A DNA stretch of 47,202 nt from Natrinema versiforme JCM 10478. GTDB lineage: Archaea; Halobacteriota; Halobacteria; Halobacteriales; Natrialbaceae. The notes under the pieces are model-generated. The model did no database searches, was not told the DNA's origin, and worked only from the letters and a program-made list of their open reading frames with translations. The stretch covers positions 4,696 through 51,897 of the forward strand of contig NZ_AOID01000060.1 of assembly GCF_000337195.1 (NCBI RefSeq), in the 5' to 3' direction. A program made the translations under genes and the position numbers. Within the stretch, counting starts at the first letter, position 1, and every line of letters begins with the position of its first letter. Shown piece after piece: positions 1 through 47,202 of this stretch.

Positions 1-90
1 GTGAACGCTACTGAAGTGGCGTCCGATACTCCCGTGTCGGTAGAACGAGAGTCCACTGGCAAGCCCACCCCTGAAGGGGTGGGTAGCTGA
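1..90 (+). CDS. tnpB: TnpB-type protein of an IS1341/IS605-like element, C-terminal end only
   Basis: The first 90 bases read without interruption to a TGA and encode 29 residues ending in GVGS. The last codons coincide with a short hairpin (64-83), which is how solitary haloarchaeal tnpB (IS200/IS605, IS1341-type) elements usually end. TnpB is an RNA-guided RuvC-like nuclease whose guide RNA comes from the 3' end of the element. None of the catalytic residues lie inside the window, so the family call rests on the tail, the hairpin and the position, and is an inference. The element abuts the helix-turn-helix gene that follows and seems to have replaced its 5' end. Confidence 0.55.
   Translation: MNATEVASDTPVSVERESTGKPTPEGVGS
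64..83. repeat. Right-end hairpin of the IS1341-like element
   Basis: An 8-bp perfect inverted repeat (cccacccc / ggggtggg) with a TGAA loop overlaps the end of the TnpB frame. Subterminal hairpins of this kind mark the 3' ends of IS200/IS605-family elements and belong to the guide-RNA region of TnpB systems. Confidence 0.6.
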
Positions 91-689
91 CTGAGACTCA
101 GCTACAGACACTTCGTGCAATTCATGCCCATCCAGACGAAACGCAGGCAGAGCTCGCAACGCGGTTCAATATCACCAGCGCATCTATTAGCCAACGGGTT
201 AATGCCATCGACGGATTCGACTGGTCCGATCGACGGATGTTCACCGATGCGGTGTTCGACTCGAACGCCACGGAAGCTATCGATCAGACTGCGACATCTT
301 CTACCTCTGGATCGATGAGTGGGAACTCTACGCATGAGATACAGCACCCTTCCGAGTCCGACTCCGACAACGACGCCACCAACAACGAGTCTGAGTCAGA
401 CTCGTCTGCGACAGGGCGGCCACTCAAGACCGACAGATCGAACAACCCTCGAAATGAGGATCAACCATACAGGCGTAAACACGTGTCTGACCAACTGTCT
501 ACACTTACTGCTCAAGTCGATCAGCTCGAGCAGCAACTCGCGGATCAGTCCCAATCAACAGCACCATCTGCATCGCTTGCTCCCGAACTCGCTCATAAGG
601 TCGCCCACGCATGTCTTCGCTCGGATTCCATCTCTGAGGACGAAGAATTACAGATTTTGCGTGAGCTGATGGGTGTCGATAGTGATTAA
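87..689 (+). CDS. Helix-turn-helix protein with coiled coil, 5' end cut by the IS element
   Basis: The frame is open from just after a TAG at 84-86 to the TAA at 687-689. Codons 87-236, before the first ATG (237), already encode a helix-turn-helix: QAELATRFNITSASISQRV has the two-helix recognition pattern of an archaeal winged-helix domain. The ATG at 237 lies downstream of this domain, so starting there would lose it. The original start was therefore probably removed by the IS element ending near 90. The middle is a low-complexity Ser/Asp/Asn-rich linker. It is followed by a heptad-like stretch (TLTAQVDQLEQQLADQ) and a C-terminal helical segment ending in ILRELMG. A regulatory DNA-binding role is likely but the target is unknown. 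Whether the remaining gene is translated from a non-ATG codon cannot be told. Confidence 0.55.
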   Translation: MTETQLQTLRAIHAHPDETQAELATRFNITSASISQRVNAIDGFDWSDRRMFTDAVFDSNATEAIDQTATSSTSGSMSGNSTHEIQHPSESDSDNDATNNESESDSSATGRPLKTDRSNNPRNEDQPYRRKHVSDQLSTLTAQVDQLEQQLADQSQSTAPSASLAPELAHKVAHACLRSDSISEDEELQILRELMGVDSD

Positions 690-785
690 CCTAGTACACT
701 CTGATAGTGAGTTTAAATCACACTAGTAAGAGCGAGTCGATACTAGTGCCTCGTATGGTTGTGACATGTGCAAAACTCTGACTAG

Positions 786-1706
786 CTACTCCTGGTAGGG
801 TGCACAGACCTGCTCGAGTCCCTCCTCGAGCGAGATATGAGGCTCCCAGCCGACTTCCTCGCGAATCTTGCTCGAATCAGCGCAGGTGTCATGGACGTAG
901 ACGCTGTCTGGAATCGGATTCTCGACGTACTCCGGCTCGATATCGGTGTTGAGTTGGTCGTTGAGCATCTCGACGAGATCGTTGAAACTGTAGGCGTCAC
1001 CGGTACCAAGGTTATAGACGCCCGTGAGTTCGCGGTCAGCGGCGAGTTCGAGACCGCGGACGATATCGTCGACGTGTGTGAAGTCTCGTGTCTGTGTGCC
1101 GTCGCCGTAGAGGACTGGTGAGTCGCCGCTGGCGAGGTCGTCGGCGAACTGCGCGATCACGTTGGCGTACTCGCCTTTGTGTTCCTCGGCCCCGCCGTAG
1201 CCCTGATAGACCGAGAAGAAGCGCATCCCAGCGACATTCATGTCGTAGTGGTTGGCGAAGTACTCCCCGTAGCGCTCGCGCGCCAGTTTCGAGGCTTCGT
1301 AGCCAGTGTTGACCGAAACCGGCATATCGACTGGGGAAGGCTCGGTCTGGTTGCCGTATATGGATGACGTAGAGGCATAGACGACCGTTTCACAGCCGTC
1401 TTCGCGGGCCTGTTCGACGACGTTGACGAAGCCCTCGACGTTGACGCGTGCTCCCTTGGTGGGGTCGTCCTCGTGCATCGCGTATGAAGACAGTGCTGCC
1501 AGGTGGAACACAACATCGACGTCAGTCGGCAGATCGTCCTCGAGGACACTACGGGTGTGGACCGTAACGTCGTCGTCTACGTTTTCGGACGTCCCGAGAT
1601 ACTCATCATCGATCACGATCACATCGTTGTCCTGTGTGAGGTGGTTTGCTAGGTTGGAACCGATGAAGCCTGCGCCACCCGTCACTAATACACGTTGGTC
1701 GTTCAT
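786..1706 (-). CDS. NAD-dependent epimerase/dehydratase (GalE-like extended SDR)
   Basis: This 306-residue extended short-chain dehydrogenase has a Rossmann nucleotide-binding loop at the start (TGGAGFIGS, residues 9-17). The Ser region STSSIYG is followed by the catalytic YEASK (Tyr-x3-Lys) around residues 137-141. The length and motifs fit nucleotide-sugar 4-epimerases and 4,6-dehydratases such as UDP-glucose 4-epimerase. The exact sugar cannot be read from sequence. It acts in the cytoplasm on a nucleotide sugar and is the first gene of the glycan locus. It points toward the window's left end, away from the nucleotidyltransferase that follows. The ATG is unambiguous because the binding loop begins a few residues after it. 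Confidence 0.88.
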   Translation of the reverse strand: MNDQRVLVTGGAGFIGSNLANHLTQDNDVIVIDDEYLGTSENVDDDVTVHTRSVLEDDLPTDVDVVFHLAALSSYAMHEDDPTKGARVNVEGFVNVVEQAREDGCETVVYASTSSIYGNQTEPSPVDMPVSVNTGYEASKLARERYGEYFANHYDMNVAGMRFFSVYQGYGGAEEHKGEYANVIAQFADDLASGDSPVLYGDGTQTRDFTHVDDIVRGLELAADRELTGVYNLGTGDAYSFNDLVEMLNDQLNTDIEPEYVENPIPDSVYVHDTCADSSKIREEVGWEPHISLEEGLEQVCAPYQE

Positions 1707-1881
1707 ACGATGGCGTTGTTAAGCGACTCTGATAGTTCTACGGACTTTCGCCGGCGGCGGGCTGTACGCCGCGTCGCTCACCTCTAGTGGATTTCGACTG
1801 GCCACTTGACGATAGGGACTAATCAGTATCATATCGACTGTTACCTATGGCGATATTCAACGGTATGATCGGTTCGAGGTC

Positions 1882-2067
1882 CTACGCGTCCGGCTCGGTC
1901 GGCCCGACGATAGGGATCTTAGTTGCCGTCTCTTCGGGTGCTTTCTTCTCCTTCCCAGTTGGCGAGTAGTGTTGTCGCACGTACTCTCTACCAAAGGGGT
2001 GTTTCAGGAGACCCCAGTAGCCCATCGTCCGTTCCAGTCGGCACATCACCCGTTTGTGAGCGCTCAT
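1882..2067 (-). CDS. Small YWGLL-motif protein, copy A (unknown function)
   Basis: This 61-residue basic protein carries the string YWGLLKHPFGREYVRQHY, then SPTGKEK and a loose polar tail. It is supported as a real gene because a diverged relative is encoded at 43753-43929. The two share a K-R near the N-terminus, R-L-x-R, Y-W-G-L-L-[KR]-H-P-x-G-R, then Y-x-P-T-G-K with the same spacing, while the tails differ. It has no signal peptide and no long membrane segment; a short amphipathic helix is plausible. No Shine-Dalgarno sequence is visible, so leaderless translation is possible. I do not recognise the family and propose no function. Neighbours are nucleotide-sugar genes. Confidence 0.65.
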   Translation of the reverse strand: MSAHKRVMCRLERTMGYWGLLKHPFGREYVRQHYSPTGKEKKAPEETATKIPIVGPTEPDA

Positions 2068-2321
2068 GGCTATCTAAGACCACGGAAGATCCTTATCCGT
2101 TTGCAGCGTTTTGACCTGCGTATCGAGACGTGAGTTGTGGTTCTCGAGCATCATGTCCCCGTACTCAGGGGAAAACCGCTGTCGGACAGTTAGGGGCTCG
2201 AATCTTCCCTGTTCCCTTTGTGAACGAAGTCATGGGGCTGCATGAGAGACGCTCGAATTTCCGTATCGGTATCCTCAACATCTACCACCGCCGCTCGACT
2301 CGAGATTGAAGGCGTTGGTCG

Positions 2322-3305
2322 TTACTGATCAAATGGCGGTTCAGCGAACGTCATCTCCGGGCCGATTATCGCCGAGTCCACCTCGATTTCGCGGAGATCG
2401 GTACTCGTCCCGACGACTGCTCGCTCGATCGTCCCACCGGTGATCGTTACGTCGGGAAAGATGACGCAGTCTCGAAGGGTCGCGTCGGTAATCTGGGCGC
2501 CCTCCATGACGTGTACGTTCGCCCCGACCGTCGTCTCCTCGAGCGACGCGTCGGGGTGGATCGCGCTGTCGCCGTCGAACTGCCAGGCGACGGCGTCGAG
2601 GTAGCTCTCGGGCGTCCCGATGTCGAACCAGGCGCCGTCGAACGTGAATGCGTCGACGCGCTCCCGATCGACGAGCCACTGGACGAACCAGCCCGGCTCG
2701 TCGGGGTTGTTCTCCCCGGCCAGGTACGTCTCGAGCAACTCGAGGTCTTCTGCACGAAACCCGTAACAGGCGACCGAGACGAGCGTACTCGGCGGGTCGT
2801 CGGGCTTCTCTTGGAAATCGACGATCTCGCGGCCGTCGTCGTCGAGCTCGAGGACGCCGTAAGATGTCGCGCGCTCGTAGTCGCCCACGTCGTAGGCGGC
2901 GAGCGTCGGCGTTTCCTGTTGGCGGAAGAAGTCGACAAACTCGCTCACGTCGAAGCTGAGGAGGTTATCACCCGCGATCACGATCGTGTCGTCCGTGAGG
3001 TTCTCCCGGTCGACGAGCTGAGCGAGGGCACCGATGACGCCGAACTTCTCGTCCTCATCGATCGTGTCCTCGATCGAGAGCTGGGGTTTGTGGTAGGTCT
3101 TGGTTTCGAGGTGGTCCTCGAAATCGTCCGCGAAGCGCTCGTTCGTCGAGACGTAGACGTCGTCGATTCGGTCGTCCGTCTCGAGGTCCTCGAGGACGCC
3201 GTCGATCACGGTCGTGTCGGCGACCGGGAGGAACATCTTGGGTCGATGGCGGGTGATCGGCCAGAGTCGCGTGGCGTAGCCGCCTGCGAGTACGATTGCG
3301 TCCAT
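2322..3305 (-). CDS. Sugar-1-phosphate nucleotidyltransferase with left-handed beta-helix tail
   Basis: The start is placed at the Met that opens MDAIVLAGGYATRLWP (327 residues), the canonical nucleotide-binding loop of the family. A longer reading adds ten unrelated residues. The N-terminal part has the G-x-G-T-R-like loop, the K-M-F-L-P-V sugar-phosphate motif, the GDNLL metal-binding motif near residue 120, and FQEKPDDPP. The C-terminal quarter (IHPDASLEETTVGANVHV, then FPDVTITGG) is a hexapeptide-repeat-like beta helix, as in glucose-1-phosphate thymidylyl/uridylyltransferases and mannose-1-phosphate guanylyltransferases. It activates a hexose-1-phosphate to an NDP-sugar in the cytoplasm. 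The nucleotide and sugar specificity is not certain. It is divergent from the broken nucleotidyltransferase at 3458. Confidence 0.85.
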   Translation of the reverse strand: MDAIVLAGGYATRLWPITRHRPKMFLPVADTTVIDGVLEDLETDDRIDDVYVSTNERFADDFEDHLETKTYHKPQLSIEDTIDEDEKFGVIGALAQLVDRENLTDDTIVIAGDNLLSFDVSEFVDFFRQQETPTLAAYDVGDYERATSYGVLELDDDGREIVDFQEKPDDPPSTLVSVACYGFRAEDLELLETYLAGENNPDEPGWFVQWLVDRERVDAFTFDGAWFDIGTPESYLDAVAWQFDGDSAIHPDASLEETTVGANVHVMEGAQITDATLRDCVIFPDVTITGGTIERAVVGTSTDLREIEVDSAIIGPEMTFAEPPFDQ

Positions 3306-3457
3306 AGGTGTGGATTCTTCGTCGTGTAAAAGCAAGTTCCTATTTGATGTATGTTTGTCTCCGTAGACCTTCCTAGTATCGCCACTAGAGTGAACATAGT
3401 GGCTTCTCGGACTGTGTGCAAAACGTTACTACGCGTTAGGGTGATGACTCATTCATA

Positions 3458-4199
3458 TGAAAGCAGTCGTACTCGCGGCGGGCGAGGGTACGCGGCTTCG
3501 ACCGCTCACCGAGGACAAACCCAAGGGATGGTCGAGGTCGACGACAAACCAATTCTGACCCACTGTTTCGATCAACTGGTGTCGCTCGGCGCCGACGAAC
3601 TGATCGTCGTCGTCGGCTACCTCAAGGAGAAGATCATCGATCACTACGGCGACGCGTACGAGGGCGTCCCGATCACGTACAGTCACCAGCGCAAGCAGAA
3701 GGGGCTGGCGCATGCCTTGGTAACTGTGGAGGAGCACATCGACGACGATTTCATGCTGATGCTCGGCGATAACGTGTTTCAGGCGAACCTCGAGGACGTC
3801 GTCCGTCGCCAGCAGGAGGATCGAGCCGACGCCGCGTTCCTGGTTGAGGAAGTCCCGTGGGACGAGGCCGACCGGTACGGGGTCTGTGATACCAACAAGT
3901 TCGGCGAGATTACGGACGTCGTCGAAAAGCCCGACGATCCGCCGTCGAATCTCGTGATGACCGGGTTCTATACGTTTACGCCCGCGATTTTCCACGCGTG
4001 TCATCTGGTGCAGCCGTCGAATCGAGGCGAGTACGAGATCAGCGAGGCGATCGACCTGCTGATTCAGTCAGGGCGGACGATCGATGCGATTGGGTTGGAG
4101 GGATGGCGGATCGACGTTGGATACCCGGAAGATCGCGAGGAAGCGGAGGAACGACTGCAAGCGCGCTTCGAATCGGCGACGGAAACGGTCTCCGACTGA
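3458..4199 (+). pseudogene. Sugar nucleotidyltransferase broken by two single-base deletions
   Basis: The ATG at 3458 opens MKAVVLAA, the standard start of the family, but the reading frame changes twice in the first 70 bases. After LAA the continuation [10 protein letters not shown] is in the next frame, where one G seems missing near 3481. After K-P-K-G the continuation [10 protein letters not shown] is in the third frame, where one G seems missing near 3525-3527. From 3528 the remaining 223 codons are intact and show LMLGDN, VVEKPDDPP and the C-terminal EGWRIDVGYPED region. As written, no start codon gives a protein containing the nucleotide-binding loop. Both losses are in short G runs, so sequencing error is a real alternative to inactivation. 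An intact version would be about 247 residues, like glucose-1-phosphate thymidylyltransferase. Gene presence is certain; pseudogene status is not. Confidence 0.8.
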
Positions 4200-4208
4200 A
4201 GCGGGGTT

Positions 4209-4676
4209 CTACTCCCGACCGATCGACGTGTTTTCGAGATATCGTTCGACGTAGGGATGCAGATCAGCGTCGTCGAACGGCGGCGTGAACACACGGAACT
4301 GGCTGTGTTGGTCGTCCGATTCTGCGATGTCCTCGAAGGGCTCGACGACGAACGCATTGGCGACGTAGTGTTTGCTCTCGACGCCGTCGACTTCGGACGT
4401 CTCGTAGAAGTGCTCGAACACTCCGAGTCGCTCCCGAATCTCGACCTCGCACCCGAGTTCCATCTCCGCGACTCGTTGCACGGCGTCGGTCAGTCGTTCG
4501 TTTTTGAATACGGTTCCGCCGGGGACGAACCACTCACCTTTGGCGGGTTCGTTTTCGCGCAATCCCAGTAGCACGCCGCCCTCGTATTTCACGACGAGAT
4601 CGACTGAGACGATCGGAGCGTTCTCGACGATGGTACCCCAGTCGTCACCCTCGACCCAACGCTCGTCTTCTGTCAT
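4209..4676 (-). CDS. Nudix hydrolase, GDP-mannose mannosyl hydrolase type
   Basis: The 155-residue protein has a Nudix-like block, PGGTVFKNERLTDAVQRVAE followed by MELG. The usual REUxEE core is altered, which is characteristic of the GDP-mannose mannosyl hydrolase branch, where glycosidic cleavage replaces pyrophosphate cleavage. Upstream, NAPIVSVDLVV and GVLLGLRENEPAKGEWF match the substrate-side strands of that branch. It probably hydrolyses GDP-mannose or a related GDP-hexose in the cytoplasm, tuning the pool used for glycan building. It converges on the broken nucleotidyltransferase upstream and follows rmlB by 9 bases on the same strand, so the two are probably co-transcribed. Confidence 0.82.
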   Translation of the reverse strand: MTEDERWVEGDDWGTIVENAPIVSVDLVVKYEGGVLLGLRENEPAKGEWFVPGGTVFKNERLTDAVQRVAEMELGCEVEIRERLGVFEHFYETSEVDGVESKHYVANAFVVEPFEDIAESDDQHSQFRVFTPPFDDADLHPYVERYLENTSIGRE

Positions 4677-4685
4677 ACTTCGGGA

Positions 4686-5606
4686 TTAGAGATAGTAGTC
4701 GACGGCTCGTTCGAGTCCCGCTTCGAACGACCACGACGGTTCCCAGCCGAGGCGTTCGATCTTGTCCGTCTCGAGCGCGTAGCGCTGGTCGTGGCCCGCG
4801 CGGTCCTCGACGAACGTGATCTGGTCTTCCGACCCGCCGACGGCGTCGAGAATCGCTTCGGTCACCTCGAGGTTCGTCCGCTCCTCGCCGGATCCGATGT
4901 TGTACACCTCGCCGGGCTCGCCCTCGCGGAGGACGAGATCGAGCGCCTCGCAGTTGTCCTCGACGTAGATCCATTCGCGGACGTTCGATCCGTCACCGTA
5001 CACGGGGAGTTCATCGCCCGCCGCAGCGTTCCGGATGAACTTCGGGATCAGTTTCTCCGTGTGCTGGCGCGGGCCGAAGTTGTTACACGTCCGGGTGATG
5101 AGCACGGGCAGCCCGTGCGTCGTCTCGTAGCTCTTGGCCAGCAGATCGGCGCTGGCCTTGGTCGCCGCGTACGGGTTGCGCGGGTTCAGGAGATCCTCCT
5201 CGCTGAAAGTCCCATCGAGGATCTGGCCGTACACTTCGTCCGTCGAAATCTGGAGGAATCGGTCTACGTCCGCGTCGACTGCCGCATCGAGGAGCGTCTG
5301 GGTTCCCTCGACGTTCGTCTCGACGAACGGGGCCGCGCCCTCGATGGATCGGTCGACGTGGGACTCGGCAGCGAAGTTGACGATTGCATCGGCGTCGGAC
5401 ACGAGCTCCTCGACGCGCTCTCGATCACAGATGCTCCCTTCGACGAACTCGTGGTTCGGGTGCTCGAGCACGCCGTCCAAATTGTCGAGCGATCCCGCGT
5501 AGGTCAGTGCGTCGAGCGTGACGACCTCGTCCTCGCTGTTCTCGAGGAGATGGCGGACGTAGTTAGACCCGATGAATCCCGCGCCGCCAGTAACGAGTAT
5601 TCGCAT
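4686..5606 (-). CDS. rmlB: dTDP-glucose 4,6-dehydratase
   Basis: The start is set at the Met of MRILVTGGAGFIGSNYV, giving 306 residues; a longer reading is non-homologous. The Rossmann loop TGGAGFIGS, the dehydratase signature VNFAAESHVDRSI, STDEVYG (Thr, Asp and Glu of the active site), and YAATKASAD (Tyr-x3-Lys) are all visible, as are GPRQHTEKLIPKFI and the sugar-binding PVYGDGSNVREWIYV. It converts dTDP-glucose to dTDP-4-keto-6-deoxyglucose with internal NAD recycling, the second step of dTDP-rhamnose synthesis. It is divergent from rmlD with only 53 bases between the starts, so the two probably share a regulatory region. rmlA and rmlC lie 3-5 kb further right, separated from it by a tnpB element. 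An SD-like GGGAGG lies about 11 bases before the start. Confidence 0.95.
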   Translation of the reverse strand: MRILVTGGAGFIGSNYVRHLLENSEDEVVTLDALTYAGSLDNLDGVLEHPNHEFVEGSICDRERVEELVSDADAIVNFAAESHVDRSIEGAAPFVETNVEGTQTLLDAAVDADVDRFLQISTDEVYGQILDGTFSEEDLLNPRNPYAATKASADLLAKSYETTHGLPVLITRTCNNFGPRQHTEKLIPKFIRNAAAGDELPVYGDGSNVREWIYVEDNCEALDLVLREGEPGEVYNIGSGEERTNLEVTEAILDAVGGSEDQITFVEDRAGHDQRYALETDKIERLGWEPSWSFEAGLERAVDYYL

Positions 5607-5659
5607 ACAATCACGTGCCTCCCAGCACATATTTACACTTTCGGGAAGGGGGCTTCCAT
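5607..5659. promoter_or_regulatory. Divergent rmlB/rmlD promoter region
   Basis: The 53 bases between the two starts hold a central AT-rich tract (acatatttacac) that reads TATA-like on both strands. An SD-like gggaaggggg precedes rmlD, and GGGAGG precedes rmlB on the other strand. The compact arrangement suggests coupled expression of the two pathway steps. Confidence 0.5.
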
Positions 5660-6553
5660 ATGACGGTACTCGTCGTCGGTTCCGGGGGGTTGCTCGGGAG
5701 TGCCCTCGTGGCCCGGTGTCTCGAGCGATCCATCGACGTAGTCGGGACGTATCACTCGACGGCCCCAGCGTTCGATATCCCGCTCGAGCAGCACGATATT
5801 CGAGAGACAGACGCATTCCGAACGATTCTGGACGACCATCAGCCCGATACCGTGGTCAATTGTGCCGCCATGACGGACGTGGACGGCTGTGAGTCGGACC
5901 GCGAGGCCGCGTTCGCTGTCAACGGGACCGCCCCCGGTGAAATAGCTAGTTGCTGCGCAGTGCGCGACGTTCCGTTCGTTCACGTGTCGACGGACTACGT
6001 CTTCGACGGGAACGCGTCGGAGCCGTACGACGAAACGGCGTCGACGGATCCGATACAGGTCTACGGCGAATCGAAACTTGCTGGGGAGGAAGCCGTTCAG
6101 GGTGTCGACGGCGACATACTAGTCGCACGGCTCTCATTCGTGTACGGGGTTCGCGGCGATACGAACAACCTCATCGGCTTCCCTGCCTGGGTGCGGAATA
6201 CGTTGGCCGACGGTGACGACGTTCCCCTGTTCGTCGACCAGCATCTGACGCCGACTCGAGCGGGGCAGGCTGCGGACACGATCCTCGAACTGCACGAGGC
6301 GGGGGCCGAGGGCCTGTATCACGTCGCGTGTCGGTCGTGTGTGACGCCATACGAATTCGGTCACGAAATCGCACGTCTACAGGACGCAGACGACACGCTG
6401 ATCGATGAGAGTCAGCAGGCGGACGTGCAGAGAGACGCAGAGCGACCGTCGTACACGTGTCTCGACGTGACTGCGGTCGAGGAGGAACTCGGGCGTCGAC
6501 AACCGACGCTCGAGGACGATCTCCGGGCGATCGAAGAACAGTTCGAATCCTAG
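5660..6553 (+). CDS. rmlD: dTDP-4-dehydrorhamnose reductase
   Basis: The ATG at 5660 is preceded by a strong purine tract and opens MTVLVVGSGGLLGSALV, the RmlD-type Rossmann loop, giving 297 residues. Further motifs are VVNCAAMTDVDGCE, VHVSTDYVFDG, and the catalytic YGESKLAGEE (Tyr-x3-Lys), followed by RLSFVYG and a C-terminal DDLRAIEEQFES. It reduces dTDP-4-keto-rhamnose to dTDP-L-rhamnose, the last step of the pathway, in the cytoplasm. In Haloferax the equivalent Agl11-Agl14 proteins feed rhamnose to an S-layer glycan, so a similar use is likely here. The gene is complete and its composition matches the host. Confidence 0.93.
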   Translation: MTVLVVGSGGLLGSALVARCLERSIDVVGTYHSTAPAFDIPLEQHDIRETDAFRTILDDHQPDTVVNCAAMTDVDGCESDREAAFAVNGTAPGEIASCCAVRDVPFVHVSTDYVFDGNASEPYDETASTDPIQVYGESKLAGEEAVQGVDGDILVARLSFVYGVRGDTNNLIGFPAWVRNTLADGDDVPLFVDQHLTPTRAGQAADTILELHEAGAEGLYHVACRSCVTPYEFGHEIARLQDADDTLIDESQQADVQRDAERPSYTCLDVTAVEEELGRRQPTLEDDLRAIEEQFES

Positions 6554-6720
6554 GGTCGGTTAGCTGAATCGAGGCGCTAAGCACCCTTCCTCAGCGAGCG
6601 CCGAAGGTGCGTGCAGGGAGGGGATACAGCGCCGCCCGTGTTTCTTGCACTGTTCTACAGCAGGCCATAGGCCAACGCAATCAGTAGTGCTTTACGTATA
6701 GCGTGCATAGTGTGCATACG

Positions 6721-6843
6721 GTGAAACGGAAGACCATCACCATTCGGGAGGACCAAGACGAGTGGATCGAGGAGCAACATCTCAACCTCTCGTCGTTCGT
6801 CCGTGAGCAACTCGACGAACTCATTGAGGAACGCGAGAACTGA
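6721..6843 (+). CDS. Small ribbon-helix-helix protein upstream of tnpB
   Basis: Starting at GTG 6721, this frame gives 40 residues: a short basic strand (KRKTITIRE) followed by two helices (DEWIEEQHLN, then SSFVREQLDELIEERE). That is the strand-helix-helix layout of Arc/MetJ/CopG proteins. Alternative GTG starts at 6703 and 6712 would extend it slightly. Its TGA overlaps the ATG of tnpB (TGATG), so translation is coupled. Small RHH genes in this position recur in haloarchaeal TnpB elements. It may repress the element or act with TnpB; both are inferences. The overlap and the fold pattern are seen directly. Confidence 0.7.
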   Translation: MKRKTITIREDQDEWIEEQHLNLSSFVREQLDELIEEREN

Positions 6844-8081
6844 TGTACTATACCTACAAGTATCGCCTCGAGCCGTCCGACGCCCAACGCGAGGAGTTGG
6901 ACCGCCACCGCGATCTCTGTAGGCAACTGTACAACCACACTCGCTACCGCCTCAATAAGTACCGAGAGAACCACGGCGAGTTGCCGTCCATGACCACGCT
7001 CCGGTCGGAGCTACCCGACCTCAAGAAGTGGTGGGACGGTCTCTCGGACGTGTACTCGAAGGTACTCCAAACCGTCGTGGAACGGCTATTCAACAACCTC
7101 AGTAGCCTTTCTGCGCTCAAAGAGAAGGACTATGGCGTCGGCCAACTGAAGTGGAAGCCACCACGGGAGTTTCGCAGCTTCACGTACAACCAGTCTGGCT
7201 TCAAGCTCGACAAGAAGGGCGGCTAGGCTGTGCTGTCACTCTCGAAACTCGCGGACATCCCGATCCGGCTCCACCGAGAGATCCCCGACGACGCCATACT
7301 CAAGCAGGTTACGCTCAAGAAGGAACCGACCGGTGAGTGGTTCGCCACCTTTGGCGTCGAAGTTGACCGAGAGCCACCGAAGAAGCCCGACCGTCCAAAG
7401 AACACCGTCGGGATCGATGTGGGTATCCTAAAGTATGCCCACGACACCGACGGCCACGCGGTTGAGTCGATTGACCTCTCAGATGAACGCGACCGACTCG
7501 AGTGTGAGCAACGAAAACTCTCACGCAAAGAACGCGGCTCAAACAACTACGAGAAGCAACGCCGTCGCGTGGCCGAATGCCACGCTGATCTGAAACGTAA
7601 GCGCCGAGACTTCTTGCATAAACTCTCGAACTACTACGCTCGAGAGTACGATCTCGTCGCGGTCGAAGATCTCGATGCGAAGGGTCTTGTCGAACTTGGT
7701 GGCAATTCTCGGAACCGCGCCGGAGCAGCGTGGGGAACGTTCCTTCGGATGCTCGAGTACAAGTGCGACCGCGAAGGGACGCACTTCGTGGCCGTCGATC
7801 CAGCCGGAACGACCAAAGAGTGTGCGGCGTGCGGTGTCTCGACCGACAAACCACTGTGGGTCCGCGAACACTCCTGTCCCTCGTGCGGATTCACCACCGA
7901 TAGGGACTGGAACGCGGCCTGGAATATTCTTTCTCGTGGTATCAAGCAGGTAGGAGCGGGACGCTCCGAATCAACGCCTGTGGAGACTGCGCTCCCTACG
8001 GGAACCTATTCGGTTCCTGCAAAGCGCGTCTTGGAAGCAGGAATCCCCACCCTCAAGCGCGAGCCGTCAGGCGAGCGATAG
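6843..8081 (+). pseudogene. tnpB: tnpB interrupted by an in-frame amber codon
   Basis: One continuous reading frame encodes a full TnpB but for a TAG at 7224-7226. The first part (127 residues, 6843-7226) is the N-terminal helical region (YKYRLEPSDAQREELDRHRD, then LYNHTRYRLN). After the stop the same frame resumes at a GTG (7230) with LSLSKLADIPIRLHRE. The second part (to 8081) retains the RuvC residues: Asp in GIDVG, Glu in VAVEDLDAKG, Asp in TDRDWNAAWNI. It also has the zinc finger CAACG...CPSCGF. So every catalytic residue survives, and only the N-terminal DNA/RNA-binding part is cut off. Re-initiation at the GTG three bases after the TAG is possible but unproven. A nonsense mutation in a recently active element is the simplest reading. 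Confidence 0.85.
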
Positions 8082-8092
8082 GGTAGGGTAGT

Positions 8093-8272
8093 TCACAGCT
8101 CGTACTGTTCGGCGTGCTCGAGGAAGAACTGGCGGTCCTCCTGCGGGAGGTCTGCGAACCTGAGGACGTTCGCACAGTCGAGGCCCGGACACTTCATGAC
8201 CCGGTTACCCTCCAGTTCGTTCGCCGAGACGACGGTGCCACACTCCGTGCAGGTGTGCGTGATGATGCGCAT
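8093..8272 (-). CDS. Small zinc-ribbon protein (59 aa) downstream of rmlA
   Basis: The frame opens two bases after the rmlA stop on the same strand and encodes MRIITHTCTECG, then MKCPGLDCANVLRF, ending in FFLEHAEQYEL. Two Cys pairs (C-x2-C and C-x4-C) form a zinc-ribbon-like knuckle. The acidic C-terminal helix is haloarchaeal in style. It must be co-transcribed with rmlA, and its stop lies only 11 bases from that of the tnpB element. The function is unknown; such mini zinc ribbons often act as protein or nucleic-acid adaptors. Confidence 0.8.
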   Translation of the reverse strand: MRIITHTCTECGTVVSANELEGNRVMKCPGLDCANVLRFADLPQEDRQFFLEHAEQYEL

Positions 8273-8274
8273 GG

Positions 8275-9348
8275 TTAGAGTTTGAGTTGTGAGTTCTCGC
8301 CGACGACGAGGCGCCGTCCCTCTGGGAGTTCGTCGTCGGCGCGGCCGACGTTCGCGCCCCGGCCGAGGAGACTGTCGACGATCTTGCCGTTCGTCCGTAT
8401 CGTGGTGTCGCCGATGACGACGCTGTTCTCGATGTGGACGCCCTTGAGGGTCGAGTCCGGACCGATCGAGGTGTACGGGCCGACGTAGGTGCCCGACTCA
8501 ATGACGGTGTTCTCGGAGATCGAGACCGGGCCGCGGACGACCGCGCCATCTTCGATGGTCGCCGTCTCGTGGAGGTCGACGCGGCCGTCGACGGTGGCGT
8601 CGGGCGCGACGCGGCCGTTCCGCTCAAGGTGGTCGTCTTCTAGTACTAGGCGATTAGCCTCGAGGATGTCCTCGGGTTTGCCCGTGTCCTTCCACCAGCC
8701 GCGGACGACGTGGGAGTCGATGTCGTGGCCGTCCTCCAGGAGGGTCTGGATCGCGTCGGTGATCTCGAGCTCGCCGCGCCAGGAGGGTTCCAATCGTTCG
8801 ATGACGTCGAAGACCTCGTTCGAGAAGACGTAGATCCCGATGAGCGCGAGGTTCGTCGGCGGCTCGTCGGGTTTCTCGATGAGTTGCGTGACGGTCCCGT
8901 CGTCGTCGACATCGGCGATCCCGAACTGCTGGGGATTGTCGACCTCCTGCAGGGCGATTCCGGCGCCGTAATCGCCGCGCTCGAAGCTCTCGACGAGTTC
9001 CGCGATCCCCTGTTTGAGGATGTTGTCCCCGAGGTACATCACGAAGTCGTCGTCACCGACGAAATCGCGGGCACAGCCCGCGGCGTGGGCGAGTCCCAAC
9101 GGGTTCCCCTGAACGATGTACGTGATCTCGACGCCGTAGTCGCTGCCGTCGCCGAGCAGTTCCTGGATTTCCTCGCGGCCCTTGTGGCCGAGGATGACGC
9201 CTATCTCGGTGACGCCGGCGTCCTTGAGATCCTCGATTGCGTACTCGAGGACCGGTTTATTCGCGACTGGTACGAGCTGTTTTGGGCCAGTGTGGGTGAT
9301 CGGGCGGAGCCGCGACCCAGTTCCACCGGAGAGTAAGACCCCTTTCAT
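8275..9348 (-). CDS. rmlA: Glucose-1-phosphate thymidylyltransferase, long archaeal form
   Basis: This 357-residue protein starts MKGVLLSGGTGSRLRPITHT, the classical RmlA loop, with KQLVPVANKP as the sugar-phosphate motif. YLGDNIL is the metal and nucleotide site, IEKPDEPPTNLALIGIYVF follows, and WWKDTGKPEDIL closes the catalytic domain at about residue 235. Residues 240-357 are a hexapeptide-repeat beta helix (APDATVDGRVDLHETATIEDGAVVRGP is its pattern), typical of the long archaeal/actinobacterial form. It makes dTDP-glucose from dTTP and glucose-1-phosphate, the first step of dTDP-rhamnose synthesis (Agl11-like). The zinc-ribbon gene follows directly. A decayed N-terminal copy of this gene survives at 18786-19070. 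Confidence 0.93.
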   Translation of the reverse strand: MKGVLLSGGTGSRLRPITHTGPKQLVPVANKPVLEYAIEDLKDAGVTEIGVILGHKGREEIQELLGDGSDYGVEITYIVQGNPLGLAHAAGCARDFVGDDDFVMYLGDNILKQGIAELVESFERGDYGAGIALQEVDNPQQFGIADVDDDGTVTQLIEKPDEPPTNLALIGIYVFSNEVFDVIERLEPSWRGELEITDAIQTLLEDGHDIDSHVVRGWWKDTGKPEDILEANRLVLEDDHLERNGRVAPDATVDGRVDLHETATIEDGAVVRGPVSISENTVIESGTYVGPYTSIGPDSTLKGVHIENSVVIGDTTIRTNGKIVDSLLGRGANVGRADDELPEGRRLVVGENSQLKL

Positions 9349-9423
9349 AATGTCCTCGTTATCGTACTGGCTGAAATATCGTTCGTTTGTCCGAATAACT
9401 AACTATCCGATACTAAGAAAACG

Positions 9424-9431
9424 ACTATAAA
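9424..9431 (+). promoter_or_regulatory. TATA-like box for the 9454 gene
   Basis: The tract actataaa is centred about 26 bases before the ATG at 9454, the position expected for an archaeal TATA box driving a leaderless transcript. No Shine-Dalgarno sequence is present between it and the start, which agrees with leaderless translation. Confidence 0.45.
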
Positions 9432-9453
9432 CTTTCCCGAAAACCATCTAATA

Positions 9454-10779
9454 ATGCTAAAGAAGTTCGCAAAAATCGGACTCGATACATTTCGGCGGTG
9501 CCAAAACCGATTAACGTATGCCTCCCGATCAAGAAAAATTCCAGCGATCAATATCGATTCTCCTCAGAATGTCCTCGTAATTACAGTTGATTGCCTACGC
9601 AATGACCGAATTTCGCGGACCGGATATCGTCGTGACACGACCCCATTTCTTGACTCATTGGACTCATTTACGCCGGCGGTTGCAGCTGCACCGTGGACAT
9701 TCAGCTCAGTTCCGTCTATTCTAACCGGTTTCTATCCGCATCGGCATGGTGCCGCGTATCCCGATGACTCGTCGAGGAATCAAGATCTCAATAATCCTCC
9801 AAACGGAGTCCGGGATAACGTCTATACGATAGCTGAATTGCTCGCCTCGAGTGGCTATGAGACTAAATTTATCACGGCTATTGGGACTGCTGCGGTTCCG
9901 ATCGAAGGACGGTTCAAATCCATGAAGCGGTATCACGATGCGGATGCTGAAACGTTACTCTCAGAAATTCAAGACTGGTGGAATTCAGAATCCCGTCCAA
10001 AATTCGGTTACGTTCAATTAGGTGATCTACATGAACCTCTACACGAGCCTGAGACTAACTATTTCGGTGAGATCCCAAATGTTGATGGAATTGATCGATG
10101 GCGGTTCACATCTGGCAGCATTCAAAGTGAAGAGTTCAAGGAGTACTGTTCCGCGCGGAAACACCTGTACGATACGCTCGTACGCTACGTTGATGAGCAA
10201 ATCAGGCAGACATTCAATGAACTATCGGACCTTGACGACACCCTTGTTATCGTGACCAGTGATCATGGCGAGGAGTTTTGGGAATACAAGAAATTCGAAG
10301 AAGCTCATTTTGAGGACTCGCGTGGAATCAGTGGCGTTGGTCACGGCCATGCGCTTGTTCCACCAGTTCTCGAAGTACCGATCCTTACTAACCTCAACGA
10401 GATACCGTCCACCGAATCACGGCGAAGCTTGACCGATATCGTGCCAACAATTCTCTATGAATTGGAGGCAGACATTGAACTCGATTTCGATGGTCAACCG
10501 CTTCAAAATTCCACTAAAACAAACGAACCTGTACTCTCTCAGGAGATCGCGTACGGTCCAAATCAAATAAGTATTACTGGTGATAATAATCACCTTATTT
10601 ATATCCCCATGGATGACCGATCTGTAGTAATCGACTTTGAGACTGGAGAGACTATTGACAACCCGGAGTTAGAAGAAAGACTCCTGAACTACGTACCACG
10701 AGAGCGAACAACCGGTTCTAATGTCGATCTTTCTCAAGATATTCAAGATCGACTCTCCGATCTCGGGTACACTGAATAG
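9454..10779 (+). CDS. Alkaline-phosphatase-superfamily (sulfatase-like) hydrolase/transferase
   Basis: The 441-residue protein has the superfamily core: the first metal Asp in VLVITVDCLRNDR (Asp46), the nucleophile segment APWTFSSVPSILTG (Thr82), and the second metal site IVTSDHGEEFWEY with a later GVGHGH. The formylglycine motif C-x-P-x-R of true sulfatases is absent. Thr82 occupies the nucleophile position, as in phosphoglycerol- and phosphoethanolamine-transferase-like members. The end, RLSDLGYTE, matches those of the 26139 and 27586 proteins. There is no signal peptide or clear membrane helix; the N-terminal 40 residues are basic. It may add or remove phosphate or sulfate groups on lipid-linked sugars. 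The substrate is unknown. It is divergent from rmlA and converges on rmlC. Confidence 0.82.
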   Translation: MLKKFAKIGLDTFRRCQNRLTYASRSRKIPAINIDSPQNVLVITVDCLRNDRISRTGYRRDTTPFLDSLDSFTPAVAAAPWTFSSVPSILTGFYPHRHGAAYPDDSSRNQDLNNPPNGVRDNVYTIAELLASSGYETKFITAIGTAAVPIEGRFKSMKRYHDADAETLLSEIQDWWNSESRPKFGYVQLGDLHEPLHEPETNYFGEIPNVDGIDRWRFTSGSIQSEEFKEYCSARKHLYDTLVRYVDEQIRQTFNELSDLDDTLVIVTSDHGEEFWEYKKFEEAHFEDSRGISGVGHGHALVPPVLEVPILTNLNEIPSTESRRSLTDIVPTILYELEADIELDFDGQPLQNSTKTNEPVLSQEIAYGPNQISITGDNNHLIYIPMDDRSVVIDFETGETIDNPELEERLLNYVPRERTTGSNVDLSQDIQDRLSDLGYTE

Positions 10780-10785
10780 ACTCAG

Positions 10786-11256
10786 CTATTCGTGTGGCGA
10801 CTCCTCCCAATCTAACGGTATTCTATCAGTATCATAGGGAATTCGTTCCTCGTCAGGGTCCTCGTAGTCATAGAGCTTCGATGGGAAGTTAAGCAGGAAC
10901 GCCGGCTCGTCCCCGATCGCTTTGAATCCGTGCCAGCAGTCGCCTGGAATGCGGATCGCCTTCTGGTTGTGCTCGCCGATGATGAACGTGTCTAGTTCGC
11001 CCTGCGTGGGGGAGTCCTCTCGATCGTCGTAGATCCCGACCTTGATCCGTCCCTTCGGACAGATAAAGTGGTCGATCTGGCCCTCAAGGTGGCGGTGCCA
11101 CGCGCGGACAACACCGGGATAGGTCATCGAATAGTACGACATTTCCGGGTTGGGGTCGTAGAGCTCCCAGTCCTCGCGGAAGACTTCTACGAGGTGGCCG
11201 CGTTCGTCGGCGTTTACTTGGAGATTTCGGACTTCAATATCGTGTATTTGCGTCAT
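10786..11256 (-). CDS. rmlC: dTDP-4-dehydrorhamnose 3,5-epimerase (RmlC-like cupin)
   Basis: At 156 residues this is slightly shorter than bacterial RmlC but keeps its features: the D-E-R-G-H-L-V-E-V-F-R-E start of the cupin, MSYYSMTYPGVVRAWHRH (catalytic His region), FICPKGRIKVGIYDDR, and IPGDCWHGFKAIG. It epimerises dTDP-4-keto-6-deoxyglucose at C3 and C5, supplying the substrate of RmlD. It ends 6 bases from the stop of the convergent sulfatase-like gene. With rmlA, rmlB and rmlD it completes the pathway, although the four genes lie in separate transcription units. The divergent flippase starts 159 bases away. Confidence 0.88.
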   Translation of the reverse strand: MTQIHDIEVRNLQVNADERGHLVEVFREDWELYDPNPEMSYYSMTYPGVVRAWHRHLEGQIDHFICPKGRIKVGIYDDREDSPTQGELDTFIIGEHNQKAIRIPGDCWHGFKAIGDEPAFLLNFPSKLYDYEDPDEERIPYDTDRIPLDWEESPHE

Positions 11257-11415
11257 ATGATCCAGACTTGCTGTGGAGATATCTTAGCTCTGGTGAATTC
11301 TGAGTTGGATACAGAACACCTTCGTTCTCTCACTACCCATAATACTGAGACCATCTTTCGCTTATTCGGTGACTATAAGGCTTTCAAAGAGTAGACAAAG
11401 TCCTAAGAGCCATAG

Positions 11416-12846
11416 ATGAATATTGGACGCTCTAGTCTCAAACTCTTTGCTGCACAATTTGGCAGTTCAATTCTACAGTTTCTTGGAATTGCCTATTTTG
11501 CACGAGTACTCGGCCCCTCTCCGTTGGGTGTATTTTTCCTATTTCAAGCCTTATTAGGTATGCTTGCGATTCCTGCTAACTTTGGACTCAGTGGTGCAGT
11601 TGAGAAGCGTATCAGTGAGGGAAAGTCACAAGGGGCATACTTATCTAGCGCTATTGTTCTCAAAATCACCCCTCTCATACTGATAGTGGTGACGATTCTC
11701 CTCTTTCAATCCTTGATCAATAACTATCTTGGTGACGATCTCGCTATTCTTCTCGCAGTTGCAATCATTCTTCAAGAAGCTTCACAACTTTCTATAGCCG
11801 TTTTGAAGGGAGAACTCCGTGTCGGTGAGACCGCGATTCTACAAGTAACTCGTCAGATAGCTTGGGTGGGTGTTGGAACAGCATTCGTTAGTCTAGGGTT
11901 CGGTTCTGTCGCGTTAATTTACGGGTTGTTGACTGGCCTATGTCTGGTATTGGTTTGGGGCTGGTACAAAGTGTCTATTATACCAGACAAACCCTCACGA
12001 GAGCATGCACATTCGCTGATTGAGTATAGCAAATACAATGCTGTATCTTCAATTGGTGGATACTTTTATAACTGGATGGACGTAGCAATAATTGGGTTAT
12101 TTCTTACGCAAGCACATGTTGGGGCATACGAGATTGCGTGGCGGGTTACTTCAATCGTTATCCTCTTGAGCCGATCAATTGCAACTACAATCTTCCCCCA
12201 GATTAGCAAATGGGACTCAAAAGATGCCCAAGATAGAATTGAGGACCTCCTTCCGCAAGTACTTACTCCTTCCCTGATCCTTGTTATTCCGGCGTTCTTC
12301 GGTACAGTAGTCCTTTCTGAGGAGATTCTCGGATTACTTTTCGGCTCTGAATACACAATTGCATCATTAGCACTTATAATTCTGATGTTTGACCAAGTGA
12401 CTGAAGCTGGTCAAGTTGTATTAGGTCGATCTCTTCAAGCGGTAAACCGTCCTGATCTCGCTGCCCGCGCAACTGTTGCTGGAGTGGTTATTAATTTAGG
12501 ATTAAATTTAGCATTAGTAAAGCCGTTTGGCATCACTGGTGCAGCAGTTGCCACAATGATAGCATCTTTGATCAGTGGACTACTTTTGCATGGCTTTTAC
12601 TTGTCCCAAATAGTTCCAATTAAAATACCATCCCTCGAATTAGCTAGTTGCGCGATCGCCGCGGTAGGAATGACAATACTGATACAGACGGTTATTGTGA
12701 TCGTTGGAGTTGGATCAATAGCGAAATTATTAATTATGGTCGCTCTAGGCGCGGTCATATACACTATATTGCTTTTTTCATCACCACGCATGAGGACAAA
12801 GATGAAAATATATTTTGAAACCATTTCTACTAGAGAGAGTCAATGA
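11416..12846 (+). CDS. Polysaccharide/oligosaccharide flippase (Wzx/PST family)
   Basis: The 476-residue protein is hydrophobic throughout with about 12-14 predicted membrane helices. It opens with SSLKLFAAQFGSSILQFLGI and FARVLGPSPLGVFFLFQALLG, the N-terminal signature of the PST/Wzx flippase family. A later FGITGAAVATMIASLISG matches the conserved C-terminal repeat half. It would flip lipid (dolichol)-linked glycan across the cytoplasmic membrane, like AglR/Agl15 in Haloferax. The DNA is AT-rich compared with the enzymes around it, as is usual for horizontally exchanged glycan assembly genes. A fragment of another flippase lies at 18243-18581. Confidence 0.9.
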   Translation: MNIGRSSLKLFAAQFGSSILQFLGIAYFARVLGPSPLGVFFLFQALLGMLAIPANFGLSGAVEKRISEGKSQGAYLSSAIVLKITPLILIVVTILLFQSLINNYLGDDLAILLAVAIILQEASQLSIAVLKGELRVGETAILQVTRQIAWVGVGTAFVSLGFGSVALIYGLLTGLCLVLVWGWYKVSIIPDKPSREHAHSLIEYSKYNAVSSIGGYFYNWMDVAIIGLFLTQAHVGAYEIAWRVTSIVILLSRSIATTIFPQISKWDSKDAQDRIEDLLPQVLTPSLILVIPAFFGTVVLSEEILGLLFGSEYTIASLALIILMFDQVTEAGQVVLGRSLQAVNRPDLAARATVAGVVINLGLNLALVKPFGITGAAVATMIASLISGLLLHGFYLSQIVPIKIPSLELASCAIAAVGMTILIQTVIVIVGVGSIAKLLIMVALGAVIYTILLFSSPRMRTKMKIYFETISTRESQ

Positions 12847-13239
12847 ATATTGGATTTTATTTCCGGATAAAGGAATTTGATCGGGAAGTTCTTTGACTTT
12901 CACACTGTAGATCTAAGGGGGTCCTCCTAGTGATACTCTTAAGTTGTTGATTTTATACTATATGGGCTTTGTTCAAATTTATGAGGCAGGTTTATTTCCA
13001 CCTGATCTTAAATCCAATATTATGTTACGTTATTTGCCCCAAACAGTATGATATTGAGTTGGCCCTCAGCTAGTCTTTGAGTTGAGGTTATAATGGTTTG
13101 ATCCATCCATGACCGGATATCGTGGCAGAATCGCTCAGTAGTTCGGCGAACCGATCTGGTCATCCACTATGGACTTGAGATTCAGGACTTTACTACTAAC
13201 AGTTGACCATAGACTATTCCTCAGTCGGTGGCCGGATGG
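12847..13239. other. AT-rich intergenic stretch, no gene seen
   Basis: About 390 bases between the flippase stop and the convergent ugd stop. It contains short open stretches only, and no convincing motif, SD or hairpin. I see no supportable feature. Confidence 0.5.
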
Positions 13240-14544
13240 TTACCAGGTCAGTCCTTCGTAAGTAATTCCATCTCGCCGTTCGATAATTCGCCGTCCATCG
13301 ACGACGAGGGGATTCGCCATCGTCTCGAACGCATCATCGAGGGCTGCGAACTCGTCCCAGTCAGTGACGATGACCGCGCCGTCGCTGTCCTCCAGCGCGT
13401 CGGCGGCGGTCGCGGTGTAGTCGAGTGCGGGGAATCGCTCCCGCATGGGGTCAACCGCAACCGGATCGTAGGCGATGATCTCAGCTCCGCGCTCCCGCAA
13501 CAACTCGATGACGGGAATCGCACGGGAGTTTCTGATATCGTCAGTCTGGGGCTTGAACGAGAGACCGAGTACCGTAATTCGTGCCCCATCAAGGTTGACG
13601 TGTTTTTGGAGGAGGTCAACCAATCGCTCGGGTTGGTGGTCGTTCACGTCGACGGCGGCCTCAAGGATGGCCGGCTCGTAGCCTTCTTTGCGCGCGGCGG
13701 CCCGGATGGCGGCGACATCCTTCGGGAAACACGAACCGCCCCAGCCGACGCCGCTGCGGAGGAACTGCGCGCCAATGCGATCGTCACGCCCGATTGCCGC
13801 CATCACCTCGTAGGCGTCGATTCCAAACTCCTTGCAGATGTTTCCGAGGTCGTTCACGAGGCTGATCTTCGCGGCAAGGAAAGCGTTGTTCGCGTACTTG
13901 ATCATCTCGGCCGTCCGCGTATCCGTCTCGATAATCGGTGTCTCAGCCGTCGAGATGAGCGGTTCGAACACCTGGTGCATATCGCTCTGGGCACCGTCGT
14001 CGTCCGCCCCTAGGACGATCTTGTCGGGGTTCAGGAAGTCGCTCACCGCACTTCCCTCACGGAGGAACTCCGGATTCATTCCGACGCCGAACTCCTCGCC
14101 CGCAATTTTCTCGCTTCCACTCTCGAGCAGTGGCGTGATCGTGTCTTCCGTTGACCCAGGAACAACTGTGCTCTTCACGATCACCGTATGCCAGTCGGAC
14201 GTTTTCGCGAGCGTCTCTCCGAGCTGAGTCGCACCGGTCTCCATAACCGACAAGTCAATACTCCCGTCGTCGTTCTGTGGTGTCGGCAGACAGAGAAACG
14301 TCACATCTGTCTCAAGCACGGCATCGTAATCTGTGGTGGCACGAAGCCGACCAGTGCCGTCCTCACCCGCATGGGCCTCGAGCAGTTCCGGGAGCCCGTC
14401 CTCGTGGATAGGTGGTGTGCCAGTGTTGATCACGTCGACGATCCCCTGATCAACGTCGACATTCACCACTTCGTGTCCGAGATCGGCGAAACACGCCGCA
14501 ATCGTCGTCCCGACGTAGCCGCTTCCGATGACAGAAAGACGCAT
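13240..14544 (-). CDS. UDP-glucose 6-dehydrogenase family (AglM-like)
   Basis: The start is the Met of MRLSVIGSGYVGTTIAACFA (434 residues); the ten upstream residues have no counterpart in the family. Features in order are the Rossmann loop GSGYVG, FLCLPTPQND, STVVPGST, GMNPEFLREGSAVSDFLNPD, KYANNAFLAAKISLVND, the catalytic-Cys motif GVGWGGSCFPKD, and LGLSFKPQTDDIRNSR. It oxidises UDP-glucose to UDP-glucuronate with two NAD+. The pathway context supports glucose: galU is directly divergent and a UDP-glucuronate decarboxylase follows galU. A UDP-ManNAc dehydrogenase is less likely given that context. It acts in the cytoplasm. Confidence 0.9.
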   Translation of the reverse strand: MRLSVIGSGYVGTTIAACFADLGHEVVNVDVDQGIVDVINTGTPPIHEDGLPELLEAHAGEDGTGRLRATTDYDAVLETDVTFLCLPTPQNDDGSIDLSVMETGATQLGETLAKTSDWHTVIVKSTVVPGSTEDTITPLLESGSEKIAGEEFGVGMNPEFLREGSAVSDFLNPDKIVLGADDDGAQSDMHQVFEPLISTAETPIIETDTRTAEMIKYANNAFLAAKISLVNDLGNICKEFGIDAYEVMAAIGRDDRIGAQFLRSGVGWGGSCFPKDVAAIRAAARKEGYEPAILEAAVDVNDHQPERLVDLLQKHVNLDGARITVLGLSFKPQTDDIRNSRAIPVIELLRERGAEIIAYDPVAVDPMRERFPALDYTATAADALEDSDGAVIVTDWDEFAALDDAFETMANPLVVDGRRIIERRDGITYEGLTW

Positions 14545-14724
14545 CTTGTAATCCGTTTTCTCCGTACCGCACAAGAAGGATCCGGTATCTTGTGTCTTCG
14601 TTTAGTGGCTAAATAATTAGTCTAACCGATGCTCAGGAGATGCAAGGCTATCGGACCTTGATTGATTTCATCTAACAAGTAGAAGACAATTCATATGTTA
14701 TCACTTGGCCGTAACGACAAAACG

Positions 14725-14745
14725 TATCTATCCTCGGCATAGATA
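14725..14745. promoter_or_regulatory. Inverted repeat just upstream of the galU ribosome site
   Basis: The tract tatctat / atagata (7-bp arms, 7-base spacer) ends directly before the SD-like ggggaa of galU. It may be an operator or a leader hairpin; either role is an inference from position. Confidence 0.35.
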
Positions 14746-14757
14746 GGGGAACAATTC

Positions 14758-15663
14758 ATGGAGGTCACGAAAGCTATCATTCCTGCGGCGGGGTTCGGAA
14801 CGCGGTTCCTCCCTGTCACAAAGGCTCAACCGAAGGAAATGATGCCCGTCCTCGACAAGCCGACGATCCAGTATGTCGTCGAGGAGGCCGTCGAAGCAGG
14901 TATCGACGATATTCTCATTATTACCGGCCGGGGGAAACAGGCGATCGAACGACACTTCGACAAGTCATACGAACTCGAGGAGGAACTTGAGGCCGCTGGC
15001 AAATCGGATCGACTCGAGCGCGTCCGAGAAATTTCGGACCTTGCAGATATCCACTACGTCCGGCAGAAAGAGCGAAACGGGCTTGGGGATGCGGTTCTCT
15101 ACGCCCGCAAGCACGTCGGGGACGAGCCGTTTGCACTGCTACTCGGAGACACGATCATCGAGAACGACACAACATGTACCGAGACGCTTATCTCACAGGC
15201 TGAAGAACACGATTCGTCGGTCATATCTCTCGAACGCGTTCCCTGGGAGCAGGTACCATCGTACGGTGTCGCTGACGTTGACGACACGGCGTCAACGTCC
15301 GGTAGTTTTCCCGTGACCGACTTCGTCGAGAAGCCGTCACAGGAGGACGCCCCGTCGAACCTATCGATTACCGGGCGGTACGTTCTCGAGCCCGAGATCT
15401 TCGACATCCTCGAGGCGACGGAGCCTGGGGTTGGCGGCGAACTCCAATTGACGGATGCGATTCGCGCACTCGATACCGTTCGGGGCGTCGAACTCGACGG
15501 TGATCGCTACGACATCGGGAACATTCCGAGCTGGCTACAGGCGAACGTCGAAATGGCACTCAAGCACGACCACGGGGAGATGAACGACGCTATCAAACAA
15601 CTGCTTGACGAACAGCTCCAGCGTAAGTCCGATGAAGATCTGGTCTACGAGAGAGAGCAATGA
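14758..15663 (+). CDS. galU: UTP-glucose-1-phosphate uridylyltransferase
   Basis: The 301-residue protein has the GalU hallmarks: [56 protein letters not shown]-type text, then [42 protein letters not shown] and the C-terminal [18 protein letters not shown]. It makes UDP-glucose from UTP and glucose-1-phosphate in the cytoplasm (AglF is the Haloferax counterpart by role). An SD-like ggggaa precedes the ATG. Its TGA overlaps the ATG of the decarboxylase gene by four bases (ATGA), so the two are translationally coupled. It is divergent from ugd, forming a three-gene pathway block. Confidence 0.94.
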
Positions 15664-16604
15664 GCCGTATTCTCGTCACCGGTGCAGCTGGATTTCTTGG
15701 GTCCCATCTCTGTGACCGACTATTGGCAGATGGGCATGAGGTTATAGGTATGGATAATCGCGTCAGTGGTCAAATAGAAAATCTAGACGACGCTTTCATA
15801 CACGATCAGTTCTTTTTCCATGAGCACGACGTGACGGAGTTCATCCACGTCTCCGGAGAGTTGGATGCGGTCCTCCACTTGGCAAGTCTCGCGTCGCCGG
15901 TCTTCTATCGAGAGCATCCAATTAAGACACTGAAAGTCGGGGCGCTAGGCACGCACAAGACGCTCGGATTGGCGAAAGAAAAAGACGCAACGTACCTCTT
16001 TACGTCGACAAGCGAAGTATACGGTGACCCCGAAGTAAATCCACAGCCGGAAGACTACCGCGGAAACGTCGATCCGTATGGTCCCCGGTCGTGTTACGAC
16101 GAATCGAAACGCTATGGTGAGTCCCTCGTGCGTGCGTATCGCGAGGAACACGGTCTCGACGTTCGAATTGCACGAATCTTCAATACGTACGGCCCTCGAA
16201 TGCGAATCGACGATGGCCGAGTAATCCCAAACTTCGTCCGACAGGCGTTGACCGGTCAGGATTTGACCGTATATGGGGACGGTGACCAGACCCGGAGTTT
16301 CTGCTACGTCTCGGATATGATCGAGGGACTGCTCGCGCTGTTGCACTCAGATGTACAAACTCCTGTGAACATCGGCAACCCCGACGAGCGGACGATCAAC
16401 GAACTCGCCGCACTCGTTATTAATTCCACTGGTAGTGACAGCGATATCACGCATGAACCACTCCCTCCACAGGACCCTCAGGTACGATGTCCCGATATTT
16501 CGAAGGCCCGCTCCGATCTCGGTTGGGAGCCCACGGTTTCGCTGGGCGATGGGTTGGAAGCGTCGATTGAGTATTTCAGGGAACACTGTGACCTCCGATT
16601 GTAG
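15660..16604 (+). CDS. UDP-glucuronate decarboxylase (UDP-xylose synthase) family
   Basis: The 314-residue extended SDR has the Rossmann loop [11 protein letters not shown], the family-specific [29 protein letters not shown], the catalytic [11 protein letters not shown] (Tyr-x3-Lys), [20 protein letters not shown] and [18 protein letters not shown]. The R-S-C-Y-D-E-S-K-R and G-R-V-I-P-N-F motifs separate UDP-xylose synthases from dTDP-glucose dehydratases. The reaction oxidises, decarboxylates and re-reduces UDP-glucuronate to UDP-xylose. It is start-stop overlapped with galU and beside ugd, so the block codes a full UDP-glucose to UDP-xylose route. The product could also be a 4-keto-pentose if reduction is incomplete. 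Confidence 0.88.
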
Positions 16605-16703
16605 AGTAGCGAGGATATAAGCGACAATCAATTCACAAAATATGTTCCGAAAAGTCGTAGAACCGATGGAGGAGGAGCGAGTACTCCAACTGGTGACCAC
16701 CTT

Positions 16704-17864
16704 ATGAAGATAAATATATTGATTCCGGTTCTCGGTCCAAGCGGTGGAATTCGAGTTATCTATGAAATCGCCAATAGGTTACAACGAAACCATGATGTAG
16801 TATTATATTACCCAGTAATTCCACCAGAAGCACACGTACGACGATCCAATCATCTTTTCAAACTAGCCAGTGCCAGCATTAATGCTCTCAACAGAACTCG
16901 CAATTCCGTAGAATGGATGGACTTGAACGTTCCTGTGAAGAAAGTTGTCTGTTTCCAGAACTCCTGTCAGGCCCTTCTGGAGAGGCAGGTACGAGACGGT
17001 GATATTCTAATCGCAACTTCATGGCCAACGGCCTACACCGCCAGTGAACTACCGCCGTCAAAAGGAGAAGAATACTATTTCATGCAGCACTACGAGATCT
17101 GGCCCGTTTGGAACGACCTCGATTGTTGGAAAGAGGTAGAGAGTCTCAATGGCTCACCTTCCATTGCAATGGCAGATGTCACTCCTGATGACCCCCACCT
17201 AGCGCAATACAAGGATTTAGTTGACGAATCTTACTCTCTCCCCGTTCGGATCATCCGTACCTCCGAGTGGGAGGAAAAGATACTGGATCAGCTTGGCGAG
17301 AATTCTGTCGGTTCCGTTTCGTACGGGGTGGATCACGAACTGTTTTACCCGTCAACCACAACGGAGCAACAAACTGTACTGGCTCTCTATCGAAATTCCC
17401 CGGAAAAAGGTGACCGACAAGCGATCGCTGCCTTCGAGAAACTCCATAGAAGAAACGAGGATATAGAGTTCTTGATGTTCGGTCGCAGTAAGTCCTCTCA
17501 GGTACCTCGTTTTGTGGAGTTCGAAGAGGATCCCAGCCAAGAGATGATCCGTGACCTATATTCTAGGTCGGATATATTCGTCTACCCGAGTTGGGTCGAA
17601 GGATACGGGATGCCACCGATGGAGGCAATGGCATGCCGTAACGCCCTCGTTTCGACAGACGTCGGTGCAGTTCGTGACTACACGCCACAGGAGGGGGTCG
17701 AATTTGTACCGGTTCGAGATGTAAACGCAATCGTTTCGAAAGTCGAACGGTTACTCCAGTCACCCGATCGCCTTGAATCCATGAAAGAGAGAAATAGGGA
17801 ATACATTCAGCAATTCCGCTGGGAGAAGACTGCTGAAGAGTTCGAATCAATCATCACTAGTTGA
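16704..17864 (+). CDS. Glycosyltransferase, GT4 (GT-B) type
   Basis: The 386-residue GT-B protein begins with the glycine-rich acceptor loop (NILIPVLGPSGGIRVIYEIA). Its C-terminal half has the E-x7-E pattern WVEGYGMPPMEAMACRNALVS and then VGAVRDYTP, typical of GT4 retaining transferases. ALYRNSPEKGDRQAIAAFEKL replaces the more common GR-P-KG loop. It would transfer a sugar from an NDP-sugar to a lipid-linked glycan at the inner membrane face. The donor is unknown, though UDP-xylose or UDP-glucuronate are attractive given the genes just upstream. An SD-like ggtgacc precedes the ATG. The composition is more AT-rich than the galU block. Confidence 0.87.
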   Translation: MKINILIPVLGPSGGIRVIYEIANRLQRNHDVVLYYPVIPPEAHVRRSNHLFKLASASINALNRTRNSVEWMDLNVPVKKVVCFQNSCQALLERQVRDGDILIATSWPTAYTASELPPSKGEEYYFMQHYEIWPVWNDLDCWKEVESLNGSPSIAMADVTPDDPHLAQYKDLVDESYSLPVRIIRTSEWEEKILDQLGENSVGSVSYGVDHELFYPSTTTEQQTVLALYRNSPEKGDRQAIAAFEKLHRRNEDIEFLMFGRSKSSQVPRFVEFEEDPSQEMIRDLYSRSDIFVYPSWVEGYGMPPMEAMACRNALVSTDVGAVRDYTPQEGVEFVPVRDVNAIVSKVERLLQSPDRLESMKERNREYIQQFRWEKTAEEFESIITS

Positions 17865-17870
17865 CTACTC

Positions 17871-18240
17871 TTTAGAGGTCTGAAACTACCTTATCTAATA
17901 GAGGCGCTAGTGCATCGTAACTGTACTGCTTGATACACCGTCTCCGAGCAGTATTGCCTAACTGAATTCATAACGATTCGTCGGAGAACAATCTGAGAAT
18001 CGCTTCACGGAGTTGTTCCGGTACTCGGAATTGACGATCACTCACATTCATTAAAGGTATTCAGTAGATCAGAGACGTCAGTAGCTACTACCGGTTTCGC
18101 TATCGGCATCGCAGGTAACTGTCCTCTGGCCGCCATGATATCACGCTGAGGGACTACAATCATATCTGCCGCTGCGATCTACTTTGGAATCTCATTGAAC
18201 ATGTTGACGTAGCCAGAAGCGGTATCTTCTCAATGGTCGT
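17871..18240 (-). pseudogene. Decayed C-terminal part of a GT4 glycosyltransferase
   Basis: Read on the minus strand, this stretch has a recognisable GT4 tail broken by stops and frame changes: SGYVNMFNEIPK, stop, IAAADMIVVPQRDI, PMPIAKPVVATDVSDL, stops, then EQLREAILRLFSDESL, stop, LGNTARRRCIKQYSYDALAP. Fragments follow the order of the family from the donor-binding region to the terminal helix. At least three stops and one frame change make expression as one protein impossible. Its terminal segment resembles that at 18654-18785, so two related transferases decayed here. Confidence 0.72.
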
Positions 18241-18242
18241 TC

Positions 18243-18581
18243 GGACCTAAAGGAATGATGTTTGAAGGACTCGGACATGCTTGACTCACCCTCCTAAATA
18301 CGGTGTTTCTCGTTTGTGTTAATGGTATTTTGAATGTGGTGCTTGTACCCATTCTTGGGATTCTTGGAGCAAGCATCGCCACGGGAAGTGCTCTCACTGT
18401 CGCGGAAATTGCAAGCATTCTCGAACTGTATTTTCTACACGATATCCACCCCTTTAGCCGAAAATTGGCGCGTGTTTGGGCTAGCTACGCTTTTCCCTCT
18501 TTCTCGGTATTTTCGTCGTCTCCCTTCTTGAAGGCGTCTTTCTCGCAAGTTCACTACCGATCCTCATTGAATTGGCGATAA
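18243..18581 (+). pseudogene. Decayed flippase fragment
   Basis: The plus strand reads PKGMMFEGLGHA, an in-frame TGA, then LTLLNTVFLVCVNGILNVVL and VPILGILGASIATGSALTVA, followed by a hydrophobic helix and a degenerate end. The I-L-G-A-S-I-A-T-G motif is the repeat signature of Wzx/PST flippases near their eleventh or twelfth helix. Only about a fifth of such a protein is left. It abuts the dead glycosyltransferase tail on the opposite strand. Confidence 0.7.
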
Positions 18582-18653
18582 AATTGATGAGCGTCTCGGT
18601 TATCCATTACTAACAAATACACTCATGCCAAATTCCAGTGACTGAAATCACAG

Positions 18654-18785
18654 CTATCTGTTTGTGACAACTGTGACAATTTCGTCTACCACTGAGACTA
18701 ATGTACTGTAGTTGTACTGTTTGACGCACCGTTTTCGAACCGTTTGTCCGATATCTCCTCGCAGTATCTGTCGAAAAACAGGTTG
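18654..18785 (-). pseudogene. Second decayed GT4 C-terminal tail
   Basis: The minus strand reads RQILRGDIGQTVRKRC and then VKQYNYSTLVSVVDEIV. These align with the end of the 17871-18240 remnant (NTARRRCIKQYSYDALAPLL). The segment is fused to an rmlA fragment that precedes it on the same strand, so a deletion has joined two unrelated genes. Confidence 0.6.
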
Positions 18786-19070
18786 ATCGTCATTGCTGAC
18801 GAAATCTTGAGCGCAACTCGCGGTACAGGTAAATTCCAACGGATTTCCTTGGATGATTTACGTAATATTGACGCCTAGTCACTGCCGTCGCCGAGCAGTT
18901 CCGATCTCTTCGCAGCCCTTTGTAGTTGAGGATGACATCGACTTCCTTGAGGTCCTTGCTCACGTACTTGAGGGCCGGTTTGTTCGCAGCGGGCACGAAC
19001 TATTTCAAGACCGTGTGGATTATTGGCTGGCGGCGAGTGCTAGTTCCGCTGGAGAGTAAGACTCTCTCGT
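18786..19070 (-). pseudogene. Decayed N-terminal part of an rmlA-type nucleotidyltransferase
   Basis: On the minus strand, starting at an ACG where the intact gene (9348) has ATG, the text follows rmlA: LLSSGTSTRRQPIIHT-like residues, a stop, FVPAANKPALKYVSKDLKE, VILNYKGLRRDR and, in another frame, CTASCAQDFVSNDD. Each block matches successive blocks of the intact RmlA (LVPVANKPVLEYAIEDLKD, VILGHKGREE, HAAGCARDFVGDDD). There are a lost start codon, stops and frame changes. It is clearly dead. Confidence 0.78.
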
Positions 19071-19252
19071 AATATTCTTGCTACTGTGCTGACTGAGGCT
19101 CACAAGATCAGACTCAGGATGAGATTCGTTGTTTAAGTAGTAGATCAAGAATTTATAGATCCAAGAATAGTATTTGGGTCCTTAAACAAGAGATGCATGC
19201 TAACTTCTAGCAGAAGAAGCTTTATCAGTTTTCTCCTACCAGTACGAGACTA

Positions 19253-20155
19253 ATGACCTCATCTAATGAGACTGTTGTTGCAGTCATCCTTAATTGGAAT
19301 AATTATGATGACACCTCCTCGTGTATTGAATGTTTATTATCAATAGGTTATGCTGAACTTGACATTCTGGTTGTAGATAATGGGTCGACAGATAAATCTG
19401 ATCAGAAAATTGAATCGGAATATCCGATGGTGACTGTTTCACGGACAAATAAAAACCTTGGCTTTGCAGGAGGTATGAACGCTGGAATTCAAATCGCATT
19501 ACAACAAGACCCTGCATACATTTGGTTGCTCAATAATGATGTAGTCATCAAAGATAGCAAAATACTAGATAAGTTGACTAGCAAGCTAGATAATAATATC
19601 ACGATTGGTGCAGTCTCTCCATTAATAAAGTCGTATCCAAAAACAAATGATATCTGGTTCTGGAAAGGATATATTGATTGGAACAGTGGAAAAGCCCATC
19701 ATCAAAACCCTCCTATTATAAATCAAAAAGAAATATCTAATGAGTACCTCCCTATCTGCTGTGCCCTATTCCCATCTGAAATTTTTGAAGAGGTAGGATT
19801 GTTACCTGAGATATATTTTCTCTATTATGAAGATGTAGACTATTGTACGAGAATCCGTAACAATGAATATAAACTCATTACAGATACCGATTCAGTAGTT
19901 TATCATAAACGAGGAGGAAGTACGGGAGATAGGCACAGCCGAACTTCTACCTACTATAACACACGAAACCAATTGCTTTTTATTCAGGAATTTAAAGACC
20001 GTATCAGCCCATTGTACCCACTTTGGTATATGAAAGATCTTGTTTGGGAGTCAACCTTAAGACTATACAATAAACGTTATAAATCACTTCACTCTCTCTA
20101 TCAAGGTGCAGTAGATGGACTTCGACAAGTGAAAGGTAAAGGGCCTTATCCATAG
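19253..20155 (+). CDS. Glycosyltransferase family 2 (rhamnosyltransferase-like)
   Basis: The 300-residue GT-A protein opens VVAVILNWNNYDDTSSCI and then ILVVDNGSTDKSD, the donor-nucleotide strand. NLGFAGGMNAGIQ and WLLNNDVVI supply the N-N-D variant of the DxD metal motif, and YFLYYEDVDYCTRIR carries the catalytic-base region (E-D). This pattern is that of rhamnosyl/galactofuranosyl-type GT2 enzymes, so dTDP-rhamnose made by the rml genes is a plausible donor. There is no membrane segment. The gene is strongly AT-rich. Dead glycan genes lie on its left and a dead ISH3-type transposase on its right. Confidence 0.88.
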   Translation: MTSSNETVVAVILNWNNYDDTSSCIECLLSIGYAELDILVVDNGSTDKSDQKIESEYPMVTVSRTNKNLGFAGGMNAGIQIALQQDPAYIWLLNNDVVIKDSKILDKLTSKLDNNITIGAVSPLIKSYPKTNDIWFWKGYIDWNSGKAHHQNPPIINQKEISNEYLPICCALFPSEIFEEVGLLPEIYFLYYEDVDYCTRIRNNEYKLITDTDSVVYHKRGGSTGDRHSRTSTYYNTRNQLLFIQEFKDRISPLYPLWYMKDLVWESTLRLYNKRYKSLHSLYQGAVDGLRQVKGKGPYP

Positions 20156-20187
20156 AATTAGCACTTCAGAATGATAGTTAGTGGGAA

Positions 20188-20230
20188 CGTCTGCTTGCTG
20201 AGGATATGCACTTCAAGAAGCAAGCAGACG
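20188..20230. repeat. Long hairpin around the transposase start codon
   Basis: An 11-bp perfect inverted repeat (cgtctgcttgc / gcaagcagacg) has a 21-base loop that contains a gagg and the ATG at 20206 of the decayed transposase. In RNA the start region would sit in the loop of a strong stem. Insertion sequences often use such structures to block translation from read-through transcripts. Confidence 0.55.
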
Positions 20231-20513
20231 ATCCAATCCACGAAGACCAGTTCCATCACTTCCTCGTCACACGTTGACGAGGAAGTCACTCTCAACCTCG
20301 CTTCAAACGCCGAACGACATCTGAAGACGTTCACAAGGTCCTTGTCGTCGCTTGCGCCGACGGGAGCTCAATCTTGACACTCTGCGAGAAGAGCGAAGAT
20401 TCCCCTACCAGAACACAGTTTTGTATCCCCTCCGAGAGAAGTTTGACCTGGAATCGGTTGAACGAATCGGCAACACATTGCTTCAGAAAGACGTTCTTGA
20501 CATTCTCTCCGAA

Positions 20514-20543
20514 CAGGTGGAGGTCGTGGCTGACCTCCACCTG
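20514..20543. repeat. 12-bp hairpin inside the dead transposase
   Basis: The arms caggtggaggtc / gacctccacctg are perfect complements around a 6-base loop. It lies in the part encoding VEVVADLHL. Confidence 0.5.
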
Positions 20544-20910
20544 CACCCCTACTATGGTGACGAAGACGAGACAGACGGTCTCTATCACTCGGAAGCGAAA
20601 CATGGAACTATGCCTTCCACGCCTATGCCACACTCTACACGCGTGTAACGAACAAACGATTCATGCTGGCAGTGCCCCATCTTGAAGATGGAGACACTGC
20701 CAGCAACGTCCTTGCAGCGTTTCTTGGTGTTCTCGATGGCCTCAACTTCGGTGTTAAGCCGTCTATCTTGACCGTGAACTCTACGACAGTAAGTGTTCCA
20801 TATTGCTTCAGTTCACACGTACGTGATACTGATCGTTCGGTGGGAACAAACGATTAAGCAGAAACTCTCGGAAGGATGGAGCCGCGCAATCCAGCACGAT
20901 ATGATAGTGT

Positions 20911-20941
20911 AACTCGACGGTCCAGTTGTGACCGTCGAGTT
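20911..20941. repeat. Second 12-bp hairpin inside the dead transposase
   Basis: The arms aactcgacggtc / gaccgtcgagtt are perfect complements around a 7-base loop. It lies in the part that encoded the L-D-G-x-x-W-T-V-E-F motif of the transposase. Confidence 0.5.
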
Positions 20942-21487
20942 TCCCGTCTACATCCACTGTACCAACCAGAACGGACGATACGACGAATACGGAGTGGCGC
21001 GTCACGGCTATGCCGTTGACGAGCCGTTCATCGAGATATCATGAGACGATTGATACACTACGCGAAACGCTTCGGTATCAAGGCCAGCTACCGGCTCTCT
21101 GAGCAGAGTATTGCGACGATATCGATGCAAGGTCCGGTCGTACGGCTGTCGTACGTCGTAGTGAGTTTGCTCTTGCAGAACGTCTGGCGGTATCTATACT
21201 GGGAATACGTAGCGACATCCTGCCATGGCAGGTGTCGCCTCTTGTCCTAGTCATTCAAGGAGTTCATCAACATGATCTGACGGGCAGTGTGGATGGCCCT
21301 CGCGGTGCCTCAGGTCGTCCCCACAAATCGGCTACCGAACGATCGGTTTTCACCGCTAAGCGCCGGCCGGGAAGCCTCACCGTGAGTGGCAACGCTGTCA
21401 CGTCGGCGGCTGACTGCCCCCGAGCACCCACCAATTTGTGAGCTCGTATCCATAGAATGAAAACTAATACCGTTGATATGAATGTCA

Positions 21488-22609
21488 TCAAATAGAATAC
21501 TGATATACCTCTTCTAATTTCCTGGCTGTCTCATCCCAATTTTGATCTAAAGCGCGTTCATAATTCGCACTACTAACTGACTTAAGTTCGGTACTATTAT
21601 AGACTTCTTCCAACTGTACCTTAAGGCTATCTTTTACATCTGGATCATACAAGAACTTGTTTTCTTTTGGGAAGACTGCTGGTATACAGCCAATTTTGGG
21701 TGCTATGACTGGGACACCAAATGAGAGGCCTAGATGTGCAGATCCTGAATTGAGAATATCCCGATATGGGAGAACTAAAACGTCTGCCGCATTCATATAA
21801 TTCTGTACATCTTCATCATCTATATACTTCGGTACAATCTGAAGATCATCTACTTGTTCGTCGAACTTACTGAGTTCCCGCTCAATTTTCTCATTCCAGG
21901 GTTGACCAACAACCCACAATTCGATATCATTGTATGGCAATTCGCTGAATTGCGATATTAGTTCAGGCACGCCCTTATATTCTCGTATCAGTCCGAAATA
22001 AAGATAGACGAACGAATCACTCGTAATTCCTAAATCTTCTCTGGACTCTTCTCTTCCAACGTTATTCTGATATGCCCCCATATAGTTACCGTCTGGAACT
22101 ACGTGCATTTTACTTGGTTTAGCATTCCTATACATCTTAGATAACGTACCCGACGCAGACTTACATTTTACTGTTACTCCATCAGAAACTAAAAACAAAG
22201 CTTCATTGATCAGTTTTTCTGTTTTCGAATATTTCTTTTCATGATGTTGCTTATTATGAACTGTCCAAACAATTGAGATAGAGAAAAAAGAGACAAGAAG
22301 CAAATCGAATAAGAAGAAAGCAGCTCGTGAAAAGGTGATTAGATCATCAAGGAACTTATAGCTAGTAAAGTTATCAGTCATATAGTAGCCAAATACCCAG
22401 TCTAATTGCATTACATCTGCGCTTGAATTTGAAAAAGCAGTGCGAGTTAATGGTAATATAATTGGCCAATCTATACCTTTAACTGATATCCCATTTCTTT
22501 TCTTCAAGGAAGATTTCAGCAGCTCCATATATGGATTTTTGGGATTATCTCCCATCAAAAGAACTGATATTCTATCATCTTTTGACATTGTTTCCTCTAT
22601 TTCAACCAT
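21488..22609 (-). CDS. Glycosyltransferase, GT4 type, membrane-associated
   Basis: The 373-residue protein has a GT-B C-terminal half: FVYLYFGLIREYKGVPELI (donor-side loop with KG), ELWVVGQPWN, YMNAADVLVLPYRDILNSGS and LGLSFGVPVIAPKIGCIPAVF. The usual E-x7-E is replaced by an N-S-G-S-A pattern, as in a known GT4 subgroup. Residues about 90-115 (SRAAFFLFDLLLVSFFSISI) form a hydrophobic helix inside the N-terminal domain, just before WTVHNKQHHE, and probably anchor it to the membrane. The start may be the first Met or Met8. The gene is very AT-rich. It follows the large membrane protein on the same strand with 56 bases between, so the two are probably one operon. Confidence 0.85.
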   Translation of the reverse strand: MVEIEETMSKDDRISVLLMGDNPKNPYMELLKSSLKKRNGISVKGIDWPIILPLTRTAFSNSSADVMQLDWVFGYYMTDNFTSYKFLDDLITFSRAAFFLFDLLLVSFFSISIVWTVHNKQHHEKKYSKTEKLINEALFLVSDGVTVKCKSASGTLSKMYRNAKPSKMHVVPDGNYMGAYQNNVGREESREDLGITSDSFVYLYFGLIREYKGVPELISQFSELPYNDIELWVVGQPWNEKIERELSKFDEQVDDLQIVPKYIDDEDVQNYMNAADVLVLPYRDILNSGSAHLGLSFGVPVIAPKIGCIPAVFPKENKFLYDPDVKDSLKVQLEEVYNSTELKSVSSANYERALDQNWDETARKLEEVYQYSI

Positions 22610-22665
22610 CTCTAAACAATATACGCTTTTCCACTCATATGTAGTTTATGATGACTGCAGACCTC

Positions 22666-24540
22666 TCAGTTAGTCTCTGTTATGCCGATCTCCTTCGAAT
22701 CGTATATTTTATTCGACCTATCTATATCTTCCTGAAGCCACTCTTCTGACATTCTTATCTGGCTTAGATACGGGCCCTCACTGTTATGACGCAGCTGGTA
22801 CCTAGGCCAGTTTTCATTATATACAATTTTATTAGTCGAGTCAAGAGATGAGTTTTGAACAGAGAGCTCACTATTTGCTGTGGTACCAAACAACTCAAGC
22901 ATTTCTTGCGTTACACTGAAAGAGGATAGAGGTTTTTTACCATACTGGTTATTGAATTTTGCGACAGACTCTAACTGCCTATATTCCTCTTCAGAGATTG
23001 ACGCTTGATTAGGGTATTCGGTTCCACTATAATTTTGAACATCGTCAGCAGCTACCATTGATCCTGTAGCACTGAACACAAATATTAGTATTATGATCGG
23101 GATACCTTTCCTGATTTCATAATTCCCAATAATTTCATATGTTCCATATCCAGCCACAATGAATACAAAAATGCTAAGTGGGAATGCTAACCTGATAAGT
23201 GCTGTAACCGAAAGGGGAGTATCTAATACTAACACCGACCCAAGAAATCCTAGACAGGCTAGTGGAAACATATTCTGTCGAATACTTATATTCTGCAGCA
23301 CCTTTACGAAACCTAAAGACAAAATAGAAATTAATAGTGATTGGTAAACTCCATTAATTCCAAAAAGCCATCCAAGAGAATCGACAATTCTTTCGCCACC
23401 TTCATTGATCCCTAGATAATAAATATTCTCCCCACCAGATCCAGTATTCACTCCCATTGATGTGAACGTTCTAAGAACACTCGTGGATATTACTACAAAT
23501 GTATTTAGGAATTCCGTTGCATCGTAGCCCCAGTAATAGAGAGCAAGTAAGTAAGACGATAAAATCAAGGTCCAATTCAAGCTTGATATATATGGTTTTG
23601 AATCAGTATATATTTTAGCGTATATGTCAAATATGTATAAAATAAACAGTACCGGCAAGATGAGAAGTAGTGTGAAATGATGTGTAACTATTAAAAAGAA
23701 TACAAGAGGAATTCCTGCGATTACGAATGCAGACTGAGAACGTTTAGAAGAGCTAGTGGCAATGAAGATCAAAAAGAATACCAAGACTAGTGCAAGTGAT
23801 TGAGGGAAGAAGTAGTTTGAAAAGAAAAGATACCCCTCTGATACTGATAAAAATATCACTGAAAGATATGCTATACGGACAGAACTCGTATAGACTTTGA
23901 TGTACGTATAGAGTGCTCCAAGCAAGGCGGCAAAAGATAGAGTTCCTATCATAAGAATGGATCCATGTGGTTGGATGTCAGCAACTATCGATAAACTCCC
24001 TGACAAAACATGTAACCCTGGAAAACTAGAGTAAGAAGATGTGATTGCAGAGGGATCGCCTTCTGACAATAGATCATTTATATATTTGGTATGTTTAATC
24101 AGATCTAGATTTCCTATATAAAAATAAGTTGTTTCTATTTTCGAATATGAGTTTATGAAAAACAAAATCACTAGCTGAAATATCATCCCCTTGGTGACAT
24201 CATTTCTAGTGATGAATTGGTATATAAGAGAGGCATATCCAATAGGTATCAAAAACAAATATACTACCAATATAGGACCAAAAATTAGTAGGATTATAGA
24301 CACACATGCAATTATAATAGTTAATTTTTGATATTGAACCTGATTCACAGCACTTATAGTGGAATCATTAGCGTAGGCTGACCCCACATACCATAATATT
24401 CCTAGTGATGTAGAAAATCCAATGGTTGTATACATTGATTTCACGGCTAGAGGAGGACTTAAAATAAATGATATAGCGAAGGCAGCAATTGCTGATCCAA
24501 CTATTAAAAGACCAAAGATGACTTTGGTTTTATCTATCAT
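22666..24540 (-). CDS. Large polytopic membrane protein of the glycan locus
   Basis: The 624-residue protein has roughly 13-15 hydrophobic segments through residue 500, then a soluble C-terminal domain of about 120 residues (from DDVQNYSGTEYPNQ) that likely faces outward. A motif after the fourth segment, YFYIGNLDLIKHTKYINDLLSEGD, and then SSYSSFPGLHVLSG, resembles the first extracytoplasmic loop of GT-C-type glycosyltransferases and polymerases in archaeal glycan loci, where acidic residues bind the lipid-phosphate donor. This suggests a membrane glycosyltransferase or polymerase using lipid-linked sugars. I cannot name the family with certainty. It is very AT-rich and sits upstream of, and in line with, the GT4 at 21488. 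Confidence 0.8.
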   Translation of the reverse strand: MIDKTKVIFGLLIVGSAIAAFAISFILSPPLAVKSMYTTIGFSTSLGILWYVGSAYANDSTISAVNQVQYQKLTIIIACVSIILLIFGPILVVYLFLIPIGYASLIYQFITRNDVTKGMIFQLVILFFINSYSKIETTYFYIGNLDLIKHTKYINDLLSEGDPSAITSSYSSFPGLHVLSGSLSIVADIQPHGSILMIGTLSFAALLGALYTYIKVYTSSVRIAYLSVIFLSVSEGYLFFSNYFFPQSLALVLVFFLIFIATSSSKRSQSAFVIAGIPLVFFLIVTHHFTLLLILPVLFILYIFDIYAKIYTDSKPYISSLNWTLILSSYLLALYYWGYDATEFLNTFVVISTSVLRTFTSMGVNTGSGGENIYYLGINEGGERIVDSLGWLFGINGVYQSLLISILSLGFVKVLQNISIRQNMFPLACLGFLGSVLVLDTPLSVTALIRLAFPLSIFVFIVAGYGTYEIIGNYEIRKGIPIIILIFVFSATGSMVAADDVQNYSGTEYPNQASISEEEYRQLESVAKFNNQYGKKPLSSFSVTQEMLELFGTTANSELSVQNSSLDSTNKIVYNENWPRYQLRHNSEGPYLSQIRMSEEWLQEDIDRSNKIYDSKEIGITETN

Positions 24541-24867
24541 ATTGAAATATCTTGGAATTGATGCGTATTTTCACGTAACAATAATTCCTGTAAGGCCGAT
24601 CTATTTCTGGTGGATACTTAAACTCTTGGGTTCTCTTTCTGGTGCTGTTTCGTTAAGCGTGGAAGTCGGAGTGGTATTATCTTGTGGTGTCCATGCCAAA
24701 ATTGACCGCTTCAGTGGGTGTATCGACTGGATCGCGACCGCTACAACCGTCGGAGACCGCATCAATCGCTCGATGGAAACACACCAGCTGGGGAGATTCA
24801 GAACTAGACAGTGCCACATTGAATAATAGGTTTTAATTTGTCTGCACTGTTTTGGCAACACAATCCC
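24541..24867. other. Divergent intergenic region, no clear gene
   Basis: The 327 bases separate the membrane protein from the divergent GT4. The left third is AT-rich and could hold both promoters. The rest (24650-24830) is GC-richer than its surroundings and may be foreign debris, but I cannot match its frames to any family. Confidence 0.4.
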
Positions 24868-25992
24868 ATGTCAAACAACGGTGTGAAAAAAGTCTCCATG
24901 TTTTTGCCTGCCTTAGAGATTGGTGGAGTAGAACGAATGTCCGTAAATATGTTATATGAATTAACAAAACGGGGGATAGACACTGAAGTTATCTTGGCTA
25001 GGAAAGACGGTGGTTTTAAATCTGATATCCCGGACGATACGACTCTTGTAACATTAGACTCACCAGACCCTACCAAATATACTCTTTTACCAACTTCTCC
25101 ATATTTGGCAAAACACCTAGAAAAAACTAATACTGGTAAGTTACTATCGTTCATGACTCATGCTAATATAACTTCTTTGGTTGCCGCTAAGATAGCCAAA
25201 CAAGACATCAAACTAGTAATTGGGGAGCGAAACCATCTTTCCAGAAAATTAGACCGAGAACCATGCTATAGGGCCACACCAATTAAATTCCTAATACAAA
25301 ATCTCTATCCTAAATCTGACCACATTATCACCACATCCAATGGAGTGGCTGATGATCTGAAAGGCTATCTGAAAAGGGAGACCTCCATTGACACAATTTA
25401 TAATCCCGTTGTCACAGATGATCTGATTTCTAAATCTAGAATGAATGTTGACCATGTATGGTTTAAGTCAGATGATACACCCGTGATTTTAGCAGCTGGT
25501 CGATTACATCCACAAAAGGATTTTCGAACATTAATAAGGGCATTTAATAGGGTAGTTGATAAACGAGACGCTCGATTGCTAATTCTTGGAGAAGGTCCAG
25601 AGCGGGAGAGGTTAGAATCACTCATATCGGAATTAGAGATAGAATCATTAGTTGAATTACCTGGTTCTGTAAATAATCCGTTTCGTTATATGGCAAACGC
25701 TTCTGTTTTTGTTCTTTCTTCTAAATGGGAAGGTTTTGGTAATGTGATTGTAGAAGCTATGGCTTGTGGATGTCCAGTTGTTGCAACAGATTGTCCAAGT
25801 GGTCCTGCTGAAATCCTTGAGAATGGCGAATATGGTGAACTCGTTCCAGTTAAGAGGCCAGATCTACTATCTGGTGCAATCGAAAAAACCTTAGATAACG
25901 ATAATAATAAAGATAGGATTCGAGATCGAGCTAATGATTTTACGGTTCAGGAGATCACAGATCAGTATCTTGAAGTACTTGAATTAGTATAA
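24868..25992 (+). CDS. Glycosyltransferase, GT4 type
   Basis: With the ATG at 24868 the protein is 374 residues and opens VSMFLPALEIGGVERMSVNM, the acceptor-side G-G-V-E-R loop of GT4 enzymes. Further motifs are AAGRLHPQKDFRTLIRAF (donor-phosphate loop), LILGEGPERERLE, FVLSSKWEGFGNVIVEAMA (E-x7-E) and GCPVVATDCPSGPAEIL. The set is close to that of N-acetylgalactosamine/galactosyl transferases of O-antigen loci, though the sugar is unknown. An earlier ATG at 24838 would add ten unmatched residues. It is AT-rich. A terminator-like palindrome and T-tract follow its stop. Confidence 0.9.
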   Translation: MSNNGVKKVSMFLPALEIGGVERMSVNMLYELTKRGIDTEVILARKDGGFKSDIPDDTTLVTLDSPDPTKYTLLPTSPYLAKHLEKTNTGKLLSFMTHANITSLVAAKIAKQDIKLVIGERNHLSRKLDREPCYRATPIKFLIQNLYPKSDHIITTSNGVADDLKGYLKRETSIDTIYNPVVTDDLISKSRMNVDHVWFKSDDTPVILAAGRLHPQKDFRTLIRAFNRVVDKRDARLLILGEGPERERLESLISELEIESLVELPGSVNNPFRYMANASVFVLSSKWEGFGNVIVEAMACGCPVVATDCPSGPAEILENGEYGELVPVKRPDLLSGAIEKTLDNDNNKDRIRDRANDFTVQEITDQYLEVLELV

Positions 25993-26013
25993 AAGTACAT
26001 AATGGAATGAGAT

Positions 26014-26046
26014 ATGAATTTTAAATTCATAAGCGGGTATTTTTTT
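26014..26046 (+). terminator. Palindrome plus T-tract after the GT4 gene
   Basis: A 17-base palindrome (atgaattt / aaattcat around one base) is followed ten bases later by seven T residues at 26040-26046. The position 22 bases after the stop suits transcription termination, as archaeal RNA polymerase stops at T-runs. Confidence 0.5.
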
Positions 26047-26138
26047 ATGATGGTGGCCTCTATTATTCAGTTACTACATAACCTTTGCAGACCAGTGTAA
26101 ATAGCTATTATTATTACGATTGACGGTTCAGTTAGTGT

Positions 26139-27542
26139 ATGAAGAACATCATACTTATAACAGTAGATTGCTTTCGCTACGATCGGTGTGGATTTTCCGG
26201 ACATAACCGTCCGACGACTCCAATTCTTGACGAGTTCGCTTCGGAATCTATCGTTTTTGATAGTACGTACGCTACTGGGCCCTACACGACTGAATCTTTT
26301 CCAGGAATACTGGCCGGAGAGCATTCCCACAATGGGTCGTACTATAGTGATAGTGTTGGTTGGAAGGCACTCGAAGACGATTCGGAAACCCTCGCTACTC
26401 ACCTTCGAGACCAGGGGTACGAGACGATTGCGACCCTAACGAATCCGCATCTGGTGACGGAACGAAACTTTGACAGCGGGTTCGAGTCGTTCCGAAACCT
26501 CCGGGCAGGGCCAACAGATCACTCCAAATCGTCGGACGGTGGCTTCGATTTCGCAGATCTCATGTACGACTTTCGCGAACGGATGCGCAACTACTCGTCC
26601 GTTCTCAACCCGTACACGCTCCCGTACGTCTCCTATCGGTATCTCCAGCACCTTCGAGATTGGCCGACGATTCCCGGGGAAAAACTCACAGAGGCGTTCG
26701 TCGAGGACCTCAAGAACCAGTCAGAGCCATTTTTCGCCTGGACTCACTTCATGGACCTACACGCCCCACTCAACCCGCGGTTGATCAGAGAGGGTGGACT
26801 CTGTGCAAGCGATCGGATAGTCAAACACCTCCTCTGGGACGCAGCGCGAGCCGGCCGAGTACACGAACCGCGATACGATACGATGTACGATAGTGCCCTT
26901 CGCTACGTTGACCGATGTATCGGCTCGGTCGTCGAGCACCTGAAGGCACAAGACCAGTGGGATGATACGGTGCTCATCGTGACGGGCGATCACGGAGAGG
27001 TGCTCTTCGACCGCGACGGAGTCTACGGTCACCCACGCCACCACCTGTACGACGATCTTCTCCATGTACCGCTGTTAGTCCGAATTCCTGGCGAGGACGC
27101 AAGACGAGTCTCTACGCCTTTCTCCCTCGCCTGGCTCCACGAGCTCATCGCGGAAGTCCTCGACCTCCCGGACGGTGACTTTCCGACGTTCAGCGGCAGA
27201 GAGTCAATCTTCGACCCAATGGACGATGAATCGACTCCCGTGATTTCGGACTCAATCGACGAACGCGGACATACCGTCTCCGTTCGTAATTCCCAGACAA
27301 AACTCATCAGTCACGCACCAATTGATGAGGTCGACGATTCCTCACCGTTGGCAGCACCTGACGTTGCTTTCGATTACGTCCAAGACCCGGGGGAGAGAGT
27401 ATCACTAGATGGAAACGACTACCCGGATCTCCAAGACCAGGCTAAAGGGCTTCATACTGATCCAGCGGAACTCTCGAGCATCGATGGAAAGTTCTCCGAG
27501 GACGTAGAACAACGACTGAAAGATCTTGGTTATCGGACGTAA
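26139..27542 (+). CDS. Alkaline-phosphatase-superfamily (sulfatase-like) enzyme
   Basis: The 467-residue protein starts directly at the core: NIILITVDCFRYDRCGFSGH supplies the first metal Asp (Asp10), and GPYTTESFPGILAG carries Thr50 at the nucleophile position instead of a sulfatase Cys or Ser. VLIVTGDHGEVLFDR and YGHPRHHLYDDLLHVPLLVR give the second metal site and the signature of arylsulfatase-like folds. The end is RLKDLGYRT. There is no signal peptide, so the protein is probably cytoplasmic or peripheral. It would act on phosphate or sulfate esters of glycan precursors or lipids; the substrate is unknown. It lies 43 bases upstream of a related enzyme in the same direction. GC content rises sharply from its 5' end onward. 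Confidence 0.85.
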   Translation: MKNIILITVDCFRYDRCGFSGHNRPTTPILDEFASESIVFDSTYATGPYTTESFPGILAGEHSHNGSYYSDSVGWKALEDDSETLATHLRDQGYETIATLTNPHLVTERNFDSGFESFRNLRAGPTDHSKSSDGGFDFADLMYDFRERMRNYSSVLNPYTLPYVSYRYLQHLRDWPTIPGEKLTEAFVEDLKNQSEPFFAWTHFMDLHAPLNPRLIREGGLCASDRIVKHLLWDAARAGRVHEPRYDTMYDSALRYVDRCIGSVVEHLKAQDQWDDTVLIVTGDHGEVLFDRDGVYGHPRHHLYDDLLHVPLLVRIPGEDARRVSTPFSLAWLHELIAEVLDLPDGDFPTFSGRESIFDPMDDESTPVISDSIDERGHTVSVRNSQTKLISHAPIDEVDDSSPLAAPDVAFDYVQDPGERVSLDGNDYPDLQDQAKGLHTDPAELSSIDGKFSEDVEQRLKDLGYRT

Positions 27543-27585
27543 CCATGTCGTAGAGACTATTGCAACGGTTTGAGATTTAATACAC

Positions 27586-29181
27586 ATGAACGCAGACAAC
27601 GTCATCCTCATCGGACTCGACGGCCTCGACTGGGACGAGATCGACACCTGGATCGAGGATGACACACTATCGAACCTCCGAGAGTTGCGCGAAAACGGAA
27701 CGGCCACGGACCTCTCCAGCACCCACCCTCCCTGGACTCCCTGTGCCTGGCCGTCCCTCCTCAGCGGACGGAACCCGGGCGAACACGGTGTGTTCGACTT
27801 CTTCACTAGGGACGGCTACAACAAGCGACTCATCGAGCGGCCGGACGTCGACGCACCGTACCTCTTCGAGGCGGCCGACGCCGAGAACCGAACTCCCCTC
27901 GTCATCAACTACCCGGTCACCCACCCCGCCCCGGCCCTCGAGAACGGCGCGGTCGTCCCGGGCTACCTCGCGCGCGAGGACATCACCTTTCATCCTGAAC
28001 ATCTCCGAGAGGAGTACGAGTCTGAGCATGGTGAGTACGTCATCTATCCCGAGTATGGGACTGAGGACAACGCTGTCGAGGAGTACGTCGACGTCGCTCG
28101 TCATCGCCGGAACGTAGCCCGGTTCCTCGATGAACGGTACGACTGGAACCTTATGGCCGTCCAGTTCCAGGTCACCGACTCAATCTTCCACGACCTTGAC
28201 GACCGCGAGAAGATCCGACAGATTCTCGAGGCGGTCGACGGCTTCGTTGGGGATATCATCGATCTGGCCGACGACCCGACGGTCCTCGTCGCCTCGGACC
28301 ACGGGATGGGCGACTACGACTGGACCTTCTACGTCAACTCGTGGCTCGAGGAACAGGGATACTGCGAGACGATAGAAGGAGAACCACAGTATTTCGGTCA
28401 GCAGAAGCAGGGCGTACTGAAGGGGAAGGAATCCTCGGAAACGAACCTCGGCGCTGCGGTCCGGTTAGCGGCAAAGACCTCCTCGAAAGTAGGCCTGCCA
28501 CCGCGGCGTATCCATCGTGCCCTTGATGCAGTTGGTCTCGCTCAGTTCGTGGAGCGAGTGCTCCCGGAGGACGCCCTCGTTGCAGCACAGAACGAAGTCG
28601 TCGATCACCCAAACTCGACAGCCTATCAACTCTATTTCAATAGTCTTGGCATTCACCTCAATGTCGAGGGTCGTGATCCCGATGGCATGGTATCAGAGGA
28701 TGAGTATGAAACGGTCCGTTCGAAGCTCATCGAGAAGCTAACTCGGGTGCGAGATCCGGAGGGAAATCTCGTCTTCGACGACGTTCGTCCGTGTGAAGAG
28801 GTATACGATGGTGACCATCTTGATGACGCCCCTGACATCTCCTTGTTCCCTCGGGAATATCGATACGACGTGAGTGGCTCCATACTCGATACGTTCCGTC
28901 GATATTCTCACAAGAATCATAAGCCGGACGGGATTCTTCTCTCGAACCGTCCGCTTGATACGACTGACAAACCTGAGATATACGACATTGCACCAACAGT
29001 GGCGGCAGAATTGGGAATCCCGATCGACACTCGAAACGATGGGAGAGTGCTAACCCAGCAGAATGAAGATCTGGAACGAGTGGACTGGGACGATATCGCC
29101 TCGAACTATTCGGATCGCGAATCGGATACTGACATGTCCAATGTTGAAGACCGGTTAGCAGATCTCGGGTATATGGAGTAA
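27586..29181 (+). CDS. Type I phosphodiesterase/nucleotide pyrophosphatase-like protein
   Basis: The 531-residue protein begins NVILIGLDGLDWDEID (first metal Asp12). It has Thr51 in HPPWTPCAWPSLLSG as likely nucleophile, with NPGEHGVFDFF after it, and VASDHGMGDYDWTFYVN as the second metal site. YSHKNHKPDGILL and IYDIAPTVAAELGIP are the C-terminal signature of the phosphodiesterase/phosphoglycerate-mutase-like branch. The final residues are RLADLGYME. It would hydrolyse or transfer a phosphodiester or activated phosphate group. It is in line with the 26139 gene and likely in one operon. Genes of this branch are frequent beside archaeal N-glycan transferases, but their exact reaction is not established. 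Confidence 0.86.
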   Translation: MNADNVILIGLDGLDWDEIDTWIEDDTLSNLRELRENGTATDLSSTHPPWTPCAWPSLLSGRNPGEHGVFDFFTRDGYNKRLIERPDVDAPYLFEAADAENRTPLVINYPVTHPAPALENGAVVPGYLAREDITFHPEHLREEYESEHGEYVIYPEYGTEDNAVEEYVDVARHRRNVARFLDERYDWNLMAVQFQVTDSIFHDLDDREKIRQILEAVDGFVGDIIDLADDPTVLVASDHGMGDYDWTFYVNSWLEEQGYCETIEGEPQYFGQQKQGVLKGKESSETNLGAAVRLAAKTSSKVGLPPRRIHRALDAVGLAQFVERVLPEDALVAAQNEVVDHPNSTAYQLYFNSLGIHLNVEGRDPDGMVSEDEYETVRSKLIEKLTRVRDPEGNLVFDDVRPCEEVYDGDHLDDAPDISLFPREYRYDVSGSILDTFRRYSHKNHKPDGILLSNRPLDTTDKPEIYDIAPTVAAELGIPIDTRNDGRVLTQQNEDLERVDWDDIASNYSDRESDTDMSNVEDRLADLGYME

Positions 29182-29188
29182 TCGTCTC

Positions 29189-30325
29189 TCATGTGACGTC
29201 CTGGTACACCTCGTGCGTTCGTTCCGCGACACCTTCCCAGGAGTACTCTTTTTCGACGAGGTCTCGGGCAGTTTCCCCCCACGCCCGCGTTCGGTCTGGA
29301 TTTTCTATCGCGAATCTCATTCCATCCGACAGGGCTTCGATGGAGTCTGGTGCCACAAGCTGGCCCGTTTCGCCGTGGTCAACGAACTCTTCGACCCCTT
29401 CGACCGCTCGTGCGATCACTGGTGTCCCTGCTGCCCAGGCCTCGAGTAACGTAAGCGGGTGTCCCTCCCAGGCCGATGGAAGAACGAACATCTTTGCAGA
29501 GGCGTAGTGGTGTGGCACCTCTTCGTCGGAGACTCGTCCCTCGAATGAAACGGACTCCTCTATACCGAGTGACTTTGTTTGTCGCTCGAGATCCTCCCGC
29601 TTCGGACCCTCGCCCACGATCCGAAGATTCGCATGGGGGTAATCGTTGTTCACGTCGGCAAACGCCTGAATCAGGTCGGAAACTTGCTTACGTGCAGTGA
29701 GACGTCCCAGATACAGAAAATCATCCGTTCGATTGCTATCGACCGAAAACCATTCGTAATCGACACCGTTCGGTATCGCGTGAACTGAAGGATGGTGGTC
29801 ACTGAGGAGGCCAACGTGCTCGTTATTCACCGAAATCACAGAATCGTAATCGAAGCCGAGAACGAACTGTTTCTCTATGAGCCGTTTGATACCCGAGAGA
29901 GCGGAGTTATCTCGTCCGACTCCAGTTGTTAATGCCGTTCCGTGGATAGTGAAAACAGTCGGTGTTCTGGTTGCAATTCCTGCAAGACGCGTGGGAACGG
30001 CGGGAAGAAACGTGTGTCCGTGGATAATATCGTAGTCATTGGAAAGGAGGCTAGGGAGTGGCGTTGCCATCGAGGTAATTCGTCCGATCGGATTCCAGTA
30101 TTCTGTACAGGGGGAAAGACGGTGGATCCTGACGTCCTCCGATTGATACTCCTTGTTGGTGTCGTACCGCTCACCGTCTTTCTTGAGCGCTCGAGTATAA
30201 ATATCGACTTCACAATTATAATACTTTGAGAGTGATCGGGAGAGTTCTCGAACGTGTACTGGTCCGCCACCAGTTTCTGGCCACCAATCGTCGATAACCA
30301 TCGCAACCTTCATTCTATTTGTCAT
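29189..30325 (-). CDS. Glycosyltransferase, GT4 type
   Basis: The 378-residue GT-B protein begins MKVAMVIDDWWPETGGGPVH (Met5 may be the true start), the acceptor-side loop of GT4. DIIHGHTFLPAVPTRLA and TVFTIHGTAL follow. The donor half has FLYLGRLTARKQVSDLIQAF, LRIVGEGPKREDLE, and the E-x7-E motif SAWEGHPLTLLEAWAAGTPV. It would add a sugar to a lipid-linked glycan at the cytoplasmic face. It converges with the phosphodiesterase-like gene (7 bases between stops) and is divergent from the dead glycosyltransferase at 30511. Composition is intermediate. The sugar is unknown. Confidence 0.88.
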   Translation of the reverse strand: MTNRMKVAMVIDDWWPETGGGPVHVRELSRSLSKYYNCEVDIYTRALKKDGERYDTNKEYQSEDVRIHRLSPCTEYWNPIGRITSMATPLPSLLSNDYDIIHGHTFLPAVPTRLAGIATRTPTVFTIHGTALTTGVGRDNSALSGIKRLIEKQFVLGFDYDSVISVNNEHVGLLSDHHPSVHAIPNGVDYEWFSVDSNRTDDFLYLGRLTARKQVSDLIQAFADVNNDYPHANLRIVGEGPKREDLERQTKSLGIEESVSFEGRVSDEEVPHHYASAKMFVLPSAWEGHPLTLLEAWAAGTPVIARAVEGVEEFVDHGETGQLVAPDSIEALSDGMRFAIENPDRTRAWGETARDLVEKEYSWEGVAERTHEVYQDVT

Positions 30326-30510
30326 TGTTATGCGCCAGGACTAGGATAATCCGCTCGCAAAGCGTCAAACGAGAGGGAAATTACGTGGTCCCAGCTGTCG
30401 TCCATCACTCAGGAAGGGGATACAGAGCCGGATATATCTTTACATTTCACCGACAGACCATCAGGACGCAACCAAAACCGAATTGATGTCTCCGTCGGAA
30501 CTCCCGCTCA

Positions 30511-31353
30511 ATGAATGTTGCATTCGTCTCCAACGTGGTCTACCCCTTCGTCACCGGCGGGGCCGAAAAGCGGATTCACGAAATCGGAACCTGACTCGCA
30601 GCTGAGGGCCACGACGTCACAGTATACGGTCGTCACTACTGGGACGGACCGCAAGTGATGGACTATGAGGCGCTCACTCTCTACGGAGTCGCGCCCGCCA
30701 AAGAACTCTACAAGAACGAACGACGATCGATCACCGAAGCGGTCGACTTCTCCGTGCGTTTCCTCCCTTATCTCCGACGAAACGCCGAAACTACGACGTT
30801 ATCGTTGCGTCCCTCTTCCCTATTCCCCGTTCTCGCATCGAAACTCACTACACTCGGAACGGACACGCCACTGATCACGACTTGGCACGAGGTCTGGCTC
30901 GACTACTGGGACGAGTATCTCGGTCGACTGGCTCCCTTCGGCAAGGGAGTTGAACGACTCACCGCGAAAATGCCACACCATCCGATCGCCATCTCGAGCG
31001 TCACGGCGAACCGCCTCACGGAGATCGTCCCCAACGGGATCGATGTCAAGCAGATCGAAACAACCCGACCTGCCGAAGACGGGTTCGATGTCCTCTACGC
31101 TGGCCGACTCATCGAGCACAAGAACGTCGATCTTCTTCTCGAGGCGTTCGATCGAGTCGCTGAAACCGATCCCGACATCACGCTGAGTCTCATCGACAAT
31201 GGGCCGGAACGGGACGCCCTCGAGCGACAGGCCCAAACCCTGGACCTCGCCGATCGAGTGACGATGCTCGGCTTCCTCGAGGAGTACAACGACGCACACA
31301 TGCGTGCGTCAGATATCTCCGAAACTTGTCGAGCGCCCGCTGGGCCAATGTGA
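30511..31353 (+). pseudogene. Dead tandem copy of the 31825 glycosyltransferase
   Basis: From the ATG at 30511 the text parallels the intact gene at 31825 almost block for block: NVAFVSNVVYPFVTGGAEKR, then RRSITEAVDF, TTWHEVWLDYWDEYL, DVLYAGRLIEHKNVDLLLEA and DRVTMLGFLEEYND. A TGA at 30592-30594 replaces an Arg codon after HEIGT. A short segment near 30785-30830 is out of frame: the expected YDVIVASLFP can be read in another frame. A few residues are missing before IVPNGID, and the frame fails after EEYND. The whole C-terminal part with the E-x7-E motif is gone. Duplication of the neighbour followed by decay is the evident history. Confidence 0.88.
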
Positions 31354-31722
31354 TGAGCTTGTGCTGACCGAAGGGAGATCGTCGTCGAACCCGCTATCGA
31401 AGCCGTAGACCCTCGAGACGAACGGGTTCGAGTGAAAACTACTGGTCGCAAAGCCTTCTTCCGAGAGTTGAGACGCGATCGTGTCCGTCGCGAGTCGATA
31501 ATTCGAATCGATAGCGACGTCGGGATACTCTCCCGTCAGCAGTGCCGGGACCGCCTCGCGCGTATGCGAACTCGCGCTGTAGGCCTGGGTGAACCGAATC
31601 GACTCATTGGCGAGTTCGTCCAGTACCGGCGACGTGTCCCGGTGGTAGCCATAACAGGAGAGGTGATCCGCCCGGAGAGCGTCCGCCGAAAGCAGGATCA
31701 CGTTGTCCGGTTCGACAGTCAT
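31309..31722 (-). pseudogene. Truncated sulfatase-like gene, N-terminal part only
   Basis: From the ATG at 31722 the protein opens EPDNVILLSADALRADHLSC with Asp14 as the first metal residue, and SSHTREAVPALLTG puts Thr54 at the nucleophile position, as in the other three family members here. QLSEEGFATSSFHSNPF and GFDSGFDDDLP follow, and family similarity ends near 31370 where the dead glycosyltransferase begins on the other strand. About two thirds of the gene, with the second metal site, is missing. A single deletion seems to have joined the 3' sides of two convergent genes. Confidence 0.82.
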
Positions 31723-31824
31723 TACTCGTGAGAACTGGAGGAGGGTGTTATAATTTAGACTCGAAGACAGGACGATCGGGTGACACCGTAAGGGCATTAA
31801 TATCCGCTCGACTACTAGTCAGCG

Positions 31825-32955
31825 ATGGATATCGCTTTCGTGTCCAATGTCGTGTATCCGTTCGTGACGGGGGGTGCCCAGAAGCGAATTCACGAAATCG
31901 GAACGCGACTCGTCGCAGACGGTCACGACATCACTATCTACGGCCGCCACTTCTGGGACGGGCCCGAAGAGATCACCCACGATGGCATCACGCTCCGTGC
32001 CGCCGCTCCCCCAGCGGACCTCTACACGGACAATCGCCGATCGATCACGGAAGCGATCGATTTCTCGGCTCGAGTCATCCCCACTCTCCGCCGCCACATC
32101 GACGAGCACGACGTCGTCGTCGCTTCCGTCTTTCCGTTTTTCCCAGTGCTCGCGTCGAAACTCGCAACACTCGCTACCGATACCCCGCTCGTCACCACGT
32201 GGCACGAGGTCTGGCTCGACTACTGGGACGACTACCTCGGAACCCTCGCGCCCTTCGGAAAGGCGATCGAGCGGCTCACTGCCAAGACGCCGCAGTATCC
32301 GATCGCCGTCTCGAGGGTGACGGCCGAGCGCCTCGCGTCGATCGACTCCAGTCGTGTCCGTGTCGTCCCAAACGGTATCGAAGTCGGACGCATCCAGACG
32401 ACGGAGCCCGTCGAGGACGGCTTCACCGTGCTCTTCGCCGGTCGGCTCATCGACGACAAGCACGTCGACCTCCTCCTCGAGGCCTTCGACCGCGTCGCCC
32501 ACACAGCCCCTGATGCCACGCTGGGAATCATCGGTGATGGCCCAGAACGCGACCGCCTCGAGCAACAGGTCCAAACTCTCGAGCACGCCGATCGCGTGAC
32601 GATGCTCGGCTTCCTCGAGGAATACGACGACGTGCTTGCCCACATGCGCGCAGCGGATATCTTCGCCTCACCGTCCACCCGGGAAGGATTTGGCATCACG
32701 TTCGCGGAAGCGATGGCAGCGGACTGCACCGTTATTGCAGCGGACCATTCCGAGTCTGCCGCCTCTGAAGTCATCGGCGACGCGGGGTTCCTCGCATCTC
32801 CAACTGTTGATGACGTTGCTAGTGTGCTTGAGCGCGCCCTCAAAGGTGAGCGCCCGAACACGGAACCAACGACTCGAGCTCAACGGTATGACTGGGATAC
32901 CGTCGCCGAACAGGCAGAGCAGTGTTACCGCCGGGCAATTAACAACAACTGGTAA
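31825..32955 (+). CDS. Glycosyltransferase, GT4 type
   Basis: The 376-residue protein opens DIAFVSNVVYPFVTGGAQKR, a GT4 acceptor-side loop with G-G-A-x-K-R. It continues with TTWHEVWLDYWDDYLG, VVPNGIEVGRIQ, VLFAGRLIDDKHVDLLLEAF, LGIIGDGPERDRLE and the E-x7-E motif TREGFGITFAEAMAADCTVI. The gene is GC-rich and host-like, unlike the AT-rich transferases. It is the intact member of a tandem pair whose other copy (30511) is dead. It ends two bases from the stop of the convergent HNH gene. It would extend a lipid-linked glycan; donor and acceptor are unknown. Confidence 0.9.
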   Translation: MDIAFVSNVVYPFVTGGAQKRIHEIGTRLVADGHDITIYGRHFWDGPEEITHDGITLRAAAPPADLYTDNRRSITEAIDFSARVIPTLRRHIDEHDVVVASVFPFFPVLASKLATLATDTPLVTTWHEVWLDYWDDYLGTLAPFGKAIERLTAKTPQYPIAVSRVTAERLASIDSSRVRVVPNGIEVGRIQTTEPVEDGFTVLFAGRLIDDKHVDLLLEAFDRVAHTAPDATLGIIGDGPERDRLEQQVQTLEHADRVTMLGFLEEYDDVLAHMRAADIFASPSTREGFGITFAEAMAADCTVIAADHSESAASEVIGDAGFLASPTVDDVASVLERALKGERPNTEPTTRAQRYDWDTVAEQAEQCYRRAINNNW

Positions 32956-32957
32956 CT

Positions 32958-33707
32958 TCACCTATCGTTCAAAGTGATATCCTCCTCGAAATTGGTAGTT
33001 CTGATTGTATTCTGTAGCCGTTCAAGTGTCGCCTCGACCTGATCTCGATCACCGGCCTCAAGTGTAGACTCTAACTCATCGAGACCAGTCGTCAGAGTTT
33101 GTCGAAACTCGGACAGCGTCTCCTCAAGCGACCGTCGGACTGCCTGCTCTTGCTTCCATCGGAGTCTTACTCTGTCGGCTGTCGACTTCGCCGTTGCGGG
33201 ACACACTGTTCGATACCGTCCCCCTCCCTGAGCAGTTACACAGTTCATCCGCTCGAGTTGAGAGACAAGTGATCGAACACAGTCTTCCGAGGTCTCCAGC
33301 TTTTGTGAGAGGAGATATGGGGAGAGACTTCGTTCCTTCAACACGGAGAGGATTTGAAGTGCATCGTCGCGCCCAATCTCATTCAACTGCCATTCGATAT
33401 GGGACCCTTCGAGATAGCCGTGACAGGATTCACAGACGGCAATGAGGTTCAGCTCAACGCGAGCATCTGGCTTTGAAAGATACTTTCCGGGGACGAGATG
33501 ATGGGCCTCCATCGTCAACGGATAGTTCTCGTAGTTCCCGTTGTGATTGCCACAGCGCTGGCACACGTAATTATCTCGTTCCTTAATCTCGGTGGCACGC
33601 TTTTCCCAGTCGTAACTACGTGAGGCTGGCACGTCGAACTCAACGGGATTAGTATCCACGTCTTGCTCCTCGTCCAAAACCTCCGACAGATCCCATTTCG
33701 GATTCAT
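32958..33707 (-). CDS. HNH endonuclease with winged-helix and coiled-coil tail
   Basis: The 249-residue protein has an HNH core at about residues 45-100: RDNYVCQRCGNHNG (first Cys pair), LTMEAHHLVPGKYL (catalytic His pair), and LNLIAVCESCHGYLEGSH (second Cys pair). Next, LSPYLLSQKLETSEDCVRSL and VSQLERMNCV form a winged-helix-like unit. The last 70 residues are a heptad-rich helix (LSEFRQTLTTGLDELESTLE). It would nick or cut DNA or RNA; the target is unknown. Its ATG overlaps the stop of the upstream zinc-protein gene (ATGA), so the two form a translationally coupled pair. It marks the right edge of the glycan locus. Confidence 0.85.
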   Translation of the reverse strand: MNPKWDLSEVLDEEQDVDTNPVEFDVPASRSYDWEKRATEIKERDNYVCQRCGNHNGNYENYPLTMEAHHLVPGKYLSKPDARVELNLIAVCESCHGYLEGSHIEWQLNEIGRDDALQILSVLKERSLSPYLLSQKLETSEDCVRSLVSQLERMNCVTAQGGGRYRTVCPATAKSTADRVRLRWKQEQAVRRSLEETLSEFRQTLTTGLDELESTLEAGDRDQVEATLERLQNTIRTTNFEEDITLNDR

Positions 33708-34108
33708 GGCGCACAGCCCTCCGTCGGGTGACTGTATGCTCGAACTGCTAGTTCAGTGAGACAGAGACGATGACTTCGCGCCGTGGGCAGCGCAATCGTC
33801 CCAAGTCGACCACCAACTACTACCTCCGTCACCCCGAGCGTTGGCGACCGAACCCTGCTGGGCGCACACTCGAGACAGTACAGGCGAGAGACAACCCAGT
33901 CTGCTGCTTCGGCACAGCGATACGCATACGCGAACACGATATCGGTCTCGTGGAGCGCCTCGCCACAGCCGATGCAGACGGCGCCGTTGGCACGCGGCCC
34001 AACAGGATGACCCGCTAACACCGCTTCCGGGGTCGCGGTGACCGTTGTCTCATTGTTGAGTGCCCCGTTTGTCGTCGACTGGTGTCGACCGGCATTGTCA
34101 CTAGTCAT
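33704..34108 (-). CDS. Small cysteine-rich zinc protein coupled to the HNH gene
   Basis: The start chosen at 34108 is preceded by a strong SD (GGAGGGG on the minus strand), giving 134 residues; a longer reading to 34183 lacks such a site. The central part has GAVCIGCGEALHETDIVFAY and then SRLYCLECAPSRV, two Cys pairs that can bind one zinc. The flanks are acidic and polar. There is no known enzyme motif. The stop overlaps the start of the HNH gene by four bases, so a joint role is likely; it could be a regulator or partner of the nuclease. The function is unknown. Confidence 0.72.
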   Translation of the reverse strand: MTSDNAGRHQSTTNGALNNETTVTATPEAVLAGHPVGPRANGAVCIGCGEALHETDIVFAYAYRCAEAADWVVSRLYCLECAPSRVRSPTLGVTEVVVGGRLGTIALPTARSHRLCLTELAVRAYSHPTEGCAP

Positions 34109-34347
34109 CGCTCCCCTCCTTCGGTTGGTGTGCCAAGTTGAAGCATGTAAAACAGGCCAGTCGGTCCCCTCTCGGACCGTCACACCAGTCGTGATCGTAC
34201 CGTTCGTTAACGCAATCTCTTTTGTCGATCGGATTTGTAGCTATCATTGCTTCTCTCACCCGAGAAGCGCGGTCCAGTGTTCCAGCACTGGGCCACAGAA
34301 TTTCTATGACAGCCCGCGCTTCTCACATAATTCTATTTCATCCAGCT

Positions 34348-34401
34348 ACTTAGTATTTTGCTAAGCGAATTGCTTAGCTGAAGGCTAAGCTGATTGTTTA
34401 G
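34348..34401. promoter_or_regulatory. Phased operator-like array upstream of the small winged-helix gene
   Basis: Five related hexamers start exactly 12 bases apart: acttag (34348), gctaag (34360), gcttag (34372), gctaag (34384) and gtttag (34396). Neighbouring copies at 34360 and 34372 form a perfect 7-5-7 palindrome, and adjacent units alternate in orientation. The array overlaps AT-rich promoter-like sequence and ends 16 bases before ATG 34418. It is very likely a binding array for a dimeric regulator, perhaps the product of the following gene. Confidence 0.6.
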
Positions 34402-34417
34402 TATTTAGCGTAGTATT

Positions 34418-34684
34418 ATGTTCTACGATACAGCATATATCACTATGGTTAACCAAAGCTATGAGCCGAACGAACGGGAGGCAATCATCATCGAACTGTT
34501 TAAAGAAGGGCGAAAATCCGATAAGCCGTGGGGGCGCGCAAATCCGCAGTTCTTTCGAGAGGAAACCAATCTAAAAAAGGGGCAAGTTGAATATGCCCTC
34601 CGAAACCTCACTAATGCAGGCTGGATTCGCCGATTGAACAAAGGTGGATTATACGAATTTGTTGACGATCCTCGCGAAGACTAA
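34418..34684 (+). CDS. Small winged-helix protein
   Basis: The protein is 88 residues from ATG 34418, or 79 from ATG 34445 (MVNQSYEPNERE). Two helices (EREAIIIELFKEGR) are followed by the helix-turn-helix FFREETNLKKGQVEYALRNL, then a wing, GWIRRLNKGGLYEFVDD. It is a compact MarR/Lrp-like DNA-binding unit with no ligand domain. The start is uncertain; neither ATG has a strong SD, and the upstream site may be part of the leader. The phased hexamer array directly upstream suggests autoregulation. No co-directional neighbour lies close by. Confidence 0.75.
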   Translation: MFYDTAYITMVNQSYEPNEREAIIIELFKEGRKSDKPWGRANPQFFREETNLKKGQVEYALRNLTNAGWIRRLNKGGLYEFVDDPRED

Positions 34685-35047
34685 CACCGTGTCCTACCGA
34701 ACTCTACCGTGACAAGTGATCGTAGGGTAGTCCAGTACATAGCCCCGTAGTAGGAGTGGCAGCATCCGTGTTCACCGATGCCGTCGATATCTTCGGACAG
34801 TCCGATAATCATGAGGTTCGACGACGATTTTGAGTGTATCGTGCGGCGCATCGATCTGACAACAGGCTGGTTCGGGACTGCAGCCTCGCGAACGCTTGCC
34901 TGCTAGGAGTAGCGATTTCAACCCCCTGTCGATTCAGCGACCAGCAGCAATGGCCGTGCGGGCTGGCACCCAGCGGCCCGCAGACGGGCCTCCTCTGCCG
35001 CTGCCAGGTACCAAGGTGCAACCGAGCGTGCCTGCCTCGAGGCTGCA
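34685..35047. other. Non-coding stretch, nothing recognised
   Basis: The 363 bases between the winged-helix gene and the zinc-ribbon gene are GC-rich with scattered short frames on both strands. I see no motif, hairpin or SD-supported start. Confidence 0.4.
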
Positions 35048-35191
35048 TCACTCACTGCGTGTGGCAGCGTCACCGTCGCCCAGCTCGCGGTTGGTCCGAC
35101 ACGCCGGACAGCCGTCGACCTCGCCCCCGACGCCGAACACGCGGATGAAGTCCCGCGTCACGAACTCGCCACAGTCGCTACAGGTTGGCAT
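35048..35191 (-). CDS. Mini zinc-ribbon protein (47 aa)
   Basis: The frame encodes MPTCSDCGEFVTRDFIRVFG and then GCPACRTNRELGDGDAATRS before TGA. Two C-x2-C pairs about 20 residues apart, separated by a short beta-strand text, match a very small haloarchaeal zinc-ribbon family that recurs in their genomes. The ATG is preceded by an AT-rich tract (tattataatag) consistent with a leaderless promoter. The role is unknown; such proteins may bind nucleic acids. Confidence 0.72.
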   Translation of the reverse strand: MPTCSDCGEFVTRDFIRVFGVGGEVDGCPACRTNRELGDGDAATRSE

Positions 35192-35418
35192 ATAATAGTA
35201 TTTCACAATAACACGTCATAATCGTGGTGGTCACTGTGGGGCGTGGACCGGCCGGCGGGAGCGCCGTCGCAGCCCCGATCGCCGCGGCGAGTTACTCTGA
35301 CCGGTGGCGAGCCGCCTGCGCCACGACACCCCAATCCACACGACACAGCGGTCGCTTCACACCGCAGTTCCATCGCGGCAGCCGAGTACCCCGGGCGGAC
35401 AGCGCGGCCGCCACACCG

Positions 35419-35931
35419 TCAGGACTCTTCGAGCAACGAGCGGGCCCGTTGCACGTAGCTATTCGCGTCCCAGCTGCGGGCATCGCTGATCTCGTCGAGG
35501 AGCATCCGAGCATCAGCAGCAGACAACTGCTCAGTTCGAACGAGGACCGAGAGCAGCGTCGGTGTCGTGACGAGTCGGGTATCAGCGAGCGACGCGTGGA
35601 TCAAGCCAAGCTGGTTGAACTCGTCACAGAGGAAGAGCGCAGCATCGAGTTCGTTCGCCAGGGTAACAGCGGCGTTCTCGCCGTCATCAAGCGGAAACTC
35701 GGTGTCAAGGTCGACTGACCGTGTCTCGAGTGTATCTTCTTGGTCGAAAACAGTAGTTGCAGCACGACCGTGAACGTCGTCGTACGAGGCGATATCCCGG
35801 AGTTCTTCGATGACTGCTGTTGGGACGACGACGTCGTATTGGGCCAAACAGATCGAGAGTGGATCGGGATCGTTGCTGACGGCGATTCCGAGACTCACGA
35901 GGGCGGAGGAATCTGCGACAAGCCGTGACAT
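35419..35931 (-). CDS. PIN-domain protein, probable toxin of a type II pair
   Basis: The 170-residue protein has the PIN acidic layout: Asp7 in LVADSSALVSLG, Glu in PTAVIEELRDIA, Glu in LDDGENAAVTLANEL, and Asp in ALFLCDEFNQLGL followed by TPTLLSVLV. PIN domains are metal-dependent ribonucleases; the VapC-type cuts tRNA or rRNA. Its ATG follows the stop of the RHH antitoxin gene with no spacing, so they are coupled. The C-terminal helix (SYVQRARSLLEES) ends the protein. The target RNA is unknown. Confidence 0.82.
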   Translation of the reverse strand: MSRLVADSSALVSLGIAVSNDPDPLSICLAQYDVVVPTAVIEELRDIASYDDVHGRAATTVFDQEDTLETRSVDLDTEFPLDDGENAAVTLANELDAALFLCDEFNQLGLIHASLADTRLVTTPTLLSVLVRTEQLSAADARMLLDEISDARSWDANSYVQRARSLLEES

Positions 35932-36234
35932 CTATGCGTCGGCGACCGTGTCGATGAAGGCTTCGTCCAATTGCTGTTTCAGCACACGGAGGTTCGCCGC
36001 CTCTTCGGCACCGACGAGCGCTTTGAGTTGTTCGAAAGAGATCTCGTCGTCGTAGTAGGCGGCCGCGATCTCCTGCATGAGCGCATCGTCGTGAGCGGCC
36101 TCTTGGAGGTACTCCCGGAGCGCAGTCACGAGGATATCCGTCCGGTCCTCCCCGAGGACGTCCGCGAGTGCATCGGTTCGGTCGACGAGCCGGTGGGGCG
36201 CCCGAAACTGGACGCGCTTCTTATCGCCACTCAT
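35932..36234 (-). CDS. RHH-type antitoxin
   Basis: The start at 36234 gives 100 residues opening MSGDKKRVQFRAPHRLVDRT. This is a strand (KRVQFRAP) followed by two helices (LVDRTDALADVLG and DRTDILVTALREYLQEA) in the ribbon-helix-helix pattern. The C-terminal half (EISFEQLKALVGAEEAANLR) is helical and would wrap around the PIN toxin. A longer reading to 36345 adds 37 unmatched residues. The gene ends exactly where the PIN gene begins. Direct repeats just upstream may be its binding sites. Confidence 0.82.
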   Translation of the reverse strand: MSGDKKRVQFRAPHRLVDRTDALADVLGEDRTDILVTALREYLQEAAHDDALMQEIAAAYYDDEISFEQLKALVGAEEAANLRVLKQQLDEAFIDTVADA

Positions 36235-36236
36235 TA

Positions 36237-36288
36237 TGTGTACAGTGTGAGCCAACCCACTTAGCCCTTGCCGTGTGTACGTTGTGAG
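36237..36288. promoter_or_regulatory. Direct repeats upstream of the antitoxin
   Basis: Two near-identical 15-mers, tgtgtacagtgtgag (36237) and tgtgtacgttgtgag (36274), lie 37 bases apart directly upstream of the antitoxin ATG. RHH antitoxins usually repress their own operon through such repeats; binding is inferred. Confidence 0.45.
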
Positions 36289-37500
36289 GTCTTTAGCTTC
36301 GGAACAGTTCAAGGCTAACACGGTAGCGGATCGGTATCGACTCATCTGTTCACGGTTGAAGCAGCACTAGGTGGATCACCGCGGCCGGCGAGGTTGCCGT
36401 GACGCAATACTTCGCGAGCGTATCCGCCGAGTTACTCGCATGACCAGCGGTCTCCGACAGGCGGGATGTCGGACCATCGACGCCTGACTGCCGGGGCACC
36501 ACCCGCGATGACGACAGCGATGGTCTGGGCGCACACGACCCCGGAACGCGCAGGCCCATACTTGGATACTGGCTGACCGCCAGTACGGCGCGAACCGGAT
36601 GGGTTACCGTCCGGCGGCGACCAAACAGGCGCACAAGGCGTCGAGACAGAGATCCTCGCCACGGTCCTGCTGACTTCGTCGGCCATGCCGCTGCGGTACC
36701 CCCGGGTTAGGTGCTGGCACTGCTTGGAGACGAGGAGGCCGACCACCGGATTAGCGGATGCAGACTCGTCGGCCGGCTCGGAGTGGGGTAGCTCGACCGC
36801 GCGTGCGTCTCACCTAATCGACGGTCGGAATCCTGGGGCACAGTCGGTGGCGGGACGCGTCGCTGGGTTCCGGGACCTTCGTTTTCGCTCTGGACCAGCC
36901 CAGCCCAGACTCCACCCTCCGCTCTGCGCTCGCTCGATGTGACTCATCCCCACTACTATCAGCTCGCGTACGATAGGTTTCCTCATTAGGTTTGATTGGA
37001 TGTTTGAGAATAGTGGGTGGACCGGTGCGCTGACAGTAGTTAATAACTCCGTCTATTACTGAAGCATGACCTAATCATTCATATCTATCAGTAACTGGCC
37101 TCCACATTCCTCGAGAAAGAGACAAAATTCTGGCAAGTGTGATCGTCAAGTCAGCCGATGACACCTGCCCGAAGAGGGCCTGTTCTTGGGAGGGCCGCTT
37201 CGGCCGGATGGCGCTCTTTACAGAGTCGTTCCCGTCCGCCGCCGAGAGAGCACTCCAAGACGGCAGCAACGGGAACATCACCGGGCTACTTTCGGCGGCA
37301 AATTTTCGGCCCTGCGTGACGGCTGTATCGACATTGGGTAACCTCAATGGCGTCCGTATCTCGCTCACCTGATCGTCGGCGAAGACGCCGCGAAGGTTTC
37401 GGAGTGGCTTGTTCACTACTGAGTCGCGCCATGGCGTCGCTGAACGATTCATCATGGTCCTTCGCCGTGATGTATCGGAGCTGATGTGGCCTGATGACAG
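36289..37500. other. Gene-poor stretch
   Basis: About 1.2 kb without a convincing gene. Frames on both strands lack motifs, SD sites and the acidic composition of host proteins. The part around 37080-37450 has long frames on both strands but I cannot match either to a family. Confidence 0.45.
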
Positions 37501-37511
37501 CTTGACCTCCT

Positions 37512-37531
37512 CCCGTGCCTAAAGACGCGGG
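37512..37531. repeat. IS1341-like end hairpin
   Basis: The tract cccgtg / cgcggg (one G-T pair) around an 8-base loop is preceded by cctcct and followed by tatgcgctc. This resembles haloarchaeal tnpB element ends. It may be the left end of a decayed element reaching to about 37960. Confidence 0.4.
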
Positions 37532-37789
37532 TATGCGCTCGCACCATGTATCATGCCGCCAGTGGGGCTGAACGTCGGACTCGGTATCGGCATGACCATA
37601 AGCGGTACAAGGCGGTTCATTGGCGTGGTGCCGGCGCTGATTGCCGGGAGTTCATATCAAAGCAAACCCTGCAGGGGTGAGCGAAGGTTCGTCGACTGGG
37701 TTCTCAGACCCTGTCTGGGATTGTATCCCATATATACCGGTGTCCACGGTGGATACTGGTGTCCACCGGCCTTTCAGGGGGTGTAGAGA

Positions 37790-37960
37790 CGTGATATTCG
37801 AAGCCAGCAATGAACGATTCCGTGGTTTTATATGGAGGGATCGGCTCCAAGTCATTCTTGTCGCGATCGCGGACAAGTATCGAGGCAGCGTCGTCATGGA
37901 GAATCTCGATGCGTGGAGGTGCAGATACGTAAGCGGCGTGCAGGGTGAAGCAGGGACCAC
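37790..37960 (+). pseudogene. Possible tnpB remnant
   Basis: A plus-strand frame reads FIWRDRLQVILVAIADKYRG and then SVVMENLDAWRCRY. The V-V-M-E-[ND]-L core and the preceding helix recall the RuvC-II segment of TnpB. Nothing else of the protein is visible. With the hairpin at 37512 it suggests a decayed element; the call is weak. Confidence 0.35.
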
Positions 37961-38204
37961 TGACTGCACAACTGCTTCGGCACTACATGGTCGACGGCCA
38001 GGCCTCGCTTCGAACGCGTTCCACGATTGTCGGCAGGCAGCTCCGTCGACCTCGAGGTGTTTGTGTACCTTGGTGATCCCCTCGTCCAGCCCTGTCCTCG
38101 CGGCCGTGACGCAGTAGCGCGCCCGGCGGACTTTCCGTTGGCAGCGAGCCAGGCCCTAACGTCCTCAAGGTGTTCTCGGACTCGTCACACGCGTCCAGCA
38201 CCAT

Positions 38205-39149
38205 ATGGACCACCAGTTTATCAACCAGATGTATCTCGCTGCCGACCCGGCCACCGATGGCCGAGAAAACGTCGTCCACATCTCGTCACAGGGGGCGGAA
38301 TCGCCGGACTATCCCTGTGGCGCCCTTGATCTTCGCCCCCGATCGCTCACGCTCAGCCAAGTGAGCGATCCCGGATCGATCACGTACGAGGACTACAAAG
38401 GGGAGCAAGCCACCTACAAGGTCCCGGACGACGTGTTTCTGATTCTGCGAACGGCCGACGGTACGCTTCACGTTCTCAGACGCAAGGTCGACACGGACAC
38501 AACCGGCGAGTGGCGCACACGGGACGTCTCGAACGAATTCACCCGAGATGGCTGGCGATCTGTTGCGATCGACGATAGCGATGCCGATGAATCCACCGAC
38601 CGGATCGCAGCAGCTCTCGAGACGATCGGCCAGTACATCCTGGATCTCCGAACGCAAGCCACCTTTGCCGACGTTCGAGCGGAGTTTGGCGCCGAGGCAG
38701 AGGTACTGGCGGTCGCGGTCGGCAACGGGAGCGTTGACGGGGTCGTGAGTGACGCGTACTTCCACAATCTGCAGGTCGCAGACCAGGACTATGTCATCCC
38801 GGCGATGCTCGTTCTGGAGGCGGACATCGTGGGCGCCGATCACGTCACTGCGACACTTTCGGCTGCGAACGCCCCCGCTGACGTCGGCCCGACCGTGGCC
38901 GATATCGCCGCGGAGTCAGTTCGGATGGCAGAGTATCTTCCCTTCGCACCATCATACCCGGGCTCGACGGCAGCCGAGACGTCGGTGCCAGCCCAAACGA
39001 TGGGGGTATCGTCCGAGCAGGGCGTCACCGTTGAGTTCGACGCGGACCAGGTCTCTGCCCTCGAAACGAATACGGTGTACATCCACGGCGAGTTCGCCAG
39101 CCAAGAGCCGCACACTTTCGTCGCCATCGATGAACTAGCTAGTAATTAA
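38205..39149 (+). CDS. Acidic haloarchaeal protein of unknown function
   Basis: The 314-residue protein is acidic (many Asp and Glu) and of host-like composition, so the gene is very likely real. It lacks a signal peptide, membrane helices and Cys-rich motifs. The middle (DRIAAALETIGQYILDLRTQ) is helical; the rest looks beta-rich, with text such as YVIPAMLVLEADIVGADHVT and TVYIHGEFASQEPHTFVAID. I do not recognise the family. The start could be a little upstream or downstream of 38205. It stands alone, with gene-poor DNA on both sides, so context gives no clue. An S-layer or capsid-like role cannot be claimed. Confidence 0.65.
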   Translation: MDHQFINQMYLAADPATDGRENVVHISSQGAESPDYPCGALDLRPRSLTLSQVSDPGSITYEDYKGEQATYKVPDDVFLILRTADGTLHVLRRKVDTDTTGEWRTRDVSNEFTRDGWRSVAIDDSDADESTDRIAAALETIGQYILDLRTQATFADVRAEFGAEAEVLAVAVGNGSVDGVVSDAYFHNLQVADQDYVIPAMLVLEADIVGADHVTATLSAANAPADVGPTVADIAAESVRMAEYLPFAPSYPGSTAAETSVPAQTMGVSSEQGVTVEFDADQVSALETNTVYIHGEFASQEPHTFVAIDELASN

Positions 39150-40212
39150 TAAGGGAAATTACTAGTACGATCAGTGATACGAGTTCCGGGACCGTGAGCC
39201 GCCACTCGTCGGGCTGGTCGCGGCGGGCGGACGCGAGTTGGGTGCGCCGGTCGTCGCCGTTGATGACGACCTCACGTACCCCGCGACGGAGCCGGTCATC
39301 GAGGTCGAAGACTCCCGGGAGCCGCTGCCGGACACGGGTCCGGCCTGCGCAGGCCCTGGCCATGGCCGCCGGTGGCGATGCCATCGTCAATGCCCGGATT
39401 GGCGCGCTGGCAGCCCGTTTCAGGGCTACTTGAATAGCGTCCGTCGATCGGGTCGGGGCGCGGCGCCACAGTACGCCCTCGGGTGTCTGTCGGGCGGGGC
39501 GAGCGCCGGCTTCCCGTACGTGTCGGCCAGCGGCGCCACTGAGGTGGCGAAAGAACGGTTCTCCAAAACGAGGGCAGCGTCCCTCGCTTTTAGCCGTCGG
39601 TACTCGATGGCACGTGACGGCGGTCGAGCGCTGTCGGCCCACGGTACGACTATGCGTTCTCCGCTGGACAGGCTCCTGGCCCGTCCTCGAGCCGGAACCG
39701 GGCCCCTTCGCCGTTCCTGAGCCGATCGCCGCGTGTTTCGGACGGGAAACCCCGGCTTGTGACCTCGTAACAACGACACGGTCGGCGGTCGAAGCCGGCC
39801 CGCCGTCCTGCTCGGCGGGGTTCGTGCCGTCACAAGAGCGGTTGCACTCGATCAGGTCCCATGCCTCCCCACTCGTAGCTGCTGCCTGCCATCGCCACGC
39901 TAGTTTATCAGTATAATTGGGGATTTGCCGGCACGTCGCCCAGCGGTGTGGACGACTATAAAAAGCCCATACCGAATAACGTGGTGATTGGAGCGTTGAC
40001 AGTCGAGGCGATTTATGAGGGAGATCCCTGTCTGGGCGTGTCGGGGGAGTCGATGCAAGCCAATCCAGCGATCACGGACGGGAGGTACTGCGAGCGCCCA
40101 CCGACGCCGGCAGCCCACCGCTTGGGCAGTAGGCGAGGTGAGTGCCCATGAGTCCCACAGGGCGACCGGGTGCACACCACGTGCAGTCCGGGGCCACGCC
40201 CCGTGAGCGGCC
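39150..40212. other. Gene-poor stretch with a possible PIN-domain scrap
   Basis: About 1 kb without a supported gene. At roughly 39200-39320 the plus strand reads GLVAAGGRELGAPVVAVDDD and then LTYPATEPVIEVE, which resembles the C-terminal strand-helix of VapC-type PIN domains. No start or other PIN motif accompanies it. The remainder has long overlapping frames on both strands but no motif. Confidence 0.35.
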
Positions 40213-41508
40213 ATGACGGCGTTCGATCCCCACGACAGAGCGGGGCCGGCTGATGCACTCCCAGCGACGCCTGACCGGCCAGTCGAGGAACTCGTCGTCA
40301 CACCGGCCGATGATGTCTCGCCCACGCTGTCGATCGTCCTGCCGACGAAAAACGAGGCAGCGGGGATCGGCGAGTGTCTCGACCGGATCGAACGGGCGAT
40401 CGCCACCCTCGGCGTGCCGACGGAGATCATCGTCAGCGACAGTTCGACCGATCGGACGCCGGAGATCGCCCGCGCCCACGGCGCGACCGTCGTCATGCCG
40501 GACCGCCCGGGCTACGGCGCCGCGTACCAGCGTGCGTTCGAGGCCGCCCGCGGTGAGTTCATCGTGATAGGGGATGCGGATACGACCTATGACTTCGCCG
40601 CCATTCCTCGCCTCGTCGAACACCTCGTCGCGACCGACGCCGATCTGGTCCTGGGGAGTCGCCTCGCGGGGGAGATCGAGCCGGGCGCGATGCCCTGGCT
40701 CCACCGGTATGTCGGTAATCCATTGCTCACACGGTTTCTCAATACGTTCTACGGCACCGAGGTGAGCGACGCCCACAGCGGCTTTCGGGTGGTGACGCGC
40801 GCCGCGTTGGAGACACTCGAGTTGACGACCGACGGGATGGAGTTCGCCAGCGAGATGATCATGGAAGCCGGCGCCCGCGGGCTAACGATCGAGGAGGTCC
40901 CGATCACGTACCACGAACGGGAAGGAGAGGCCACCCTCGAGAGTTTCCGGGACGGCTGGCGCCACGTCCGGTTCATGCTCACCAACGCCCCGGGCTATCT
41001 GTTCTCGGTTCCTGGCCTCGGTCTGGGCGTACTCGGGCTTGTCCTCATGGGCCTCGTGGCGGCTGGTACGCCCGTCGGTGGCGTCACCCTCGGCGTGCGG
41101 TCGATGATCGCCGGCGGCGTGCTCGTCCTCGTCGGCTATCAGATCATGAGCTTCGCCGTCTTCTCGACCGTGGCGACGGATCCGATCCAACGGCCGTCGG
41201 ATCCGCTCACGCGATGGCTGAATCGGGCCCTCACGATCCGGCGTGGGGGTGTCGGCGGCTGCGTGGTGTTCGCGGGCGGAAGCCTCTATGCGCTGGCCTT
41301 GCTCTACAGGTGGCTGACGGCCGGCTACGCGACACTGCCGGTCGTCACCAGCGATATCGCCGCGCTCGTCGCCATCGCGTTCGGCGTTCAGACGGTGTTC
41401 ACCTCGTTTCTGGCCGCGATGCTGCGAGAGTCCCGGCTCGCCCGCACGCGGGCCAATGCCCGATCGGCCGCGGGGACGGACGGCCACGACCCAGCGGCGG
41501 GCGATTAA
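40213..41508 (+). CDS. GT2 polyprenyl-phosphate glycosyltransferase with membrane tail
   Basis: The 431-residue protein has a polar leader of about 35 residues, then the GT2 core: LSIVLPTKNEAAGIGECLDR, EIIVSDSSTDRTPEIA, GYGAAYQRAFEAARGEFIVI, the DxD-like metal site GDADTTYD, DLVLGSRLAGEIEPGAMPWL, and SDAHSGFRVVTRAAL. This is the dolichol-phosphate mannosyl/glucosyltransferase type. From about residue 260 four hydrophobic segments follow (for example LGLGVLGLVLMGLVAAG). Enzymes of this layout load a hexose onto dolichyl phosphate for use outside the membrane. It is distant from the main glycan locus and is flanked by IS and pseudogene debris. The SD is weak. Confidence 0.88.
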   Translation: MTAFDPHDRAGPADALPATPDRPVEELVVTPADDVSPTLSIVLPTKNEAAGIGECLDRIERAIATLGVPTEIIVSDSSTDRTPEIARAHGATVVMPDRPGYGAAYQRAFEAARGEFIVIGDADTTYDFAAIPRLVEHLVATDADLVLGSRLAGEIEPGAMPWLHRYVGNPLLTRFLNTFYGTEVSDAHSGFRVVTRAALETLELTTDGMEFASEMIMEAGARGLTIEEVPITYHEREGEATLESFRDGWRHVRFMLTNAPGYLFSVPGLGLGVLGLVLMGLVAAGTPVGGVTLGVRSMIAGGVLVLVGYQIMSFAVFSTVATDPIQRPSDPLTRWLNRALTIRRGGVGGCVVFAGGSLYALALLYRWLTAGYATLPVVTSDIAALVAIAFGVQTVFTSFLAAMLRESRLARTRANARSAAGTDGHDPAAGD

Positions 41509-41848
41509 GTGGGTGGCCGTCCGCCACGCCATCAGGGCGCCGGCGGACGCCGCTGTCGGCTACCCGACTCTGGGTGCCCGAGTCGCGGGAGTCGGCCTGG
41601 CTGTGACCACCGGCGGTGTGTGCCGACTGCCGGACGCACGCTGCCTGGAGGTCACCAGCCACAACAAACAGGCGGGTCGCGCAATCGAACTGGCCGCGTC
41701 ATCGCCTGTTCGGCGACGGTGTACCACTGCGTATAAGAGCGCTAGCATGTCTGGTCCGGCTACTAGAATCTCCTGGTTCCCCATTAGGTCTCTGTCTATA
41801 CCCACTAATGAGTACGGGCATGCGTGGTATGGGAGCGTATGAGATAGC
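41509..41848. other. Non-coding stretch, nothing recognised
   Basis: The 340 bases between the GT2 gene and the glmS remnant show no supported frame, repeat or hairpin. Confidence 0.4.
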
Positions 41849-42071
41849 ATGTGCAAGGAGTCGAAACGGGACGCGCCTGTGGTCGTCGCGACCGATACGT
41901 CCGTCGAGGTCGGCCAATACGCGGAGCACATCCTCGAGGTGCCAGCGGTGAGGCCGTGGCACACGCCGGCCCTCACCAACGTACAGTTACAGCTGGTGGC
42001 CTCTGGGTAGCGACTCGGCTCGGGCGGTCGACGAACTGCGGTAGCTCGCCAAGCGCGTGCCGGTCGAATAC
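41849..42071 (+). pseudogene. Decayed C-terminal end of glmS
   Basis: From ATG 41849 the frame reads DAPVVVATDTSVEVGQYAEH and ILEVPAVRPWHTPALTNVQL before QLVAS and a TAG at 42008. In another frame VDELR, stop, LAKRVPVEY follows. This is the order of the last 75 residues of glucosamine-fructose-6-phosphate aminotransferase (sugar-isomerase domain: I-L-E-V-P, then L-x-N-V-Q-L-Q-L, then D-x-P-R-N-L-A-K-S-V-T-V-E). The rest of the gene is absent. An intact glmS would supply glucosamine-6-phosphate for UDP-GlcNAc. Confidence 0.75.
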
Positions 42072-42179
42072 CGAGTCACAGCGGCATCTCACTGCACACG
42101 GCGGTGATGTAGCTGCCCGCCCGTACAGGAGCGTGTGGGCCAGGACCGAACTCACATCAGCAGTACAGGAGTGGCAGTC

Positions 42180-42575
42180 TTAGTCCTCACCGTCGCGCTC
42201 CGGGGTCTTACGGAGTCCCTTCTGGGCCGCTGGCGACAGGTCACTATGAACGGACTCGTCGTCGGCGGTCCGACTACGGCTCCTGGGAGGCTCCGTGTCC
42301 GGGCGCCACTCCACTGCGTCGATCGCCCTGTCATGAGCGGCGAGCGCATTGTCGGCAGCGGTGGCGTTGTCAGAGCCTCCCCGCCGCTCCGTACAGCGCA
42401 AGTACGTCGTGGTCGTCTGGTCCGCTTGCAGCCGGGCTCGGAGCGACATGAGTGCCGCGACGACGAGCGCATGGCCCAGACAGTAAAGACAGCAATCGGT
42501 GAGCCGTCCCTGGTAGCATCCGTCCTGGTATCGCGGTACGTGTCGCCTCCCGTGTGAATCGTGTTCAATGCACAT
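42180..42575 (-). CDS. Hypothetical protein
   Basis: This 131-residue frame starts MCIEHDSHGRRHVPRYQDGC and has a short hydrophobic segment (CCLYCLGHALVVAALMSL) around residues 28-45. A polar acidic C-terminal half ends SDLSPAAQKGLRKTPERDGE. The third-codon bias is moderately G/C. The overlapping opposite-strand frames are less host-like. No family is recognised and the SD is absent, so reality is uncertain. Confidence 0.4.
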   Translation of the reverse strand: MCIEHDSHGRRHVPRYQDGCYQGRLTDCCLYCLGHALVVAALMSLRARLQADQTTTTYLRCTERRGGSDNATAADNALAAHDRAIDAVEWRPDTEPPRSRSRTADDESVHSDLSPAAQKGLRKTPERDGED

Positions 42576-42598
42576 GATCTTCCCCAGGCTTGCAACTG

Positions 42599-43266
42599 CT
42601 ACCCTCTGTCCATATAAGGGTTTGCCATAGTTACGTGTCTGGTTGGCGGAGCACAGCGGTCGGCACTTGCGCCTAGCGAGCAGGTTAGGCCGGTCCAGCG
42701 CCGCTCAGTGGCGATACCGCTCCCGGAGGCACGGCGCCCCTGACGCAGTTCGCTCGGTCCGCTCGAGCGACGAACTCGAGGACTGGCGCCAGGACAGAAA
42801 GTGTAGTAGCTCGACCCCATCTGTGCCGGCCCGAATCGGCAGAGATCTGGTCCATCAGTCGCGGGCGCACGCAATGCCGCCTGCAGCGGGTTCACGTTCG
42901 AACACGCACGGGCCCGAGGCTACCAGCGACAGCACCCACCAGCGCTCGAGACAGCGGTCCCCCGCCGTGTTCGCGGCGGCACATCGAGCCACGTCGCTGG
43001 CTCCCAATGCTCGGCGGGACCGGCCCTGCACCGGCGGGCACAAGCGGCGGTGACCACCACCGAGTCACTGGCAGCTGTGTCCTAACCCGCTCCTAGTACG
43101 GGGATCTAGGCGGAGTCTCTCCCACACGACAGCTGGTCACCCATCCTCTCGGAGGACTGACTGGGCGCTACTGCCGGAGGGCGACGGCCTACTGTGCTGA
43201 CGGCGCGCTGGGCGCCGGAAGTGACCCCCTGATTGATATGCGTTGCCGGCGCAGCTCTGGCGTGGG
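42599..43266. other. Gene-poor stretch, nothing recognised
   Basis: About 670 bases with long frames on both strands, none with motifs or a ribosome site. A TATA-like catataag lies near 42611. I see no supported feature. Confidence 0.4.
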
Positions 43267-43419
43267 ATGGGTGTCCTCGACGCAGTCACCGAGCGTGTTG
43301 CTGGCCGTAGCGACAGCGTCAGCCTGCACGAATGCCGTGACTGTGGTGTGATCCTCGAGTCCGCGGGGCCGGTGTGTCCGACCTGTGGATCCACAGAGAT
43401 CGCGTACTACGAGTGGTGA
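43267..43419 (+). CDS. Mini zinc-ribbon protein (50 aa)
   Basis: The frame encodes MGVLDAVTERVAGRSDSVSL, then HECRDCGVILESAGPVCPTC and GSTEIAYYEW before TGA. Two C-x2-C pairs 14 residues apart and the ending G-S-T-E-I-A-x-Y-E-[WF] match a recurrent haloarchaeal mini zinc ribbon. The N-terminal helix is amphipathic. Purines (gtggg) precede the ATG. The function is unknown. Confidence 0.75.
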   Translation: MGVLDAVTERVAGRSDSVSLHECRDCGVILESAGPVCPTCGSTEIAYYEW

Positions 43420-43752
43420 GCACCACATCATCTCACGGCGGGCTGGCACCCGGAGCAACAGCATCACTGTCCGGCTATCGCGTCCCTCACGATGTCCCAC
43501 GGTGCGGCGGTGTGAGCAGTTGGTGTCGCCCATGGAAAAGCCGCCCTTCTAATGCGCCGCCAGTGCACTTCGGCATGATCAGGAGCATGATAAGAGAGAA
43601 CTGACAGCGTCGCCGGCCACGCGCGGCGGCCCGGCACACGTACTACCGGATTCAGTGTGATCGCTCGCTGGGCCAGTCCACGCAGCCCACCTGATCGGCC
43701 ACCCTGGCTGGCGAGGAGCGGCGGGACAGCGCCGTCGCTTGCGGTCGGCCGC

Positions 43753-43929
43753 CTAGGTGTTCGAGCGGGTGCTAACAGCATCGGCGTTGGCCGGCGGGCC
43801 CTGGTCGCGGCGCTTCCCGGTCGGCGTATACTGCTTGCGGGCCGCTGCCCGTCCGCGTGGATGGCGCAGGAGCCCCCAGTAGAGTAGCGCGCGGTGGAGC
43901 CGTAATCCAAGCCGCTTGCGCCGGTCCAT
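43753..43929 (-). CDS. Small YWGLL-motif protein, copy B (unknown function)
   Basis: This 58-residue basic protein starts MDRRKRLGLRLHRALLYWGL and continues LRHPRGRAAARKQYTPTGKR, with a short polar tail. The start is fixed by a near-perfect Shine-Dalgarno (GGAGGTG) four bases upstream. It is a diverged relative of the protein at 1882-2067: K-R, R-L-x-R, Y-W-G-L-L-R-H-P-x-G-R and Y-x-P-T-G-K are conserved in spacing, while the tails are unrelated. Arg has replaced Lys at many positions. There is no signal peptide. No close co-directional partner is visible. The family is unknown to me. Confidence 0.75.
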   Translation of the reverse strand: MDRRKRLGLRLHRALLYWGLLRHPRGRAAARKQYTPTGKRRDQGPPANADAVSTRSNT

Positions 43930-43933
43930 ATTT

Positions 43934-43940
43934 CACCTCC
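43934..43940 (-). promoter_or_regulatory. Strong ribosome binding site for YWGLL copy B
   Basis: GGAGGTG on the minus strand, four bases before the ATG at 43929. It decides the start and supports the gene as real. Confidence 0.7.
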
Positions 43941-44240
43941 GTGTGGGAGACTCGTATACCCGCTACCTAACTGCTGACCGTGACCCAGGCGCTCCCCGCT
44001 GGCGCGGGGAGACAAGATCGTGGTCATGCGGTCGCGGCGGCCCCGTGGGTCGCCGGCGACCGGCCACAGCGAGCCGGCTGCGCGTGGCGGCGTCTCGGCG
44101 GTGGTAGGCCGTGTCCGGCCGCGCCCGCTCTCTCGTCGCGTCCCTTGTTGGAGCCGAGGCACTCCTGTATCCGGGTATCGGCCTCGAGCGCGTCGGGCCT
44201 TCTGGTATTCTCAAGGATCAGTAGCAAACCAGAGTGGCTG
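43941..44240. other. Non-coding stretch, nothing recognised
   Basis: The 300 bases between the YWGLL gene and the winged-helix gene contain no supported frame or repeat. Confidence 0.4.
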
Positions 44241-44546
44241 TCAGTCGTCCTGCTCGAGTTCGTTCGCATCGAGTTCGCCCTCGAGATACGCAATCCCCCG
44301 ATCAGTGACCCTGTAGTAGCCACGTTTCTCATCGATCTTCTCGAGCAATCCTGCATCGGCGAGTACGTTCATGCGCCGAGAGATGGTATTCTGACTTCGG
44401 TCTAACACACCGAGTTCCACAACGAGATTATACCAGATGGCAGTCGGCGGTAGCGCGATCCGATGGCCCGTGTCGGTCTCGAGTTCCTGAAGGTATTCTA
44501 AAATGGCATCGTCGGCCTCGTTCATCCATGATACACGGGCCCGCAT
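44241..44546 (-). CDS. PhiH1-repressor-like winged-helix protein
   Basis: The chosen start gives 101 residues opening MRARVSWMNEADDAILEYLQ, the typical beginning of haloarchaeal phage-PhiH1-repressor-like winged-helix proteins. ALPPTAIWYNLVVELGVLDR and SQNTISRRMNVLADAGLLEK form the helix-turn-helix, and GYYRVTDRGIAYLEGEL is the wing. A longer reading to 44582 is possible. It likely represses the divergent genes at 44774 and 45162, across an inverted repeat at 44690-44705. Such repressors are common in proviruses and plasmid-derived islands. Confidence 0.82.
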   Translation of the reverse strand: MRARVSWMNEADDAILEYLQELETDTGHRIALPPTAIWYNLVVELGVLDRSQNTISRRMNVLADAGLLEKIDEKRGYYRVTDRGIAYLEGELDANELEQDD

Positions 44547-44689
44547 ACCCCCGAAAATCATCTGATCGGTGATTAACTGCATCGGATCAGAAGCCTCCTG
44601 AGATATATGATTTAGATCTGGACCATATACACTAGATAATTAAGTGGCTCGAGTGCCAGTATATTTCTACGGAAGCTATACGCGGATTT

Positions 44690-44705
44690 GACTCTCTCGA
44701 GAGTC
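44690..44705. promoter_or_regulatory. Inverted repeat between the repressor and the divergent operon
   Basis: Perfect 7-bp arms, gactctc / gagagtc, with a 2-base spacer lie about 70 bases upstream of the 44774 gene. The position between a winged-helix repressor gene and a divergent operon suits an operator. Confidence 0.45.
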
Positions 44706-44773
44706 GAAAACAGCGGATCGGTGGTGGAAGCACCGAGTCCGCGAGAAGCTCCCGTAACTACCCTACGGAAGCC

Positions 44774-45172
44774 ATGACGAACGACGATTCGCGGGGTCTT
44801 GAAAGCCCCGACAGACACGCATCGACGGAGACCGACCTGGACACGGACGCGGTTCGCGACCGCCTCGAAGCGATCACCGACCTCACCGAAACCCTCCTCG
44901 AGGAGGTCCGCCGAACCGGAGAGACGCTCGACGACGGGACGCGCCGCGACGCGACCCGTCGGCTGCGGGAGATCGACGCGGAGGCGAGACGCGTCGGCCT
45001 CGAGCTGTGTGACCGGCCGCTCGCCGAGAACCCCGCTACCCTCGTGGGTTGTGACTCACTTACGACGACGTATTCCGGCCCGGCACCGGGGGCGATCGAC
45101 GCTGCCGGATCGAAGCGCGCGGACAACCAACCCACCGGCGACTGCAATCGCGGTGATCGTGATGGCGAGTGA
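44774..45172 (+). CDS. Acidic helical protein of a mobile-element operon
   Basis: The 132-residue protein is acidic and helical in its middle (VRDRLEAITDLTETLLEEVR, then LREIDAEARRVGLELCD), with a disordered tail. No family is recognised. Its end overlaps the start of the next gene by 11 bases in another frame, so the two are co-translated. It is divergent from the PhiH1-like repressor, and the trio looks like a provirus or plasmid cassette. Confidence 0.65.
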   Translation: MTNDDSRGLESPDRHASTETDLDTDAVRDRLEAITDLTETLLEEVRRTGETLDDGTRRDATRRLREIDAEARRVGLELCDRPLAENPATLVGCDSLTTTYSGPAPGAIDAAGSKRADNQPTGDCNRGDRDGE

Positions 45173-46037
45173 GTCGGCCCGCGACGATATCGCGGCGCTT
45201 CGCGAGCAGATCGCGACCCTTACCGATCGAGTCGCCGAACTCGAGTCCGAGTGCGCCCGCAAGGACGAGCGTATCGAGAACCTCGAGGCCCAGGTAGCCG
45301 AGTACGAGTCCCAGACAACGGAAGCCGAACGCGCCGCCGAGGCGGCGCTCAGGAAGGCCGACGCCAACAAGGACCGCGTCCGCGAACTCCAAGCGCGGGA
45401 ACTCGAGAAGGGCGCCCACCTCCGGACCGACACCGTCGATCCCCATGAGGTCGACGTCGCCGGCGACCGCCTCGAGAAACTCGCGAAGGACGACGGCGAA
45501 ACCTACTACCGCGTCCCCGACTCGAGCGATCCGCTCGACCGGGGTGACGACGTCGCACTCGCCCACGGGGACCTGCTCCCCATCCAGCAACTGGCTCGCA
45601 TGGATGCGGACATGCGCCGGTCGGCGGCCAACTCGCTCCCGACGCGACTGGCCGCCAAACTCTGGCAGGCCAGAACCGATCCCGCCGTCGGCGACGATCC
45701 CTGGACCGACGGCTGCAAGTCCGTCGACGAGTACGTCACCGCCTCCGATCTCAAACACTGGATCCGCAGACAGGAGGACGGTATCAGCGAGACCTACGCG
45801 AAGAAACTCGTCTCCCGAACGATCGATGCCGTGCTTGACCTCTCCAAACACCGGCTAGCGGTCCGCAAACGGACCCAGCGCAAGAACGGCCTCGAGTACA
45901 CCGAACGTCGGCTGCTCCTGCCGGTCGACGCTGAGATCCCCGGTGAAAAGAGTGCCTCGAGACCCACTAATGAGAGTTCCTCGAGTAACATAGCAAAGAC
46001 GGACTCGAGCGGCCTGACTGCTCCCGGAGACAGCTGA
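45162..46037 (+). CDS. Coiled-coil protein of a mobile-element operon
   Basis: With the ATG at 45162 the protein is 291 residues. Residues 10-80 are a long heptad-rich coiled coil (LREQIATLTDRVAELESECA and onward to LQARELEKGA). The rest contains KLAKDDGETYYRVPDSSDPL, LPTRLAAKLWQARTD and a helix-turn-helix-like segment, DEYVTASDLKHWIRRQEDGI, then KKLVSRTIDAVLDLSKHRL and a basic wing-like RKRTQRKNGLEYTERRLL. It probably binds DNA as a dimer, perhaps in replication or partition of a mobile element; this is inference. The gene overlaps the preceding one by 11 bases. The ATG is supported by the overlap and by the loss of acidic composition upstream. Confidence 0.72.
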   Translation: MASESARDDIAALREQIATLTDRVAELESECARKDERIENLEAQVAEYESQTTEAERAAEAALRKADANKDRVRELQARELEKGAHLRTDTVDPHEVDVAGDRLEKLAKDDGETYYRVPDSSDPLDRGDDVALAHGDLLPIQQLARMDADMRRSAANSLPTRLAAKLWQARTDPAVGDDPWTDGCKSVDEYVTASDLKHWIRRQEDGISETYAKKLVSRTIDAVLDLSKHRLAVRKRTQRKNGLEYTERRLLLPVDAEIPGEKSASRPTNESSSSNIAKTDSSGLTAPGDS

Positions 46038-46450
46038 CGTCCTCGGATGACCGTGGACGGCCCCTGAACACTCGCCTCGAGAGTGAGCACGTCTCTCACG
46101 TAACCAACACTGCACCTGCCGTGAGCGGTCGTTCGTTGGGTTCGGTAGTCATGGGTCCACTATCTCGAGCAGTCTTCGGCAGTCCGTAGCGAGACGGCCT
46201 CGAGTTGCTGTCCGGAGACGACAGCTGTCCACCGACGTTCGACCTCGCTGACTCTGCTCGTGATGTCCGGTCCGGCGGGGAACCCGATTCACTATCGAGC
46301 AGCCATTGCTAGTACCGCCAAGCAATCGCACTAGTACACGCCAGCAGTGTCCACCGGCCGTCGATCTCGAGGCAGGCTGGCACGATTATCCCCCCTAGTC
46401 ACGAGACAACCATGGGTCTCAGAAACTATTATACGAAATCCAGGAGAAAA
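46038..46450. other. Non-coding stretch before the tnpB element
   Basis: About 410 bases with no supported frame, repeat or SD. Confidence 0.4.
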
Positions 46451-46470
46451 CCCACGGCTTTAGCCGTAGG
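46451..46470. repeat. Left-end hairpin of the IS1341-like element
   Basis: The tract cccacggc-ttta-gccgtagg pairs through most of its length with one mismatch. This sequence, preceded by gagaaaa and followed by atgaatccg, is a recurrent hairpin upstream of haloarchaeal tnpB genes. Confidence 0.6.
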
Positions 46471-46557
46471 ATGAATCCGTCATTGCTGGACCAAACCACG
46501 CGACGGTGACAGGCCGACTCCCCAGCGTTTAAGAAATACCAGTGCTCCATATAAGAT

Positions 46558-47202
<645 letters not shown>

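Follow-up and report, generated by a model that had tools for sequence, protein, structure and literature searches.

Haloarchaeal genomes encode hundreds of proteins of fewer than 70 residues, most of them without known function. Two described systems come closest to the small proteins considered here. In Halobacterium salinarum, the bacteriorhodopsin-regulating basic protein Brb (55 amino acids, pI 11.4) is co-transcribed with brz, and activation of bop needs Brb, the zinc-finger protein Brz and the regulator Bat (PMC3184054). In Haloferax volcanii, deletion of the gene for the small zinc-finger protein HVO_A0556 results in more biofilm, loss of swarming and worse growth on glycerol (PMC6562870). 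The stretch of DNA analysed here, a window of 47,202 nucleotides from Natrinema versiforme JCM 10478, carries two small paralogous genes, copy A and copy B, which sit at the two ends of its surface-glycan region. They belong to an uncatalogued haloarchaeal small-protein family that is linked to surface-glycan islands.

A and B are real genes, kept by strong purifying selection. Copy B (43753..43929, minus strand; MDRRKRLGLRLHRALLYWGLLRHPRGRAAARKQYTPTGKRRDQGPPANADAVSTRSNT) is an open reading frame of 58 residues plus stop with an ATG start, as the initial annotation had described it. A diverged second copy some 42 kb away had also been claimed, and is present: copy A, a 61-residue open reading frame (1882..2067, minus strand), is the best match to B in the window by tblastn (E = 9e-12, 21 of 41 positions identical, ungapped), the second-best match beyond A having E = 8e-4. 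The two copies are the sole family members in their own genome. A 58-codon reading frame is by itself unremarkable in the window sequence; it is the match between A and B, together with the codon-position pattern seen with outside relatives, that argues against a chance reading frame. Natrinema pellirubrum DSM 15624 has a copy with 88% identity. Within the ungapped core, differences between B and its Natrinema pellirubrum relative fall 1/0/5 at codon positions 1/2/3, and those with Natrinema sp. SYSU A 869 fall 1/1/14 (p ~1e-5). The dN/dS ratio of B is ~0.04-0.08 relative to its two nearest relatives.

Copy B consists of a predicted basic helix, a YWGLLxHPxGR motif, a YTPTGK core end and a short variable tail. 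Both copies align with their relatives across the whole family core, M..RKR...R..R...YWGLL.HP.GR......Y[ST]P.G[GK]. Apart from divergent members, the family splits into two main clades, A and B, and A-clade relatives have a conserved tail. The split between these paralogous clades is old. In several genomes a single A and a single B are separated by 14-42 kb; overall, genomes with the family have 1-4 copies, which almost always lie in glycan islands. That the gene can be lost is indicated by frameshifted copies in two Natrinema genomes. At one other locus (G196:C1:237786-243803), three B-type copies are found within 6 kb; two of these, with a flippase-like gene between, are near-identical in protein (core dN 0, dS 0.31), which points to a local duplication.

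The family has no Pfam or NCBIfam model match at E<=1 and no PHROG match at E<=0.1, and in this sense the earlier view of an undescribed small-protein family is borne out. A comparison with solved structures gave no homologue and chance matches alone, mostly to PsbL. The further suggestion that the family is widespread does not hold: two profiles, run against 391 sampled haloarchaeal genomes, place it in 20 of these, and in 16 of the 125 from Natrialbaceae, to which the window belongs. Among plasmid records it is confined to two from Natrinema, and these show no annotation under the matches in a gene table that is incomplete.

The window is a surface-glycan island, with genes for nucleotidyltransferases, epimerases, a UDP-glucose dehydrogenase, glycosyltransferases, sulfatases and a flippase. 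Is this setting typical of the family? Glycan-synthesis genes are present within 5.5 kb at 21 of 23 A/B loci, as against 4 of 20 control loci, the latter picked by presence of the c12 gene described below (Fisher p ~2e-6, uncorrected for relatedness). Copy A adjoins a sugar-nucleotide epimerase gene (cluster c1; 786..1706, minus strand; Pfam Epimerase, E=1e-47), which is beside A in most relatives. The first large gene on the side of copy B away from its regulator neighbour encodes an AglJ-like family 2 glycosyltransferase (40213..41508, plus strand; TIGR04182, E=1.8e-47, below cut-off), and on the N. pellirubrum plasmid B has the same neighbour. Converging on copy B is a gene (43267-43419, plus strand) for a small zinc-finger protein of 50 residues (MGVLDAVTERVAGRSDSVSLHECRDCGVILESAGPVCPTCGSTEIAYYEW), DUF7129-like below cut-off.

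A search for fixed gene neighbours had been proposed in the initial annotation. Near A there is, besides the c1 epimerase, a gene for a zinc-finger protein of the HVO_A0556 family (NF041921). The HVO_A0556-type gene lies within ~4.2 kb of eight of nine A copies and 0.6 kb from the Halovivax copy, and in the six clustered loci it is on the same strand as A. That of N. versiforme is at contig position 2285-2446, just outside the window. Of 125 Natrialbaceae genomes, 112 have HVO_A0556-type genes, and most of these are without the small protein. As there are only one to four copies per genome, their linkage with A is much closer than chance. The linkage is inherited synteny, and by itself it is silent on contact between the two proteins.

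A second zinc finger, with a TVPWQxxIC motif, was considered as a fixed partner and rejected, as it follows the island and the cassette described below, not the small protein, and is also present in one control locus. Proteins of this type (37-49 residues, motif CPxCxx...TVPWQxDICxxCG) recur in glycan islands (loci L086:6056, L088:5595, L085:8246, L094:5719 and L148:4595, and near C60:55837 of the window's own contig); of two members that were tested, neither has an NCBIfam model.

Copy B adjoins a gene for a winged-helix (MarR-like) regulator (c11; 44241..44582, minus strand; PHROG 2440 transcriptional regulator, E=1.9e-25). The c11 gene is upstream and on the same strand in seven intact B copies, one of them with a gene between, and in one frameshifted copy. 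Divergent from the regulator is c10 (44774..45172, plus strand), a dispersed cassette member that encodes a small MSNDDSRGxESPDR protein, and with it the coiled-coil gene c12 (45162..46037, plus strand), with a conserved KHWIRRQEEGISETYAKKLVSRTIDAALELSK C-terminal part. The c10/c11/c12 cassette is dispersed across Natrialbaceae, has no Pfam or NCBIfam model at cut-off and has the appearance of a mobile or selfish element, so far uncharacterised. Do these three genes and B represent one unit? This was rejected: c12 is not specific to the family, being present in 85 of 125 genomes at up to 10 copies per genome, and B is carried by none of the 20 other c10/c11/c12 cassettes. B thus marks the island, not the cassette, and since the c11 cassette occurs without B, the adjacency of c11 and B may merely mark the island edge. 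The stretch that separates copy B from the regulator gene contains a perfect GC-rich inverted repeat (43990-44020; CTCCCCGC-TGGC-GCGGGGAG) without a T-run, possibly an operator or a terminator.

The sequences upstream of the two genes bear on how they are expressed. Four bases ahead of the copy B ATG is GGAGGTG (43934..43940, minus strand; coding strand ...CGGAGGTGAAAT-ATG), which had been taken for a perfect ribosome site. The letters are indeed present, but an alignment of upstream regions shows GGAGGTG to be confined, among the relatives, to the copy B of the window, and it is weak evidence of expression. A TATA-like element, TATACGA (43952..43958, minus strand), starts 29 nt ahead of the same ATG. 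Such elements (TATN, ATAA or CTAA) are found 26-30 bases ahead of the ATG in 20 of 23 A/B members, with at most five of the 23 in every other 5-base bin. Archaeal TATA boxes are located ~25-27 bases ahead of the transcript start. This spacing would put the transcript start at or near the ATG, and GGAGGTG outside the mRNA. The A and B mRNAs are therefore most likely leaderless as read from these positions, and GGAGGTG ahead of copy B is probably fortuitous and not transcribed. Leaderless transcripts are the majority in H. volcanii, where a 5'-UTR Shine-Dalgarno motif that was tested had no effect on translation (PMC3986360); in haloarchaea including Natrinema, very short leaders are common (PMC4574771). 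A textbook Shine-Dalgarno sequence in haloarchaea should not be counted as evidence of a gene.

Copy A is preceded by a conserved promoter block (2090..2142, minus strand) that spans ~-75 to -20, has a sharp edge at ~-75 and is common to A and its relatives; it contains an imperfect 12-bp direct repeat and a TATA-like element. That the block is an operator which A has in common with further genes of the island was considered and rejected, as it is present ahead of A copies only. A and B each appear to be transcribed from their own promoter.

At the protein level, the 40-residue core has a charge of +4 to +12 in nearly all members. The tail, mostly acidic, leaves the whole protein near neutral in most of them. 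The characterization as small basic proteins thus fits the core but not the whole protein. Structure prediction, also proposed at the outset, gave one helix at residues 3-22 in B and 3-21 in A, another that is short, and a tail in disorder, but at pLDDT 58-59; the models suggest a helix fold for the A/B core. The helix (z = +3 to +7) is followed by a hydrophobic ALLYWGLL, and its lipid-binding discriminant is high in nearly all members; its hydrophobic moment is modest (0.13-0.37). Of interest are divergent relatives in two haloarchaeal genomes (G390 and G368). Their core, RLxxLLxRWGLVxHPYGQEYAxxRYTLTGR, is that of the family (profile E ~1e-14 with A2), but they differ by an extra C-terminal transmembrane helix after the core and by the absence of glycan genes nearby. 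A carA-like gene and an AsnC/Lrp-like regulator, both named by eye, are found near these relatives, and this setting is conserved between the two genomes.

What might these proteins do? The reading that we tentatively favour, while rating it somewhat below an even chance, is that A and B act as small co-factors of glycan-island transcriptional control. The working part would be the 40-residue core, with its basic helix (~residues 3-21), YWGLLxHPxGR turn and YTPxGG/K end. B would work with the neighbouring winged-helix regulator, and A with the neighbouring HVO_A0556-type zinc-finger small protein, by analogy with Brb, which acts with Brz and Bat at bop; contact with a partner and an effect on transcription are both inferred. 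A narrower version, in which A and B are dedicated co-regulators that control the two ends of the island, one with the zinc-finger protein and the other with the winged-helix regulator, is more doubtful. Several points speak against a co-regulator: the C-terminal transmembrane helix in the two divergent relatives fits a membrane role better, the charge of the whole protein is near neutral in most members, the structure models are of low confidence, the bop loci searched gave no Brb homology, and there are c11 cassettes without B as well as HVO_A0556 genes in genomes that do not have the family.

A membrane role would mean that the basic, aromatic-capped helix lies on the cytoplasmic membrane face as a peripheral adaptor. 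There it would hold or tune one of the island's steps, be it that of a glycosyltransferase, an epimerase or a lipid carrier, with the transmembrane relatives as anchored versions. The helix composition, a basic segment followed by ALLYWGLL with a high lipid-binding discriminant, and these anchored relatives make an adaptor nearly as likely as a co-regulator, and the glycan-gene neighbours are also consistent with it. Yet the anchored relatives are not the ones near glycan genes, and A and B, with their own promoters, have no co-operonic enzyme. Further, the discriminant is charge-driven and the hydrophobic moment modest, such that a nucleic-acid-binding helix would score similarly. A short basic amphipathic helix encoded in variable surface islands would also fit a peptide with a link to surface variation that acts as a small toxin, as an antimicrobial or in defence. 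This is very improbable, given that a tight operon with an antitoxin-like partner is absent, that PHROGs, Pfam and NCBIfam give no match, and that two paralogues are kept together. The initial annotation had raised the prospect that both copies belong to dead transposons. IS elements near the N. pellirubrum copy, the frameshifted copies in two genomes and the dispersal of the c10/c11/c12 cassette are in keeping with a mobile-element origin, as remnant or as cargo, be it a dead transposon or a virus gene, in a variable island. Found instead were purifying selection and a few copies per genome concentrated in glycan islands; in addition, B is missing from all 20 dispersed cassettes, the two old clades have conserved promoters, no relative was confirmed on viral contigs and PHROGs gave no match. 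Such an origin is very improbable.

Whether co-regulators, as we prefer, or adaptors, A and B offer a testable link, as two selected paralogues at the ends of surface-glycan genes. The Haloferax namesake of the zinc finger near A influences whether cells form biofilm or swim. Should one or the other paralogue tune the island, this would provide a handle on archaeal surface-sugar switching.

How does the family compare with the two described systems? It shares with the HVO_A0556 family that both consist of haloarchaeal small proteins, encoded close together near copy A and the Halovivax copy. The sequences are unrelated, however: HVO_A0556-type proteins have two CxxC motifs and the A/B family has no conserved cysteine, and the former are present in 112 of 125 Natrialbaceae genomes versus 16 of 125 for the latter. 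With Brb, homology was looked for in eight bop loci, including that of a 92% bacteriorhodopsin relative, and no significant match to the family profile was found; the contig of the best match, with 100% bacteriorhodopsin, begins 125 bases upstream of the mature coding region, which left the true H. salinarum Brb outside the search. The settings differ as well, a bop cluster for Brb and a glycan island for A and B, and Brb is co-transcribed with brz, whereas A and B appear to have their own promoters. The relation to Brb is one of likeness, not membership: the proteins are haloarchaeal, ~55-60 amino acids in length, basic and formerly unannotated, and in both cases a small zinc-finger gene and a gene for a DNA-binding regulator adjoin.
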